From the NCBI RefSeq assembly GCF_004143485.2, contig NZ_ML974130.1, positions 356,917 to 420,916 of the forward strand: a stretch of 64,000 nucleotides of DNA. The letters run 5' to 3'. Below are positions 1 to 64,000 of this stretch, piece after piece. The stretch is from Halorussus amylolyticus. Lineage in GTDB: Archaea; Halobacteriota; Halobacteria; Halobacteriales; Haladaptataceae. Made by a program: the position numbers and the translations under genes. How positions within the stretch are numbered: the first letter of the stretch is position 1; the number at the start of each line of letters is the position of its first letter. The notes beneath the pieces are model-generated. The model was given only the letters and a program-made list of their open reading frames with translations, was not told where the DNA came from and made no database searches.

Positions 1-1
1 C

Positions 2-2023
2 CAGACGCAACAGCAGTCGGGCGATTCGGCAGTCGTGCAGTCCCAATCCCAGAGCATCTACGTCGAGCAGAATCAGTGCCAGCAGCAGGGCGACGGCACC
101 GACAACGACCAGACGCAGATGCAGTTCCTGAACATCGTCTTCGTCCAAGACGAGAGTCAAATCGAAGACGGCGAAGACGACGCGCAAAGTCAGGACCAAT
201 TCATCGACTCCGACCAATCGTCTTCGCAGAATCAGGAGGACGATTCCCAACGGCAGACCCAGACGCAGGTGTTCACCGTCTTCTTCATGCAGGACGAGGA
301 CCAGTCGGCTGGCAACGACTCGAACCGACAGTCTCAGGAACAGCGTATTGAGATTGACCAGAACGGCGACCAGACCCAAGGGAACGGGACGAACCAGACT
401 CAGACCCAGTACCAACGGACCAACGTCGTCTACATGGGACAGGAACAGGTCCAGGACGACCAGGCCCAGTCTCAGAACCAATCGGTCGATGCCGAGCAGT
501 ATCAGAACCAAGAGCAGGACGAGAACGGGAGTCAGAACCAGACCCAAGCGGAGAACGTCACGATAGCGCAGAATCAAACGCAGGGCCAGCAGAACGCCTC
601 CGCGAACCAGACGCAGAATCAGTCGGTGGCCGTCAATCAGAGCCAGAATCAGTCTCAGGGCGGCGAGGAGTTCAATCAGACTCAGAATCAGAGCCAGCGC
701 GTCGAAGCCGAGCAGAACGCCACCCAGAGCGGCGGTGAGAACCAGACCCAATCTCAGAACCAGACGATTAGCTCGAACCAGAGCCAGTCCCAGAACCAGA
801 CGCTCGAAAACGATTCGGCCGACCAGCGCGTTTCGGTCGATGCGAACCAGTCGCAGGTGCAGAACCAGACCGGCGACAACAACACCCAGTCGCTGAATCA
901 GACCGGTTCGGTGTCGGCGAACCAGACCCAGAATCAGTCGCGGAACACGTCCGGGACGACGGCGGACCCGAGCGAAGCGGCGTCGGCATCCTCGACGGAG
1001 ACCGAGGCGGGTGAGGCTTCGGACGAAGACGCCGAGACGGACGAGTCCGTGGACGAGGACTCCGAAGCGGACGAACCGACGACCGTCGAGGAGACGCAAT
1101 CGACGGACACCGAGACGGACGAATCCGAACGCGACTCGACGACTTCGGACTCCGAGGATGCCGAGTCGTCGAACGACGAGACGGACGACAGTGACGACTC
1201 GCCGGACGAGAACGCGGAGGAACAAGACCGGTCCAGAGAAGATACGGAAGAAGGAGGGACATCCAGCGAGAACGCGGAGAAGAGCGAATCGACGACCGGG
1301 GAAGACGACACCGAGGAGGATTCGACGACGAGCGACGACGAGGACCGTAGCGCCGACGGACCCGGCGACGAGACTGACGAACAATCGTCGTCGAGTGACG
1401 GTGAAAACGAGGACGAACCGGCAAGCGACGGCGGAGACGACGACCCCGAGGAGACCGAAGAGACGGACGGCGAAGAACCGCCGTCGGATGAGAACGCCGA
1501 GGAGGACGAATCGGAAACGAATGAACCGACCGAGTCGGAGGAAAATGACGGTGACGACGCGGAAGCAAACGACAACGACGAGGAAGCGGACGAGGACAAC
1601 GAGGAAGAAAGCGATAACGAAGCAGGGGAAGAAAACGCCGACAACGACGGAAACGAGTCGTCGGCCGATGAAGGCGAGTCCGAATCGGACGCCGAGACGG
1701 ATGACTCAGATGCCGACGAAAGCAACGCCGAGAACGAGGGGACGGACGGAGACGAGTCGAACGACGAGACCACGGAAGACGACCAGTCGGACGAGAGCGA
1801 AGCCGAGGGGGACGATACGTCGGGTGAGGACGCCGAGGCGGGCGAAGAAGACCAATCCGACGAAAGCGAGAACGAGGGCGACTCGCCGTCCGAGGAGAAC
1901 GACGAAAGCGAGAGTAGTGACGGAGACAGCGAGGAGACGGAGACCGGCGAAGACGCCGAACCGTCCGACGAAGGAACGGGGAACGAATCAGACGCCATCG
2001 TAACCTCGCCGACCATCGGGTAG
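2..2023 (+). CDS. Gln/Asn/Ser/Thr-rich repetitive protein with acidic C-terminal half (5' partial)
   Basis: The frame is open from the left edge, so the true start lies outside; the first in-window GTG (35) is mid-protein. The N-terminal part, to about base 940, is almost entirely Gln, Asn, Ser and Thr in alternating runs such as NQTQNQSQ. Three copies of a 47-48-residue super-repeat begin with QTQxQ followed by a hydrophobic strand (FLNIVFVQ, VFTVFFMQ, RTNVVYMGQ). Over 20 N-x-S/T sequons suggest N-glycosylation of an exported protein. The second half is a Glu/Asp/Ser-rich, probably disordered tail of about 340 residues. It ends in a short hydrophobic segment (DAIVTSPTIG), like the end of the next gene (DAMVAPVAL). 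No enzyme domain is recognised. A surface or extracellular structural role is inferred, not shown; the signal peptide would be outside the window. Confidence 0.8.
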   Translation, partial: QTQQQSGDSAVVQSQSQSIYVEQNQCQQQGDGTDNDQTQMQFLNIVFVQDESQIEDGEDDAQSQDQFIDSDQSSSQNQEDDSQRQTQTQVFTVFFMQDEDQSAGNDSNRQSQEQRIEIDQNGDQTQGNGTNQTQTQYQRTNVVYMGQEQVQDDQAQSQNQSVDAEQYQNQEQDENGSQNQTQAENVTIAQNQTQGQQNASANQTQNQSVAVNQSQNQSQGGEEFNQTQNQSQRVEAEQNATQSGGENQTQSQNQTISSNQSQSQNQTLENDSADQRVSVDANQSQVQNQTGDNNTQSLNQTGSVSANQTQNQSRNTSGTTADPSEAASASSTETEAGEASDEDAETDESVDEDSEADEPTTVEETQSTDTETDESERDSTTSDSEDAESSNDETDDSDDSPDENAEEQDRSREDTEEGGTSSENAEKSESTTGEDDTEEDSTTSDDEDRSADGPGDETDEQSSSSDGENEDEPASDGGDDDPEETEETDGEEPPSDENAEEDESETNEPTESEENDGDDAEANDNDEEADEDNEEESDNEAGEENADNDGNESSADEGESESDAETDDSDADESNAENEGTDGDESNDETTEDDQSDESEAEGDDTSGEDAEAGEEDQSDESENEGDSPSEENDESESSDGDSEETETGEDAEPSDEGTGNESDAIVTSPTIG

Positions 2024-2652
2024 GCCGGTCTCACTTTTCCGAACGACTTCGAACGCCGCCGTCCACGAACGACGGACGCCCGCTCGCTGACGCGATTTTG
2101 TATCGGCGACAGGCACCACGGACCGCCGTGGCGTTTTTCGCTCCGGCATCGATTACAGTCGGGGAGTCCAATCGCGGCTATCGCTCAGCGATTTCGTAGC
2201 GAGAGCCGCGACATTTCGGGCGACAGTGAGTCGAGCATCGCCGAACGAGCAGTCGTCGCGCTCCGGCCTCGGCCGCGTCCGTCCGGTGGCGTACCGGTCT
2301 CCGTGAACGAACGTTACGAGCATAGACATCGTCAAGGATGAGCGTCTGAACCGAGTGTATGCTCGCTTACCGTCGTCCAATCACCAGAAGAGGGCGTGTT
2401 AGAATGTCGCATGATTCTGTCCTGAGTCTGGTTCGAATCGACGTGTTGGCGCGTTCGAGCGTTTGATACTACTCCTGAAACACACGTTTCCGCTATTCGA
2501 GATGGACGTTTCTTTGCTTGCGACCCGATTTACTGGTCGTTACTGTTATCCTCCTCGGTAGAAATTCCGATTATTGATGTGTGGGAGTGCCAATAACAAA
2601 ACCACGGTTCGTTGTGCAACCTCCTGCGGTCCCAGTGCCGCAGTAGGAACCT
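2024..2652. other. Intergenic region without a recognised gene
   Basis: These 629 bases separate the two repeat-protein genes. Short open frames exist but none has plausible haloarchaeal protein composition. T-rich stretches (gattttgtat near 2092, gcgtttttcgc near 2130) could end the upstream transcript. The last 150 bases, upstream of the ATG at 2653, are AT-richer than the surroundings and probably hold the promoter, but no box can be assigned confidently. No tRNA or hairpin gene was seen. Confidence 0.5.
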
Positions 2653-5469
2653 ATGAGAGCAAACGAGACCAGAACGGGACGTGCGGTCGCACTCACGCTC
2701 GCCATCGTAATGATGGTCAGCGTGGTCAGTTTCGGAATGGCTGGAGCGGCAGTCGCACAGGACGATAACTGTCAGGACGCGGAAGACGATGTCGATGCTG
2801 TGGTGTCGAATACGCAAATCGAGATCGGCGACGACAACCGCCAACAGTTGCTCCGCTTGCTTGACATCATTCAAAATTCGAACCAAGATATCGACGAGGA
2901 CAGCGACAATAATTGTCAAGAGTCGGACCAAGACAGCGAGGTTGACCTAGAGAACGACCAGGAGATCGACGGTGACGACAACGTTCAGGACGCCGACCAG
3001 CTCCAAGACGAGGACGACGAGGAGCCTAACGTCATCGAGAACGAGAACGAGCAGGATATCGAGGGCGGCGACGACAACGAACAGGAGAACGAACAGGAGA
3101 GCGAACTCGACCAAGAGAACGACCAAGAAATCGACGGTGACGACAACGAGCAGTACAGCGACCAAGAAGCCGAACTGGAGAACGAGAACGAGCAGGAAGT
3201 CGAGGGTGACGACAGCCTGAGCATCGGCTCGGACGCCGGTGACGACAACGAACAGGAGAACGAACAGGAGAACGAGGCCGAACAGGAGAACGAACAGGAA
3301 GTCGAGGACGGTGACGACAACGAACAGGACGGCGAGCAAGAGGTCGAACAGGAGAACGAGAACGAACAGGAAGTCGAGGGTGACACCGATTTCAGTGCTG
3401 GGTCGGACGCCGGTAACGACAACGAACAGGAGAACGAACAGGAGAACGAGGCCGAACAGGAGAACGAACAGGAAGTCGAGGACGGTGACGACAACGAACA
3501 GGACGGCGAGCAAGAGGTCGAACAGGAGAACGAGAACGAGCAGGAAGTCGAGGGTGACGCGAGCGATAGCTTCGGTTCGGACGCTGGTGAGGACAACGAG
3601 CAAGAAGCCGAACAGGAGAACGAGGCCGAACAGGAGAACGAGCAGGAAGTCGAAGACGGTGACGACAACGACCAAGAGAACGAACAGGAGTTCGAGCAGG
3701 AGAACGAGAACGAGCAGGAAGTCGAGGGTGACGCGAGCCAGAGTATCGCTTCGGACGCCGGTAACGACAACGAGCAGGAAGCCGAGCAGGAGAACGAAGG
3801 CGAGCAGGAGAACGAGCAGGAAGTCGAGGATGGCGACGACAACGAGCAGGAGAACGAACAGGAGGGCGAACAGGAGAACGACCTCGAACAGGAAGTCGAA
3901 GGTGACGCGAGCCTGAGTATCGGCGCGGACGCCGGTAACGACAACGAGCAGGAAGGCGAACAGGAGAACGAGGCCGAGCAAGAGAACGAGCAGGAGGTCG
4001 AAGACGGTGACGACAACGAGCAGGACGGCGAGCAGGAAATTGAGCAGGAGAACGAGGGCGAGCAGGAAGTCGAGGACGGTAACGACAACGAACAGGAGGC
4101 CGAACAGGAGAACGAGGCCGAGCAGGAAGGCGAACAGGAAGTCGAGGACGGTGACGACAACGAGCAGGAGAACGAGCAGGAGGGCGAACAGGAGAACGAA
4201 ATCGAACAGGAAGCTGAGGACGACGACAACGAACAAGAGGGCGAACAGGAGAACGAACTCGAACAGGACGTTGAGCAAGAGGTCGAAGACGGTGACGACA
4301 ACGAGCAGGAGGCCGAACAGGAAGCCGAGCAGGAGAACGAGGGCGAACAAGAGGCTGAGGGCGACGACAACGAGCAGGACCTAGAACAGGAGAACGAAGA
4401 GGAACAGGACGTTGAGCAGGAAGTCGAAGACGGTGACGACAACGAGCAGGAGGCCGAACAGGAGAGCGACCAAGAGAACGAAGCCGAGCAGGAAGCCGAC
4501 GGCGACGACAACGAACAGGAAGCCGACCAAGAGAACGAGGACGAGCAGGAGGCCGAGCAGGAAGTCGAGGACGGTGACGACAACGAACAGGAAGCCGAGC
4601 AAGAGAACGAGCAAGAAAACGAGGCCGAACAGGAGGCTGACGGCGAGGACAACGAACAGGAAGCCGAGCAAGAGAACGAGAACGAACAGGAAGTCGAGCA
4701 AGAGGCTGAGGACGACGACAACGAACAAGAGGCCGAACAGGAGAACGAGCAAGAAAACGAGGTCGAGCAGGAAGCCGACGGCGAGGACAACGAACAGGAA
4801 GCCGAGCAAGAGAACGAAGGTGAGCAAGAGGTCGAACAGGAAGCTGACGGCGAGGACAACGAACAGGAAGCCGAACAGGAGAACGAACAGGAGAACGAGG
4901 CCGAACAGGAGGCTGACGGCGAGGACAACGAACAGGAAGCCGAACAGGAAAACGAGGCTGAGCAAGAGGCCGAACAAGAGGCGGACGGCGACGACAACGA
5001 GCAGGATGTCGAACAGGAGAACGAACAGGAGAACGAGGTCGAGCAGGAAGCCGACGGTGACGACAACGAACAGGACGCCGAACAGGAGAGCAACGTCGAC
5101 CAAGAGGCCGAGCAGGAGGCTGAGGGCGACGACAACGAACAGGAGGCCGAACAGGACGCCGAAGTCGAGCAGGAAATCGACCAGGAGTCCGACGGTGACG
5201 ACAACGAGCAGAGCGTCGAACAGGAGAGCAACGTCGAGCAGAACAGCGAACAGGACGCTGACGGCGACGACGAACAGAGCCAGAGCTCCGACGTGGACAT
5301 CGAGCAGGACGACGAGCAGAGCCAAGACGGTGACGGCAACGAGCAGAGTTCGAGTTCGTCGATAAACGTCGAGTCCAACCAGGACCAGAGCCAGGGCGAC
5401 GATGACGATGACGAAGACGACGAGGACGACGAGGACAACGACGCCATGGTCGCGCCCGTCGCGTTGTAG
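2653..5469 (+). CDS. Secreted Glu/Gln/Asn repeat protein, curli-like periodicity
   Basis: Product of 938 residues. Residues 1-36 form a Sec-type signal: basic start, hydrophobic core LTLAIVMMVSVVSFGMAG, cleavage site near AVA-QDD. A short region with two Cys follows. The rest is repeats in which nearly every second residue is Glu and the alternate ones are Gln, Asn, Ala or Val, broken by G/D-D-N turns. Five 58-residue units each carry a GDASxSIGSDAG-like insert; ten exact 23-residue units begin DNEQ. The spacing N-x5-Q after a G-x-x-N turn resembles curlin repeats (CsgA family, 22-23 residues). The tail is poly-Asp/Glu ending MVAPVAL. A beta-solenoid or amyloid-like extracellular fibre with a Glu-coated face is my inference. 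Long open frames on the opposite strand are artefacts of the repeats. Confidence 0.9.
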   Translation: MRANETRTGRAVALTLAIVMMVSVVSFGMAGAAVAQDDNCQDAEDDVDAVVSNTQIEIGDDNRQQLLRLLDIIQNSNQDIDEDSDNNCQESDQDSEVDLENDQEIDGDDNVQDADQLQDEDDEEPNVIENENEQDIEGGDDNEQENEQESELDQENDQEIDGDDNEQYSDQEAELENENEQEVEGDDSLSIGSDAGDDNEQENEQENEAEQENEQEVEDGDDNEQDGEQEVEQENENEQEVEGDTDFSAGSDAGNDNEQENEQENEAEQENEQEVEDGDDNEQDGEQEVEQENENEQEVEGDASDSFGSDAGEDNEQEAEQENEAEQENEQEVEDGDDNDQENEQEFEQENENEQEVEGDASQSIASDAGNDNEQEAEQENEGEQENEQEVEDGDDNEQENEQEGEQENDLEQEVEGDASLSIGADAGNDNEQEGEQENEAEQENEQEVEDGDDNEQDGEQEIEQENEGEQEVEDGNDNEQEAEQENEAEQEGEQEVEDGDDNEQENEQEGEQENEIEQEAEDDDNEQEGEQENELEQDVEQEVEDGDDNEQEAEQEAEQENEGEQEAEGDDNEQDLEQENEEEQDVEQEVEDGDDNEQEAEQESDQENEAEQEADGDDNEQEADQENEDEQEAEQEVEDGDDNEQEAEQENEQENEAEQEADGEDNEQEAEQENENEQEVEQEAEDDDNEQEAEQENEQENEVEQEADGEDNEQEAEQENEGEQEVEQEADGEDNEQEAEQENEQENEAEQEADGEDNEQEAEQENEAEQEAEQEADGDDNEQDVEQENEQENEVEQEADGDDNEQDAEQESNVDQEAEQEAEGDDNEQEAEQDAEVEQEIDQESDGDDNEQSVEQESNVEQNSEQDADGDDEQSQSSDVDIEQDDEQSQDGDGNEQSSSSSINVESNQDQSQGDDDDDEDDEDDEDNDAMVAPVAL
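3205..4074 (+). repeat. Five tandem 174-bp (58-residue) coding repeats
   Basis: The codons for Gly-Asp that open the GDxSxSIGSDAG insert recur at 3205, 3379, 3553, 3727 and 3901, exactly 174 bases apart each time. The DNA of neighbouring units is nearly identical over long stretches, indicating recent duplication or gene conversion. Each unit encodes two alternating Glu/Gln segments separated by a DGDDN turn. Confidence 0.9.
4579..5268 (+). repeat. Ten tandem 69-bp (23-residue) coding repeats
   Basis: The Asp codon opening the DNEQ/DNEQD motif falls at 4579, 4648, 4717, 4786, 4855, 4924, 4993, 5062, 5131 and 5200, with an invariant 69-base spacing. An eleventh, degenerate start (DEQ) is at 5269. 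Unit length and the conserved N and Q positions match curlin-type repeats. Confidence 0.9.
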
Positions 5470-5487
5470 CGACTACCCGAACTGACC

Positions 5488-5500
5488 GGTCTATTTTTTC
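5488..5500 (+). terminator. Oligo-T tract after the repeat-protein gene
   Basis: A run of six T (5494-5499) lies 25 bases after the stop codon at 5469. Archaeal RNA polymerase terminates at such T tracts. No stable hairpin precedes it. Confidence 0.45.
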
Positions 5501-5592
5501 GGTGCTGTGCGAACGCGGAGACGCTGTTCGCGACCGACGTTCCGCGGGCAACAGAACGTTGATAGGGGACCGGCCGAAGCACTTGACCGCGC

Positions 5593-7023
5593 ATGGCACG
5601 CGAGCGAGAACGCGACTGTAGCCCAGAGGCATCGCTGCTCGGCAGACGAAACTACCTCCGAACCGTTGGTGCGGTCGGAGCTCTCGGAGTGGGGTTCGGG
5701 GGCCGAGTATCGGCACGTCCGAACGGTCCGGCCGTGGACGCGACCGCGGTCACCGTCGACGAGAACTGGAAGACGGTTCGACTCTCCGACTCGCACTCGG
5801 ATCCGGTCGTCGTCGCCCCCGCACTATCCTATCGAGGACCCCAACCCGCGTCTCCGCGTCTCCGGAACGTCACGGACTCGGCGTTCGACATCGCGGTCGA
5901 GGAGTGGCTCTACCTCGACGGCCCACACCGCGAGGAGACCGTGGGATGCGTCGCGACCGACCCCGGGCGATACGGCGTCGGTGACCTCGAACTCGAAGTC
6001 GGGCGAGTGCGGACGAACCACGACTGGACTGCTTTCGAGTTCGACTCGGCGTTCGCGACGACGCCGCTCGTGTTCACGCACGCCCAGACGGTCGCGGGTC
6101 CGCAACCGATGGTGACCCGGAACCGGGGCGTCTCCCGGTCGGGCGCGGCGGTCCGGGTTCAGGAGGAGGAGGCTCAGGGTCCCCACCGCTTCGAGGACGT
6201 GGGCTACCTCGCGGTCGAACCCGGGTCGGGGACGCTCGACGGCCGCGCGTTCGAGGCGGGGTCGCGCTCCGGCGTGGGCCACGGGTGGGAGACCATCGAG
6301 TTCGACGGCGACTACCGCGAGCCGGTGTTACTCGCCGACGTGCAGACGTTTCGCGGGTCGAACACCTGCTCGGTCCGGTACCGGAACCTTGGGGGATCGT
6401 CGGTCGATGTCAAGGTCGAGGAGGAGCGAAGCGCCGACAGAGAGACGGCCCACCTCGGCGAACGCGTGGGATATTTCGTCGTCGAAGGGGCCGACGAGGA
6501 GGACGGCGAGGCCGACGACCGGGAGGAATCGGACGAGAGCACCCCGCTCTCGGACCTCGACAGGGACCGGATCGAGGACCTCGTCCACGAACACGTCAAC
6601 GAACGCCGGAGCGACCACGGACTGGGTGCGGTCGATTTCGATACGGACCTCCGCGAAATCGCTCGGTCTCACAGCGAGGACATGGCCGAGAACGACTACT
6701 TCAGCCACGAGTCGCCCGACGGCGAGACGCGAAGCGACCGGTACGACGAGTTCGGCTACGACTGCCGGGCGTACATTGACGAGAGCCGATACTACACCGG
6801 CGGCGAGAACATAGCGTACACGTATTACGACGCGAACGTCGCGACCGACGACGGCACCGTCCGGTACACGACCGCCGACGAACTCGCCGAGGGAGTCGTT
6901 CGCGGGTGGATGAACTCGGAGGGCCACCGCGAGAACATCTTGACCGAGGCGTGGAACAACGAGGGTATCGGCGTGTACGTCACGTCCGAGGGGAAAGTGT
7001 ACGCGACTCAGAACTTCTGTTAG
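5593..7023 (+). CDS. Tat-exported CAP (SCP/PR1) domain protein with three lectin-like repeats
   Basis: Product of 476 residues. A twin-arginine motif (GRRNYLRTVGAVGALG, Arg18-Arg19) marks Tat export of a folded protein. Residues about 55-310 hold three tandem repeats of 75-80 residues, each with (D/H)xW..V/F.....F..PVV/L and ending VGYxxVEPG; they resemble H-type lectin domains. After an acidic linker (EEDGEADDREESDES), residues about 325-476 form a CAP domain with HEHVNERR, HSEDMAENDYFSH, GGENIAY, GWMNSEGHRENIL and GIGVYV, including the usual His and Glu residues. CAP proteins occur widely as secreted proteins of debated function. The combination suggests a cell-surface or polysaccharide-binding protein; the ligand is unknown. 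Confidence 0.85.
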   Translation: MARERERDCSPEASLLGRRNYLRTVGAVGALGVGFGGRVSARPNGPAVDATAVTVDENWKTVRLSDSHSDPVVVAPALSYRGPQPASPRLRNVTDSAFDIAVEEWLYLDGPHREETVGCVATDPGRYGVGDLELEVGRVRTNHDWTAFEFDSAFATTPLVFTHAQTVAGPQPMVTRNRGVSRSGAAVRVQEEEAQGPHRFEDVGYLAVEPGSGTLDGRAFEAGSRSGVGHGWETIEFDGDYREPVLLADVQTFRGSNTCSVRYRNLGGSSVDVKVEEERSADRETAHLGERVGYFVVEGADEEDGEADDREESDESTPLSDLDRDRIEDLVHEHVNERRSDHGLGAVDFDTDLREIARSHSEDMAENDYFSHESPDGETRSDRYDEFGYDCRAYIDESRYYTGGENIAYTYYDANVATDDGTVRYTTADELAEGVVRGWMNSEGHRENILTEAWNNEGIGVYVTSEGKVYATQNFC

Positions 7024-7119
7024 CTCCCGCTTCGATACCGAGTCCTCGACGCCAATTTCAACGCGGCCGACGCTGAACTGCAGGGGAAACCGTTTGTGAC
7101 CGTCCAGCGTGGTAGTGCT

Positions 7120-7899
7120 ATGTCACGCTTGCCGAACCGCCCGACTGCACTCCTACTCGCGGGGTTGCTGGTGGGAAGCCTCTTGGCGGCGGCCCCGGCC
7201 GCGGGTGACGGGGTGGGAAGCCACGGCGGTGAGTCCGAACAGAGACTGATTCCAACCATGACAACGAACGAAACACCGGTCGAAGTCGAGGTCGACTGTA
7301 ATCGAAGCCGGGTCGAACTCGCGGCTTCCGAGGACTTCCGGTACGAGGTGACGGTGACCGTCGCGAACATCACGCCGTCGTCGAACGACGTGTCGCGTTC
7401 GACCCTCGGTTCAGTCTCGGGGAACGAAACTGTCGCGCTCGACGGCGAGGGAATCGTGTTCGTCTTCGCGAAGGATTCGACGGACGGCGGTGGCGTCGTC
7501 GCGACCGCCGTGACCGACTGTTCGGTCGCGACCGAACAGTCGGCCAGCGACGAGGGCACGACCGCGACGGAGTCCGACGACGACCCCGGGATTCGAATCG
7601 ACTGCAACGAGAGCGAGGTCGCGTACACCGCGCCCGAAGAGACGGAGTACGTCGCGAAGACGGTCTCCGTGAACGTCTCGCCCACGGGCACGTCCGCGAG
7701 CAGCGCGACCCGGACGCTCGCGGGCAACGAGACGGTGTCAGTCGACGAGGGGACGCTCGTCGCGGCGTTCGCCTCGACCGGCGACCTCGGCGACGACCGG
7801 ACTGTCTCGGTGATTCGAAACTGCTCGCCGTACGGCGACGAGCGACTTTCGGAGAACGCGAGCGATACCGACGACCGGAGCGGCGGTCTCGACGCTTAA
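7120..7899 (+). CDS. Small secreted protein with two internal repeats
   Basis: Start chosen at ATG 7120 ([19 protein letters not shown]) because it begins a clean Sec signal; a GTG at 7096 would add eight residues. The mature part has two copies of one domain: one starts [10 protein letters not shown], the other [10 protein letters not shown]. Both run into a beta-rich stretch with (Y/V)EVTVTVANI or [10 protein letters not shown], a GNETV segment and a final Cys. The two Cys per copy may form a disulfide. Several NxS/T sequons are present. The linker between the copies contains a 30-bp perfect palindrome. No family recognised; the stop overlaps the end of convergent metX by four bases. Confidence 0.75.
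7514..7543. repeat. 30-bp perfect palindrome inside the secreted-protein gene
   Basis: CCGACTGTTCGGTCG (7514-7528) is followed directly by its reverse complement (7529-7543). It encodes the [10 protein letters not shown] linker between the two protein repeats. Confidence 0.9.
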
Positions 7900-9140
7900 T
7901 CCCCGAACAGACTCGTGTGGACCGGTGCGAACTCCCGGTCCTCGTCGGTGTCGCTGACCGCCTTGCCATCGACGCCCGCCGCGAGGAAGTCCCGAACCGG
8001 CGGCCCGACCTCCTCGGGTTCGACGAGGAAGGCGTCGTGGCCGTGGTCGCTCTCGACGACGTGGTTCGCCACGTCCACGCCCGCCGACTCGAAGGCGGCC
8101 GCGAGTCGGTCGGCCTGCTCGACCGTGAAGTGCCAGTCGCCGGTGAAGCTGATTACGAGGGCTTCGCCGGAGAACCCCGCGAGCGCGTCGGCGTCCGAGT
8201 CGTAGCCCGACGCGAGGTCGTAGTCGTCCATCGCCCTGCTGAGGTAGAGGTAGCTGTTGGCGTCGAATCGCTCCACGAACTTCTCGGCCTGATAGTCGAG
8301 GTACGACTCGACCTCCCGGTAGGGGAAGTACTCGCCCGCGGGGTCGTCGGGCGCGAAGCCGTCGGGAATCACCATCCCGGCCGACCGCCGACCGAACTTC
8401 TGGTCCATCGAATCCTTCGAGAGGTAGGTGACGTGACCGAGCTGGCGCGCGACCGCGAGACCCTCCTCGGGGTTCGGACGGTCCTCGCCGTCGGACGAGT
8501 CCGACGAGCCTCCGGTCGCGTCGCTCCCGGAGACGCCGTAGTAGTCGCCGCCGTTCCACGCGTCGTCGCTCGTGATGGCCCGGCGCGCGATGGCCTCGAT
8601 GGCGAGAATCTGGGGGTCGAGGCGGGCCGCGGTGGCGACCGGAACCACGCGGTCCACGCGCTCGGGATAGCGTTTCGCCCACTCCAGGACGTTCATGCCG
8701 CCGACGCTCCCGCCGATAACCGCGCGGAGGGGGCCGATTCCGAGGTGGTCGAGGAGTCGGGCCTGCGCGCGAGTCCAGTCGGTCACGGTCACGGCCGGAA
8801 AGTCGGTGCCGTACGGCTCTCCGGTTTCGGGGTCCTCGCTCTCGGGACCGGTCGTGCCGTAGCACGACCCCGGCACGTTCGCGCAGACGACGAAGTACTC
8901 GCGGGTGTCTACGGCCTTGCCCGGCCCGACTACGTCGCTCCACCACGCCGCGGCCTGTCCGTCCGTTGCGCCCCGGTTCGGGCCGGTGACGTGGGCGCTC
9001 CCGGTGAGCGCGTGACACACCAGAATCGCGTTGTCGCCGTCGTACTCGCCGTAGGTCTCGTAGGAGATTTCGAGGGGAATCGTCCGGCCGCACTCGAACT
9101 CGAACTCCCCGAGGTCGGTGGTGTCGCAGGTCCGATTCAT
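7896..9140 (-). CDS. metX: Homoserine O-acetyltransferase MetX
   Basis: Product of 414 residues, an alpha/beta hydrolase that transfers acetyl from acetyl-CoA to homoserine in methionine synthesis. The nucleophile elbow GGSVGGM has Ser145; the acid SFTGDWHF and the His in SDHGHDAF near the C-terminus complete the triad. HALTGSAHV and the [12 protein letters not shown] block are typical of MetX. A variable acidic loop ([18 protein letters not shown]) interrupts the lid region and carries a short inverted repeat at 8489-8506. The ATG at 9140 overlaps the metY stop (ATGA), so translation is probably coupled. Confidence 0.95.
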
Positions 9141-10453
9141 GTTCGCACCCCCGCCGCGTCGGTAGCTGTCTCGATTGCCTGCTCGAAGTCGGCGAGCAGA
9201 TTCGCGGGGTCCTCGATGCCGACCGAGAGCCGAATCAGGTCGGGCGAGACGCCCGCGGCACGCTGTTCGTCGGGCGAGAGTTGGCCGTGAGTCGTGCTTC
9301 CCGGATGAATCACGAGCGTCTTCGCGTCGCCGATGTTGGCGAGGAAGCTCGCGAGTTCGACGCGCTCGCAGAACGTCTTCCCGGCCTCGTACCCTCCTTC
9401 GAGTCCGAACGCTATCATCCCGCCGTAGCCGCCGTCCAGATACTCGCTCGCGTTGTCGTGGGTCTGGTGGCTCTCCAGTCCGGGGTAGGCGACCCACGCC
9501 ACCTCGTCGTGATTTTCGAGGTACTCCGCGACGACGGCGGCGTTCTCGCAGTGGCGCTCCATCCGGAGCGGGAACGATTCCAGCCCTTGGAGAGTCTGCC
9601 ACGCGTCGAACGGCGACTGCTGATTGCCCAGACTCCGGAGCGCGCGGAATCGGACGGCCGCCGCGAGCGGGGCCCCCGCGAAGTCCCGCGAGAAGTCGGT
9701 GCCGTCGTAGGCGGGGTTGTCGCCCGCGAGTTCGGGATACTTCTCGGCGCGGGCCTCCCAGTCGAAGCTCCCGCCGTCTACCAGCACCCCGCCGACTGTG
9801 GTCCCGCTCCCGTGGAGCCACTTGGTCGTGGAGTTCCAGACGACATCCGCACCGTGTTCGAGCGGGCGACAGAGGTACGGCGTGGCGAAGGTGTTGTCCA
9901 CGACGAGAGGCGCGCCAGCGTCGTGTGCCACCTCGGCCACGCGCTCGATGTCTGGCGTGACGAGCGAGGGGTTTCCGACCGTCTCGAGGTGGACGTAGGC
10001 GGTGTCCGAGTCGATAGCGTCGGCGTAGGCGTCGTAGTCGAGGGTGTCCACGAATCGGGCTTCGACGCCGCGCTTGCTCGCGGTGTGTTGGAGGTACGCA
10101 GTCGTCCCGCCGTAGGTGTCAGTCGAGCAGACCACGTTATCGCCCGCGTCGGCGAGGACGAGCGTGAGCGAATCGAGCGCGGCCATCCCGCTCGCGGTGG
10201 CCACCGCACCGGTTCCGCCCTCCAGCGACGCGAGTCGCCGTTCGAGCGCGCGGGTCGTGGGGTTCGAGATGCGCGAGTACACGTCGCCTTCGGCGTCGAG
10301 CGCGTAGAGGTCGGCGGCGTGCTCGGCGTCCTCGAAGGCGTAGGAGGTAGTCTGGTAGATTGGCGGCGCGCGCGCCCCCGTCGCCGGGTCGGCACCGTGG
10401 CCCGCGTGGAGGCTCCGGGTGTCGAAGCGCGGCTCGTCGTCGCGGTCGGTCAT
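9137..10453 (-). CDS. metY: O-acetylhomoserine sulfhydrylase (MetY), PLP-dependent
   Basis: Product of 438 residues of the Cys/Met-metabolism PLP family. It condenses O-acetylhomoserine with sulfide to homocysteine, using the product of the overlapping downstream metX. Diagnostic segments are [27 protein letters not shown], the ASGMAA cofactor loop, [11 protein letters not shown] and [11 protein letters not shown], whose Lys forms the PLP Schiff base. Length and the long central region favour MetY over cystathionine gamma-synthase. metY is the first gene of the operon, with a clear TATA box 30 bases upstream of the ATG. Confidence 0.94.
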
Positions 10454-10480
10454 GTGTTAGAGTCATATTCTTGGAGGAGT

Positions 10481-10486
10481 TTATAA
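10481..10486 (-). promoter_or_regulatory. TATA box of the metY-metX operon
   Basis: TTATAA lies about 30 bases before the metY ATG (10453), placing the expected start of transcription within a few bases of the start codon, as in leaderless haloarchaeal mRNAs. Confidence 0.7.
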
Positions 10487-10543
10487 CTCTCAGTTACGGC
10501 AAGGATTGCGAATTCGGTCGAAAAGTCACCGCAATGTCCTTGT

Positions 10544-10675
10544 ATGCGAATCAGCTTACTAAGAGACCTGAGCAAGAGCATCCGTGAGGGTGCAGGCCTC
10601 TGGTCAGACTCGGACGCCGCAGAGAAGGCTCACGAAGCACGAAAGAACACAAAACAGAGCGTACGGCCTCGGTGA
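10544..10675 (+). CDS. Possible 43-residue small protein
   Basis: An ATG frame encodes a 43-residue basic, probably helical peptide (MRISLLRDLSKSIREGAGLW at its start, rich in Lys/Arg near its end). It lies in the 323-base gap between metY and the S66 peptidase gene, which otherwise holds nothing recognisable. Amino-acid make-up is sensible, but third-position GC is lower than in neighbours and no family is recognised, so it may be chance. Confidence 0.3.
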   Translation: MRISLLRDLSKSIREGAGLWSDSDAAEKAHEARKNTKQSVRPR

Positions 10676-10776
10676 CGCTGTCCGACAGTAGCGTTCTCAT
10701 CGACAATCTCGCCGTCGCCGATGTCTCGACCACCGCTCCGAAACTCCTACGGAAGCCGACACCAAACTGTTCGACC

Positions 10777-11841
10777 ATGACCGACTTCGTCGTCCCGTCC
10801 GCGCTCGAACCCGGCGACCGCGTGGCGATAGTCGCGCCCGGTTCCAACCGAGCGACCGACTACCCCCACGTCTACGAACTCGGACTCGAACGCCTCCGCG
10901 AAGTCTTCGACCTCGAACCCATCGAATTCCCGACCGCGACGAAAGACAGCGAGTACCTCTACGACCACCCCGAGAAGCGCGCTCGGGACGTGATGGACGC
11001 CTTCGCCGACCCCGAGATTTCGGGCGTCGTCACGACCCTCGGCGGATTCGACCAGATTCGAATCCTAAAGCATCTCGACCCAGAAGTGCTGCGCGAGAAC
11101 CCCACCAGATTCTACGGCATCAGCGACAACACCAACCTCGCGTGCTACCTCTGGAATCTCGGCATCGTCTCGTTCTACGGTGGAACTGTGCTGACCGACC
11201 TCGCCATGCAGGGGTCGATGCACGACTACACCGTCGAGCATCTCGAACGCGCGTTCTTCGCCGACGACCTCGACGCCTTCGGCGATATTCGTCCCGCAGA
11301 GCGGTTCACCGACGAGGACCTGGACTGGGCCGACCCCGAGAATCTGGACGAGCATCGCGAGATGGAACCCAATCCGGGGTTGACGTGGCGGGGGGCCGAC
11401 CGCGCGGTTTCGGGCCGAACGTGGGGCGGGTGTCTCGAATCGCTCGACATGCAACTCCGGACCGGCCGCTTCCTCCCGGCACCCGAGGACTTGGACGGCC
11501 GGATTCTCCTGCTCGAAACGTCCGAGGAACTGCCCGATGCGATACACGTCCGGGAGATTCTAATCGGCATGGGCGAGCGCGGTCTGCTCTCCCGCTTCGC
11601 GGGCGTCCTCGTCGGGCGCGCGAAGGCGCGCAATCTCTTCGAAGACCCCGGCCCGGAGGCCCGTGCGGAGTACCGCGAGAATCAGCGCGAGACGATTGCG
11701 GAGGTGGTCGCCGAGTACAACCCCGACGCGCCGGTCGTCTTCGACGTGGACTTCGGCCACACTGCGCCCGCGATTCCGGTTCCGGTCGGCGGGGTCGCGG
11801 AACTTGACCCTGAGAGCGAGCGCCTTGTTTTCGGCGGCTGA
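10777..11841 (+). CDS. S66 family peptidase (LD-carboxypeptidase/MccF-like)
   Basis: Product of 354 residues. The family cleaves LD-peptide bonds of murein or, as in MccF, acyl-sulfamoyl adenylates of microcin C. Ser116 in FYGISDNTN is the expected nucleophile, with Glu in LLLETSEE and His in VDFGHTAP as the other members of the Ser-Glu-His set. The N-terminal ALEPGDRVAIVAPGS and GVVTTLGGFD segments are typical. ATG 10777 is used because homology starts there; the upstream open stretch is not protein-like. Haloarchaea lack murein, so a detoxification or peptide-processing role is more likely than cell-wall recycling. Confidence 0.88.
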   Translation: MTDFVVPSALEPGDRVAIVAPGSNRATDYPHVYELGLERLREVFDLEPIEFPTATKDSEYLYDHPEKRARDVMDAFADPEISGVVTTLGGFDQIRILKHLDPEVLRENPTRFYGISDNTNLACYLWNLGIVSFYGGTVLTDLAMQGSMHDYTVEHLERAFFADDLDAFGDIRPAERFTDEDLDWADPENLDEHREMEPNPGLTWRGADRAVSGRTWGGCLESLDMQLRTGRFLPAPEDLDGRILLLETSEELPDAIHVREILIGMGERGLLSRFAGVLVGRAKARNLFEDPGPEARAEYRENQRETIAEVVAEYNPDAPVVFDVDFGHTAPAIPVPVGGVAELDPESERLVFGG

Positions 11842-11883
11842 GCGCCTCTCGGTCTCACGTTCGAAATACTCGTTCAATTCGCA

Positions 11884-12111
11884 TTACTGGCCATCTGCTC
11901 GTCGTCGGATACTTTCGAGATGGTCGCTGGCTTCGGCGCTCAGCTCGTCGCAGGGTATCGGTTTCCGCTGTGACGCTGCTTGTTCGATTCGACGTTCGAG
12001 GTCTTCGATGATTTCGTCGGCATTCCGTTCGGGTTCGGTGATTTCTCGGCCCTCCTTTTCGGAAAATCCCCCGTGATTGTCATAAGCGTTTTGCGAACCG
12101 CGATTCCCCAT
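11884..12111 (-). CDS. Small hypothetical protein with helical C-terminus
   Basis: Product of 75 residues from ATG 12111 (MGNRGSQNAYDNHGGFSEKE). The C-terminal half (NADEIIEDLERRIEQAAS, then AEASDHLESIRRRAD) looks helical or coiled-coil and acidic. The frame stays open further upstream but would run across the shared promoter region. No family recognised. It is divergent from the MFS gene at 12203 and converges on the S66 gene. Confidence 0.55.
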   Translation of the reverse strand: MGNRGSQNAYDNHGGFSEKEGREITEPERNADEIIEDLERRIEQAASQRKPIPCDELSAEASDHLESIRRRADGQ

Positions 12112-12162
12112 ATGAGTACGCAAATCGCGTTCGACAATTGGTCCACCGACTCCCTTCACCGA

Positions 12163-12169
12163 TTTATAA
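12163..12169 (+). promoter_or_regulatory. TATA box in the divergent 12111/12203 region
   Basis: TTTATAA lies 37 bases before the GTG at 12203, so a start of transcription about 25 bases downstream leaves a short leader. The box reads as TTATAAA on the other strand and could also serve the divergent gene. Confidence 0.55.
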
Positions 12170-12202
12170 GGCGGCGGAGTTCCCACACGGAAGTATTCAA
12201 CC

Positions 12203-13411
12203 GTGACCTCCACCGAACGCGCCAGACAGTTGCTCGCGGCCGTGGTGTTCGCGGTCCTGCTCGCGCAGGTGTTGCTCTACCCCGGCGTTCCGGACCTCGT
12301 GGCGGCGGTCGGCGCGACCACCGCGCTCGACGCCAGCATGTGGTTTCTCGCCGCGGAGTTCGCGGCGTTCGTCGCGTTCGCGGGCGTCTGGGGCGCGATG
12401 AGCGACAACTTGGGTCGGCGCGTCCCGCTCATCGTCGCGGGCGCGGTCGGCGGTGCGGTCGGCTACTTCGCGCTCGCGCTCCTTCCCGCCGCGCTCTCGC
12501 TGTCGTTCAGCGAGGTGCTGGTGGTCCGCGCGCTTCAGGGCGCGACCACTATCGGCGCGTTCTCGCTGGCGATGACGATGCTGATGGACTTGGAGGGCGG
12601 CCACGGCAAGAACATGGGCGCGGCGGGCATCGCCATCGGTCTCGGTACCGCCATCGGCGCGCCGCTCGGCGGGCGACTCTACGGCGTCGGCGCGCTCGCC
12701 CCGGTGTACGCCGCGGGCGGCCTGCTTCTCGTCGCCGCGGTTCTCGCGCTCCTCGTGCCCGACCGGGCGCCCGCGGAGTCGCCCGCCGTGCACGGCGGGC
12801 GACTCCGCCGCGCAATCGACACCCTGACCGCGCGCCCGGCGCTCGGCGTGCCCTACGTCTTCGGGTTCATCGACCGCTTTACGGCGGGCTTTTTCGCGCT
12901 CGTCGGCACCGTCTACTTCCGGGAGGCGTTCGGTCTCGACGCCGCCGCGACCGGCCTGATGCTCGGCCTATTCTTCGCGCCGTTCGCGCTACTCCAGTAC
13001 CCCTTCGGCGTCCTCTCGGACAGCATCGGGCGCACGCTACCCATCGTCGCCGGGTCGGCGGTGTACGGTCTCGCGGTCCTCGCGGTCGGTCTCGCGCCCA
13101 CCGTCACGACCGCTGGCGCGGCGATGGTCGGCGTGGGCGTCATCGGCGCGTTCATGGCCCCCGCGACGATGGCGCTCGTGACCGACCTCTCGCCGGATTC
13201 GGGCCGTGGGACCGCGATGGCCGGATTCAACGTCTTCGGGAGTTTGGGTTTTCTCGGCGGCATCCTCATCGGCGGGACGGTCGCCGACGAGGTCGGCTTC
13301 CTCGCGGCGTTCGTCGTGGCGGGTGTGCTGGAGACGGTGATTGCGCTGGTCTCGATTCCGGCGTTTTTGAAAATTGGGGAGACGGGAGAGACGGCCGTTT
13401 TCGGGCGGTAG
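12203..13411 (+). CDS. MFS transporter, probable drug/solute exporter
   Basis: Product of 402 residues starting with GTG. About 12 membrane segments are visible. The loop after TM2 carries motif A in the form GAMSDNLGRRVPL, and a second copy (GVLSDSIGRTLP) follows TM8, showing the two six-helix halves. The central cytoplasmic loop (DRAPAESPAVHGGRLRRAID) contains a 36-bp perfect palindrome. Overall appearance is of the TetA/drug-H+ antiporter group; the substrate cannot be told. It stands alone behind its own promoter. Confidence 0.85.
   Translation: MTSTERARQLLAAVVFAVLLAQVLLYPGVPDLVAAVGATTALDASMWFLAAEFAAFVAFAGVWGAMSDNLGRRVPLIVAGAVGGAVGYFALALLPAALSLSFSEVLVVRALQGATTIGAFSLAMTMLMDLEGGHGKNMGAAGIAIGLGTAIGAPLGGRLYGVGALAPVYAAGGLLLVAAVLALLVPDRAPAESPAVHGGRLRRAIDTLTARPALGVPYVFGFIDRFTAGFFALVGTVYFREAFGLDAAATGLMLGLFFAPFALLQYPFGVLSDSIGRTLPIVAGSAVYGLAVLAVGLAPTVTTAGAAMVGVGVIGAFMAPATMALVTDLSPDSGRGTAMAGFNVFGSLGFLGGILIGGTVADEVGFLAAFVVAGVLETVIALVSIPAFLKIGETGETAVFGR
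12773..12808. repeat. 36-bp perfect palindrome in the MFS central loop
   Basis: GCGGAGTCGCCCGCCGTG (12773-12790) is followed directly by its exact reverse complement (12791-12808). It lies in frame within the cytoplasmic loop between TM6 and TM7. Confidence 0.92.
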
Positions 13412-13437
13412 AGATTGGACCTCCGCTTGCGCTTCGG

Positions 13438-13869
13438 CTACCGTTGCCATCCCGACACCTCGCCCGCGTACAGAACGTGTACCACGACGAACGACGCGAT
13501 AGCGAGCATACTCCCGCTGACGAAACTGAAGACCAATGTGGTCGGGATTTCGATTACCTGCGCGAGGCCCCAGATGCAAACGACAAAGAGAACGAGCAGT
13601 AACGCTCGGCCGAGAATTCCGATTGCTTCGAACCAGTTTTCGACCCGCTTTCCGAGTGACGAACTCGCAATCGGCCCCATCGCTATCATCGTCGAAATGA
13701 ACCCGAACACCGAAAGTTCCCAAACGATGCTCTCGACCGTTTGGACGTTGAGTGCGGTCCACACGACGGCCAACCCCGCCATTACGATGTCGCTCCAGGT
13801 CGGCGCATGGTCCGGAAACCAAAATGAACGACTCAGAACACTTCTCACGGCTTCCTGTTCGTTCGTCAC
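13438..13869 (-). CDS. Hypothetical four-helix membrane protein
   Basis: Product of 143 residues with about four membrane segments (around SDIVMAGLAVVWTALNV, ELSVFGFISTMIAMGPI, ALLLVLFVVCIWGLA and LVFSFVSGSMLAIASFVVV). No family recognised. It is somewhat less GC-rich than neighbours. An AT-rich stretch just upstream (cataaataaaac on the + strand near 13869) may hold its promoter. Confidence 0.65.
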   Translation of the reverse strand: MTNEQEAVRSVLSRSFWFPDHAPTWSDIVMAGLAVVWTALNVQTVESIVWELSVFGFISTMIAMGPIASSSLGKRVENWFEAIGILGRALLLVLFVVCIWGLAQVIEIPTTLVFSFVSGSMLAIASFVVVHVLYAGEVSGWQR

Positions 13870-13995
13870 ATAAATAAAACATTTCGGGTCGTTTCGAGGT
13901 TCCTCCCCTAGTTATACTCCGATTCAGCGACGGCACGACAATCTCGAATTCCGTGAACTGCTCACTGTTCCGGACCGCAGAATGAGGTGTCGCCT

Positions 13996-14391
13996 TCAGT
14001 TAGCGTCCGGAGTGGGGCCGGTTCCCGTGATTGCTCCTCCGATTCGTGCGCCGACCTCTCCGACGACAGCGGAGAGTGCGAACCCGAAGGCTACGACAAA
14101 TAGCGTCATGATTGTAGCTGTGGCGGTGAACCATGCAGGGCCAGACAACCCGGAGACATCTGTGAGCATCTGACCGAGCATCCAAACGACCGGCACTGCT
14201 CCGACGAGTCCCGTCAGGACCCCTGTTCCTTTACTGGTGCCGTAGTGTCGTTTAGAGAGGACGCCGACGAGTATGCCGACGAAGAACACCGCTCCGAGAG
14301 ACACCGTTGACCCGTCATCCGAATAGCTCAACGCAACAAAAACGGCCGCTAAAATTCCACCGGGAACACTGTATCTCCACTTCTCCGTCAC
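13996..14391 (-). CDS. Haloarchaeal membrane protein resembling DUF5518
   Basis: From GTG 14391 (VTEKWRYSVPGGILAAVFVAL) the product has 131 residues and about four membrane segments, with FFVGILVGVLSKR between the first pairs. This order resembles small haloarchaeal DUF5518 proteins. The frame is open up to 14523, which would add 44 basic residues without membrane character, so the later start is preferred but not proven. An inverted repeat with TATA-like ends lies at 14448-14464, about 60 bases upstream of the preferred start. Confidence 0.6.
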   Translation of the reverse strand: MTEKWRYSVPGGILAAVFVALSYSDDGSTVSLGAVFFVGILVGVLSKRHYGTSKGTGVLTGLVGAVPVVWMLGQMLTDVSGLSGPAWFTATATIMTLFVVAFGFALSAVVGEVGARIGGAITGTGPTPDAN

Positions 14392-14447
14392 GGAGGACCG
14401 GATATTCGCTCTGTTCTTCACGTTAGCAACTTTGTCTTTTCGGACTG

Positions 14448-14464
14448 TATACCTTTTCGGTATA
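14448..14464. promoter_or_regulatory. TATACC-N5-GGTATA inverted repeat, operator-like
   Basis: TATACC (14448-14453) and GGTATA (14459-14464) form a perfect 6-5-6 dyad in the gap between the aminotransferase stop and the small membrane gene. Its arms resemble TATA boxes, so a bound regulator would compete with TBP. Confidence 0.45.
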
Positions 14465-14547
14465 GTTGGAACCTCAAGAACTCCGCTATCAACCCAGGAC
14501 GAAGAACGAGCGACTAGAGCCACGTATCCGTACGGATACTGTCTCGA

Positions 14548-15717
14548 TTACCGCAGTTCTTCTCGCGCCGCGTCGATTCCGGCCTGCTTGTCCACGTCAG
14601 CGCCGACTTCCTCGAAGGCTTCGCCGATGGTCCGCACGCCGCGAAGAATCTGTTCCGCGGAGAGGTGGCCCATGTTGCTCACGCGGAAGATTTCGCCGCC
14701 GAGGTGGGCTTGGCCGCCCGAGATGGAGACGCCGCGGTCGGCCACCGCGTCGAAGAAGGCGTCCGGATTCTCGCGAACGTCCGCCGGGAGCGAGATGGCG
14801 GTCAGGGTGTTCGAGTACTCGGTCGCGTCGTTGCGCTCGGGGAACGATTCGAGACCCATCGCATAGAAGCCCTCGCGGAACGCTCGGGACTGCTGGCGGT
14901 GGCGCTCGATGCGGGCGGGCATCCCCTCGTCGGCGATGTCCTCGACGGCGATGGCGAGACCGCGGAACAGCGGAACCGCGCTCGTGAACGGCGTCTGGTG
15001 GGACTCGGCCTTCCGGAGATGCCAGTCTAAGTCCTCGTAGAACGGCGCGGACTCGCCGTCGAACGCCTCCTGTGCGCGCTCGGTGGCGTACATCGCCGAG
15101 GTTCCGGGCGGCGCGGCCAGACACTTCTGGGCGTCGGTCACGGCCACGTCCACGTTCCAGTCGTCGATGCGGAACTCGTCGCCGCCGATGGAGGTCACGC
15201 CGTCCACCACGAAGGTGGCGTCGTGTTCGGCCGCGATTTCGCCGACCGCTTCGACGGGGTTCAGGAGGCCGGTCGAGGTCTCGTTGTGGACCATCGTCAC
15301 CACGTCGGTGTCGTCGTCCACCGCGTCGGCGACCGCGTCGAGGTCGAGCGACTGGCCCCACGTCGCCTCCACCGCATCGACCGAGGCGTACCGGTCGGCG
15401 ATTCGCTTGAATCGCCGACCGAACTTCCCGTTGACGAGCGGGACGACCTTCCCGCCGTCGCCGACGAGGTTGGCGACCGCGGCCTCCATCGCCATCGTCG
15501 CGGTCCCGTTGAAGATGAGGCTCGTGCCGTCGCTCGCGGTCGAAGACCCGTCGAGCGTCGATTCGGTGAACACGTAGTCGAGCGCGTCTTGGGCGCGCTC
15601 GTAGACCGCTTCGAACTCGGCGGAGCGGTGCGATACCATCGGTTCGCTCATCGACTGACACACCTCTCGCGTCACGGGGACCGGACCCGGATTCAGGAGG
15701 AGGAAGTCCTCTCGCAT
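14548..15717 (-). CDS. Class V aminotransferase (serine/alanine-pyruvate-glyoxylate type)
   Basis: Product of 389 residues from ATG 15717 (MREDFLLLNPGPVPVTREV). The PLP Lys is in TDAQKCLAAPPG; SLIFNGTATMAMEAAVANL and VVDGVTSIGGDEF are typical of the serine-pyruvate/alanine-glyoxylate group. Haloarchaeal members are annotated as alanine-glyoxylate or serine-pyruvate transaminases; the exact amino donor is not readable from sequence. A TTTAA box 28 bases upstream indicates a leaderless transcript. Confidence 0.9.
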   Translation of the reverse strand: MREDFLLLNPGPVPVTREVCQSMSEPMVSHRSAEFEAVYERAQDALDYVFTESTLDGSSTASDGTSLIFNGTATMAMEAAVANLVGDGGKVVPLVNGKFGRRFKRIADRYASVDAVEATWGQSLDLDAVADAVDDDTDVVTMVHNETSTGLLNPVEAVGEIAAEHDATFVVDGVTSIGGDEFRIDDWNVDVAVTDAQKCLAAPPGTSAMYATERAQEAFDGESAPFYEDLDWHLRKAESHQTPFTSAVPLFRGLAIAVEDIADEGMPARIERHRQQSRAFREGFYAMGLESFPERNDATEYSNTLTAISLPADVRENPDAFFDAVADRGVSISGGQAHLGGEIFRVSNMGHLSAEQILRGVRTIGEAFEEVGADVDKQAGIDAAREELR

Positions 15718-15741
15718 GGGCGAACTGACGGCGGCCGACGG

Positions 15742-15748
15742 CTTAAAG
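15742..15748 (-). promoter_or_regulatory. TATA-like box of the class V aminotransferase gene
   Basis: CTTTAAG on the minus strand lies about 28 bases before the ATG at 15717, the spacing expected for a leaderless promoter. Confidence 0.5.
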
Positions 15749-15875
15749 TCGCTGATGCTCGCAAATGACGCCCTTTCCATCGAAAAACGTCAGGTGTCCG
15801 GCACTCGCCGCGAAAAACTGTCGATGAAAAATAGTATGTGCGAACGCGGATTCGTTTCCAACGAGCAGACCGAAA

Positions 15876-16061
15876 ATGAACCGAACCGGACCGCTATTGG
15901 TCGCCGTCGGCGGCGCTCTCGGACTGTTCCCGGACGTGCTCTCCCTGCTGTTCGGATACGACCGTCTGCTCGACTCTACTCTCCTCTCGCTGTTCGGAGG
16001 CGTTTTGACGCTCGGCGGGTCCGTCCTCTTGGTCAGAGAACTCTTCTCCAAAGAGACCTGA
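15876..16061 (+). CDS. Small hypothetical membrane protein (61 aa)
   Basis: MNRTGPLLVAVGGALGLFPD begins a 61-residue product with two hydrophobic stretches (LLVAVGGALGLF and SLFGGVLTLGGSVLLVREL). It has no recognised family. Short hydrophobic orphan proteins of this kind are common in haloarchaea. Confidence 0.55.
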   Translation: MNRTGPLLVAVGGALGLFPDVLSLLFGYDRLLDSTLLSLFGGVLTLGGSVLLVRELFSKET

Positions 16062-16174
16062 GCCGTCGAAATCGGCTGCCGTGCCGAGCGAAAACCGCGT
16101 GCGAACGCTTCCCTCTCCGTCCCTCGACAGGTGGCCACAGCAGTGATGTGTGAATCCGGCGTACCTCCGTTGCA

Positions 16175-16411
16175 ATGGCGAACTTTACAGAGCGCGACGA
16201 GGGCAAACCCGTCGTAATGGGAGACGAAAAGGTGGGCATGATTTCGCGAGTCGAACACGGCACCGCACACGTCAAGCCCGACGCGGGCATCACCGACAAA
16301 ATCAAGTCCACACTCGACTGGGGCGACGCCGACGAGGACACCTACCCAATCGAGGAGAACCACGTCGAGACGATTACCGACGACGAAGTCAGACTCGAAA
16401 GCCACATGTAG
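16175..16411 (+). CDS. Small PRC-barrel-like protein
   Basis: Product of 78 residues. MANFTERDEGKPVVMGDEKV, then GMISRVEHGTAHVKPDAGI, has the beta pattern of a PRC-barrel-like domain (x.G..V....G..iG.v..v..G..yV.P). The second half, TLDWGDADEDTYPIEENHVE and then TITDDEVRL, continues the barrel. Haloarchaea carry many stand-alone copies of this type. Function unknown. Confidence 0.75.
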   Translation: MANFTERDEGKPVVMGDEKVGMISRVEHGTAHVKPDAGITDKIKSTLDWGDADEDTYPIEENHVETITDDEVRLESHM

Positions 16412-16439
16412 GCCCGTCGGGGGCGCGGTGCCGTCCGAA

Positions 16440-17294
16440 CTATTTCTTTAGCCGACGCGCGATGCCGTCGAGGTGGTCGATGCCCACGACAGCCACGGCG
16501 TCGCCTCGCTTTCGAAGATTCCGCAGATTCTGCGCCATGCACTCCTCGCGCGTCTCGTCGCGGAGTCGAATCGACTCCGGGGCGTCGAACGTCCGGAGGA
16601 ACGATAGCGACCGCTCGGCCTGCTGGCGCTCGTCGCGGGCCTGCGCCTCCGGCGGGTCCGAGCGCGTGCAGTCGTGGGCTACCGGGTCGCCGACCTCGAC
16701 CCGGAGCGAGGTCCGGGTGGCGAGGCTCGCGGCGGCCCGGCAGACCATCGCGTGGCGAGTCACCGACGCGACTCCCGATGCCACGCGCCGGACGGTCCCG
16801 GCCGTCGCGCGTTCCTCCCAGCAGTTCCGGGCGAGTCGCGCTAGAAACGCGGGCGTCGGCGCGTCGATGCCGACCACCTCGCTGTCCGAATCGCGGGCGG
16901 CCTGCACCGCGGCGCTCATCTCGCCGCCGAACGACGGCGGCGCGCCGTCGTCCCCGGCGTAGGCCCGGTAGAGGGGTACCGCAAGCGCCGGGAGTTCGAG
17001 CGCGACCGCCTCGGGAGCGCGCTCGCGCACCACCGCTCGCGCGCGGAACGCGCTCGCGGGGTGGTCGTGAACCACCCCGACGAGCGTCACGTCGCCGTGG
17101 TCGGAGTGAGAGACGGTTCGGACGTACTCGGCGTTCAGTCGGGGGTCCGTGGCATCTGACGGGTCCGAGGTCTCGGAGCGGTTGGAGGCGTCGGAGCTAT
17201 CGGGAGCGTCGGAGCTATCGGGGGTCGGTGCGTCCGGAGCGTCGGGCGATTCGACCGAATCGGGGTCGGAGAGGGTGTCGGAGGGCGCGGACAT
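16440..17294 (-). CDS. TraB/GumN-like domain protein
   Basis: Product of 284 residues. The first 50 are a Ser/Asp/Pro-rich tail encoded by short direct repeats (an 18-bp unit twice near 17186-17224). Then VTLVGVVHDHPASAFRARAV and ERAPEAVALELPAL match the TraB/PrgY/GumN start, where a His near the first strand and an ELxxxR-like segment are conserved. The C-terminal MAQNLRNLRKRGDAVAVVG and IDHLDGIARRL match the family end. TraB-like proteins are thought to be metal-dependent or protease-related; the role in archaea is unsettled. It has no membrane segments, unlike longer archaeal TraB proteins. Confidence 0.65.
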   Translation of the reverse strand: MSAPSDTLSDPDSVESPDAPDAPTPDSSDAPDSSDASNRSETSDPSDATDPRLNAEYVRTVSHSDHGDVTLVGVVHDHPASAFRARAVVRERAPEAVALELPALAVPLYRAYAGDDGAPPSFGGEMSAAVQAARDSDSEVVGIDAPTPAFLARLARNCWEERATAGTVRRVASGVASVTRHAMVCRAAASLATRTSLRVEVGDPVAHDCTRSDPPEAQARDERQQAERSLSFLRTFDAPESIRLRDETREECMAQNLRNLRKRGDAVAVVGIDHLDGIARRLKK

Positions 17295-17444
17295 CGACTA
17301 TGAGCGGTGGTATCAGCCACAACATTTAATAGTTGCGTAGTCGCCTTGAACTTCTCCTCCAGTCAGCGTCTCGACGCTCCGGGTTCCGGGTCGCGCTTCG
17401 AGCGCGCGTGCGCGCTCGGAGCGCGGACACTCCGCGACTCGCCG

Positions 17445-18227
17445 TCACTCCTCGGTTTCGAGGGGGCCGCCGACCTGCTCCCACTCGGTCAGGCTCCCCT
17501 CGTAGAACGCCAAATCCTCGTAGCCGAGCGACGAGAGGACGACGTAGGTGTGGCTGATTCTCCGGGCGGTGTTACAGTAGAGGACCACGCGCTTGTCGGG
17601 CGCGATGCCGTAGGAGTCGAGAACCGACTCCAATTCGTCGCGGGGTTTCAGCCCGCGAGTCTCGTCGTCCACGAGTTCCTTCCAGTCGAGGTTGATAGCG
17701 CCGCGGATGTGGCCCTCCGCGAACTCCCAGTCGTCGCGGGTGTCCACGATGACCGAGTCGGGGTCGTCGATGGCGTCCTCGACGGTTTCGTGGTCCACGA
17801 GCGGGGAGTTCGCTGGCTCTTGAACGTCGTACTCGACCGGGTCGATTTCGGGGACTTCGGTCGTGGTCTCGTGTGCGCGAGTCCACGAACTGTAGTCGCC
17901 GTCGAGCAGGTGGAGTTTCTCGTGGCCGTACAGTTCCGCGGTCACGAGAAACCGCGCGGCGAACACGCCGTGCATATCGTCGTAGGCGACGAGGGTGTCG
18001 GCGGCCGAGACGCCCGCTTCGCCCAGCAGGTCGGCCCACGCATCCGCGCCAGGGAGCATCCCCTCGTCGGAGTCGTCTGCGCTCCGAAATCTGTCGAACG
18101 GAATGTTGACCGCGCCGGGAACGTGGCCGATGCCGTCGTACTCCCACGCGTCGCGCACGTCCACGACTCGGACTTCCGAGAGGTGGTCGGCGAGCCAGTC
18201 GGCGCTCACTACGACGTTCTCGCTCAT
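17445..18227 (-). CDS. Two-domain sulfurtransferase (rhodanese/TST)
   Basis: Product of 260 residues from ATG 18227 (MSENVVVSADWLADHLSEV). Two rhodanese domains are present: the first (VRVVDVRDAWEYDGIGHVPG) lacks the catalytic Cys, the second (VIVDTRDDWEFAEGHIRGAI) has the active loop YCNTARRIS with the sulfur-carrying Cys. This is the thiosulfate/3-mercaptopyruvate sulfurtransferase layout. It faces a second such gene at 18459 across a shared 231-base promoter region. Confidence 0.9.
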   Translation of the reverse strand: MSENVVVSADWLADHLSEVRVVDVRDAWEYDGIGHVPGAVNIPFDRFRSADDSDEGMLPGADAWADLLGEAGVSAADTLVAYDDMHGVFAARFLVTAELYGHEKLHLLDGDYSSWTRAHETTTEVPEIDPVEYDVQEPANSPLVDHETVEDAIDDPDSVIVDTRDDWEFAEGHIRGAINLDWKELVDDETRGLKPRDELESVLDSYGIAPDKRVVLYCNTARRISHTYVVLSSLGYEDLAFYEGSLTEWEQVGGPLETEE

Positions 18228-18458
18228 GGGTTCGGGGTTGGTCCTCCGCGAGTATAGGTGTCCGGTTCCGGGGCGGATTCGCACCGTCTCGCAGATTCCG
18301 GAAACGATCACCGGTTTCGTCCGCCCCGGACGTATCAGATTCAGCGAACGTCTCCCCCCGGCCCGCAATCCCGGCAATCCTTTCCGGAAGGGGCGACATG
18401 TGGCGGAACCTACCGTGGCTAACAAGGATAAGGGGACGGAGGTCGTACGGGAAGACGT

Positions 18459-19319
18459 ATGAGCGATTCAGCGTACGCAAACGACGTGGTCGTCACCGCC
18501 GACTGGGTGGAAGACCACCTCGACGACTTCGAGAGCGACGACCCCGAGTACCGACTCGTAGAAGTGGACGTGGACACCGAGGCCTACGACGAGGCCCACG
18601 CGCCCGGAGCCATCGGCTTCAACTGGGAGACTCAGCTTCAGGACCAGACCCAGCGCGACATCCTCGAAAAGGACGACTTCGAGGACCTGCTGGGGAGCCA
18701 CGGCATCACCGAGGACTCGACGGTCGTGCTGTACGGCGACAACGCGAACTGGTTCGCGGCCTACGCCTACTGGCAGTTCAAGTACTACGGCCACGACGAC
18801 GTGCGCCTGCTCGACGGCGGCCGCGAGTACTGGGTCGAAAACGACTACCCCACCACCGACGAGGTGCCGGAGTTCTCCGAGCAGACCTACGACGCCGGCG
18901 GCCCGCGCGAGTCCATCCGCGCGTACCGCGACGACGTCGAGAAAGCCATCGACCGCGGCGTTCCCCTCGTGGACGTTCGCTCGCCCGAGGAGTACAGCGG
19001 CGAAGTGCTCGCTCCGCCGGGCCTTCAGGAGACCGCCCAGCGCGGCGGCCACATCCCCGGCGCGAAGAATATCTCGTGGGCCGCGGTCACCAACGACGAC
19101 GGCACGTTCAAGACCCGCGACGAACTCGCTGACCTCTACGCCGACGAGGGAATCGACGGCGAGGGAACCACGGTCGCCTACTGCCGCATCGGCGAGCGGT
19201 CGTCGGTCGCGTGGTTCGCGCTCCACGAACTGCTGGGCTACGAGGACACCGTGAACTACGACGGGTCATGGACCGAGTGGGGTAATCTCGTGGACGCGCC
19301 CATCGAGACCGGCGAATAG
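18459..19319 (+). CDS. Thiosulfate sulfurtransferase (two-domain rhodanese)
   Basis: Product of 286 residues. The N-terminal inactive rhodanese domain (VVVTADWVEDHL, EAHAPGAIGFNW) is followed by the catalytic domain (VPLVDVRSPEEYSG, HIPGAKNISWA) with active loop YCRIGERSS; the Cys carries the persulfide. GERS-type loops are typical of thiosulfate sulfurtransferases, whereas the divergent neighbour has CNTARR, so the two probably differ in donor or acceptor. It may serve sulfur transfer or cyanide detoxification. Confidence 0.92.
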   Translation: MSDSAYANDVVVTADWVEDHLDDFESDDPEYRLVEVDVDTEAYDEAHAPGAIGFNWETQLQDQTQRDILEKDDFEDLLGSHGITEDSTVVLYGDNANWFAAYAYWQFKYYGHDDVRLLDGGREYWVENDYPTTDEVPEFSEQTYDAGGPRESIRAYRDDVEKAIDRGVPLVDVRSPEEYSGEVLAPPGLQETAQRGGHIPGAKNISWAAVTNDDGTFKTRDELADLYADEGIDGEGTTVAYCRIGERSSVAWFALHELLGYEDTVNYDGSWTEWGNLVDAPIETGE

Positions 19320-19439
19320 ACGACATCCAACGTTCTTTTCGCGTCGCGCCGAGACTCCCGAGACGGAACGCCGACCGGCCACCTGTTGCGCTCGGTGACA
19401 CAGACCACGGGAAACGCCCGGTGACACCAGCCGCCGAGG

Positions 19440-19560
19440 GTGGGACTGAAAGGGGCCGCTTGCTCGGCGAACCCCGGCGACGCAAGCACTGGAAGGAGCG
19501 AACGGGGTGAGCGACTGAAGCGCGCAGCGAGCCGCGGGAGTCGAGCAAGCGGGGGCTTTC
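19440..19560. ncRNA. Structured dispersed repeat, copy A (GTGGGACTGAAAGG...GGGGGCTTTC)
   Basis: The left end GTGGGACTGAAAGGGG and right end GGGGGCTTTC are identical to copy B at 34148-34269. GAAAG (19448-19452) can pair with CTTTC (19556-19560). After a symmetric GGG/GGG internal loop, CCGCTTGCTCG (19456-19466) pairs perfectly with CGAGCAAGCGG (19542-19552). An inner CCCCG/CGGGG helix and a CGACT/AGTCG helix are possible. The stem sequence differs from copy B but stays fully paired. It lies in the 347-base gap between the sulfurtransferase and ferritin-like genes. Whether it is transcribed, and from which strand, is unknown. Confidence 0.6.
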
Positions 19561-19666
19561 GAGGCATTCTTCGCGACGATGCGGGAAGCGATTCCATCGG
19601 TACGCATCCCGTCGTTTCCTCGCCGCCGTCGCTACTTACAAACGCCCGCCGTCCGTACCCCCACGC

Positions 19667-20299
19667 ATGAATCCCGACGAATTCCTCGACGCCGTCCGCG
19701 ACGACAACGAAACCGCGCTTTCGCGTCTCGGCTCCTCGAAGTCGCTCTACGCCGAGACCGAGGGTGAGATGGACCCCGAGACCGTGTTCCGCGCGGCCGC
19801 CGACGCCGAGTACGCCGCGAGCGAGACGTTCCAGACGTGGGCCGACGACGAGGACGCCAGCGAGAGCGTTCGCGAGACCTTCGCCGACTTCGCCGAGCAG
19901 GAGCGCGACCACTACGAGCAGGTCGTCGGAAAGCTGGACGACGACCACGAACCGAGCGAGGTTCCGGCGGTTCACGACTACCTTCGGGGAATCGAGGACG
20001 ATTCCGGTCGAGTCGGCGGCTTCCTCGGGCGCACGCTCGCCAGCGGGAAGTCCAAAGAGCAGATGGTCGGCTTCTTCGTCGGACAGGCCGACCCCCAGAC
20101 CGCCCAACTGTTCCGGGACTTGGGCGGCGACTTGGACGGGCAAATCGAGCGCGCGACCGAGCTTTTGGCAGAAGTCTGTGAGAGCGACGAGGATTTCGAG
20201 CGCGCGCTGGAGGCCGCGAGCGGCGCGATTCAGGCGGCGTACGACGAGTACACCGAGACGCTGGAGGGGATGGGTGTGAATCCGAAGCCGGTGTGCTAA
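19667..20299 (+). CDS. Ferritin-like/rubrerythrin-family protein
   Basis: Product of 210 residues, all-helical. ADAEYAASETFQTWADDE and FAEQERDHYEQVVGKLDD carry the spaced Glu and E-x-x-H residues of a ferritin-like di-iron bundle; later helices (TAQLFRDLGGDLDGQIERAT) complete it. No rubredoxin domain is present, so it is a ferritin-fold rather than a classic rubrerythrin. Family members oxidise or store iron and handle peroxide; the activity here is not shown. Confidence 0.75.
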   Translation: MNPDEFLDAVRDDNETALSRLGSSKSLYAETEGEMDPETVFRAAADAEYAASETFQTWADDEDASESVRETFADFAEQERDHYEQVVGKLDDDHEPSEVPAVHDYLRGIEDDSGRVGGFLGRTLASGKSKEQMVGFFVGQADPQTAQLFRDLGGDLDGQIERATELLAEVCESDEDFERALEAASGAIQAAYDEYTETLEGMGVNPKPVC

Positions 20300-20353
20300 T
20301 CGGTCCGATTTTGCCGCCAAGGTTTAGCTTCTCTGCGGCGTAGCCCGGTCGGT

Positions 20354-20515
20354 ATGCCTCACAAGAAGCACCACCGATGCAATCTCTGCGGCAAGGACTT
20401 CGAGAGCGGCGGCGACCTCGAAGACCACATCGAGCGAAGACATCCCGACCGCGACCTCCACTGGTGGGTCGTGGCTGAAGACCCGCGAGACTTGCCGTTC
20501 GAAGTCCACGATTGA
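20354..20515 (+). CDS. 53-residue C2H2 zinc-finger protein
   Basis: MPHKKHHRCNLCGKDFESGG continues through a second half ending FEVHD. Cys9-x2-Cys12-x12-His25-x4-His30 is a canonical C2H2 finger, preceded by a basic tail. The C-terminal DLHWWVVAEDP segment is unusual. Single-finger proteins of 50-70 residues are common in haloarchaea and include regulators and partners of larger proteins. The start at ATG 20354 follows TTTAGC-rich sequence after the ferritin-like gene. Confidence 0.8.
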   Translation: MPHKKHHRCNLCGKDFESGGDLEDHIERRHPDRDLHWWVVAEDPRDLPFEVHD

Positions 20516-20523
20516 AGGAACAG

Positions 20524-20536
20524 ATTAATAATATTC
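20524..20536 (+). promoter_or_regulatory. AT-rich TATA region before the 20564 gene
   Basis: ATTAATAATATTC lies about 28-40 bases before ATG 20564, in sequence much richer in A+T than the surrounding genes. Confidence 0.5.
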
Positions 20537-20563
20537 TATTTGATATTAGTGGCCGGAAATACA

Positions 20564-21253
20564 ATGGTCGGTGACGAACACGAATTAGAGCCTTCTCGTT
20601 TATTGCTAGTGGTAACGGTAATTCTTTCGAGTTCGTTCGCTATGGGTGTCGTTTTCCCGATTGATGCTACTCTCGGAATCAAACGGTTCACAGGCATCTC
20701 GTTTGCTAATTTTCCGCGAATACTACTCGTCTTCTTAGCGTTGATTCCGATTCTTGGCATCCCACTTTTTACGCGTAGATGGCTAACGCCCAGAACCACG
20801 GTACGTGAACGGAGGATAGTGTTTGTGGTTGCAGCGGTTGGTGGTTTCGTAGCTTTTTACGCTTGGAAAGCCACGATGGCTCTGTTAATTCGTACCGCAC
20901 CGACTCTCATCCCTGTCGTAATCTTCGGTATCTCTCTCGGTTTGATTTACCTGTTTCGAGAGTTTCAGAGGGTCGAGCAAGTGAGTCAAAAACGGAAACA
21001 GTGGTTCGCACGGAGCAAAATAACTCTCCGTGATATTCGTCACCCCCGTCGAATTATTGCAGGCCCCTATAAGCGAGGACACGTTTTCTCGCTTATTTTC
21101 AACCTTATCATGTTTGTTGGTTCCGGGATTATCTTTCTAACCTCAGTTACGACCGGCACGTTGTCTTCAACAATACTGACACTTACCTCTGTATGCCTCT
21201 GTTTGTTGTACGGTAAAGGAGTGTACGAACTAATGCGTCAGCGACCATTATGA
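20564..21253 (+). CDS. AT-rich hypothetical membrane protein
   Basis: Product of 229 residues from ATG 20564 (MVGDEHELEPSRLLLVVTVI); an upstream TTG at 20540 is possible. About six hydrophobic segments are visible, including LVVTVILSSSFAMGVVF, ILLVFLALIPILGIPLF, IVFVVAAVGGFVAFYAW, LIPVVIFGISLGLIYLF and VGSGIIFLTSVTTG, with a basic cytoplasmic stretch (QKRKQWFARSKITLRDIRHP). Codons are far richer in A/T at third positions than neighbours, and charge is basic rather than acidic. Both suggest acquisition by transfer. No family recognised. Confidence 0.7.
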   Translation: MVGDEHELEPSRLLLVVTVILSSSFAMGVVFPIDATLGIKRFTGISFANFPRILLVFLALIPILGIPLFTRRWLTPRTTVRERRIVFVVAAVGGFVAFYAWKATMALLIRTAPTLIPVVIFGISLGLIYLFREFQRVEQVSQKRKQWFARSKITLRDIRHPRRIIAGPYKRGHVFSLIFNLIMFVGSGIIFLTSVTTGTLSSTILTLTSVCLCLLYGKGVYELMRQRPL

Positions 21254-21302
21254 CCGGTACGACGAGAGGGTAAAGTAGCTTCAATCCCTACCCTACTCCA
21301 CA

Positions 21303-23363
21303 ATGAGTGACGCCGACTCCGGCCCGCTTTCGCCGGACCGACCCGAAGCCGAGAGCGACTTTCGGGTCGATGCGCCCTTCGACCCCGCGGGCGACCAACC
21401 CGGGGCCATCGAGCAGTTGGCCGCGGGGTTCGACTCCGGGATGGACAAACAGACCCTACTCGGGGTGACGGGGTCGGGCAAGACCAACACCGTCTCGTGG
21501 GTGGTCGAGGAAACGCAGTTGCCCGCGCTCGTCATCGCCCACAACAAGACGCTCGCCGCGCAGTTGTACGAGGAGTTTCGGAATCTGTTCCCCGACAACG
21601 CGGTCGAGTACTTCGTCAGCTACTACGACTACTACCAGCCGGAGGCGTACGTCGAGCAGACCGACAAGTACATCGAGAAGGACGCCTCCATCAACGAGGA
21701 AATCGACCGCCTGCGACACTCTGCGACTCGCTCGCTTTTGACCCGCGACGACGTAATCGTGGTCGCGTCGGTGTCGGCGATTTACGGACTCGGCGACCCG
21801 AGCAACTACGAGGAGATGAGCCTGCGTCTCGAAGTCGGCGACGAAATCGGGCGCGACGAGATGCTCGCGCGCCTCGTGGACCTGAACTACGAGCGCAACG
21901 ACGTGGATTTCACGCAGGGCACGTTTCGGGTGCGGGGCGACACCGTCGAAATCTTCCCGATGTACGGCCGGTACGCGGTGCGCGTTGAGCTGTGGGGCGA
22001 CGAAATTGACCGCATGATGAAGGTAGACCCCTTGGAGGGCGAAGTCGTTTCCCAAGAGCCAGCGGTTCTGGTCCACCCGGCAGAACACTACTCCATCCCC
22101 GAGAAAACGATGGAAGAGGCCATCGCGGAAATCGAGTCGGACCTCGACGACCGTGTCCGGTACTTCGAGCGGAACAACGACCTCGTGGCGGCCCAGCGAA
22201 TTGAGGAGCGTACGACGTTCGACCTCGAAATGATGCGCGAAGCGGGCTACTGCTCGGGCATCGAGAACTACTCCGTCTACCTCTCGGACCGCGAAGTGGG
22301 CGACGCGCCGTTCACGCTGCTCGATTACTTCCCCGACGACTTCCTCACGGTCATCGACGAGTCCCACCAGACGGTGCCTCAAATCAAGGGCCAGCTCGCG
22401 GGCGACAAGTCCCGGAAGGAGTCGCTGGTCGGCAACGGCTTCCGACTCCCGACCGCGTACGACAACCGCCCGCTCTCGTTCGAGGAGTTCGAGGAGAAGA
22501 CCGACAAGACCCTCTACGTCTCGGCAACTCCCGCCGACTACGAGCGCGAGCAGTCCGAGCAGATTGTCGAACAAATCGTTCGCCCGACTCACCTCGTGGA
22601 CCCCAAGGTCGAGGTCACGGACGCCTCCGGTCAGATAGACGACCTGATGGACCGAATCGAGAACCGGACCGACGACGACGAGCGCGTCCTCGTCACCACC
22701 CTCACCAAGCGCATGGCCGAGGACCTCACCGAGTATCTGGAGGAAGCGGGCGTCGCGGTCGAGTACATGCACGACGAGACCGATACGCTCGAACGCCACG
22801 AGCTCGTCCGGGGACTTCGACTCGGGGAGTTCGACGTTCTCGTCGGTATCAATCTGCTCCGGGAGGGCCTCGACATCCCGGAAGTCAGCCTCGTCGCCAT
22901 CCTCGACGCCGACCAGCAGGGATTCCTCCGGTCGGAGACCTCGCTCGTCCAGACGATGGGCCGGGCGGCCCGGAACGTCAACGGCGAAGTCGTCCTCTAC
23001 GCCGACGAGACCACCGACGCGATGGCGGCCGCAATCGAGGAGACCCAGCGCCGCCGCGAGATTCAACAGCAGTACAACGACGACCACGGCTTCGAGGCGA
23101 CCACTATCGACAAGGAAGTTTCGGAAGCGAACCTTCCCGGAAGCAAGACCGACACGGGCGGCATCACTTCGGGCGACCCTGAGACCGACGACGAGGCCGC
23201 GCGACACATCGAGGAACTCGAAGACCGGATGCAGGAGGCCGCGAGCAATCTGGAGTTCGAACTCGCGGCGGACATTCGCGACCGGATTCGAGAGATGCGC
23301 GAGGAGTTCGACGTGGACGTTGACGTGGAAGGCGGGGTTCCGGAGCCGAAAGGGGAGTTTTAG
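21303..23363 (+). CDS. uvrB: Excinuclease ABC subunit B (UvrB)
   Basis: Product of 686 residues, the damage-verifying helicase-like subunit of nucleotide excision repair. Walker A GVTGSGKT is at 54-61; the beta-hairpin that clamps damaged DNA is in [13 protein letters not shown]; helicase motifs TVIDESHQT and [12 protein letters not shown] follow, and the C-terminal UVR motif ([20 protein letters not shown]) binds UvrA/UvrC. Length is normal for the family. uvrC lies 1.5 kb away on the other strand; uvrA is not in the window. Confidence 0.98.
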
Positions 23364-23364
23364 G

Positions 23365-24480
23365 TCAGTCGTCGGCTTCCGGCGATTCTAAGTCTTCTAG
23401 GTTCTCGGTATCGTCCAACTCCGCCAATAGCTCGTCCACGTCGTCCAGTCCAAGCCATTCTTCGGTCTCGGCGTCGAACTCCTTGCTCTCCAGCAGTTCG
23501 CCATCGACTTTCACGTCGCTTCCGGTGAGGTGCTTGCCGTATCGGCCCACGAGCGACGAGAGTTCTTGGGGCAGGACGAACGTCGTACTCTCGCCCTGTC
23601 CGATGGCGTCCAGCGTCTCCATGCCCTTCTCGATGACCGCGCGCTCGCCCATCGACTCGGCGGATTTCGCGCGGAGGACGGTCGAAACCGAGTCGCCTTG
23701 GGCTTCCAAAATCTGGCTCTGCTTTTCGCCCTGCGCCCGGATGATGTCCGATTGCTTGTCACCCTGCGCGCGCTCGACCGTACTCCGGCGCTCGCCCTGG
23801 GCTTCGAGAATCATCGCCCGGCGTCGGCGCTCGGCGGAGGTCTGTTTCTCCATCGCGCTCACGACGGTCGGCGTCGGCATCACGGCCTGCACTTCGACCG
23901 CCTCGACCCGGACGCCCCACTCGTCGGTGGGCCGGTCGAGTTCCTCGTGGATTCGGGAATTTATCTCCGTGCGCTTTCGGAGCGTGTCGTCTAATTCCAT
24001 GTCGCCGATGACCGCCCGAAGCGTCGTCTGGGCGAGGTTCGCAACGGCCTTCCGGTAGTCTTCGACTTCCAGAAACGCCCGCTTGGCGTCCATTACGCGG
24101 ATGTAGATGACCGCGTCGGCGGTCACGGGGGAGTTGTCCTCCGTGATGGCCTCTTGGGGCGGCACGTCGAGCATCTGGGTCCGCATGTCGTAGGTGTGGG
24201 TCGCGCTCACGAACGGCGGCACGAGGTTGAGACCGGGTTCGAGGAGTTTCCGGTACTCGCCGAGCACGGTCAGTGCGCGCTTCTCGGTCGCGTCCACGAT
24301 TTCGACCGCGCTGTAGAGGACCGTCGCGACGAGTCCGAGAACCAACAGCCCAACGAACACCATCGGGTCGAACAGCGGGAGCGTGAACACGATGAGAAGG
24401 ATGGCGACCGCGGCGGCCCCGGTCTTCGCGAGGTCCTTGCCCGAGGTCAGCCGACCCAGTTCGTAGAACGGGCTGTTCAT
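23365..24480 (-). CDS. SPFH/stomatin-like membrane protein
   Basis: Product of 371 residues from ATG 24480 (MNSPFYELGRLTSGKDLAKT). Two N-terminal membrane segments (AAAVAILLIVFTLPLFDPM, VFVGLLVLGLVATVLYSAV) anchor a band-7/SPFH domain (EKRALTVLGEYRKLLEPGL, QEAITEDNSPVTADAVIYIR). A coiled region with repeats of AQGE/AQGDKQS follows, the usual stomatin/prohibitin oligomerisation arm. Such proteins scaffold membrane microdomains and often control proteases; no NfeD partner is adjacent. It ends one base from the uvrB stop (convergent). Confidence 0.9.
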   Translation of the reverse strand: MNSPFYELGRLTSGKDLAKTGAAAVAILLIVFTLPLFDPMVFVGLLVLGLVATVLYSAVEIVDATEKRALTVLGEYRKLLEPGLNLVPPFVSATHTYDMRTQMLDVPPQEAITEDNSPVTADAVIYIRVMDAKRAFLEVEDYRKAVANLAQTTLRAVIGDMELDDTLRKRTEINSRIHEELDRPTDEWGVRVEAVEVQAVMPTPTVVSAMEKQTSAERRRRAMILEAQGERRSTVERAQGDKQSDIIRAQGEKQSQILEAQGDSVSTVLRAKSAESMGERAVIEKGMETLDAIGQGESTTFVLPQELSSLVGRYGKHLTGSDVKVDGELLESKEFDAETEEWLGLDDVDELLAELDDTENLEDLESPEADD

Positions 24481-24503
24481 GTTGTTTACACGAGTCCCCA
24501 CGG

Positions 24504-24510
24504 GCTTAAC
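24504..24510 (-). promoter_or_regulatory. TATA-like box of the SPFH gene
   Basis: GTTAAGC on the minus strand lies about 27 bases before the ATG at 24480. Confidence 0.45.
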
Positions 24511-24547
24511 AGTTGACGTTTATGTCGCAGCGCGAACAACGGCAGGT

Positions 24548-24865
24548 ATGGCGAACACGCGCACGGCACTGGCGAAGGGCTTTGCGGTCGCAGTGGTCAT
24601 CGTCCTCCTGTTTGTCGGCGGATACGTCCTGCTCGGAAGTGGCTTCGCCGGAGAGGGTCTGCTCGCGTACCTGCTCTCGCTCTTTTTCGCGGTCGCGGGC
24701 GCGGCGGGCATCTGGACCGAACGGTATCGCATCTCGCTCTTGGGGACCATCGGAATGGTGGTGCTGGCGCTGTTGCAGTCGCCGTTTCTACTCGGCTTGG
24801 CCGTACTGCTGGCCGTCGCGCTGGTGCTGGGGTGGACGGGACGAGTGCGGGATAGGATGGATTAG
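24548..24865 (+). CDS. Hypothetical three-helix membrane protein
   Basis: Product of 105 residues from ATG 24548 ([20 protein letters not shown]), divergent from the SPFH gene. Hydrophobic segments [37 protein letters not shown] and [20 protein letters not shown] fill most of the chain. No family recognised. Its stop overlaps the uvrC stop region by four bases on the opposite strand. Confidence 0.65.
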
Positions 24866-26700
24866 AGTTGCGTTTTCACAGTCTCGGCCGTCTTCTCGCC
24901 CACGCCTTCGACTTCCCGCAACTCCGCGACCGACGCCGCCCGAATCCCCTCGATGCTCCCGAACCGCCGGAGGAGACTCCGGCGAGTCGCCGGACCGATG
25001 CCCGGGACGTTATCGAGTTCGGTCGAAACGTCGTCTCTGAGCGTCTGGTGGTACCGAACCGCAAACCGGTGGGCCTCGTCGCGGACGCGCTGGAGGACGT
25101 GGAGGTGGGCGGCGTTGCTCGGCCAGTTGTAGCTCCCGTCGGGCGTAACCACGACCTCCTCGGCCTTCGCGAGCGCGACGGCGGGCACGTCCCACCCCGT
25201 GTCAGCGAGCGCGTCGCGGGCCGCCGAGAGTTGCCCCTCGCCGCCGTCGATGAGCAGGAGGTCGGGGTCCGGGCGGTCGTCACGGCCCGCGAGCGCGCGT
25301 CCGGCGCGCCAGCGCACGAGGTCGTACATGTTCCCGTAGTCGTCGTTGCGGTCTTCGAGCTTCTTCCGGCGGTAGCCCGACTTGTCGGGCGACCCGCCGT
25401 CGAACACCACGTCGCTCCCGACGACCGACGACCCCTGGGCGTGGCTCACGTCGAACCCCTCGATTCGCCGGGGCACCGCGTCGAGTCCGAGCGCGTCTCG
25501 GAGCGCCGCGAGCGCGTCGGGTTCGCTCGCGCCCCGCCGAGCGTTCTTGAGCGCGAGGTCCACCAAGGTCGCTTCGCGGCCCGCACCGGGGACGCGGGCC
25601 GAGACGCCCTCGGCGTCGAGCCAGTCGCGGACCTCCTTGTCCGGGCGCTCCGAGAGCAGGAGGGCGTCCGGCAGGTCGCGTTCGGCGTAGTACTGGGGCA
25701 CGAACGCCGAGAGGACGGCCCCGGCGCGGGTATCCGTGTCCCCATCGTCTCCCTCCGGAACCGCAACGGCGTGGCGCTCGCGTTCGACCAACTGCCCCGA
25801 CTCGCTGTGGAGGCGCGCGACCGTCGCCGAGTCGCCTTCGAGCGCCACGCCCAGCGCGTCCACCGAGCGCTCGTCGGCTTGGCTCGCGACCGCGTCGCCA
25901 GCGCCGCCGTGGAACCCCTCGACGGCGTCGAGTTTGTCTCGGAGGTTCGCGGCGCGCTCGAACTCCTGATTCGCGGCGGCGCGTTCCATCTCCCGACGGA
26001 GCGGGTCGGCGAGGATACCCGTCTCGCCCTCGAAAAATCGGACGACCGATTCCACGTCGGCGACGTACGATTCGCGGTCGATTTCCCCGGTGCAGGGCGC
26101 GGTGCAGAGACCGATGTCGTAATCGAGGCACGGTCGGTCGCGCCCGGCGAACTTGTGGTCCGAGCAGCCCCGAACGCCGTAGGTCTCGCGGAGTGCCTTC
26201 ACCACGGTTTCGACCCGCGTCTTCTGCGTGAAGGGGCCGAACACGCGCGGCCCGCTCGCGGTGGGTCCCCCGCCGTCGCCGCGGGTCCCGCGGCGACGGC
26301 CCGACCCGTGGGAGCGCCCCGACCCGCGCCGGGCGGTCGCGTCCGGGTCGGGGTCGCGCGTGATTTCGATTCGCGGATGCTCGTGGTCTGTGAGCTGAAC
26401 CAGCGGGTACGATTTGTCGTCTTTCAGTCGGACGTTGTACCGGGGCTGGAACCGCTTGATGAGGTTGGCTTCGAGCAGGAGCGCCTGCGTCTCGGTGTCG
26501 GTCACCGAGTAGTCGATGGCGTCGGCTCGCTCGACCATCCGGCGGATGCGCTCGCCCCGCGGGTCGGCGTACGACCGCACTCTGTCGCGGAGTTCGACCG
26601 CCTTCCCGACGTAGACGACCGTCTCGCCGTCGTGAAACTGGTACACGCCGGGTTCGCGGGGTAGCTCCCCGGCGCGCTCCCGAACCGCGTCCCCGTCCAT
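24862..26700 (-). CDS. uvrC: Excinuclease ABC subunit C (UvrC)
   Basis: Product of 612 residues, the dual-incision nuclease of excision repair. The N-terminal GIY-YIG domain ([20 protein letters not shown]) makes the 3' cut. A Cys-rich stretch follows ([25 protein letters not shown]), then a UVR motif ([15 protein letters not shown]), the RNase H-like C-terminal nuclease ([27 protein letters not shown]) for the 5' cut, and a tandem HhH at the end ([27 protein letters not shown]). An unusual Arg/Gly-rich insertion of about 30 residues (around residue 120-150) contains a 29-bp inverted repeat. Confidence 0.97.
26272..26300. repeat. Inverted repeat (14-1-14) in the UvrC insertion
   Basis: GCCGTCGCCGCGGG (26272-26285), one T, then its exact reverse complement (26287-26300). 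It encodes part of the Arg/Gly-rich insertion. Confidence 0.9.
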
Positions 26701-26709
26701 CGAACGGAG

Positions 26710-27324
26710 TTAGTCGTTCGACGGCTTTGAAGCTGTCCCTAATGCGGTTCGAAGCCGTCGAGCGACCTGCTCGCCGTCGTCGTTGCGGAGCGGAACGCGC
26801 ATCGGGTCGCGGCCCGCGCGCTCGATGACCAGTTCCTTCGAGCGCGAACTGACGTAGACCGCGGCCAGCGCCGCGGCCGCGACGAGCAGGACGCCGCCGC
26901 CGACCAGACATCCGGTCGCGAACATCCCGAACGCGTCGGGGAGGATGCCCATGAACTGCCCGAGACCCGCGTCGGGCGCGCCCTCGGAGGGGGTCGCCGC
27001 GTCGAGTCGTTCGAGGACGCCGCTCGCGGTCAGCAGGACGCCGCCGCCGAGCAGGACCGCGCCGTAGACGGCGCTCTTGGCGCCCCACGACGCGTAGGCG
27101 TCTCGGCCGACGGTCTCGACGCTCGCGTCGAGGACGTTCGGCCGGTCCTCGTGGTCGAACCGTCGGCCCTCTCCGTTCGGCGTGAACACCAGGACGCGGT
27201 GGGTCGTGACCGCGATTCGCGCGCCATCGACCGACAGCTCTTCTTCGACCTCCTCACCTTGGAAGAGCATGCTCGACAGGCGGTCGTCGGTCGCCTGCGA
27301 CAGCGGGGACTGGCTCATCGTCAT
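26710..27324 (-). CDS. Membrane protein with PH-like N-terminal domain
   Basis: Product of 204 residues. The first 75 residues (MLFQGEEVEEELSVDGARIA, VTTHRVLVFTPNGEGRRFDH) resemble the bacterial PH-like (bPH) domain: a gE.v...l.....g...vTthRvlvf pattern ending in DASVETVGR. Two membrane segments follow (VYGAVLLGGGVLLTASGVL, FATGCLVGGGVLLVAAAALA), then a second short soluble part with GRDPMRVPLRNDDGEQVARR. Function unknown. It lies directly upstream of uvrC on the same strand. Confidence 0.65.
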   Translation of the reverse strand: MTMSQSPLSQATDDRLSSMLFQGEEVEEELSVDGARIAVTTHRVLVFTPNGEGRRFDHEDRPNVLDASVETVGRDAYASWGAKSAVYGAVLLGGGVLLTASGVLERLDAATPSEGAPDAGLGQFMGILPDAFGMFATGCLVGGGVLLVAAAALAAVYVSSRSKELVIERAGRDPMRVPLRNDDGEQVARRLRTALGTASKPSND

Positions 27325-27579
27325 CTCGTCGCCGAACGCACACCGAACCGGTCGCTACCCGTACCCCGTGTCCGAAACTGCATACACGTCTGCCACCCGT
27401 AGTCTTTCATTCGCGTACCGATACATCGTTTCCGGCCTTAACGCTACTGGCGGTGTCAACGATTGGAGGTGAGCCGAGACGGGTCGAGAGACACGGAGCC
27501 GAGACGACCCGGGGATACGAACCTATGGCGCCCGAGGGAACCCGGTGGATTCAACCCTCGCCCCCGCCATTCTCCACGC

Positions 27580-27843
27580 ATGGACGACGCGCAACTCTGG
27601 CTCGTCGAGCGGACGTACACCGACAAGGGTCTCGTCTCGCTGGTGTACGCCACCCCGGACGGAGGACGGAGTCTCCACCGACAGCGGTCGATGAACGCGC
27701 TCCGACAGTCCGACGGCGTGACCGCCGCTATCGCGGCAGACCCCGACGAACTACAGGCGGTCGAAGACGAGGAGACTCGGACTCGGTACGCCGACGAAGC
27801 GACTCGGATGGCCGAGCGACACGACCCCGAGGAGACGGTCTAA
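27580..27843 (+). CDS. Small hypothetical haloarchaeal protein (87 aa)
   Basis: From ATG 27580 (MDDAQLWLVERTYTDKGLVS) the product is an 87-residue acidic soluble protein with a beta N-terminus (LVSLVYATPDGGRSLHRQRS) and helical C-terminus (DDPEELQ-type region ending AERHDPEETV). The frame is open upstream to 27463, but that part is rich in Arg/Pro and unlike coding sequence. No function known. Confidence 0.65.
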   Translation: MDDAQLWLVERTYTDKGLVSLVYATPDGGRSLHRQRSMNALRQSDGVTAAIAADPDELQAVEDEETRTRYADEATRMAERHDPEETV

Positions 27844-27865
27844 GGGTTCGGTTCCCTTCTCGGCC

Positions 27866-27873
27866 GAAAAAAG
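27866..27873 (-). terminator. Oligo-T tract after the nuclease gene
   Basis: Six A on the plus strand (27867-27872) read as T6 on the minus strand, about 20 bases past the nuclease stop at 27891. Confidence 0.45.
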
Positions 27874-27890
27874 ACCGTGAACCGCGTCGG

Positions 27891-28829
27891 TCAGTAGTAC
27901 GACCGACGGTCGACTTCGTCGCCGTTCTCGTCGTAGAGGTACGCCGTATCGCCGTCGTCGTTCCAGATTTCGTGGCCGAAGTCGGCATAAAGGTCGTCGT
28001 AATCGTCGCTACCGCTCCCGGAGTGGACCCAGACCGAGGCACCCGAATCGAGCGTGAATCCGCTCGGGAAGGTGTAGGTGTGTCCGGCCTCGTCTACGAG
28101 CGTGTAGCCCGACAGGTCGAGTTCGCCGTCACCGGTGTTCTTGATTTGGACGCGTTCGTCGTTCAGGTAGGACGCCTCGGCGTACACCCACTCGATAGAG
28201 GCCGTCCCGTCGCCGCCGTCGCCGCCGTCGCCGTCATCGACGGTTCGGCACTCCCAGAGACCGCGGAGGTCGTTCTGCGCCGTGGTTTCGGCGCTGTAGA
28301 ACGAATCGCTCTGACTGAAGGTGCTGTCGTAGACGCGAGCGTGACCGGTCTCCACCAAGTCGTGATTGAAGTTCTCGCCGTCGGTGTAGATGTACCCGAG
28401 CAGACGGCCGTAATCGCCGCGTCGGTCGGACTCGCTATCGAACTTCAGCGTGACCGTCTCTCCGACCAGCGCGTCCTTCGTGTACTGGCTCGCATCTTCA
28501 CCTGCATCACGGAGACAGTCCTCGCCCGCTTGCGTGTCCGGGACGCCCTCGAACTCGGACGGCGAGTTCTCGACGTGGACCTCAGGGGTGTCTACGCCGA
28601 GCAGTCGAACCGTCTCGGTGGTCCCGTTTTCGTACTCTACGTCCACCGTGTCGCCGTCGGCCGCACTCGTGACGGTCACGGTGACTGAGCCGCTGATGCT
28701 ACTCGAATTCGCGTCGTCAGCCGTCGGCGCGACCGCCGAGCTTCCGGCAACTGCCGCGCTTCCGGCGACTGCCATACTCGTAACGAGCGCTACCGTCAGA
28801 ATCGCCGCTAGTAGTTGTTTTCGTATCAC
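27891..28829 (-). CDS. Secreted thermonuclease-like nuclease with lamin-tail domain
   Basis: From GTG 28829 (MIRKQLLAAILTVALVTSMA), 312 residues with a Sec-type signal. Residues about 45-190 are a staphylococcal-nuclease fold: Arg75 and Glu83 in TVRLLGVDTPE have the same spacing of eight as catalytic Arg35/Glu43 of the S. aureus enzyme, and Arg142 in DYGRLLGYIYTDG matches Arg87. A Gly/Asp linker leads to a C-terminal lamin-tail domain (IKNTGDGELDLSGYTLVDEA, WNDDGDTAYLYDENG). The protein probably degrades extracellular nucleic acid for phosphate or nucleotides. A TATA box 25-30 bases upstream supports the GTG start. Confidence 0.88.
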   Translation of the reverse strand: MIRKQLLAAILTVALVTSMAVAGSAAVAGSSAVAPTADDANSSSISGSVTVTVTSAADGDTVDVEYENGTTETVRLLGVDTPEVHVENSPSEFEGVPDTQAGEDCLRDAGEDASQYTKDALVGETVTLKFDSESDRRGDYGRLLGYIYTDGENFNHDLVETGHARVYDSTFSQSDSFYSAETTAQNDLRGLWECRTVDDGDGGDGGDGTASIEWVYAEASYLNDERVQIKNTGDGELDLSGYTLVDEAGHTYTFPSGFTLDSGASVWVHSGSGSDDYDDLYADFGHEIWNDDGDTAYLYDENGDEVDRRSYY

Positions 28830-28852
28830 GACCAGATGATAGAATCCTGTTC

Positions 28853-28864
28853 TTAAAATATTTA
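28853..28864 (-). promoter_or_regulatory. TATA box of the nuclease gene
   Basis: TAAATATTTTAA on the minus strand is centred about 29 bases before the GTG at 28829. It confirms that start over upstream in-frame codons. Confidence 0.65.
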
Positions 28865-28988
28865 TTGAAGGAAATATTCTGTGAAATAAGTGTGCTTTTG
28901 ACACGGTGTTTCGGACCGGTGCGTCAACCCGACACACACAATCCGGATAAGACAAGGGTTTACGTACGGTGACGCAAAAGCCGGAACT

Positions 28989-29909
28989 ATGGCCGCCATC
29001 GAAATAGACGGAGTAACCAAGCGGTACGGCGACGTGGTCGCTGTCCGAGACCTCTCGCTCGATATCGCCGAGGGCGAGGTGTTCGGCTTCCTCGGTCCGA
29101 ACGGTGCGGGCAAGTCCACCACCATCAACATGTTGTTGGACTTCGTCCGACCGACCGAGGGCGAAATCCGGGTCCTCGGGCGCGACGTCCACGACGAGAG
29201 CGTCGCGGTCCGCGAACACCTCGGGGTCCTCCCCGAGGGCTTCTCGGTGTACGACCGACTCACCGGACGCCAGCACCTCGAATTCGCCATCGAGTCGAAA
29301 GACGCCGACGCCGACCCCGACGCCCTCCTCGAACGGGTCGGCCTCTCGGGCGACGGCGACCGCAAGGCTGGCGGCTACTCGAAGGGAATGGCCCAGCGAC
29401 TCGTCCTCGCGATGAGTCTCGTGGACGACCCCGACCTCCTCGTTCTCGACGAACCCTCGACCGGTCTCGACCCGAACGGCGCGAAACAGATGCGCGAAAT
29501 CGTGCGCGAGGAGGCCGACCGCGGCGCGACCGTCTTCTTCTCGTCGCACATCCTCGGGCAAGTCGAGGCGGTCTGCGACCGCGTCGGCATCCTCCGGGAG
29601 GGCGAACTCGTCGCCGAGGACTCCATCGAGGGACTTCGAGACGCCGTCGGGAGCGATTCGACGCTCAAGGTCAGGGTCGATTCGGTTCCCGAGGGCGTCC
29701 TCGCCGACCTGCGCGGTATCGAGGGCGTCGCCGAAGTCGGCCGCGAGGACCACACCCTCCGAGTGACCTGCGACAGCGGCGTGAAGGCGTCGGTCATCAC
29801 GACGCTCGAATCCGCGGGCGCTGAGGTCGAGGACTTCGAGATGGAGGAGTCGTCGCTCGAAGACCTGTTCATGGCGTACACCGCGGACAAACAGGAGGTG
29901 GAAGCATGA
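28989..29909 (+). CDS. ABC-2 type transporter ATP-binding protein
   Basis: Product of 306 residues. Walker A GPNGAGKST, Q-loop region, the signature written YSKGMAQR (as common in ABC-2/CcmA-like exporters), Walker B LLVLDEPSTGLDP and H-loop SSHILGQVEAVCD are all present. The C-terminal 80 residues (STLKVRVDSVPEGVLADLRG onward) are the usual regulatory extension. The stop overlaps the permease ATG (ATGA), so the two form one operon and probably one exporter. Substrate unknown. Confidence 0.93.
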   Translation: MAAIEIDGVTKRYGDVVAVRDLSLDIAEGEVFGFLGPNGAGKSTTINMLLDFVRPTEGEIRVLGRDVHDESVAVREHLGVLPEGFSVYDRLTGRQHLEFAIESKDADADPDALLERVGLSGDGDRKAGGYSKGMAQRLVLAMSLVDDPDLLVLDEPSTGLDPNGAKQMREIVREEADRGATVFFSSHILGQVEAVCDRVGILREGELVAEDSIEGLRDAVGSDSTLKVRVDSVPEGVLADLRGIEGVAEVGREDHTLRVTCDSGVKASVITTLESAGAEVEDFEMEESSLEDLFMAYTADKQEVEA

Positions 29910-30796
29910 CGTGGCAGGCCGTCGCCCGGAAGGACTTCCAAGACGCGGTGCGCTCGAAGTGGCTCTGGGCGCTGTCGGCGCTGTTCGTGCTGGTGTTCTC
30001 GCTGCCCGCCATCCTCCAGTTCTATCTGGAGATGGGGTCGGCACCACCGCAGGGCGAGCAGGGAAGTTCCGACGCCTTCATCTTCCTGATGAAGCAGGGA
30101 ACCTCGGTGCTCGTCCCGCTCATCGCCATCGTGCTCGCGTACGCGTCGATTACCCAAGAGCGCGAGTCCGGGTCGCTGAAGCTCCTACTCTCGCTTCCCC
30201 ACTCGCGCGAGGACGTCGTGTTCGGCAAAGTCGTGGGTCGAGCGGGCGTCCTGACGCTCCCAATCGTCCTCGGCTTCGTGGTCGCAGCGGTGCTGATACT
30301 CGCCACCTCGCTGTCGTTCAAGCTGGCGAACTTCGTGCTGTTCGCGGTGCTGACAGTGGTGCTCGGTCTCGTGTTCGTCGGGCTTTCGGTCGGTATCTCG
30401 GCGGCGGCCAGCACGGGTCGGCGCGCGATGATGTCGGCGACCGGCGCGTTCTTCATGTTCGTCATCCTCTGGAACGCGTTCGCGAACCAGCTCGTGAATT
30501 TGCTCGATAAGTATGTCGGACTCGCCGACGCGACCCAGTTGCACGCGGTGCTGTTCCTGAAACTCCTGAACCCGACGCAGGCGTACAAGACGCTCATCGA
30601 CTCGTTCCTGCTCGAATCCGCGGTCCAGTCGCGAATCATGATGTTCGGCTTCATGCGCCAGCAGGTCGCCGCACAGACGCTCGGCGAGTCGCTGCCGGTG
30701 TATTTGTCGAACGGCTTCGTCGTCTCGTACCTCCTGCTCTGGCTGTTGGTCTCGGTCGGCGTCGGCTACTGGGTCTTCGAGAACGCGGACCTGTAG
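29906..30796 (+). CDS. ABC-2 type transporter permease
   Basis: Product of 296 residues with about six membrane segments. MTWQAVARKDFQDAVRSKWL and the block YASITQERESGSLKLLLSLP, then HSREDVVFGK, are the hallmark of NosY/ABC-2 permeases. It partners the overlapping ATPase at 28989. Export or membrane-assembly role inferred from the family; no substrate gene is adjacent. Confidence 0.9.
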   Translation: MTWQAVARKDFQDAVRSKWLWALSALFVLVFSLPAILQFYLEMGSAPPQGEQGSSDAFIFLMKQGTSVLVPLIAIVLAYASITQERESGSLKLLLSLPHSREDVVFGKVVGRAGVLTLPIVLGFVVAAVLILATSLSFKLANFVLFAVLTVVLGLVFVGLSVGISAAASTGRRAMMSATGAFFMFVILWNAFANQLVNLLDKYVGLADATQLHAVLFLKLLNPTQAYKTLIDSFLLESAVQSRIMMFGFMRQQVAAQTLGESLPVYLSNGFVVSYLLLWLLVSVGVGYWVFENADL

Positions 30797-30833
30797 CTAA
30801 CTCGTCTCGGGGTTCCACATATATTCGCACCCC

Positions 30834-30842
30834 AAAATATTA
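30834..30842 (+). promoter_or_regulatory. TATA box of the 30868 operon
   Basis: AAAATATTA lies about 30 bases before ATG 30868. Confidence 0.6.
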
Positions 30843-30867
30843 CTTTCACCACCACGTCGATTCGACT

Positions 30868-31482
30868 ATGCCCGCGAACGACGAGGAGGGGCCGACTTCC
30901 GTTGCGGAGCTACGTCCCTTCGAATCCGACGCCCTCTCGGGGGAAGTCTCGGACGACCTCGACGAGGCCGTGACCGAGGAGTGGAAAGCGACCGCAACCG
31001 CCTTCCAGCGAATCCACGCCGTTCTCAGAAACACCTACGAACCGCACACGACCGGCGAGATAGCCGACAAGGCCGCGACCACCAAACCGACCGTTCGCAA
31101 ACACATCGAACCGCTCCTCGACGCCGGAATGGTCGAAGCCCGGACGACCGGAAATATGACCCGATACGTGTGGAGTTCGACCCAGCGCCGTCTCAACCGG
31201 GTCGCCGAACTCGCCGACAATCACGCCCCTGCGGAACTCGATGGGAAACTCAGGCGTGCGAAAACACGTCTCGGAGACATCGAACGAAAGTACGCCGTCG
31301 ATTCGCCGACTGAACTCGCCGAGGAACTGGCCCCCGACGACGACGATGGATGGGACGACCTCTCCAAGTGGCGGACGCTCGAAGACGACCGCAAGCGCCT
31401 CGAAGCCGCACTGTCTGTGAAAGACTACCTCGGTGACTCGAAGTGGACGGCTCATCCGTCGGACGCGTCGAAGCATGCGTAG
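30868..31482 (+). CDS. Winged-helix transcriptional regulator / antitoxin-like protein
   Basis: Product of 204 residues. Residues about 40-105 form a winged helix: FQRIHAVLRNTYEPHTTGEI, ADKAATTKPTVRKHIEPLLD and GMVEARTTGNMTRYVW give the two helices, recognition helix and wing of MarR/ArsR-like proteins. A coiled C-terminal part (DGKLRRAKTRLGDIERKYAV, DDRKRLEAALSVKDYLG) may dimerise. The next gene overlaps by eight bases, so they are co-translated. In haloarchaea such regulators often precede a TumE-like protein, consistent with an autoregulated toxin-antitoxin pair (inference). Confidence 0.7.
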   Translation: MPANDEEGPTSVAELRPFESDALSGEVSDDLDEAVTEEWKATATAFQRIHAVLRNTYEPHTTGEIADKAATTKPTVRKHIEPLLDAGMVEARTTGNMTRYVWSSTQRRLNRVAELADNHAPAELDGKLRRAKTRLGDIERKYAVDSPTELAEELAPDDDDGWDDLSKWRTLEDDRKRLEAALSVKDYLGDSKWTAHPSDASKHA

Positions 31483-31921
31483 GGAACCGCGAGGTCGGAT
31501 TTCGCGCGAGAGGCTCAACACGGTCGAACGAACCTTCCAAAAGCGGCTGAACGGACTCGTCAAGTCGGTGGAGTGGCACCCCGATTACGACGTTGGCCTC
31601 GAAGACCTGCGAATCGAACTTCGAGACGGGATTCACGCCGCCGAGTCCAGATTCGACGTGGCGTGGTGGACCCAACACGGGTACAAATATCACTACACCG
31701 AAGGCAACGAAAACGGACTTCAGTTCCGATTCGGATGGGAGATTCGTCCCGAGTTTCCCGACAAACACTTTCATCCCCCCGACGACCTCCACGCCCACCG
31801 AGAGTCGTGCATCCGCCACGAGGACGTGAAACGGGTCACGCTCGCCGTTATCAAGTGTTGGTACGCGGCCGCGAAGGCGGGAGACCCCGAGAAATTGAAC
31901 GCGCTTTCGAATCCGCCGTAA
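31475..31921 (+). CDS. Putative TumE/DUF6516-like toxin
   Basis: From ATG 31475 (MRREPRGRISRERLNTVERT), 148 residues. A basic helical start is followed by LRIELRDGIHAAESRF, WWTQHGYKYHYTEG, LQFRFGWEIRPEFPDKHFHP and PPDDLHAHRESCI. The order HG(F/Y)KY-hydrophobic ... D-x-H-x-H resembles the TumE/DUF6516 family of putative toxins, though it lies in a longer chain. Its close coupling to a winged-helix gene supports a toxin-antitoxin module. The similarity was judged by eye and needs a profile search; it could be an unrelated haloarchaeal protein. Confidence 0.5.
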   Translation: MRREPRGRISRERLNTVERTFQKRLNGLVKSVEWHPDYDVGLEDLRIELRDGIHAAESRFDVAWWTQHGYKYHYTEGNENGLQFRFGWEIRPEFPDKHFHPPDDLHAHRESCIRHEDVKRVTLAVIKCWYAAAKAGDPEKLNALSNPP

Positions 31922-31928
31922 CGGCCCG

Positions 31929-34269
<2,341 letters not shown>

Positions 34270-34354
34270 TAAAACGCCTCGGCCGTCTCTTGTGGACCGA
34301 CGATTCTGATTTCCGAACATCGTCCGACCCGTCGCATCCAAACGTTCAAACCCG

Positions 34355-36727
34355 ATGGCGCGCTACCTCGTCCCAGTGACCTCCGCCGATTCGTGGCGCG
34401 ACATCTTCGGCCACGACGACCCCTACGACGAGCAGGTAGACGGCATCGAGACCGCGATGGAGACCGCCCGAGACGGCGGTTTCACCGTGGTCGAGGGAGC
34501 CTGCGGCACCGGCAAGACCATGCTGGCGCTGACCGCGGGCATCGACCTCGTTCGCGACCCCGACACCGACTACGAGCGCGTGGTCGTCCTCACCAGCGTG
34601 AAACAGCAACTCCGCCAGTTCGAGGCCGACCTCCGGACCGTCAACGCGAATCTGCCCGACGACTGGACTCCCGTGACCGCGCTCACCCTCGTCGGGAAGG
34701 CCGACGTGTGCCCGTACAACCGCGAGAACGCGGGCGGAATCGACGACGAGAACGTCTACAGCCGGTGTGAGACCCTCCGAGAGGACACCCGCGCGATTAC
34801 CGGCGAGGGCGGTTCGACGACCGCCCAGAATCTCGTCTCGCGCGCCCGGAGCCAGCAGACCGGTCTGGCCGATTCGGGGTCGCAGGGTCGGGCCGCCGCG
34901 AGCTATCTCGAAACCGCCGGGGAGCCGACCCCCTACCCGCCGGAGATGCCCGAGTACGACAATCTGGAGTACTGCCCGTTCTACGCCCAGTTTCTCGAAG
35001 ACGTGCCCGAGGACGGCGACCCCGTGGAAGCCGTCCCGTTCGACTTCGACGGTTTGGGACTCATCGACCCCGACGAACTCGTGTCGCTGTCGGTCCAGCA
35101 CGGCACCTGCCCCCACTCGATGATGGGCGCGCTCCTCGGCCACGCCGAGGTCGTCGTCGGAAACTACTACCACGCGTTCGACCCCGTGACGACGGCGACG
35201 TTCACGGGCGCGCTGTTGGACGACTCGACGTTCGTGGTCTGCGACGAGGCCCACATGCTCGAACCCCGAGTTCGGGACCTCGTGAGCGACGCGGTGGGCG
35301 ACAAGACGCTCGGTGACGCCGAATCCGAACTCACCCGCGTCATTCAGCCCATCAAATTCGACGGGAAGGAGAGCCACACCACCGCGGACGCCGACCTCGT
35401 CCGGGGCGAACTCGAAGACAGCGACGTGAGCCTCTCGGAAATCGAGGAGACGCTGGAGTTCGTCCGCGACCTCCGCGAGGAACTCGACCGCCGTGTGACC
35501 GCCCACCTCGAACGCGAGCATCGCGGGTGGAAGTCGAACCTCCCGGACCTGCCGGACGACGAGATTCCCCTGCGCGACCCGACCGAGCCACAGCCGGACG
35601 AGATATCGGAGTGGGCCGAGGGCCGGGGCTATCACGGCGGCGTCTGGGTGCGCGCCGAGGCCGTGGGAAGCGTCGTCGCTCGCATCCTGAACGAAGCCGA
35701 GGACGACGAGAAGGAGCGCGCCGCGCCCGCCGCGGGCCGGGTCCTCGGCGAGTGGTATCGCAACGACCACGAACACTACTTCCGGGAAATCGTCCTTGAA
35801 CGGACGTGGAACGATACGGAACCTCGACAGTCGTGGCGGCGGGCGTACAACGCCCGCCTCGCCATGCAGAACTGCGTGCCGAGCGACGCCATCGGCGAAC
35901 AGCTTTCGGAGTTCGGCGGCGGCGTGCTGATGAGCGCGACCCTCGAACCCCTCGACGTGTTCGAGGAGGTGACGGGCCTGAACCATCTCGAACGAGAAGA
36001 AGGCCGCCCCGTGGTCGAGCGAACCTTCGGCCTGAACTTCCCCGAGGAGAACCGCGAGAGTTTCGCGGTGGACGCCCCGAAGTTCACCTACGACAACCGC
36101 GGTGCGCCGGGCGACGAGACGACGACCCGGCAGGTGTACGCCGACGCGCTCCGAGACGTGGCCCAGTCGCCGGGCAACGTCCTCGTCGGGATGCCCAACT
36201 ACGCCGAGGCCGAGTGGGCCGCCGAGAGCCTCCGCGAGAATCCGAGCGTCGAGAAGCCGGTCCTGCTCGACGAGAGCAGCGCCGACGACGTGACCGAAGA
36301 CCTCAAAGACGAGTTCTTCGGCGGCGAATCCAAGGTCCTCGTGACGAGTCTCCGGGGCACCCTCACCGAGGGCGTCGATTACGAGGGCGACAAACTCCAC
36401 GCTGCCGTCGTCTGTGGCGTCCCCATCATCAACACCGCGAGTCCCCGGACGAAGGCGGTCCGGACGGCGTACGACCGCGCGTTCGGCAACGGCTTCGAGT
36501 ACGCGCTGACGGTCCCGGCCGCGCGGAAGGCCAGACAGGCGCTCGGCCGGGTGATTCGGGGACCGGAGGAGGTCGGCGTCCGGGTGCTGGTGGATTCGCG
36601 ATACGCCAGAAATTCGTGGGACAGCGTCCGGAAGTACTTCCCCGAGACCGAGCGCGAGGAGTTCCAGCCGGTGAGTCCGGATATGCTGTCGCTCGGTTTG
36701 GAGCGATTCTGGAAGGGCCGGGAGTAG
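34355..36727 (+). CDS. XPD/Rad3-like superfamily 2 DNA helicase (FeS)
   Basis: Product of 790 residues. Walker A GACGTGKT is at about 48-55 and the DEAH box in FVVCDEAHMLEPR. Four Cys between motifs I and II (ADVCPYN, YSRCETL, EYCPFYA, HGTCPHS) fit the 4Fe-4S cluster of XPD/Rad3/DinG helicases, 5'-3' translocases acting in repair. Motif VI is in KARQALGRVIRGPEEVGVRV. Haloarchaea have several members, so exact equivalence to XPD is uncertain. It is divergent from ligA, giving a small DNA-repair locus. Confidence 0.92.
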   Translation: MARYLVPVTSADSWRDIFGHDDPYDEQVDGIETAMETARDGGFTVVEGACGTGKTMLALTAGIDLVRDPDTDYERVVVLTSVKQQLRQFEADLRTVNANLPDDWTPVTALTLVGKADVCPYNRENAGGIDDENVYSRCETLREDTRAITGEGGSTTAQNLVSRARSQQTGLADSGSQGRAAASYLETAGEPTPYPPEMPEYDNLEYCPFYAQFLEDVPEDGDPVEAVPFDFDGLGLIDPDELVSLSVQHGTCPHSMMGALLGHAEVVVGNYYHAFDPVTTATFTGALLDDSTFVVCDEAHMLEPRVRDLVSDAVGDKTLGDAESELTRVIQPIKFDGKESHTTADADLVRGELEDSDVSLSEIEETLEFVRDLREELDRRVTAHLEREHRGWKSNLPDLPDDEIPLRDPTEPQPDEISEWAEGRGYHGGVWVRAEAVGSVVARILNEAEDDEKERAAPAAGRVLGEWYRNDHEHYFREIVLERTWNDTEPRQSWRRAYNARLAMQNCVPSDAIGEQLSEFGGGVLMSATLEPLDVFEEVTGLNHLEREEGRPVVERTFGLNFPEENRESFAVDAPKFTYDNRGAPGDETTTRQVYADALRDVAQSPGNVLVGMPNYAEAEWAAESLRENPSVEKPVLLDESSADDVTEDLKDEFFGGESKVLVTSLRGTLTEGVDYEGDKLHAAVVCGVPIINTASPRTKAVRTAYDRAFGNGFEYALTVPAARKARQALGRVIRGPEEVGVRVLVDSRYARNSWDSVRKYFPETEREEFQPVSPDMLSLGLERFWKGRE

Positions 36728-36731
36728 TGGT

Positions 36732-37829
36732 TTATCGGGACGGCTCGACCGCTTTCCCGGCCCGTCCGCCAGCGATGACGTGTGCGTCCTCAGGGTCGAA
36801 GCCGACCCGAACGCGGTCGGTCGTCGGGCGCTCGGATTCTCGGAGCACCACCTCGCGGCCGTCCCAATCGAGATGCACGCGGAACGATTCGCCCAAGAAC
36901 TCGACCGCCTCGACGGTCGCCTCGAAACTGTTCGACCCCGGCCCGAGTTCGAGGTGTTCGGGCCGGACACAGAACGCGACCGACCCCTCCGAAACGTCCG
37001 GTGCGAGCGCGGGGTCGCCCGCGGGCGACCCCGCGCTCGCGTCGGCTCCTTCGACCCGGAACGCGGTCCCGGCGACCACCACGTCGCCGTCTCGGACTTC
37101 TCCCTCGAAGACGTTGTTGTCGCCGAGGAACTCCGCGACGAATCGCGTCTCGGGGCTGCGGTACACGTCCTCGGGCGTTCCGACCTGCTCGACCCGGCCG
37201 TCGTTCATGACGGCCACTCGGTCCGAGACGGCGAGCGCCTCCTCCTGGTCGTGAGTCACGTAGACGGTCGTAATTCCGAGGTCCGACTGAATCCGCTTGA
37301 CCTGCGTCCGGAGGCTCTGGCGGAGGCGGGCGTCGAGCGCGCTCATCGGCTCGTCGAGCAGGAGTACGTCCGGGCCGGGCGCGAGCGCGCGGGCCAGCGC
37401 CACGCGCTGGCGCTGGCCGCCCGAGAGTTCGTCGGGGTCGCGCTCGCCGAACCCCGCGAGGTCCACGAGTTCGAGCAGGTCGCCCACGCGCTCCTCGCGG
37501 CTCTGCCCGCCGGGCGTCTCCCGGAAGCGCAGGCCGTACCCCACGTTCTCGGTCACGGTCATGTGCGGGAACAGCGCGTAGTTCTGGAAGACGACGCCCA
37601 CGTCGCGGTCCTCCGGGGCGACCCCCGACATCTCGCGGTCGCCGAACCGCACGTCGCCCGCGTCGAGGGTCTCGAACCCCGCGATGGCGCGGAGCGTGGT
37701 GGTCTTCCCGCACCCCGAAGGGCCGACGAGCGTGAAGAACTCGCCGTCGGCGACTTCGAGGCTCACGTCTCGGAGCGCGGCCACGTCGCCGAACGACTTC
37801 GAAACGCCCGAGAGGTGAAGGTCGGTCAC
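36732..37829 (-). CDS. thiQ: Thiamine ABC transporter ATP-binding protein
   Basis: From GTG 37829, 365 residues. Walker A GPSGCGKTTT (36-43), Q-loop VVFQNYALFPHMT, signature LSGGQRQRVALARAL and Walker B LLLDEPMSALD place it in the PotA/FbpC/ThiQ group; a C-terminal TOBE domain (VAFCVRPEHLEL, FLGESFRVHLDW) follows. It energises the ThiP permease encoded just upstream. GGAGGT lies close before the GTG. The TOBE domain has an Ala/Gly/Pro insertion (ASAGSPAGDPALAP) encoded by a 38-bp perfect palindrome. Assignment to thiamine rests mainly on ThiB. Confidence 0.85.
   Translation of the reverse strand: MTDLHLSGVSKSFGDVAALRDVSLEVADGEFFTLVGPSGCGKTTTLRAIAGFETLDAGDVRFGDREMSGVAPEDRDVGVVFQNYALFPHMTVTENVGYGLRFRETPGGQSREERVGDLLELVDLAGFGERDPDELSGGQRQRVALARALAPGPDVLLLDEPMSALDARLRQSLRTQVKRIQSDLGITTVYVTHDQEEALAVSDRVAVMNDGRVEQVGTPEDVYRSPETRFVAEFLGDNNVFEGEVRDGDVVVAGTAFRVEGADASAGSPAGDPALAPDVSEGSVAFCVRPEHLELGPGSNSFEATVEAVEFLGESFRVHLDWDGREVVLRESERPTTDRVRVGFDPEDAHVIAGGRAGKAVEPSR
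37003..37040. repeat. 38-bp perfect palindrome in thiQ
   Basis: GCGAGCGCGGGGTCGCCCG (37003-37021) is followed directly by its exact reverse complement (37022-37040). It is in frame, in a variable insertion of the TOBE domain. Confidence 0.93.
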
Positions 37830-37942
37830 GCCTCCCACCTCCGGAGGCCCTCGACGTTCGGGCAAGCCGAACGTCTCACGCCTCCCATCTCTCCGGAAAC
37901 CTTCGGACCTCGTACCGAGGTCCTCACGCCTCCCACCTCCCA
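37827..37942. repeat. Three direct repeats with two hairpins at the thiP-thiQ junction
   Basis: CACGCCTCCCAcCTC recurs at 37827, 37877 and 37925, at 50- and 48-base spacing. The copy at 37925 holds the last codons and stop of thiP; the copy at 37827 holds the GTG start of thiQ. Each intervening segment contains a hairpin: ACGTTCGG/CCGAACGT (37854-37874) and GGACCTCG/CGAGGTCC (37905-37923). The stems differ in sequence but not in form. The layout suggests tandem duplication of an original GTGA stop/start overlap. Confidence 0.75.
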
Positions 37943-39696
37943 CCAAGTCGGTCGATAACCACGAAGCTCAGACTCGTGACCCCGAGCAGGACCGTCCCCA
38001 TCGCTGTCGCGGGGCCGAGAGTCCGGTTTCCGATGTAGCGCTCGACGGCGACCGGCATCGTGTAGCTACTGCTCCCGGTCGCCAAAATCACCGTCGAATC
38101 GAACTCGCCGATGCTGATGGCGAACGCGAAGGCGGCTCCGGCGGCGACACCCGACGCCACGAGCGGGAGTTCCACGTCGAGCAGGGCGCGGGCGCGTGTC
38201 GCGCCGAGCGCGCGCGCCGACTCGACCATCGACCGGTCGAGACCCGACAGGAGCGGCGAGACGTTCCGGACCACGAAGGGGTAGGCCGCGACTGCGTGGG
38301 CCGCCACGATAGCTGTGACCCCCGCAATCTGGACTCGGTGGTCGCCGACTTCGACGCCGAAGACGAGTCCCCGGAGCATCCCGAGACCGACGACGACCCC
38401 GCTCACGGCGAGGGGGGCCATCGCGGCGGCGTCTGCGAGTCTACTCCCCCGACCGCCCCGGGTCGTCAGCACCGAGATGGTCACGCCCATCGGGAGCGCC
38501 ACGAGGAGGGTAGCGGCCCCGAACAGCAGGGAGTTCCGGACCGCGAGGCCGGGTTTGGTCTGGAAGTCCGCGCCGGTCGCCTGTCGCTCCACGAGAAACT
38601 CGTAGTACTGGAGCGTGAATCCCTGTGGCCCCGTCAGGCTCTCGGCGACCATGCTGACGAGCGGGCCGACGAAGACCACGGCGACCACGAGCGCGTAGAC
38701 GCCGACGGCCGCGCGTTCGAGCGCGGCCGTCGGCGTGGGGTCGTCGGGGAGCAGGCGTTTCCGGGCCGGAGGGTTCGCGGCGCGATTCGCGCCCGCCTGT
38801 CGGGCCTCGTACCGGAGGTAGGCGTAGGTCAGCACGAGCGACAGCACGGTCTCGACCACCGCGAGGGTGGCGGCCTCGGCGTAATCGAGCTGTTGGACCA
38901 GCGAGTAAATCCACACCTCGACGGTGGCGAGCTGAAATCCCCCCAAGGCCAGCACGATGGGGAACGACATGAACGTGAAGACGAACGTGAGGAGCGCGCC
39001 CGTGAGAATCGCGGGCAGGAGTTGGGGCGCGAGCACGTCCCGAAAGGCGCGCCACGGATTCGCGCCGAGGCTCCGGGCGGTCTCGACCATCCGGGCGTCC
39101 ACGCTCTCCCACGCCGCGGTCGTGACCCGAGCGACGAGGGGCGCGTTGTAGAAGGCGTGCGCAACGACGATGGCTTCGAGCGTGAACAGCAGATTCACCG
39201 GGCCGAGACCGACGAGCGCGAGCAAATCGTTGAGCGGCCCGTTCGACCCGAAGAAGGCCACGAAGCCGATGGCGACCATGATGGACGGCAGGACGAACGG
39301 CAGGATGGTGAGCGACCGAATCGTGCGCCTGCCCGGAAAGTCGTACCGCGAGAGGACGTACGCCCCCGGCACGCCGAGGAGAACGCTCGCAATCGTGGAG
39401 AGGGCGGCCTGATACGCGGTGAATCCGAACAGGCCGAGTGGCGTGTTCGCGGCGACGTCGCCGACTTGGGCAAAATCGCCGCCGAATATCGGCGCGAGGA
39501 CGCCGAAGTAGAACGGGTCCGTGATGACTTCCCGGACGATTTCGGGGGTCCACTCGCCGCCGACCCGGACCGCGTCGGCGAAAACGGTGAGGACGGGATA
39601 ATAAAAGACGACGGCCAGCACGACCGCAGTCGCGGCTCCGAGGACCGCCAGCGCGCGCCGTTCGAGCCAGCCCCCGGCCCCGCGAGTGGTGGTCAC
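37924..39696 (-). CDS. thiP: Thiamine ABC transporter permease (fused two-domain)
   Basis: From GTG 39696, 590 residues with about 12 membrane segments. Two binding-protein-dependent permease domains are fused, each with an EAA-like loop (ETARSLGANPWRAFRDVLAP and ESARALGATRARALLDVELP). This is the ThiP/FbpB layout. The inter-domain linker (LLPDDPTPTAALERAAVG) contains a 16-bp inverted repeat. The start lies seven bases after the thiB stop, so the genes are co-transcribed; ThiP carries thiamine delivered by ThiB through the membrane. Confidence 0.88.
   Translation of the reverse strand: MTTTRGAGGWLERRALAVLGAATAVVLAVVFYYPVLTVFADAVRVGGEWTPEIVREVITDPFYFGVLAPIFGGDFAQVGDVAANTPLGLFGFTAYQAALSTIASVLLGVPGAYVLSRYDFPGRRTIRSLTILPFVLPSIMVAIGFVAFFGSNGPLNDLLALVGLGPVNLLFTLEAIVVAHAFYNAPLVARVTTAAWESVDARMVETARSLGANPWRAFRDVLAPQLLPAILTGALLTFVFTFMSFPIVLALGGFQLATVEVWIYSLVQQLDYAEAATLAVVETVLSLVLTYAYLRYEARQAGANRAANPPARKRLLPDDPTPTAALERAAVGVYALVVAVVFVGPLVSMVAESLTGPQGFTLQYYEFLVERQATGADFQTKPGLAVRNSLLFGAATLLVALPMGVTISVLTTRGGRGSRLADAAAMAPLAVSGVVVGLGMLRGLVFGVEVGDHRVQIAGVTAIVAAHAVAAYPFVVRNVSPLLSGLDRSMVESARALGATRARALLDVELPLVASGVAAGAAFAFAISIGEFDSTVILATGSSSYTMPVAVERYIGNRTLGPATAMGTVLLGVTSLSFVVIDRLGGRWEA
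38699..38736. repeat. Inverted repeat (16-6-16) in the ThiP linker
   Basis: ACGCCGACGGCCGCGC (38699-38714), a six-base spacer, then its exact reverse complement (38721-38736). It codes for the linker between the two permease halves. Confidence 0.9.
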
Positions 39697-39703
39697 GCGC
39701 AGG

Positions 39704-40864
39704 TCACTTGCTCGCGATTTGTCGGCCCCACGCATCAACCCACTGGTCGAGGTTGCCCTGGAGTTCGTCGTAGGTGAACGTCACCGGCTCGTCGGGCACC
39801 TTGGCGTACTCCTCGAACTCGTCGTCGAGCTCGGCCCAGTCGGTCGCGGGGAACGCGACGTTCCGCATCGCGATTTCGCCCTGCGCTTCGGGCGAGAGCA
39901 CGAAGTCCATGAACGCCGCCGCGAGGTCGGCGTTGTCGGTGTCCGCGAACGTCGCCATTCCCTCGGGGTTGGCGTAGCCCTGGTCGTCGAGGAACGAAAT
40001 CTGGTGTTTGCTCATGTCCTGGTCGTAGCGATTCGCGTACACCTGGTCGGTGGAGTACGACACCACCATCGGGGCCTCGCCGTTCTCCCACGCCGTGTAC
40101 GCGTCGTCCCACGACCCCATGATTTGGGTGCCGTTGTCCACCAATTGCTCCCAGTAGTCGAGGTAGTCGTCCTTCCCCTGGTTGTGGACCGTCCAGAGCA
40201 GGAACGCCCGGCCGGTCGCGGCGGTCTGGGCGTTCTGGACGATGAGCGTCCCCTCGTACTCGTCGGTCAACAGCGCGTCGAACGTCTCGGGATTCTCGAC
40301 CTCGTTGCTGTCGTAGACGAGGCTGATGTACCCCGTGTCGTACGGAATCGCGCGCTGCTGGGGGTCGAACTTGAGGTCATCTTCGACGTGGCCGTAGTTC
40401 TCCAGCGCGTCGGCGCTCGACGCGAACAGCGGGTCGCCGAGTTGCTCGTCGATGCGGATGAGGTGGTCCACGTTGATGCCGACGAAGAGGTCGGCGTCGA
40501 TGTCCACGCCCTGCTGGGCGCGCTGGATGTAGTAGTTCATCTCGTTGTCGGGCGTCGCCCACTCGACGGTCACGTCGGGGTGGCGCTCCTCGAACGCCTC
40601 CTTGAGCCACGGCCCGGGCGCGGAACTCGGCGCTTCCACGAACGAACTGTAGGTGGCGACCGTGAGCGTCCCGCTCAGGCCCTCTGCAGTCGTCTCCTCG
40701 TCGTCCGTCGTCTCGTCGTCCGTCGTCTCCGCCTCCGTCGTCTCGTCCGCGGTCGTCTCCTCGTCGGCAGTAGTGGCCTGCCCGCCGCTCTCGCCGCCGA
40801 CACAGCCAGCGAGACCGACGATGCTCCCCGCCGCGCCGCTTTTGATGAACGTTCGTCGCTTCAT
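39704..40864 (-). CDS. thiB: Thiamine-binding lipoprotein
   Basis: Product of 386 residues. KRRTFIKSGAAG is a twin-arginine motif and GLAGC a lipobox, so the protein is Tat-exported and lipid-anchored. A Thr/Glu/Asp linker (about 35 residues) precedes the solute-binding domain. GTLTVATYSSFV, DADLFVGINVDHL, IPYDTGYISLVYD, GRAFLLWTV and APMVVSYSTDQVY follow the TbpA/ThiB pattern. It is first in the thiB-thiP-thiQ operon, behind a TATA box at leaderless spacing; no TPP riboswitch fits into the short leader. Confidence 0.88.
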   Translation of the reverse strand: MKRRTFIKSGAAGSIVGLAGCVGGESGGQATTADEETTADETTEAETTDDETTDDEETTAEGLSGTLTVATYSSFVEAPSSAPGPWLKEAFEERHPDVTVEWATPDNEMNYYIQRAQQGVDIDADLFVGINVDHLIRIDEQLGDPLFASSADALENYGHVEDDLKFDPQQRAIPYDTGYISLVYDSNEVENPETFDALLTDEYEGTLIVQNAQTAATGRAFLLWTVHNQGKDDYLDYWEQLVDNGTQIMGSWDDAYTAWENGEAPMVVSYSTDQVYANRYDQDMSKHQISFLDDQGYANPEGMATFADTDNADLAAAFMDFVLSPEAQGEIAMRNVAFPATDWAELDDEFEEYAKVPDEPVTFTYDELQGNLDQWVDAWGRQIASK

Positions 40865-40883
40865 TACTTGGTGGTTGCACAGA

Positions 40884-40894
40884 GTAATACTTAG
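40884..40894 (-). promoter_or_regulatory. TATA box of the thiB-thiP-thiQ operon
   Basis: AAGTATTAC-type box on the minus strand, centred 26 bases before the thiB ATG (40864). Confidence 0.6.
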
Positions 40895-41051
40895 GTCGTG
40901 TGGTATGGCTCTCGCAGAGGGACTCCCGGTCGAGACGCGCTTTCGGAACTGTCCAATCGTAGTTCGAAACGCGGCGAAGCGGAAACGCCGGTCCGGAACG
41001 AGCGCCGGAGAGCGCCGAAACCGTTTCGGCGCTCCCCGTTCTCTCCCCGAC

Positions 41052-41678
41052 ATGAACCTCACCGTCTTCGGAGCGTCGGGTCGCACCGGCCGACCGCTGG
41101 TGGAACAGACGCTCGAACGCGGTCACCGCGTGACCGCGTTCGTCCGCGACCCAGCGAAACTCGGTGTCGAACACGAGCGACTCACCGTCGTGGCGGGCGA
41201 CGCCTACACCGGGGAGGGCGTGGCCGAAGCGGTCGAAGACGCCGACGCGGTCGCGAGCGTCCTCGGCCAGACCTCCTCGGGTCCCGACGACCTCCTGACC
41301 GTCGCTGGCGCGAACGTCATGAACGCGATGGAAGCCCACGACGTCCGGCGGTTCGTCACGCTCGTCGGCGCTGGCGTTCGGACCGAGGGCGAGGACGTGT
41401 CGCTCGGCGGGCGCGTCGTGGGCACGCTTCTCAAACTGCTCAGTCGCGAAGTGCTGGAGGACGCCAAATCTCACGTCGCCGACGTCCGGACCCGCGACCT
41501 CGACTGGACGGTCGTGCGCGCGCCGCGACTCACCCAGGGCGACCGGACCGGCGAGTACCGGACCGGCGACATCAAACTCGGCGTGGAATCTGTCGCGCGC
41601 GGCGACGTGGCCGACTTCGTCCTCGAATGTGCGGAGTCGGAGCTCTACGTTCGCGAACTCCCGAAAATCGGCTCCTGA
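41052..41678 (+). CDS. NAD(P)-binding oxidoreductase, atypical SDR (BVR-B-like)
   Basis: From ATG 41052 (MNLTVFGASGRTGRPLVEQT), 208 residues. GASGRTG is the glycine-rich NAD(P) loop and VTAFVRDPAKL follows the second strand; VTLVGAGVRTEGED and WTVVRAPRLTQG are typical of biliverdin-reductase-B/flavin-reductase-like atypical SDRs. No catalytic YxxxK pair is evident. Substrate unknown. Confidence 0.85.
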   Translation: MNLTVFGASGRTGRPLVEQTLERGHRVTAFVRDPAKLGVEHERLTVVAGDAYTGEGVAEAVEDADAVASVLGQTSSGPDDLLTVAGANVMNAMEAHDVRRFVTLVGAGVRTEGEDVSLGGRVVGTLLKLLSREVLEDAKSHVADVRTRDLDWTVVRAPRLTQGDRTGEYRTGDIKLGVESVARGDVADFVLECAESELYVRELPKIGS

Positions 41679-41695
41679 TTCGCGGTGGTCCCCTG

Positions 41696-41923
41696 TTACC
41701 ACTCCTTGCAGTCGGCACAGACGAGGTCGCCGTCGCGCTGTCCCCCGGCGCGCCACTGCTTTTCGACTGATTCGCCACACTCCGAGCAGTTCCCGCCACC
41801 GGGCGACCACGCGTAGGTCGAGACCGCGGGGTCGGCGTCGGGCGTCGTCTCTGGAGCGTCGGTCTCCGTCTCGTCGTCCTCCGTCGCGGGGGCGAACGAG
41901 TCGAGCGAGGCGTCCTCTGGCAC
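41696..41923 (-). CDS. Small zinc-ribbon protein
   Basis: From GTG 41923 (VPEDASLDSFAPATEDDE), 75 residues. An acidic disordered start leads to YAWSPGGGNCSECGESVEKQ and a final LVCADCKEW, so CxxC...CxxC binds zinc. The (E/D)DASLDxF start and CKEW end recur in short haloarchaeal zinc-ribbon proteins. Role unknown. Confidence 0.75.
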   Translation of the reverse strand: MPEDASLDSFAPATEDDETETDAPETTPDADPAVSTYAWSPGGGNCSECGESVEKQWRAGGQRDGDLVCADCKEW

Positions 41924-42049
41924 GCGCGATGCTACGCAGGCCCCCGTCGTAAGCGTGGCGGACGCTCGGCGTTCCTCGTCGCGCTCCGACGGACCGCCGT
42001 AAGTCTCGCTAACGGAGCAAACAAGTACCCCCGTCACACATCTCCGAAC

Positions 42050-42256
42050 ATGGTGAACCTCATCCAGAACGTCCTCGACATGATTAGCCTGTTCACGGAC
42101 GTGGCGCTCAACGGACCGCTCCCGGCGATTCTGCTGGCGTTCGGCACGCTGTTCGTCGCAGTCTCCGTGGCGGCGTTCGGCTACCTCACGCTCGGCGCGG
42201 TGGTCGATTTCATTCTCCCCGAATCGCTCGGTCGCAAGCCGCCCCAGCAAGGCTGA
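42050..42256 (+). CDS. Small two-helix membrane protein (68 aa)
   Basis: MVNLIQNVLDMISLFTDVAL starts a 68-residue product with a central long hydrophobic stretch (PAILLAFGTLFVAVSVAAFG, YLTLGAVVDFIL). Such proteins are conserved among haloarchaea but uncharacterised. Its last 47 bases overlap the end of the convergent oxidoreductase gene. Confidence 0.7.
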   Translation: MVNLIQNVLDMISLFTDVALNGPLPAILLAFGTLFVAVSVAAFGYLTLGAVVDFILPESLGRKPPQQG

Positions 42257-43271
42257 CCGCCTCTTTCGGGTCGGGACCGAGCGGCGACCCTGCGACGAAA
42301 CTGTCGGCGTATGAAAGCACGTCCGCGATGCGGTCGGCCGCAGTTTCGACCGTTCCCGCGATGCAGAAGGCGTCTATCATCTCGGGCGTGACCGCCTCGA
42401 ACGCCGCCGAAAAGTCGCCCGACTCGACCCTCTCACCGATTTCCTTCGCGCGCTCGCTGTCGATTCCGTGCCTGTCGAGGACCGGCGGGGCCGCCCCGCC
42501 GACGATGAACGCCACCGGCGGCCGGGCCGCCTCGCGGGCGGCCGTCTCGTCTTCGGCCACGCTGACGCTGGCGTAGGCCGCGAAGTCGAAGTCGCCCCGC
42601 GACTCGGGCCGGTCGGCGAGGCCCTTCTCGACCTGCTCGTCGGCCCACGCGAAGTCCTTCGGATGCGAGGCGTTGACCAGCACGCCGTCGGCGTGCTTCG
42701 CCGACATCCGAATCATGTGGGGTCCCTGTGCGCCGACGTAGACGGGAATTTCGCCCGGTTTGTCGGTCTCGTCGGCGTCCGCACTGTCACCACCGGTCTC
42801 GTCGCTCGCGGTCGGCGCGTCCGCGGACGCGCCGACCGCGTAGTTCAGACTCGCGTCCGTCGCGGTGAAAGTACCCTCGTGGTCCACGCGCTCGCCCGCC
42901 CAGAGCTTCTGGGAGACTTTCATCGCCTCCAGCACCCGTCGGAGCGGTCGGTCGCGGTCGTAGCCCAGATTCCGGAGCGTCGAGCGGTCGCCCGCGCCGA
43001 GACCGCAGACCGCCCGCCCGTCGCTGGTCTCGTGGAGGGTGGCGACCCGCGACGCGAGCGTCACGGGGTGGGTCTCGTAGGGGTTGGCGACTCCCGGTCC
43101 GACCCGAATCTCGTCGGTCGCGGCCGCGACTCGGTCGAGGACCACGAACGGGTCGCGGTTGTTGTAGTGACAGCTCGAAAACAGTGTGTCGAATCCCTCC
43201 TCCTCGGCGGTCTCGCCGATTTCCACGAGGTCCGCAATCGGATGCTCGGGCGTGAGCTCAATCCCGCGCAA
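42210..43271 (-). CDS. F420-dependent LLM-class oxidoreductase
   Basis: Product of 353 residues of the luciferase-like group that includes methylene-H4MPT reductase and F420-dependent dehydrogenases. FDTLFSSCHYNNRDPFVVLD, IRVGPGVANPYETHPVTLAS, AVCGLGAGDRSTLRNLGYDR and IPVYVGAQGPHMIRMSAKHA are typical. The only start giving full homology is TTG 43271, inside the end of cofE (14-base overlap), so translation is probably coupled. The acidic insertion (VGASADAPTASDETGGDSAD) holds a 34-bp perfect palindrome. Physical linkage to cofE, which makes the polyglutamate tail of F420, supports F420 use. Confidence 0.88.
   Translation of the reverse strand: MRGIELTPEHPIADLVEIGETAEEEGFDTLFSSCHYNNRDPFVVLDRVAAATDEIRVGPGVANPYETHPVTLASRVATLHETSDGRAVCGLGAGDRSTLRNLGYDRDRPLRRVLEAMKVSQKLWAGERVDHEGTFTATDASLNYAVGASADAPTASDETGGDSADADETDKPGEIPVYVGAQGPHMIRMSAKHADGVLVNASHPKDFAWADEQVEKGLADRPESRGDFDFAAYASVSVAEDETAAREAARPPVAFIVGGAAPPVLDRHGIDSERAKEIGERVESGDFSAAFEAVTPEMIDAFCIAGTVETAADRIADVLSYADSFVAGSPLGPDPKEAVSLAGAACDRAIRGE
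42807..42840. repeat. 34-bp perfect palindrome in the LLM oxidoreductase gene
   Basis: CGCGGTCGGCGCGTCCG (42807-42823) is followed directly by its exact reverse complement (42824-42840), within a variable Ala/Asp/Thr insertion. Confidence 0.92.
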
Positions 43272-44022
43272 ACTCCCACCCCCGTAGGGCCTGCCGAACG
43301 AAGTCGCCCTCCACGTCGCGGAAGAGGTTCTCGCTCCCGTCGTGGTCGCCGAACTCCCAGTCGCGCACGACCGCCACCGGCAGGCCGTCGTCGCCCTCGC
43401 CGGTCACGAGATTGGCGGCGGACGCGAGTTCGTCCACGACCGACTCGACCGTGACTTCGAGTTCGTGGCCGTCTCGGTCGCGCTCGCCCCGCCAGTCGCG
43501 AGATGCAGGGATTCCCGCCCATCCGAGCGCGACTCCGCGCTGGCCGTGACGGAACGGCCGCCCGCAGGTGTCGCTCACGACGACCGCGGGGTCTGCCCGG
43601 AGGTTCGCCCGGATTCGCTCGGCGCTGTCTCTCGGTCGCTCGGGCAGGAGCAGGAGGTCCGCCCCGTCGCCCACGTTCGACCGGTCGATGCCCGCGTTGA
43701 CTCCGATGTGGCCGAACTTCGTGGCCGTGAGCAGAAACGGGGCTTCCATGATTATCTCGGTGCTCTCCTCCAGGACCGCCTGCGCGAACCGGGGGTCCTT
43801 CTCGTCGCCCGAGATGTCTTCGAGGCGTCGGGCGATTTCGTTCGCTCGGGGCCCCGCCGGGAAGTCCGCGAGGTCGGCGAGTCGCCCCTCGGCCTTCGAG
43901 ACGATAGTACTCGCCACGACCACCACGTCGTCGTCCCGGAGGTCGGCCCGGTCGTCTATCAGCGCCGCGAGGTCGTCGCCCGGCCGGATTTCGGGCAGGT
44001 CCGGCACCGCGAACACGTCCAT
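43258..44022 (-). CDS. cofE: Coenzyme F420-0:L-glutamate ligase CofE
   Basis: From ATG 44022 (MDVFAVPDLPEIRPGDDLAA), 254 residues. It adds gamma-linked glutamates to F420-0 using GTP. VVVASTIVSKAEGRLADL, DPRFAQAVLEES, FGHIGVNAGIDRSNV, VVVSDTCGRPFRHGQRGVA and GLPVAVVRDW match the CofE family in order. Length is that of the single-domain archaeal enzyme. It precedes and overlaps the F420-dependent oxidoreductase gene. Confidence 0.95.
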   Translation of the reverse strand: MDVFAVPDLPEIRPGDDLAALIDDRADLRDDDVVVVASTIVSKAEGRLADLADFPAGPRANEIARRLEDISGDEKDPRFAQAVLEESTEIIMEAPFLLTATKFGHIGVNAGIDRSNVGDGADLLLLPERPRDSAERIRANLRADPAVVVSDTCGRPFRHGQRGVALGWAGIPASRDWRGERDRDGHELEVTVESVVDELASAANLVTGEGDDGLPVAVVRDWEFGDHDGSENLFRDVEGDFVRQALRGWEFARD

Positions 44023-44045
44023 GACCCGAGGTTGGGCCGACGCGG

Positions 44046-44053
44046 GTAAAAAC
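44046..44053 (-). promoter_or_regulatory. TATA-like box of cofE
   Basis: GTTTTTAC on the minus strand lies about 28 bases before the cofE ATG (44022). Confidence 0.55.
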
Positions 44054-44141
44054 CCGCCCGAAACGGGCAAGGTCTACTCGCCGGGTTCCGAGCGCCCGGT
44101 CGTCTCTCGTGACGCGAGCGGCCTCCCTGCGACCCCAACGG

Positions 44142-44175
44142 TCACGAGGGGTGGCCCGACGGTCACCCCTCGTGA
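44142..44175 (-). terminator. 12-bp hairpin at the 3' end of the phosphoesterase gene
   Basis: TCACGAGGGGTG (44142-44153) and CACCCCTCGTGA (44164-44175) are exact reverse complements with a 10-base loop. The stop codon and last codons of the phosphoesterase gene form one arm. No T tract follows, so it may protect the mRNA end or pause transcription rather than terminate it. Confidence 0.45.
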
Positions 44176-44666
44176 ACTTCGACCCGGAGCTGACCTCGCT
44201 CGATTTCGACGCTCATCATCGTGGCTCGCTCGGCGGGCGTGGCCCCCGTCGCGCTCCCTGGATTCAGCAGGTGGACGCCCGCGAAGTCCCCGTTCATCAC
44301 CTCGTGCGTGTGGCCCGACACGCCGAGTACCGGCCCCTCGACCGCTCCCTTCACGACCTCCGCGACTCGCTCGCGGTAGCCCTCTTGGGACCCCGTGCCG
44401 TGGGTCACGACGAACGTGGTGTCGCCGATTTCGACCGTGGCGACCTCGGGCAGGTCGAGCGAGGGCGGGTCCGTGTTCCCCTGGACGGCCGTGAGGTCCC
44501 CGTCTGCGAGCGTCGAAATCGTTCCGTAAGCGTCCTCGCTGTCGAAGTCCCCGGCGTGAATCGTGTGGTCGGCGTCGCGGATGCGGTCTTTCACCCACTC
44601 GGGAATCCCCTCAGCGCGCGAGGGGACGTGCGTGTCGCTGATTAAGGCGACGTGTGCATCTGCCAT
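44163..44666 (-). CDS. YfcE/MJ0936-type metallophosphoesterase
   Basis: Product of 167 residues. LISDTHVPS, HAGDFDSED, VQGNTDPPS, VVTHGTG and VSGHTHEVMNG give all five metal-binding blocks of the calcineurin-like fold; the short length fits the YfcE/MJ0936 phosphodiesterase group. LNPGSATGAT near the end is the usual final motif. Natural substrate unknown. Confidence 0.92.
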   Translation of the reverse strand: MADAHVALISDTHVPSRAEGIPEWVKDRIRDADHTIHAGDFDSEDAYGTISTLADGDLTAVQGNTDPPSLDLPEVATVEIGDTTFVVTHGTGSQEGYRERVAEVVKGAVEGPVLGVSGHTHEVMNGDFAGVHLLNPGSATGATPAERATMMSVEIERGQLRVEVHEG

Positions 44667-44889
44667 GTCGAACGTTCGACCCGAATTGTGAAAAGCGTGG
44701 AGGGCGTCTCGGGACTGTGTCGAATCGTGTTAATAGTCGAGGAGAGTAGCGCATTCTGGGTAGCCACCCGGTCTAATACCTCGAAAGTCCCACCCGTTCG
44801 GTCGGATGGCCGAGTGACACGTCCCTGAACGCGACCGTCTTGGCCCCGAGACCCCCACGCTCAAACCACTCGCGACCGAATCTCGGCAT

Positions 44890-46188
44890 ATGGAGCAAAC
44901 TCACGTCGTCACCTGCTTTCTCCGGAATCGCGGGGAGGTCCTCCTGCTCAGGCGCTCGGCGGAGGTCGGTTCGTACTCGGGACTGTGGGGCGCAGTCTCG
45001 GGCCACGCCGAGGGCGACCCCGACGCCGCGGCCCGCGAGGAAATCGCGGCGGAGACCGGACTGCTCGACGCCTGCACGCTCGCGCGAACGGGCGTCACCT
45101 TCGAGTTCGAGGACCCCGACCTCGACACGCGGTGGGTCGTTCACCCGTACCTGTTCGACTGCGAGCGCCGCGACGCCGACACCGACTGGGAGACCGCCGA
45201 GTCCGAGTGGGTCTCGCCAACGGAACTCCTCCGGCGCGAGACCGTGCCACAGCTCTGGACCTCCTACTCGCGGGTCGCGCCGACGATTCGGGAAATCGCC
45301 GAGGACGTCGAACACGGCTCTGCGTACCTCTCGGTGCGCGCGCTCGAAGTTCTGCGCGACCGAGCGGGGTCGTTCGTCGTGCGCGCGCCGCCACGCGGCG
45401 CGGACGGCGAGCGGCGAAGCCGCGAGCGCGCTTCCGACAACTGGACCGCGCTCTCGGTCCTCGCCGAGAAACTCCTCGAAGCCCGCCCGAGCATGGCCGT
45501 CGTCGGCAATCGCGTGAATCGCGCGATGGCGACCGCGGCCGACGACCGCACCCCGGCGGCGGTCGAGCGCGCGACCAGCGAGGAAATCGACCGGGCGTTT
45601 CGCGCCGACGAGCGGGCCGCCGAGAACGCCGCCGAGGAAATCCGCGACGACACGGTTCTCACGCTCTCGCGGTCCGGGACCGTCCTCGACGCGCTCGACG
45701 CCGCCGACCGCGTCTTCGTCGCCGAGTCGCGCCCGGCGAGGGAGGGAGTTGCGGTGGCCGAGGCGCTCGCAGAGCGCCTCGGCCCGGCGAACGTGACCCT
45801 CCACACCGACGCCGCGGTCGCGCACGTGCTGGCGACCGAGGCGGTCGATGCGGTGGTGGTCGGCACGGACGCGATACTGCCGGACGGTCGCGTCGTGAAC
45901 AAGACCGGCACGCGCGCCGCCGCGCTCGCGGCGGCGCGCGAGGGCGTCCCCGTCTACGCGGTCGCGGCCAGCGACAAGGTTCCGACCGGCGACGAGGCGT
46001 TTCTGGAGGATGGCGACCTCGATGCGGTGTACGACGGCGAGGCCGACCTGCAGGTGGTGAATCCGACCTTCGACGTGACGCCCGCCGACTGCGTTTCGGG
46101 GGTGATTACGGAACGCGGGACGTTGGACGGCGAGGGGATTTCGGAAGTCGTCGAGGAGCTTCGAGACCTGTCTGCGTGGCGGGCGTGA
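44890..46188 (+). CDS. Nudix domain fused to eIF2B-alpha-like (ribose isomerase-type) domain
   Basis: Product of 432 residues. Residues 1-140 are a Nudix fold (VVTCFLRNRGEVLLLRRSAE, GLWGAVSGHAEG). The Nudix box AAAREEIAAETGL is degenerate: Arg of the canonical REUxEExGU is Glu and the first Glu of the EE pair is Ala, so hydrolysis is doubtful. Residues about 150-432 are an eIF2B alpha/beta/delta or ribose-1,5-bisphosphate-isomerase-like domain (SMAVVGNRVNRAMATA, VVVGTDAILPDGRVVNKTGT, AVAASDKV). The domain order is seen in other haloarchaea; the reaction is not established. A 14-bp inverted repeat lies at 45911-45940. Confidence 0.85.
   Translation: MEQTHVVTCFLRNRGEVLLLRRSAEVGSYSGLWGAVSGHAEGDPDAAAREEIAAETGLLDACTLARTGVTFEFEDPDLDTRWVVHPYLFDCERRDADTDWETAESEWVSPTELLRRETVPQLWTSYSRVAPTIREIAEDVEHGSAYLSVRALEVLRDRAGSFVVRAPPRGADGERRSRERASDNWTALSVLAEKLLEARPSMAVVGNRVNRAMATAADDRTPAAVERATSEEIDRAFRADERAAENAAEEIRDDTVLTLSRSGTVLDALDAADRVFVAESRPAREGVAVAEALAERLGPANVTLHTDAAVAHVLATEAVDAVVVGTDAILPDGRVVNKTGTRAAALAAAREGVPVYAVAASDKVPTGDEAFLEDGDLDAVYDGEADLQVVNPTFDVTPADCVSGVITERGTLDGEGISEVVEELRDLSAWRA
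45911..45940. repeat. Inverted repeat (14-2-14) in the eIF2B-like domain
   Basis: CGCGCGCCGCCGCG (45911-45924), CT, then its exact reverse complement (45927-45940). It encodes the TRAAALAAARE helix. Unlike the others it lies in a conserved region and is a simple G/C string, so codon bias may explain part of it. Confidence 0.8.
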
Positions 46189-46257
46189 GGCGTCTCTCCG
46201 TTTCGTCTACCCACCGACGAAACACCATCTAAGTGCGTCGAGCGCGTCATCGTACGC

Positions 46258-46584
46258 ATGGTCGCAGACCACGATTCTCCGAGCACCGATGACATCGAGG
46301 TTCGGATACAGCAGGTCGGTCGGTACTCTCGGTTCGTCAAGGCGGGACTCGGAGTAATCCTCGCGGCCTTCGCTTTCGCGGTCGTCGGTCGGTTGCCCGC
46401 CAATCTCGATTCCGTGCCGAGCGCGGTCGGTGCCGTCCTCCTCCCGCTGATTTTCGTCGGGATGGGGCTGTTGCTGTTCGGCATCGGGATGCACCTCCAC
46501 CTCATGCACCTCAATCTCGTGAAACAGCTACAGAAGAGTCGAACCGCCGGTTCCGGGGCGTCCGAAGACGAGTCGGACTCGTAG
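46258..46584 (+). CDS. Hypothetical two-helix membrane protein
   Basis: Product of 108 residues: an acidic start (MVADHDSPSTDDIEVRIQQV), membrane segments GLGVILAAFAFAVVGRL and AVLLPLIFVGMGLLLFGIGM, a His-rich loop (HLHLMHLNLV) and an acidic Ser-rich tail. No family recognised. Confidence 0.65.
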   Translation: MVADHDSPSTDDIEVRIQQVGRYSRFVKAGLGVILAAFAFAVVGRLPANLDSVPSAVGAVLLPLIFVGMGLLLFGIGMHLHLMHLNLVKQLQKSRTAGSGASEDESDS

Positions 46585-46595
46585 CGTACGTCCTC

Positions 46596-47861
46596 TCAAT
46601 CGTCGCCCGCGCTCGCGGAGACCGCGCTCGTGGTCGAACTGTCGCCGTACAGCGTCTTCGCGGCGAGGACTCCGGCGACCGCGATGAGGGCGACGCACGC
46701 CAGATACTCGACTGCGAAGCCAAAGCGCGTGGCGAAGGGGAGCGCGACCAGCGGCCCGAGCGTCGAACCGAGGTCGCCGAACACGTTGTACACGCCGCCG
46801 AGTTTCCCCACGTCGTTGTCAGGACTGATGTCACCGAGATACGCCAACAGGGGCGGGTTCGTCCCGCCGACGCCGATGCCGATGAGCGCGACGGCGACGA
46901 GCGTGGCTTCGAGCGTCGGATAGAGCGCGAGTAGTCCGAATCCGGTCGCAAAGACGGTCAGCGCGGGGAGAGTCAGCGCCGCCCGGTTCGTGAGCGTGTC
47001 GGAGTACCGACCGACGGCGAGGGTGGTGAGGCTCGACCCCGCCACGCTGACGGCCATCACGAGACCGCTCGCGCCGACGCCCGACAGGCTCCCGATACCG
47101 ATACCGTTCGCTTCGGCGTACAGCACGATGGTCGAGAGCAGGACGCCCGCGAACAGGAACCGGACGACGAAGTTGATGGCACCGACCGTGAAGATGCGGG
47201 TGTCGGCCCGCACGAGCGACGGGAGTTCGCGAAGACTGCTGGTGGTCTCCACGTCGGCGTTGATGTCGGGCAGGACGACGAGCGCGACGACGGCCGCAAA
47301 CAGTCCGGCGACTCCGGCGGTCAGAAACGCCTCGGTGTAGCCGAAGGCGTCGGTCACGAGACCGCCGACCACCAGACCCATCGGGAAGCCGAGGCTCTGG
47401 CCGCCGCGCATGTAGCCGACCCACTTGCCGCGATTCTCGGGCGTCGTGATGTGGGTGATGGTGCTGAACGCGCCGACGAACACGAACGCCGACCCGAAGC
47501 CCCAGCACGCCCGCGAGACGAGGAAGATGGTGGCGCTGTCGAGCGGAATCGGGCCGGGGTTCATCCCGAGGACGTAGCCGAACGGCACGAGTCCCTGCAC
47601 GAAGAAGCCGACTATCATGGGTCGGCGGGTCCCCATCTTGTCGAGAATCTGGCCCGCGGGGGTGTTCATCAGGAGCCGCGTGAACCGATTGATAGAGAGG
47701 ATGACACCCACGATGAACGGCGAGATACCGAGAATCCCCCCGAGCGACGGAATCGTCGGGAACGCGACCCCGCCGCCGAGACCGCCGAGGAACACCCCGG
47801 CGATGAGGCTCCCGACGACGTATCGCACGCTCGGGTCGTCGCCGCCGACCAACCGACTCAT
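46596..47861 (-). CDS. MFS transporter controlled by adjacent TetR gene
   Basis: From ATG 47861 (MSRLVGGDDPSVRYVVGSLI), 421 residues with 12 likely membrane segments. Motif A appears as GQILDKMGTRRPMIVG, and VGRYSDTLTNRAAL is the matching loop in the second half. The ATG overlaps the stop of the TetR gene (ATGA), so they form one operon; TetR-MFS pairs usually sense and export toxic small molecules. The ligand is unknown. Confidence 0.88.
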   Translation of the reverse strand: MSRLVGGDDPSVRYVVGSLIAGVFLGGLGGGVAFPTIPSLGGILGISPFIVGVILSINRFTRLLMNTPAGQILDKMGTRRPMIVGFFVQGLVPFGYVLGMNPGPIPLDSATIFLVSRACWGFGSAFVFVGAFSTITHITTPENRGKWVGYMRGGQSLGFPMGLVVGGLVTDAFGYTEAFLTAGVAGLFAAVVALVVLPDINADVETTSSLRELPSLVRADTRIFTVGAINFVVRFLFAGVLLSTIVLYAEANGIGIGSLSGVGASGLVMAVSVAGSSLTTLAVGRYSDTLTNRAALTLPALTVFATGFGLLALYPTLEATLVAVALIGIGVGGTNPPLLAYLGDISPDNDVGKLGGVYNVFGDLGSTLGPLVALPFATRFGFAVEYLACVALIAVAGVLAAKTLYGDSSTTSAVSASAGDD

Positions 47862-48484
47862 TCGCCGTTCGGCCTCCGGAGCCAGTCGAGCCACTCCTCG
47901 ACGATTGCGGCCCGAACGTCCTCGGCCACGTCGCTCTCGTCGAGCGTGACCTGGTGGAGTCGCGCGCCGTTGATGGTGGCGAACAGCCACGTCGCGGCGC
48001 GTTCGGGGTCCACCTCGCGGAAGACGCCGCGCTCGATTCCGTCCTCGATGATGGCGGCCGCGGTGGCCTCGATGTGTCTGTAGTTCGTCGTCAACTGCTC
48101 GCGGAAGGCGTCGTTGTGCGGCGCTTGTGCCCGGATATCGAGCAGTGCGGTGTGGTACTCCCAGTGGTCGGTCTCCGAGCGCGGTTCGTGGGTGCCGAGC
48201 AGGAGCGCGTCCACGAGCGCGACGAGTCGCTCCTCGGGGTCGTCGATGGTCTCGATGTCGAGCGTGTCGAGAAATCGGTCGAGCAGGTAGTCGAGAAACG
48301 CGACCAGCAGGTCCTCTTTGGTGTCGTAGTGGTAGTGGAGGACCGCTTTCGTCTTGTCGAACTCGTCGGCGATGGCCTGCATCGTGAGGTTCGCGTAGCC
48401 GTGCTTGCAGAGCGCGGCGTACGTGGCCTCCATGATGGCCGTTCGCGTGTCGGGGGTGTTTTCGGTGTTGTCCGCCGCGTTCAT
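47858..48484 (-). CDS. TetR/AcrR family transcriptional regulator
   Basis: Product of 208 residues. The N-terminal helix-turn-helix (AIMEATYAALCKHGYANLTM, QAIADEFDKTKAVLHYHYDT, KEDLLVAFLDYLLD) is a textbook TetR domain; the remaining helices form the ligand-binding and dimer part. It is first in the operon with the MFS gene. A 14-bp palindrome touching its start codon is the probable operator, implying autorepression lifted by the exported compound. Confidence 0.93.
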   Translation of the reverse strand: MNAADNTENTPDTRTAIMEATYAALCKHGYANLTMQAIADEFDKTKAVLHYHYDTKEDLLVAFLDYLLDRFLDTLDIETIDDPEERLVALVDALLLGTHEPRSETDHWEYHTALLDIRAQAPHNDAFREQLTTNYRHIEATAAAIIEDGIERGVFREVDPERAATWLFATINGARLHQVTLDESDVAEDVRAAIVEEWLDWLRRPNGE

Positions 48485-48498
48485 ACTAACCGGTTAGT
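48485..48498. promoter_or_regulatory. TetR operator candidate
   Basis: ACTAACCGGTTAGT is a perfect 14-bp palindrome immediately upstream of the TetR ATG (48484), at the expected start of a leaderless transcript; GTTAGTTAG extends one side. Binding there would block transcription of the TetR-MFS operon. Confidence 0.75.
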
Positions 48499-48624
48499 TA
48501 GTTTTGTTGAAAGGGCTTCGGTTTCGTGTCCGATTCGACGGTTGCGGCCAGATATGATATCTATATCCAACACAAAAAATAAAAAATATTATTAAACAAT
48601 TTTATACATAGTGGAGTTAGAAAA

Positions 48625-48634
48625 TATTATATAT
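48625..48634 (+). promoter_or_regulatory. TATA box of the accessory cassette
   Basis: TATTATATAT is centred about 28 bases before ATG 48657, in an A+T-rich stretch (about 48535-48640). It supports 48657 rather than the ATG at 48633 as start. Confidence 0.65.
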
Positions 48635-48656
48635 GGGGTGTTCTAAACTATATTTC

Positions 48657-49520
48657 ATGGTTCGGAGAGACCATAAAATCGACCGGAGAAACGTTCTGAA
48701 ACACCTCGGTATTGCGGGAACAGCCGGTGTGTTCGCCGGAAACGCGGTCGCAGCAGACGACCTTTCCGCTCAGTCGGACCGAATCGACGACATCTGGGAC
48801 GGTTTGGTCGACTACGCCTACGATAAGATTTCGAGCGGTATCACTCCGTCCGGCGAAGAACTTTCGACCGCTGAACTGCAGGAAACGTATTCTGCCGAGG
48901 ATGTCGAAGGAGACGAAGTCACGCCGGAATCGCTGGCGAGCAAGTTCCTGAAGTTGATGGACCGAATCACTCCGACGAGCGTTCCGTTCGACATCTGTGG
49001 CGAACAGGACCTCATCTTCGACGCCGATAGAATCTGTACACAGGCGACGAACATCTGGGACTCCGTCATCGACGAGTGTCCGACCTCCAGACCCATCTAC
49101 AAGGTCGGTTTCGGTGTCAACCACTATCAGAAGGGGTTCAACGACGACTGGTCGCTCGAAGTTGGTCTCTCGCCGTGGCTCGGCTTCGCTGACAACGGCT
49201 GTATGTACGCTGGTCTGAGCGAATTCCCCATCGAGCAGTGTTCGCTCATCGGCTGTAAGGACGACCTCATCGACCCCACGACTGCCGCTATCGGGTCGGT
49301 CGTCGATGCTGGCATGGACATTATCAGGAACGCCTACGAAGGCCTTCCGACTGAATTGCCACTCGTCCTCAAGTGGGCGCTCGTGGCGCTCCTGGCTATC
49401 GGGCTGATACTCGCGGCCATCGCCGCGGCCGCTGGTACCGGTGCGTCTGGCGGCACGCTCCCCGCGGCTGGCGCTGCGGCCATCGCTGTCGGCGGTGCGC
49501 TCGCTAGCGCTTGGTCGTAA
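48657..49520 (+). CDS. Tat-exported protein with Gly/Ala-rich hydrophobic C-terminus
   Basis: From ATG 48657 (MVRRDHKIDRRNVLKHLGIA), 287 residues. The RRNVLKHLGIAGTAG Tat signal ends near AVAADD. The mature part has six Cys (FDICGEQ, DRICTQ, DECPTS, NGCMYAG, EQCSLIGCKDD), enough for three disulfides, and conserved-looking aromatic blocks (YKVGFGVNHYQKGF). The last 55 residues hold a long hydrophobic helix (LKWALVALLAIGLILAAIAA) and a Gly/Ala-rich tail. This layout recalls exported peptide antimicrobials or pore formers, but it does not match halocin C8. Base composition is lower in G+C than neighbours. Function is not known. Confidence 0.7.
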   Translation: MVRRDHKIDRRNVLKHLGIAGTAGVFAGNAVAADDLSAQSDRIDDIWDGLVDYAYDKISSGITPSGEELSTAELQETYSAEDVEGDEVTPESLASKFLKLMDRITPTSVPFDICGEQDLIFDADRICTQATNIWDSVIDECPTSRPIYKVGFGVNHYQKGFNDDWSLEVGLSPWLGFADNGCMYAGLSEFPIEQCSLIGCKDDLIDPTTAAIGSVVDAGMDIIRNAYEGLPTELPLVLKWALVALLAIGLILAAIAAAAGTGASGGTLPAAGAAAIAVGGALASAWS

Positions 49521-49619
49521 CCCAAAAGCCACTATATTTTTGCGGCGGTACCACATATATGAATGACACATGGCGATGTTACCACGATATCCCGCGGTTC
49601 ACGACATAGGTGACTGCCG

Positions 49620-50750
49620 ATGAGGACTCTGCTCGCGGTACTCGTCGGTCTGCTCGTACTGACCGGACTCGCGTTTCGAGTCTGTGCGTGGGTTGTCGAG
49701 TTCCTCCCCGTTTCGTCCCGGAAGAGCAAACGCGTGCTGCTGTGGGGGTTTCCCGTCGGCGGCGTGCTTGCGTTCGTCAACGCGACCCTCATTCTCCTCG
49801 AAGTCGAAAGTCTACAAACCGCCCGGGATGTGCTCGCGGCCGTCGGTATCGCTGGATCTCCGGGGTCGGAATTCCTCGCGTGGATTCCGACGCTCGCGGC
49901 CGGTGTTTTTTCTGTCGGTGTAGCGTACGTCGGTCTGTTCCCGTCCCGCGCGACGGACGAGGGTGATTCCCGACCGTTTGCGGTCAGGACCGTACTCCTG
50001 TTCACGACGACGCTCACTACTGCCGTTGCGGTCACGTTCGGCGTCGCCCTCGTGCTGTCGCCGCACCTTTCGGAGTTCGGTGCGCTGACAGTGGTGCTGA
50101 GTCTCGCCGCAGCGTGCTGGTACGCCGGGAGCTGGGTTTGGTACACGACGACGTTGAAACCGGACGAAGCGGAGGGGTCGGACCGTGTCACCGGTCTTCT
50201 CGAAGAAGTGGGACTTTCCGCCGAACGCGTGTACGTCATTCCACGTGAGACGCTCGGAGAGGCGGTCGCGATGATTCGGGGACCACTCGGATACAGACGC
50301 CTGTTCGTAACCGAACATCTCCTCGAAACTGCCCCGGAAGACGTGTGTCGAGGACTGCTGGCGGTCGCCGCCGGAAAGGACGAGACCCGGTGCTACGAAC
50401 TCCACGTCGCCGCGACGTTTGCCCCAATTCTCGTCTTCACGCTGGGTCTCCCCGCTGTCGCGGTCGGCGCGATTCCCTACGGCTCGGCGGCCGTGCAGGC
50501 TGTCGTCCTTTTGTCGGTGGTCCTCGCTCTCGTCTTCGCACGCGTCGTCGTCGGCCGTCGCCTCGTGTTCGAAGCGGACCGAGTCGCGGTCGAACGAACG
50601 TCGTCGAAGTGCATCCGTAATACATTTCAGTGGCTCTCGGACGCCGACGACCAACCGACTTCCAGGGGTGCGGTCGGCGTGCTCTTGATGAACCCCTCGA
50701 CTGACCGGCGGCTGAAACGACTGGAGGCCACGGCGTCCGACGAAAGCTAG
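49620..50750 (+). CDS. Multi-spanning M48-peptidase-like membrane protein lacking HExxH
   Basis: Product of 376 residues with seven or eight membrane segments. The region VTGLLEEVGLSAERVYVIPR, RRLFVTEHLLETAPEDVCRG, LLAVAAGKDETRCYELHV follows the M48/HtpX pattern, but where the zinc HExxH should stand the sequence reads AAGKD, so it is probably not an active metalloprotease. It follows the Tat-exported protein by 99 bases. A TATA-like ACTATATTTTTG at 49531 and a 17-codon frame (49570-49623) ending in an ATGA overlap lie between them. An immunity or maturation role for its neighbour is inference only. Confidence 0.6.
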   Translation: MRTLLAVLVGLLVLTGLAFRVCAWVVEFLPVSSRKSKRVLLWGFPVGGVLAFVNATLILLEVESLQTARDVLAAVGIAGSPGSEFLAWIPTLAAGVFSVGVAYVGLFPSRATDEGDSRPFAVRTVLLFTTTLTTAVAVTFGVALVLSPHLSEFGALTVVLSLAAACWYAGSWVWYTTTLKPDEAEGSDRVTGLLEEVGLSAERVYVIPRETLGEAVAMIRGPLGYRRLFVTEHLLETAPEDVCRGLLAVAAGKDETRCYELHVAATFAPILVFTLGLPAVAVGAIPYGSAAVQAVVLLSVVLALVFARVVVGRRLVFEADRVAVERTSSKCIRNTFQWLSDADDQPTSRGAVGVLLMNPSTDRRLKRLEATASDES

Positions 50751-51851
<1,101 letters not shown>

Positions 51852-51875
51852 GGCGAGTCCGGTAGAATTTCGGGG

Positions 51876-53015
51876 TCAGCTCTCCGCGTGGTCGTCGGTC
51901 CGTTCCGAAGCGCCGGATTCCGGGTCCGCTCGGGTTTCGCTCTCGCGCTCCGGCGTCTCCGACTGGTCTCGCTCGAATTCGAGCGACTCCGAGGTCTCGC
52001 CTCCGATGCCCAGCGTCTCCGCGCCGTTCGCGGTCCCGTTCACTTCGGCCGCGAGCATCTCGGCGGCTTCCACGAGGAGCGCGACCACCAGCGGCCCGGC
52101 GATGAACCCCACCGGACCGATGCTGAGTAAGCCGCCGGTGAAGCCGATGAAGTAGAGGCTTCCCGGCAGGTCGGCGGTGTGGCGCGCGAGTCGCGGTCGG
52201 ACGAGCGCGTCGGGGAGCCACCCGATGAGGACCGCGCCCACGACGCCCACCAGCACCGCCGCGGTCACGTCGCCGACGCTGAACTGGTAGAGCGCGAGCA
52301 GGCCGACCAGCACCGACGGTCCGACGATGGGGAGAAACTGGAGGAACCCCGAGACGAGCGCGAGCGTGACGAACAGGTCGTAGCCGAGCGCGAAGAAGAT
52401 GGGGAGCGCGATGAGGAACGTCGCCACCGCGGTCGCGGCCTGCAGGACGTAAATCGCGAACAGCGTCTCGCGCGTTCGCTCGTGGAAGGCGGCGGCCACG
52501 TCGCGGTAGCCGTGGGGAATCGGCGCGACGAGCGCCTTCCGGGCCTGCCCGCGCCGGAGCAGGAGCGCGAACACGAGCAGACCGAACAGCGTGACCTTGA
52601 GCGCGAGGACGGGCGCGATTCGCGCCGCGGTCAGCGCGGCCTCGGTGATGTTCTCGCGGACGAAGGCGATGGCGACGCTCGCGTCGATGGTGTACGCCAT
52701 TCCGAGAACTTCGAACGACAGGCTCTCCGGAAGCCCGCGAAGCACCGCCTGTAGTTCGGCGTGCCGCCGGTAGACGAGGAAGGCGAACGACGACAACAGC
52801 GCGAGGACGCTCACGAACCCCACGGCGGTCGCCGCGGCGCTCGCCCACCACGGGTGGAGTCCGCGAGCGACCAGCCGTTGGTGGAGCGGTGCGAGGACGT
52901 ACGCGACCGTGATGGCGAAGAAGACGGTGCCGAGAACGTCGAACAGCACCACGGCCGCGAGCAGGCCCACCACCGCCAGAATCCCGGCCAAGGCTCGCTG
53001 TCGAGTCGCGGACAT
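51876..53015 (-). CDS. AI-2E family transporter (UPF0118)
   Basis: Product of 379 residues with about eight membrane segments. VGLLAAVVLFDVLGTVFFAI, FLQFLPIVGPSVLVGLLALY and PRLARHTADLPGSLYFIGF follow the AI-2E/TqsA-PerM order. Family members include TqsA and Na+/H+ antiporters; the substrate here is unknown. The C-terminal 50 residues are an acidic Ser/Glu-rich tail with an 18-bp palindrome (51969-51986). Confidence 0.9.
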   Translation of the reverse strand: MSATRQRALAGILAVVGLLAAVVLFDVLGTVFFAITVAYVLAPLHQRLVARGLHPWWASAAATAVGFVSVLALLSSFAFLVYRRHAELQAVLRGLPESLSFEVLGMAYTIDASVAIAFVRENITEAALTAARIAPVLALKVTLFGLLVFALLLRRGQARKALVAPIPHGYRDVAAAFHERTRETLFAIYVLQAATAVATFLIALPIFFALGYDLFVTLALVSGFLQFLPIVGPSVLVGLLALYQFSVGDVTAAVLVGVVGAVLIGWLPDALVRPRLARHTADLPGSLYFIGFTGGLLSIGPVGFIAGPLVVALLVEAAEMLAAEVNGTANGAETLGIGGETSESLEFERDQSETPERESETRADPESGASERTDDHAES

Positions 53016-53175
53016 ACGCCCGGCATCGAACCCCGGAGAGAAAGTCTTTCGGTCGCGCGCGGAAAATCGTCGGATTTCGAACCGCTCGCCGTCGAATCAC
53101 CGAACTTGGGACTTCGGCCGGGACAAAAGTTTCAAAGCTGGGGGAGTAAGGTAGGTGTAGCAGGCGCACGTCTCA

Positions 53176-53196
53176 GCGACCGTCTCGGACGGTCGC
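53176..53196. promoter_or_regulatory. Dyad upstream of the MoxR operon
   Basis: GCGACCGTC (53176-53184), TCG, GACGGTCGC (53188-53196) is a perfect 9-3-9 dyad, 37 bases before the moxR ATG. It could be an operator or a 5'-UTR hairpin. Confidence 0.4.
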
Positions 53197-53232
53197 CGGC
53201 ATTCTCGCCCTCCAGCGCCGACGGAGCCACCT

Positions 53233-54222
53233 ATGACGGAAGCCAACCCGAACCCGAAAGCCAAGTCGCGCCAGAGTGACGAGTCGCCCGAACCGCTCTC
53301 GCTGGACGAGGCCGCCGACCTCGCCACCCGCGTCGTCGAGAACGTCGAGCAGGTCATCGTCGGCCACCGAGACCCGACCGAGCACATCGTGACCGCGATT
53401 CTCGCGCGCGGGCACCTCCTGCTCGACGACGTGCCCGGCGTCGGAAAGACGATGCTCGCGCGGTCGCTCGCCCGGTCTATCGACTGTGCGTTCACTCGGG
53501 TCCAGTTCACGCCCGACCTCCTGCCGACCGACGTGACCGGCGTGAACGTCTTCGACGAGCGGACCCGCGAGTTCGAGTTCAGGCCCGGCCCGGTGTTCGG
53601 CAACGTCGTCCTCGCCGACGAAATCAACCGCGCGCCGCCCAAGACCCAGTCGGCGCTCCTCGAAGCGATGGAGGAGGCCCAAGTCACCGTGGACGGCGAG
53701 ACGTACGAACTCGACCAGCCGTTTACGGTCATCGCCACCCAGAACGACGTGGAGGCCGACCGGACCTACGACCTCCCCATCGCGGAGGTGGACCGCTTCA
53801 TGAAACGACTCTCGCTCGGCTACCCATCGCCCGAGGACGAGTCGGAGGTCCTCCGCAGAGTCACGGGCCGCCACCCCATCGAGAGCCTCGACCCCGTGGC
53901 GACCGGCGAGGAGGTCCGGCGCGCCCGCGAGACCGTGGCGAACGTCACCGCCGAGGAGGCGGTCCGGGAGTACGTGACTCGACTCGCGAACTACACCCGC
54001 GACCACGCCGAACTCGGGGTCAGCCCGCGCGGGTCCATCGCGCTCCTCAGAGCGGGACAGGCCCGCGCGGTCCTCGACGGCCGCGACTACGTCGTCCCCG
54101 ACGACGTGCAGGCCGAAGCCGAGGCGGTCCTGGGCCACCGGGTCCGGACCGGCGGGGACCTCGGCGGCCGGTCGGGACCGGAACTGATAGCCTCGGCGCT
54201 CGAAAGCGTTCCGGTGAAGTGA
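53233..54222 (+). CDS. MoxR-type AAA+ ATPase
   Basis: Product of 329 residues. Walker A DVPGVGKTML, Walker B VVLADEINRAPPKTQSALLE and the sensor/lid region (FMKRLSLGYPSPEDESEVLR) identify a MoxR chaperone ATPase. Its partners are the DUF58 protein one base downstream and the transglutaminase; this trio is widespread and is thought to assemble or mature surface or secreted proteins. GGRSGPELIASALESVPVK is the usual C-terminus. Confidence 0.95.
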   Translation: MTEANPNPKAKSRQSDESPEPLSLDEAADLATRVVENVEQVIVGHRDPTEHIVTAILARGHLLLDDVPGVGKTMLARSLARSIDCAFTRVQFTPDLLPTDVTGVNVFDERTREFEFRPGPVFGNVVLADEINRAPPKTQSALLEAMEEAQVTVDGETYELDQPFTVIATQNDVEADRTYDLPIAEVDRFMKRLSLGYPSPEDESEVLRRVTGRHPIESLDPVATGEEVRRARETVANVTAEEAVREYVTRLANYTRDHAELGVSPRGSIALLRAGQARAVLDGRDYVVPDDVQAEAEAVLGHRVRTGGDLGGRSGPELIASALESVPVK

Positions 54223-54223
54223 G

Positions 54224-55327
54224 ATGCTGACGAGACGCGGGTGGGCGGTCGCGGCGGTCGCGGGCGGCGCGCTTCTGCTCGGCGCGCAGTTCGGTGCCCG
54301 GTCGCTCGACGCCGTGGCGGGTCCGGCGCTCGTCGCGCTCGCGGCGGCCTACGTCCAACTCCGACGCGCACCACAGCCCGAGCTTCGGACCCGGACGCCC
54401 GAGTACGGCTTCGCGGGCGAGACCGCGACCGTCTCGCTCGACTTCGACGCCTCCGCGCCGGTCGCCGCCACCGTCCGCTTCCGGGCCGACGACGGACTCG
54501 CGATTCCGGACTCGGAAATCGAGACGACCGTCACCGACGGCTCGCTGGCGTTCGCGGTCGAACTCCGCGAGCGCGGCGTCCGGTCGGTCGGCCCGGTCGA
54601 GGTGGTCGCCGAGGACGTGTTCGGCCTCTGGCGGACGACCTACCGGTACCCCGTCCGGCGCGACCTCGTGGTGTTCCCGGAGATTCACCGACTCCGAGAC
54701 GCGACCGAACTCGCGGCGCTCCGCCGCGAGTTCGGTCTCGGCGGCCGCGACAGATTCGACCAACTCCGCGAGTACGAGCGGGGCGACCCGCTCCGGGACG
54801 TTCACTGGAAGACCAGCGCCAAGCGCGCCGACGCCGACCTCGTGGTGATGGAGTTCGAGGCCGACGAACGACGCGAGCAGGTCGAACTCCTTGCGGAGGC
54901 CGACGGCGGCCGCGCCGACGACGTGGCCGAAGCCGCCGCGAGCGTGGCGGCGTACCTGCTCGAAGCCGGTCTCGCGGTCGGACTGACTACCCCCTCGGGC
55001 CGCGTCGAACCCGGCGTCGGACCCGACCACCGAACCGAAATCCTCGGCCACCTCGCTCGGCTCTCGGCGGGGACGGTCGGCGACCCGCGCCGCGACGACG
55101 CCGACGTGGCGGTGCGCGGACCGGCCGACGCAGATGCGGTTCGAATCACCGTCGGCGACCGGACCGTGACGTTCGCGCAGTTGACCGGCGGGTCGGTGGG
55201 CACGAACGAGACGGTCGCGTCGGGGTCGAACCATCAGTCGGCGAGCGCGGACGCCGGGGCGTCCGCGTTCGCCGACGGCGGGAGTGTCGGGAGACGAATC
55301 GGCGACCGAGGAGGTGGGTCGCGATGA
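54224..55327 (+). CDS. DUF58 domain membrane protein
   Basis: Product of 367 residues. Two N-terminal membrane helices (AVAAVAGGALLLGAQFG, GPALVALAAAYVQL), then a beta domain (FAGETATVSLDFD), and the DUF58 signature REYERGDPLRDVHWKTSAKR at about 185-205. The C-terminal tail is Ala/Ser/Gly-rich with a 10-bp inverted repeat (55246-55267). It is one base after moxR and overlaps the leader of the transglutaminase gene. Confidence 0.92.
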   Translation: MLTRRGWAVAAVAGGALLLGAQFGARSLDAVAGPALVALAAAYVQLRRAPQPELRTRTPEYGFAGETATVSLDFDASAPVAATVRFRADDGLAIPDSEIETTVTDGSLAFAVELRERGVRSVGPVEVVAEDVFGLWRTTYRYPVRRDLVVFPEIHRLRDATELAALRREFGLGGRDRFDQLREYERGDPLRDVHWKTSAKRADADLVVMEFEADERREQVELLAEADGGRADDVAEAAASVAAYLLEAGLAVGLTTPSGRVEPGVGPDHRTEILGHLARLSAGTVGDPRRDDADVAVRGPADADAVRITVGDRTVTFAQLTGGSVGTNETVASGSNHQSASADAGASAFADGGSVGRRIGDRGGGSR

Positions 55328-55346
55328 GCACCGGAGGTGCCCCGCG

Positions 55347-57611
55347 ATGAGCGCCGAGTCCGCGGTCGGCCGCGAACTCGAACTCGGGGACGTGAGCGTA
55401 CCGTACCACTGGCTCGCGGTCGGTTCGACCACCGTGCTGATTGCGACCTACCTGAGCGTGCTGTTTCACGTCACCGACGTGGTGGGCGGGACGACGGCCC
55501 TGCTCGCGCTGGTGGCGGCCACCCTGCTCGCGGGCGCGGGCGTCGCCCGCCACCTTCGAGCCGGACAGGCCGCCGCGCTCGCGGTCGGTTTGCTCGCGGT
55601 CGGCGTCGTCGCGTACTACCTCACGGTGCCGAGCGCGTACCTCGCGACCACGACGGTCCGGAAGGTAGTCGGCGACAACGTCGCCCTGCTGACCGGCCTG
55701 TCGGTCCTCCGGATGACCGAGGTCGGCGCGTGGGCGCTCGGGGTCGCGCCCGGTCTCGTGTTCGGCCCGTGGTATCTCGTCCTCCGGCGGCGCTACGCGC
55801 TCGCGGTCGCCGCGGGCGGGGCCGCGCTCGGCTTCTTCGTGCTGACCGGCGACGCCGGGAGCTTCGTCACGCTCGTCGGGTCGCTCGCGGCCGCGGCCGC
55901 GCTCGGGTTCGGGACGCTCGCGCGCCGGGGCGGCACACCCGCGCAGGTGGACACCATCGCGGTCGTGCTGGTCGCCATGATACTGCTCGCCTCGACGGTC
56001 AGCGTGGTCCCCGGCGGGTCGGCGAGTCCCGTCCTCCCCGGCGGCGGGGGCGGTACCCCGACCGTCGAGGGGAGTCTGGTCAGCAACGACGACCGGGCGA
56101 ACGTCGTCGGGTCGATTCGGCTCTCGCCGAAGGTCCGGTTCACGGTTGAGTCCGACGAGTCGGCGTACTGGCGGGTCGGCGCGTACGACCGCTACGACGG
56201 CGACGGCTGGATTCGGACGGGCGACACGACCGACTACCGTGCCCAGGAGTCGCCGCCGGGCGAGACGACCGAGGTCAGTCAGACCGTCACGGTCGAAGCC
56301 GAGCGCCTCGACGCGATGCCCGCGGCGTGGCGACCGACCCGGCTCACCGACGGCGACCGGAGCAACACCCGAATCACGTCCGCCGGGTCGTTCGACCCGG
56401 TCGGGTCGCTCCGGCAGGGCGAGCGGTACTCGGTCACGAGCAGCGTCCCCGACGCGACCGAACGGGAACTCCAGACCGCCGGAACCGACTACCCCGACGA
56501 AGTCGAGAGCCGATACCTCCAACTCCCCGAGAGCAGTGGCGAGCGAATTCAGGAGCGAACCGACGAAATCACTGCGGACGCCGAGACGCCCTACGAGCAG
56601 GCGGTCGCGGTCGAGGACTGGCTCGAATCCGAGAAGGACTACTCGCTCGATGTCGAGCGCCCGGACGGCGACATCGCCGAGAGCTTCATCTTCGACATGG
56701 AGGCTGGCTACTGCACCTACTACGCCACCGCGATGGTCGCCATGCTCCGGTCGCAGGACGTTCCCGCCCGGTTCGCGGTGGGCTACACCCCCGGCCAGCG
56801 AGTCGCCGAGGACGAGTGGGTGGTCCGGGGGTTAGACTCCCACGCGTGGGTCGAGGCGTACTTCCCCGAAGTGGGGTGGGTCCGGTTCGACCCGACGCCC
56901 GGCGACCCGCGCCAGACGACCGAGAGCGCCGAACTCACGCAGGCCCGCGCCAGCAACGTCTCGGACGTAGACACCGACGAGAGCGAGGGCGGAACGTGGA
57001 CGCCGACCACGACCGAGTCGCCGACCGACGAGGGGGCGACGACGACCGAGACGAACGAGACCAACGAGACGAGTGGCGCGACCGAACCCGAAACGGGCGC
57101 GGAGGGTCCCCGGCGCCAGACCCCCGACGTCCGGGACGGCGTGAACGAGACAGTCGGCGGGTCCGCGACCGACGAGGACGCCACGGCTGCGGGCGCGTCG
57201 GGCGACGGTGGCGGTCTCGGAATCACGGTCGAACCGCCGTCGAGAGAGCAGACCGCGCTCGGCGCGGTCGTCGCGGTCGGACTGGTGGCGGCCGCCCGCC
57301 GGACGGGCGTCATCGCGCGACTTCGCCGCGTCGTGTGGCTTCACTGGCAACCCCGGAGCGACCCCGAAACCGACGTTTCGCAGGCGTTCGACAGATTGGA
57401 ACACGTGCTGAGTCGGGAGCACCGCGAGCGCAGACCCGGCGAGACGCCCCGGGCGTACCTCGGGTCGCTCGCCGACGGGGACGACCGAATCGAGCGAGTC
57501 GGCCGCCTGTACGAGCGGGTCCGATACGCCGGGGAGACCGACGAGCGATTGGCCGACGAAGCGGTTTCGCTCGTCGACGAACTGGTGCGCGAACGCCGCG
57601 GAGCGACGTAG
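55347..57611 (+). CDS. TgpA-like membrane transglutaminase with C-terminal DUF4129
   Basis: From ATG 55347 (MSAESAVGRELELGDVSVPY), 754 residues. Six or so N-terminal membrane segments precede an extracellular part; the transglutaminase-like core has the Cys-His-Asp set in EAGYCTYYATAMVAML, DSHAWVEAYFPEVGW and FDPTPGDP. A Thr/Glu/Asn-rich linker with several NET sequons, a last membrane helix (ALGAVVAVGLVAAARRTGV) and a cytoplasmic DUF4129 domain follow. This is the TgpA layout. With MoxR and DUF58 it probably acts on cell-surface proteins. Confidence 0.92.
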   Translation: MSAESAVGRELELGDVSVPYHWLAVGSTTVLIATYLSVLFHVTDVVGGTTALLALVAATLLAGAGVARHLRAGQAAALAVGLLAVGVVAYYLTVPSAYLATTTVRKVVGDNVALLTGLSVLRMTEVGAWALGVAPGLVFGPWYLVLRRRYALAVAAGGAALGFFVLTGDAGSFVTLVGSLAAAAALGFGTLARRGGTPAQVDTIAVVLVAMILLASTVSVVPGGSASPVLPGGGGGTPTVEGSLVSNDDRANVVGSIRLSPKVRFTVESDESAYWRVGAYDRYDGDGWIRTGDTTDYRAQESPPGETTEVSQTVTVEAERLDAMPAAWRPTRLTDGDRSNTRITSAGSFDPVGSLRQGERYSVTSSVPDATERELQTAGTDYPDEVESRYLQLPESSGERIQERTDEITADAETPYEQAVAVEDWLESEKDYSLDVERPDGDIAESFIFDMEAGYCTYYATAMVAMLRSQDVPARFAVGYTPGQRVAEDEWVVRGLDSHAWVEAYFPEVGWVRFDPTPGDPRQTTESAELTQARASNVSDVDTDESEGGTWTPTTTESPTDEGATTTETNETNETSGATEPETGAEGPRRQTPDVRDGVNETVGGSATDEDATAAGASGDGGGLGITVEPPSREQTALGAVVAVGLVAAARRTGVIARLRRVVWLHWQPRSDPETDVSQAFDRLEHVLSREHRERRPGETPRAYLGSLADGDDRIERVGRLYERVRYAGETDERLADEAVSLVDELVRERRGAT

Positions 57612-57636
57612 TTAGTTGAAAGAGTAGGGGGTTTGA

Positions 57637-58029
<393 letters not shown>

Positions 58030-58109
58030 CCTCGCACACGGTTCGCGTAGATTTTAAGGGGTGAGCAGTGGCGATGTCGCGTTAGCGCCGCTCGCTCGAA
58101 AGTACTCGC

Positions 58110-58475
58110 TCAGAACGGAGCTGCGGGTCCCTCGTCCGCGTCGGCTTCGTCGCCTTCGGAACGCGCCAGTTCGCGCTGCCACGCGTCCAAACCGCCGGCC
58201 ATGCTCTCCACGCGGGCGTCGTCGGGGACGCCCTCGTAGGAGGCGATGAGTCGGGCGGCCTGCACGCTCGATTTGCCGTGCGGACAGACCGTGACGATTC
58301 GGTTCGAGCCGTCGAGTCGCTCGATTTCGGTCGCGAGCGCGTGGAACGGGATGTTCTCGCTGCCGGGGATGTGCCCGCGGTCGAACTGCGCCGCGGGGCG
58401 GATGTCCACGATTCGAACCTCCGAATCCCGGTCGAGCAGTTCGGCGACCTCCTCGGGGGAGATTTCGGCGTCCAT
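58110..58475 (-). CDS. Single-domain rhodanese
   Basis: Product of 121 residues. EISPEEVAELLDRDSEVRIV, DIRPAAQFDRGHIPGSENIP and the active loop TVCPHGKSS with the persulfide Cys define a rhodanese of the PspE/GlpE type. It differs from the two-domain enzymes at 17445-19319. It may pass sulfur to tRNA modification or FeS assembly; the acceptor is unknown. Confidence 0.92.
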   Translation of the reverse strand: MDAEISPEEVAELLDRDSEVRIVDIRPAAQFDRGHIPGSENIPFHALATEIERLDGSNRIVTVCPHGKSSVQAARLIASYEGVPDDARVESMAGGLDAWQRELARSEGDEADADEGPAAPF

Positions 58476-58578
58476 CGAGTCGATGTTGTGTTGCCGGGCG
58501 AATAAGCCCCGCGATGGTCAGACGGCGAAGACAAGCCTCCGACGGTTCCGACCCCGTCCCAACGGTCAATCACAATGC

Positions 58579-58586
58579 TGTTAAAC
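58579..58586 (+). promoter_or_regulatory. TATA-like box of the ferredoxin gene
   Basis: TGTTAAAC is centred 25 bases before ATG 58608, favouring that start over the in-frame ATG at 58575. Confidence 0.55.
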
Positions 58587-58607
58587 CCGTATTCCGTAGC
58601 CCCGAGC

Positions 58608-59183
58608 ATGGTAGAACCACTGGGTCTGGGACTCGGAATTACGATGGTCGTCATCGTGGTTGCCCTTCATTACACGAAGGGCACCGAGTGGCGCACCCCG
58701 GACGACATCTCCCAAGAGGTCCTCGAACGTCGGGCCGCGAGCGTGCCGGAGACGGACTTCCCCGAACCGATGAACCGCTCCATCGGGGGCGGCGGCGCGG
58801 TCGCGGTCGGCGGCGGCGGTGCCGAGGGCGAACTCGCGGGCGACGAGGACGAAGACGAGGGCTTCGACCCCGCCTCCATCGCCGACGACGAGGTCGAGTA
58901 CTTCGAAATCGAGTACGTCAACGAGGGCGAGACCATCGAAGTCGCGAACAACGAGACCCTACTCGACGCGGGCGAGGACGAGGGCTGGGACCTGCCCTAC
59001 GCCTGCCGACAGGGTCAGTGTCTCTCCTGTGGCGGCAAGGTCGCCGACGGTGACGCCCACGAGTACGTCCAGCACAGCAACAACGAGACGCTCGCCGAAG
59101 ACGAAGTCGAGAAGGGGTACATCCTCACCTGCACGGCGTACCCGACCACCGACTTCTCGCTCGAAACCAACGAGACGCCCTGA
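58608..59183 (+). CDS. Membrane-anchored plant-type [2Fe-2S] ferredoxin
   Basis: From ATG 58608, 191 residues. MVEPLGLGLGITMVVIVVAL is a single membrane anchor. A variable Gly- and Asp/Glu-rich linker leads to a ferredoxin fold whose cluster ligands are in YACRQGQCLSCGG (C-x4-C-x2-C) and ILTCTAYP. The negative insertion usual in halophilic ferredoxins is visible. It probably passes electrons to a membrane partner; none is adjacent. Confidence 0.93.
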   Translation: MVEPLGLGLGITMVVIVVALHYTKGTEWRTPDDISQEVLERRAASVPETDFPEPMNRSIGGGGAVAVGGGGAEGELAGDEDEDEGFDPASIADDEVEYFEIEYVNEGETIEVANNETLLDAGEDEGWDLPYACRQGQCLSCGGKVADGDAHEYVQHSNNETLAEDEVEKGYILTCTAYPTTDFSLETNETP

Positions 59184-59253
59184 ATCTTTCCCAGCGCCGC
59201 ACCTCAATTTCAACCCAAAGGATTGAAATCCTAAGAAGTCCTCCAACAGAATA

Positions 59254-60687
59254 GTGGGTACGACGAACTCCGACGACATCACGGAGGGCGGGCTGGCGCG
59301 TCCGCTGTTCCACCTCGCCTGGCCAATCGTCGTCACGCAACTGCTTCAGGTCGCGTACAACGTGGCCGACGCGTTCTGGCTCGGACGCCACTCAGCGGCC
59401 GCGGTGGGCGCGATTAGCCTCGCGTTTCCGCTCATCTTCTTCCTCATCGCGTTCGGCGGGGGGTTCAACGTCGCCGGAAGCACGCTGGTCGCCCAGTACA
59501 TGGGCGCGGACAGCGACGGGTCGGCCGGGAAGGTGGCGGGCCAGACGCTCGGTTTCGTCGTCCTCGTCGGCGTCGTGATGGCCGCCGTCGGGCGTCTGGG
59601 TGCCGGGCCGATGCTGTCGGTGTTCCCGAGCGACCCCGCGACCGCCGCGCGGGTCGTCCCGCTCGCCGAGTCGTATCTCGAAATCTTCTTCCTCGGACTC
59701 CCGTTCATGTTCGGCTTTCTGGCGTTCTCGGCCCTCCTCCGGGGGTACGGCGACACCCGGACGCCGATGCGGGTGATGGCGGTCAGCGTGGCGTTCAACG
59801 TCGTCCTCGACCCCATCCTCATCTTCGGGGTCGGCCCGTTCGAGGGGATGGGCATCGAGGGCGCGGCGATTGCGACGGTCGTCGCGCGCGCCGTCGGAGG
59901 CGTCGCCGGGGTGTACGTGCTGTTCGCCACCGATATCGGACCCGACGTTCGGCCCGAGCACCTCGTGCCCGACCTGAATTACATCCGCGACATCGTCCGC
60001 ATCGGAACTCCGGCGGCGCTCGAACAGTCGGCGGGCGCGCTCGCCATGGTGACGCTCACGGTGATGATTGTCACGTTCGAACCTGAAGTCATCGCGGCGT
60101 ACGGACTCGGCAATCGCCTCATCTCGCTCGTGTTCCTGCCCGCGGTCGGTCTCGGCCGGGCGACCAACACCATGGTCGGCCAGAACCTCGGGGCGGGCAA
60201 CTCCGACCGCGCGGAGCGCGCGGTCAAACTCGCGGCGAAGGCGGGTGCGGGCGTGATGGTCGTCCTCGGCGTCGTCGCCGCGCTCGTCCCCGAACCCATC
60301 GTCTCGGTGTTCATGGCGACCGGCACCGCCGAAGGCGCGACCACGGTCGCGTACGCCAGCGAGTACCTCCGGATTCGAACGGTCGAGTTCGCGTTCATCG
60401 GCGTGTTTCAGGTGTTGGTCGGGGCGTACCGCGGCGCGGGCAACACCAAGACCGCGATGGTGCTCTCGCTCGTCACGCTCTGGATAATCCGCGTCCCGGC
60501 GGTGTACTACCTCGCGTTCGAGACGCCGCTCGGCGCGACCGGTATCTGGGTCGGGGTCGCGCTCGGCCACATCGTGGGCGCAATCGCGGCCGCGGCGTGG
60601 TTCACCCGCGGGACGTGGAAGAGCGCGGTCATCGACCGGGACGCGGGCGACTCGACGGTGGGTGTCGAGACCGTCTCCGAGGACTAG
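59254..60687 (+). CDS. MATE family efflux transporter
   Basis: Product of 477 residues from GTG 59254. About 12 membrane segments in two related halves; LARPLFHLAWPIVVTQLLQV and VADAFWLGRHSAAAVGAISL open the first, IVRIGTPAALEQSAGALAMV the second, as in NorM/DinF-type MATE exporters driven by Na+ or H+. GQNLGAGNSDRAERA marks the inter-half loop. Substrate unknown. Confidence 0.93.
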   Translation: MGTTNSDDITEGGLARPLFHLAWPIVVTQLLQVAYNVADAFWLGRHSAAAVGAISLAFPLIFFLIAFGGGFNVAGSTLVAQYMGADSDGSAGKVAGQTLGFVVLVGVVMAAVGRLGAGPMLSVFPSDPATAARVVPLAESYLEIFFLGLPFMFGFLAFSALLRGYGDTRTPMRVMAVSVAFNVVLDPILIFGVGPFEGMGIEGAAIATVVARAVGGVAGVYVLFATDIGPDVRPEHLVPDLNYIRDIVRIGTPAALEQSAGALAMVTLTVMIVTFEPEVIAAYGLGNRLISLVFLPAVGLGRATNTMVGQNLGAGNSDRAERAVKLAAKAGAGVMVVLGVVAALVPEPIVSVFMATGTAEGATTVAYASEYLRIRTVEFAFIGVFQVLVGAYRGAGNTKTAMVLSLVTLWIIRVPAVYYLAFETPLGATGIWVGVALGHIVGAIAAAAWFTRGTWKSAVIDRDAGDSTVGVETVSED

Positions 60688-61175
60688 TGGTACTGCGGTC
60701 GGGGAGTCGTGATAGCGTCGCCGCTGACTCGATGCCAATCGTGTCGTCGTTCCTCCGAATCGCGGGTGACGAGAACGACACCAATCAGAAATTTCCACAC
60801 GACCACTTTCACTCTACCTAACACCGCACAGCACCGCGACAGCCACACGCCTCCCCAACCGATTCGCTCGCTCCTTCCGGTCGCTCACTCATCCACCGGC
60901 GGACAAACCGCGTCCGCCGAGCCTGCAGTCGCTCCGTTGTCGCTCCTGCAGACCTCGCGCATATTGGGGCGGCCACTTGCGGGCCGCCCCAGCGCGCGCC
61001 GGGGTGACTGCTCGGCCGGTCGGTCGGTTTCGGCGGTCGAGTCGCCGCGAGCCTCGAATCCGGCAGTCCTTCGCCCCGACCACTACCCTGAATACCCTGT
61101 GTTCGGTAGGTCGAATCGAATGACGACTCGACTCACGTCTCGACGCTCACATCTCGCTTTCGGAGGCTCCCAACC
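60688..61175. other. Intergenic region with GC hairpin
   Basis: These 488 bases contain no convincing gene. GGGGCGGCC (60966-60974) and GGCCGCCCC (60982-60990) form a strong hairpin with a seven-base loop. Just upstream CTGCAG occurs twice around GTCGCTCC-type direct repeats (60921-60952). The left part is rich in TCGCTC/GGTCGC strings and could be remains of an old gene or element. The promoter of hyuA should be near its right end, but no clear TATA box is seen. Confidence 0.5.
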
Positions 61176-63227
61176 GTGACCGGACCTCGAATCGGCGTGG
61201 ACGTGGGCGGCACCTTCACCGACGTAACGCTCGTGACCGACGGCGACCTCGTGACCGCGAAGGTCCCCTCGACCGCCGACCAGAGCGAGGGCGTCGTCGC
61301 CGGAATCGCGAAGGCCTGCGACGAGGCCGGGGTCGCGCCCGACGACATCGAGACGTTCACCCACGCGATGACCGTCTCGGTCAACGCGCTGCTCGAACGC
61401 GACGGCGCGACGACCGGCCTCGTCGCGACCGAAGGGTTCGGCGACGTACTCGAAATCGGCCGCCAGACCCGCCCGTCGCTCTACGACCTCGACGCCGAGA
61501 AGCCGCCCGAACTGGTCCCGCGCCGCCGACGCTTCGAGGTCAGCGAGCGCGCTACCTCCGAAGGAATCGAGACGCCCGTGGACCCCGAGGAGGTCCGCGC
61601 CGTCGCGGCCGACCTCAGGGAGGCAGGCGTCGAGAGCGTGGCGGTCGCGTTCCTCCACGCCTACGCCCACCCCGAGAACGAGCGCGCCGCGGCCGAGATT
61701 CTGCGCGACGAACTCGACGTGCCGGTGTCGGCGTCCCACGAGGTGCTGGCGGAGTTCCGCGAGTACGAGCGCACCGCCACCACCGCGGTGGACGCCTACG
61801 TCACGCCGAAAATCGACGCCTACGTCGGGCGACTCGAAGCCCGGGCGGCCGAGATGGGCGTTCCCGAACCCCGAATTATGCAGTCGAACGGCGGTATCGC
61901 CGACGCCCGAACCGTGCGCGAACGCGCGGTCACGACCGTCCTCTCGGGTCCCGCGGCGGGCGTCGTGGGCGCGAGTCGGGCCGCCGCGGACGTTCGCGCA
62001 GACCGCGACCTCGCGGGTCTGGTCACGTTCGACATGGGTGGCACGTCGAGCGACGTGAGCCTCGTCCGGGGCGACCGGGCCGAGCGCACGACCGACACGA
62101 CCATCGACGGGGTGCCGATTCGGGTCCCGATGGTTGACGTTCACACCATCGGCTCCGGCGGCGGGAGCCTCGCTCGAGTGGATTCCGGGGGCGCGCTCCG
62201 CGTCGGTCCCGAGTCGGCGGGCGCGGAACCCGGTCCCGCGTGCTACGGAAAGGGCGGCGAGCGCGCCACCATCACCGACGCGAACGTGGTCCTCGGCTAC
62301 ATCGGCGCGAGCACGGCGCTCGGCGGCGAACTCGAATTGGACGAGACGGCCGCCCGCGACGCGCTCGCCGACCTCGCCGACGAGGCGGGACTCGACTCGG
62401 CGCTCGACGCCGCCCGCGGCGTCTACGACGTGGCGAACGCCAAGATGATTCGGGCCATTCGGTCGGTCACGGTCGAGCGCGGCTACGACCCCCGCGAGTT
62501 CGGACTGGTGGCGTTCGGCGGCGCGGGCGGACTCCACGCGCCCGCGCTCGCCGACGCGCTCGACATCGACGCGGTGGTCGTCCCGGTCGCGGGCGGCGTC
62601 CTCTCGGCGTACGGCCTGCTCGACGCCGACGAACAGCACGACGCGGTCCGGACTCACCTCGTCTCGCTCGCCGACGCCGACACCGCGAAAATCGACGAAA
62701 TTCTGGGCGACCTCCGGGACGAGGTTCTCGCGGACGTGGGGGACGAGAGCGCGGCAGACGCGGCCGCCGCGTCTGCCGCGGGCGACTCCTCGGCCGAAGT
62801 CCGGCGGTCGGCCGACTGCCGGTACGCCGGACAGAGCTTCGAACTCTCGGTCCCGATTTCGGGCGCGTTCGACCCCGACGACGTGCGCGAGAAATTCCAC
62901 GAGGCCCACGACCGCGCCTACGGCTACCGCGTCGATGAGGACGTGGAAGTCGTGAATCTCCGGGCGACCGCCCGCATCGAGCGCGGCGTCGAGGACACCG
63001 CCTACGACGGAGACGGCGAGAGCTATCTCGGGACTCGCGAGGCTCACTTCAGCGGCGAACTCCGCGAGACCGAAGTTCACGACCGCCTCTCGCTCGCCGC
63101 CGGAGCCAGCGTCGAGGGTCCGGCGGTCCTCGAACAGGCCGAGAGCACGACCGTCGTGCCGCCGGGGTGGACGGCGGAAGTGCAGGGAGACGGGACCGTG
63201 GTTCTCCTTCGAGGTGAGGGACAGTGA
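61176..63227 (+). CDS. hyuA: Hydantoinase/5-oxoprolinase subunit A
   Basis: Product of 683 residues from GTG 61176. GVDVGGTFTDVTLV is the phosphate-binding start of the hydantoinase A fold; THAMTVSVNALLERDGATTG, IMQSNGGIADARTV, LSGPAAGVVGAS, DMGGTSSDVSLV and VDVHTIGSGGGSLARVD are the other conserved blocks. It pairs with HyuB to hydrolyse 5-oxoproline, hydantoins or related rings with ATP. GTGA overlap with hyuB indicates one operon. A non-conserved Asp/Ala linker near residue 530 holds an inverted repeat. Confidence 0.95.
   Translation: MTGPRIGVDVGGTFTDVTLVTDGDLVTAKVPSTADQSEGVVAGIAKACDEAGVAPDDIETFTHAMTVSVNALLERDGATTGLVATEGFGDVLEIGRQTRPSLYDLDAEKPPELVPRRRRFEVSERATSEGIETPVDPEEVRAVAADLREAGVESVAVAFLHAYAHPENERAAAEILRDELDVPVSASHEVLAEFREYERTATTAVDAYVTPKIDAYVGRLEARAAEMGVPEPRIMQSNGGIADARTVRERAVTTVLSGPAAGVVGASRAAADVRADRDLAGLVTFDMGGTSSDVSLVRGDRAERTTDTTIDGVPIRVPMVDVHTIGSGGGSLARVDSGGALRVGPESAGAEPGPACYGKGGERATITDANVVLGYIGASTALGGELELDETAARDALADLADEAGLDSALDAARGVYDVANAKMIRAIRSVTVERGYDPREFGLVAFGGAGGLHAPALADALDIDAVVVPVAGGVLSAYGLLDADEQHDAVRTHLVSLADADTAKIDEILGDLRDEVLADVGDESAADAAAASAAGDSSAEVRRSADCRYAGQSFELSVPISGAFDPDDVREKFHEAHDRAYGYRVDEDVEVVNLRATARIERGVEDTAYDGDGESYLGTREAHFSGELRETEVHDRLSLAAGASVEGPAVLEQAESTTVVPPGWTAEVQGDGTVVLLRGEGQ
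62750..62780. repeat. Inverted repeat (14-3-14) in hyuA
   Basis: CGCGGCAGACGCGG (62750-62763), CCG, then its exact reverse complement (62767-62780). It encodes the variable SAADAAAASAAG linker. Confidence 0.88.
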
Positions 63228-64000
63228 CCCGAGAGACGGACGAGACGACCGAGAGCACCGACGCCGACATCGACCCCGTCACGCTCGAAATCCTCCGGAA
63301 TCAGTTGGAGGGCGTGGCCGAGGAGATGGGGCAGGTCCTGATTCGCGGGTCGTACTCGCCCAACATCAAGGAGCGCCAGGACTGCTCGGCCGCGGTGTTC
63401 GACGCCGACGGTCGGATGGTCGCGCAGGCCGAACACATCCCGGTCCACCTCGGCGCGATGCCCGAGGCGGTCGCGGCGATTCGCGATAAGAATCCCGAAC
63501 CGGGCGACGCCTTCGTGCTGAACGACCCCTTCGCGGGCGGCACTCATCTGCCGGACGTGACCATCGTCTCGCCGCTCGCACCCCGAGGGGAAATCGTGGG
63601 CTACGCGGTCACGCGCGCCCACCACGCCGACGTGGGCGGCATGTCGCCGGGGAGCATGCCCGCGGGCGCGACAGAAATCTATCAGGAGGGGATTCGGATT
63701 CCGGGCGTCCGACTCGCGACCGCCGAGGGTCCCAATGACGACGTGCTCGACCTCCTGCTCGCCAACGTCCGGAATCCCGACGAGCGCCGGGCGGACCTCC
63801 GCGCCCAGTTGGCGGCCAACGAGCGCGCCGAGACCCGAATCGGCGAACTGCTCGACGACCACGGTCCGGACCAACTCGCGGCCGCCTTCGACGCGGTCAT
63901 CGGCTACTCTCGAAATCGAATCGAGACCGAACTCGCCGAGGTTCCGGACGGCACGTACCGCGCCGAGGACGTGCTCGAAGGCGACGGCGTGACCGACGAC
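63224..64000 (+). CDS. hyuB: Hydantoinase/5-oxoprolinase subunit B (3' partial)
   Basis: Starts with GTG 63224, overlapping the hyuA stop (GTGA), and runs off the right edge, so only about 259 residues are seen. DIDPVTLEILRNQLEGVAEE, RGSYSPNIKERQDCSAAVFD, DPFAGGTHLPDVTIV and THAHHADVGG-like RAHHADVGGMSPGSMPA are the conserved N-terminal blocks of HyuB, with the His/Asp residues for the active site. It works with HyuA. Confidence 0.95.
   Translation, partial: MTRETDETTESTDADIDPVTLEILRNQLEGVAEEMGQVLIRGSYSPNIKERQDCSAAVFDADGRMVAQAEHIPVHLGAMPEAVAAIRDKNPEPGDAFVLNDPFAGGTHLPDVTIVSPLAPRGEIVGYAVTRAHHADVGGMSPGSMPAGATEIYQEGIRIPGVRLATAEGPNDDVLDLLLANVRNPDERRADLRAQLAANERAETRIGELLDDHGPDQLAAAFDAVIGYSRNRIETELAEVPDGTYRAEDVLEGDGVTDD

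Follow-up and report, generated by a model that had tools for sequence, protein, structure and literature searches.

The window analysed in the present study, a stretch of 64,000 nucleotides from the haloarchaeon Halorussus amylolyticus, carries close to its start a gene for a secreted and extremely acidic repeat protein, designated B, which raises the question of what this protein may form outside the cell. A first-pass annotation had regarded it as a candidate curli-like fibre protein adapted to high salt. We consider B to probably be a surface fibre that stays intact only in concentrated brine.

Gene and composition of the repeat protein

The gene is divided as follows.

2653..5469, + strand: repeat protein B, 938 residues, secreted by its signal, net charge ~ -430
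2653..2760, + strand: Sec-type signal peptide of B, residues ~1-36, read from the sequence, with a putative cleavage site
2761..3066, + strand: less regular N-terminal segment with the family motifs GDxNCQ/SDNNCQ and GDDNxQ; C40, N62, Q64, N87, and Q89 are invariant
3067..3933, + strand: part 1 of the repeat array, with half-units of 23/24 residues alternating with half-units of 34 residues
3934..5193, + strand: part 2 of the repeat array, with regular alternating half-units of 23/24 residues, forming dyads of 47 residues
5194..5466, + strand: degenerate final repeats and a D/E-rich C-terminal tail with the terminus NDAMVAPVAL

The secretion signal noted in the first-pass annotation was confirmed as a Sec-type N-terminus (MRANETRTGRAVALTLAIVMMVSVVSFGMAGAAVAQ) in the 938-residue open reading frame, and the start of this signal is conserved in the orthologue from G010, a member of the same genus. 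The whole protein contains 285 E, 150 D, 139 Q, and 99 N residues, and its mature part of 902 residues has 434 D/E and 2 K/R/H. The autocorrelation of acidic residues at lag 2 was 0.69 over residues 140-890, against a maximum of 0.127 in 2000 shuffles, so the alternation of acidic and non-acidic residues previously described for most of the protein is far beyond chance.

A repeat of 47 residues

Turns of the form [DEN]DNEQ, of which B has 28, are spaced mostly by 23 or 24 residues, and the turn-N-x5-Q spacing that had been pointed out is present as G-x-x-N-E-Q-E-x-E-Q. While the reported 23-residue periodicity is real, this unit is only a half-repeat: each half-unit consists of a two-faced stretch of ~19 residues and a Gly arc, and a pair of stretches makes up a repeat of 47 residues. 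Half-units cut at G-x-x-N alternate in type, with a same-position identity of the Q/N class of 0.85-0.96 at i+2 and 0.46-0.82 at i+1, and the Gly arcs alternate between 4 (X-G-X-X) and 5 residues (X-X-G-X-X). The dominant period of the relatives is 47 in G017, HArc-gm2, Halostella, and G272, 46 in G010:C2, and 48 in G197; the window protein has periods of 58, 46, and 23, with 10 extra residues on every second arc in part 1 of its array. Five half-units of 34 residues lie early in the array, and their ten additional residues (e.g., EGDASLSIGADAGND) are confined to every second arc, while hydrophobic arcs (VLFGDD, GVL) and insertions are restricted to one arc type of the alternating pair. As judged from the repeat sequence, the 47-residue dyad, the alternating arc lengths, and the one-sided hydrophobic or inserted arcs suggest a ribbon or solenoid whose two edges differ.

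Two faces maintained by selection

We compared 207 half-units from eight proteins, which were located solely by the G/D-x-x-N turn and unit length. D/E accounted for 1.7% of residues at the ten positions of the inner face and for 73%, pooled, at the nine positions of the outer face. The inner face of the family consists of Q, N, A, S, and V, with Q at position 3 in 203 and at position 17 in 202 of the 207 half-units (98% each). The outer face, which is 91% E in the window protein, shifts to D, S, G, and T in relatives, whereas the inner face is kept, and the Halostella relative, the outer face of which is only 36% D/E, has an unchanged Q/N face.

Between the units of B, dN was 0.19 and dS was 2.1 (dN/dS ~0.09), while a comparison with the closest orthologue (G010, 75% identical) yielded a dN of 0.15 and dS of 0.95 (dN/dS 0.16). 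Since synonymous changes greatly exceed non-synonymous changes, the alternation is maintained by selection at the protein level, and repeat expansion or slippage at the DNA level was ruled out as its source by these ratios.

The main rival of a fibre is a disordered secreted polyanion that serves as a hydration layer, a reservoir of cations (Mg/Ca/K), or a mucin-like coat against desiccation, in which the alternation simply sets the charge spacing. The ratio of 434 acidic to 2 basic residues is consistent with such a polyanion, as are the long acidic low-complexity linkers that are also present in the partner protein A; however, a polyanion does not need an acid-free face resembling a Gln ladder, on which Q3 and Q17 are retained despite the drift of the acidic face toward S/G/T, and does not need a strict dyad with alternating arc lengths. 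The Halostella protein, with its weakly acidic outer face and the same Q/N face, also argues against this explanation, which we regard as unlikely, albeit deserving of appreciable weight.

Relationship with curlins

The CsgA coil has been described as N-$-psi-$-psi-$-Q-X-G-X-X-N-$-psi-$-psi-$-Q-X-G-X-X, with ~23 residues (PMC10192328), and the reference structure is that of CsgA R15.5 from Pontibacter korlensis (PDB 8c50; Sleutel et al. 2023, PMC10192328). Surveys treat curli as bacterial, and one archaeal protein with curli-like repeats was mentioned in 2012 (PMC3521004). As a member of this family, B would form 23-residue coils with two 7-residue strands and two arcs. Its G-x-x-N-x5-Q half-motif and 23-residue period, a phmmer match to 8c50 (E 9.4e-9), and the occurrence of true Curlin_rpt proteins in the same genus are in line with membership, which was examined using profile searches, a coil model, and the transport gene.

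The Pfam Curlin_rpt profile (PF07012), the search for which had been proposed as a check, did not match B even at an E-value of 10, with the haloarchaeal control L032 giving 1.8e-47, and did not match the relatives of B at E-values up to 1; no family in Pfam, NCBIfam, or PHROG covers the protein. An HMM of the R15.5 coils scored all nine members of the B family below zero, which was no better than parity-preserving shuffles, and gave 194 and 130 bits for the haloarchaeal curlins L032 and L035. The match to 8c50 was rejected as homology because its bias (43.5) exceeded its score (35.1) and permuted versions of B that keep the turns matched too; it was not reproduced in a local comparison with the printed fragment. 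CsgG (PF03783) was absent from G000, G010, G017, G202, G079, and G302, while the E. coli control was positive, and, to our knowledge, the outer membrane served by CsgG is missing in Archaea. Regarding the curlin repeat Ser-x5-Gln-x4-Asn-x5-Gln with which B had been compared, its second half (x4-Asn-x5-Gln past the second turn) is absent: the half-unit of the window protein includes the first N-x5-Q and a single arc, and the alternation runs on where the other arc would be expected, so that every 23 residues contain one turn rather than two, and the strands modelled for the Halostella relative extend over 14-19 residues. The family link of the first-pass annotation was not sustained by these results; based on the sequence comparisons, B is outside the curlin family though curli-like in design, and its membership appears very improbable.

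In common with curli CsgA/CsgB (PF07012), B is a secreted repeat protein with a G-x-x-N-x5-Q half-motif and a paired partner subunit, its N/Q and small residues would point inward and its polar or acidic residues outward, and each structural repeat has two Gly arcs (4 and 4-5 residues). In contrast to curli, which has structural repeats of 23 residues with 7-residue strands, B has a repeat of 47 residues with predicted strands of ~19 residues, lacks a mid-unit parity flip, has a putative core that is almost all amide or small, is far more acidic, has no PF07012 match or csg genes, and is paired with a partner that bears an FG-GAP propeller.

According to profile matches, genuine curlin-repeat proteins occur in haloarchaea, including a congener. 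They are L032:9419-10462 (G010:C5, same genus) and L035, L036, L037, and L038 from another genus; L035 matches PF07012 at an E-value of 2.1e-45, and L032 also matches the NCBIfam CsgB model at 2e-26 as well as the CsgA model. Similar to B, these proteins are haloarchaeal, secreted, and acidic in alternation (D-x-D-x), whereas their coils have 19 residues (N-x5-Q-x-N-x5-Q-x-G-x-x; GDDNDADIDQDNDADVDQD or NNDADVDQRNKAGVFQDGK), they match PF07012, and they are 207-347 residues long. L032 has a charged, helix-like C-terminal tail, with respiratory nitrate-reductase-like genes nearby and no propeller partner seen beside it. A plasmid search with L032 found no match, and a viral-contig search with the haloarchaeal curlins found one weak contig. 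The DQSNEADVDQSNEDGDD repeat of the IMG/VR contig L082:5061-5594 resembles the haloarchaeal curlin unit.

Structure prediction and strand arrangement

Structure prediction of a repeat block had also been proposed as a check, with confident disorder or helix to count against a fibre. The AF2 model of a window block of 14 half-units, obtained from a shallow alignment, had a pLDDT of 36 with neither helix nor strand, and thus showed no strands, as a disordered polyanion would, and no confident disorder or helix. Moreover, beta structure is poorly favoured by E, Q, N, and A. The N-terminal block of the Halostella relative, which has more hydrophobic residues than the window block, was modelled with 11 successive strands of 14-19 residues following two short ones, one per half-unit and interrupted at the G-x-x-N arcs; this model, the best of five (the others having a pLDDT of 27-35), had a pLDDT of 47 (strands ~50-60) and a pTM of 0.48, with an effective alignment depth of approximately two sequences because self-shifted rows collapsed onto identical positions. 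The earlier reading of beta strands with one Glu and one amide/aliphatic face holds for the conserved two-faced alternation, while the strands themselves appear at low confidence in the Halostella model.

A Foldseek search of this model against the PDB yielded no significant fold match (best E 7.3). Its seven non-significant neighbours are all proteins that we take to be parallel beta-solenoids, which is only a hint of such a fold for the model.

The same half-units may instead form a silk-like antiparallel meander, in which 19-residue strands are joined by G-D-D-N hairpin turns and the amide faces of two sheets are packed together. One strand per half-unit with turns of 4-5 residues fits hairpins equally well, and in an antiparallel register of k to 20-k, Q faces Q/N and small residues face each other between neighbouring half-units of the window protein (0.92 vs 0.51 for the null). 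Nevertheless, this complementarity was rejected as proof of strand pairing because another register scores about as well. Further points against a meander are that the parallel register at i+2 also matches (0.85-0.96), that the arcs resemble the X-G-X-X(-X) beta-arcs of curlin, and that the Foldseek neighbours are presumed parallel solenoids. A meander therefore appears improbable.

Partner protein and gene neighbourhood

The following genes surround that of B in the window.

1..2023, + strand: C-terminal part of partner A; the whole gene of 1587 residues begins outside the window (G000:C1:354176)
1..904, + strand: Q-rich domain of A, with a 23-residue period and Q alternation as in B; it extends ~100 bases upstream of the window
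5593..7023, + strand: D, a secreted CAP-domain protein and conserved neighbour (PF00188, E 3.7e-16; 67% identical in G010:C2)
7096..7899, + strand: C, a small secreted protein not assignable to any known family (53% identical in G017 and 49% in G010:C2)

Protein A consists of an FG-GAP propeller (PF01839, E 4.7e-38, 5 stretches), an acidic linker, Q-rich repeats, and an acidic tail. It lies directly upstream of B at 7 of 12 loci (G000, G017, G010:C2, HArc-gm2, Halostella pelagica, G163, and G286), while the five remaining loci (G010:C1, two copies in G197, G272, and G298) have B without A, which indicates that A is not obligatory. In G000, G010, G017, and Halostella, a single copy of its Q-domain was detected in each genome, located next to B; HArc-gm2 has one additional weak match away from B, and the domain was not found in G197 and G272, which have B only. 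In G163 (L092) and G286 (L093), B is interrupted by stops or frameshifts beside an intact-looking A; some lineages therefore seem to have a disrupted version of the putative fibre gene but to retain the propeller protein.

Protein C has two internal repeats of ~100 residues and a VDCN motif, and was found beside the A/B pair in three genomes (window 7096-7899; L030:5776-6555; L031:7165-7926). Protein D (window 5593-7023; L031:11069-12520) has an extra N-terminal repeat region.

A proposed salt-dependent surface fibre

We consider there to be an even chance that B is the main subunit of an extracellular haloarchaeal fibre or matrix that depends on salt and includes the propeller-bearing partner. 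Each stretch of ~19 residues would be a beta strand, and two sheets would pack their amide/small faces as Gln/Asn ladders in a beta-arch solenoid or an antiparallel ribbon, with the arcs making two unlike edges. The carboxylates would be directed toward the brine, their repulsion being tolerated only through screening by molar salt, and assembly should therefore be salt-gated: the fibre would form extracellularly at high salt and become looser when the salt concentration is low. Protein A, with the repeat period and Q-face of B, may serve as the nucleator, cap, or anchor of the fibre and use its FG-GAP propeller for attachment to a surface or to another cell.

The fibre reading is supported by an alternation beyond chance, the acid-free inner face, the conservation of Q3 and Q17 along with the drift of the outer face, the dN/dS ratios, the 47-residue dyad with alternating arcs, the Halostella strands, the presence of A beside B with the same 23-residue Q-repeat, and the limitation of strong matches to an order of halophiles. 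It is weakened by the low pLDDT of the window block, the low confidence of the Halostella model and its lack of a PDB fold match, the poor beta propensity of E/Q/N/A, the loci with B and no A, and a cross-strand register that is not unique. We tentatively propose, as a possibility on the doubtful side, an archaeal fibre of a new class: a solenoid or ribbon of "wide" beta-arches, with coils of 47 residues, strands of ~19 residues, an almost entirely amide/small core, and outer faces that are acidic throughout. Such a fibre would be a salt-gated amyloid, folding only when the brine is near saturation, and would have a co-encoded, integrin-like propeller protein with the same repeats as its nucleator or cap.

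Salt promotes the assembly of alternating self-assembling peptides. Designed peptides of the EAK16 type (e.g., PMC2387071) resemble B in the strict alternation of charged and uncharged residues, which is the pattern of two-faced beta strands. In contrast to these peptides, B is natural, extends over 900 residues, and has charges that are all negative and an amide face instead of an Ala face. Halomucin of Haloquadratum walsbyi is a large secreted acidic surface protein of haloarchaea. It is comparable with B by function only (PMC3119063). The sheath protein SH of Methanospirillum hungatei (PMC10593813) is an archaeal extracellular amyloid-like beta-arch assembly, as the putative B fibre would be, whereas SH, likened here by description, is a protein of ~40 kDa that forms the hoops of a sheath in a non-halophilic methanogen. 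Amyloid dyes stain the biofilms of Haloferax volcanii, for which the responsible protein has not been established (PMC4180959), and the B family and haloarchaeal Curlin_rpt proteins represent concrete candidates for an amyloid-type fibre in haloarchaea. With almost one carboxylate for every two residues on its surface, such a fibre would make it possible to test whether salt can gate amyloid-like order, and the repeat unit of B is simple enough for synthesis.

Relatives and distribution

Matches to B were obtained in 3 of 18 genomes of the genus, one of them being the window genome. At the level of the class, 34 of 391 genomes had a match at E <= 1e-3, with approximately half of these matches being weak (1e-3 to 1e-6) and mostly attributable to low-complexity sequence or the region of the N-terminal signal. 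The relatives span at least four haloarchaeal families and include proteins from Halobacteria archaeon HArc-gm2 (L078), Halostella pelagica (L079), and Haloferax profundi (L080). In a phylum-wide search of 393 genomes at E <= 1e-8, matches were confined to the same order, which comprises halophiles. A viral-contig search with the B repeat family found no match, and a bacterial match (L081) was rejected as a relative because it is a composition artefact, a helical AEAKQK protein.

G197 has two stand-alone paralogues of B (L088 and L089), one of the E-rich window type and the other similar to those of Halostella and G272. In Haloferax profundi (L080:9263-13745), two adjoining Q-rich proteins have repeats of 21 residues with a GEDNDQ turn, and this pair appears to be a shorter-period relative of the B design. 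Three adjoining genes for secreted Q-rich proteins with alternating repeats were observed in G259 (L094:5616-11478), from another haloarchaeal family, and two adjoining secreted acidic Q-rich repeat proteins, with a layout seemingly unlike that of B, in G017:C1 (L033:5903-8780).
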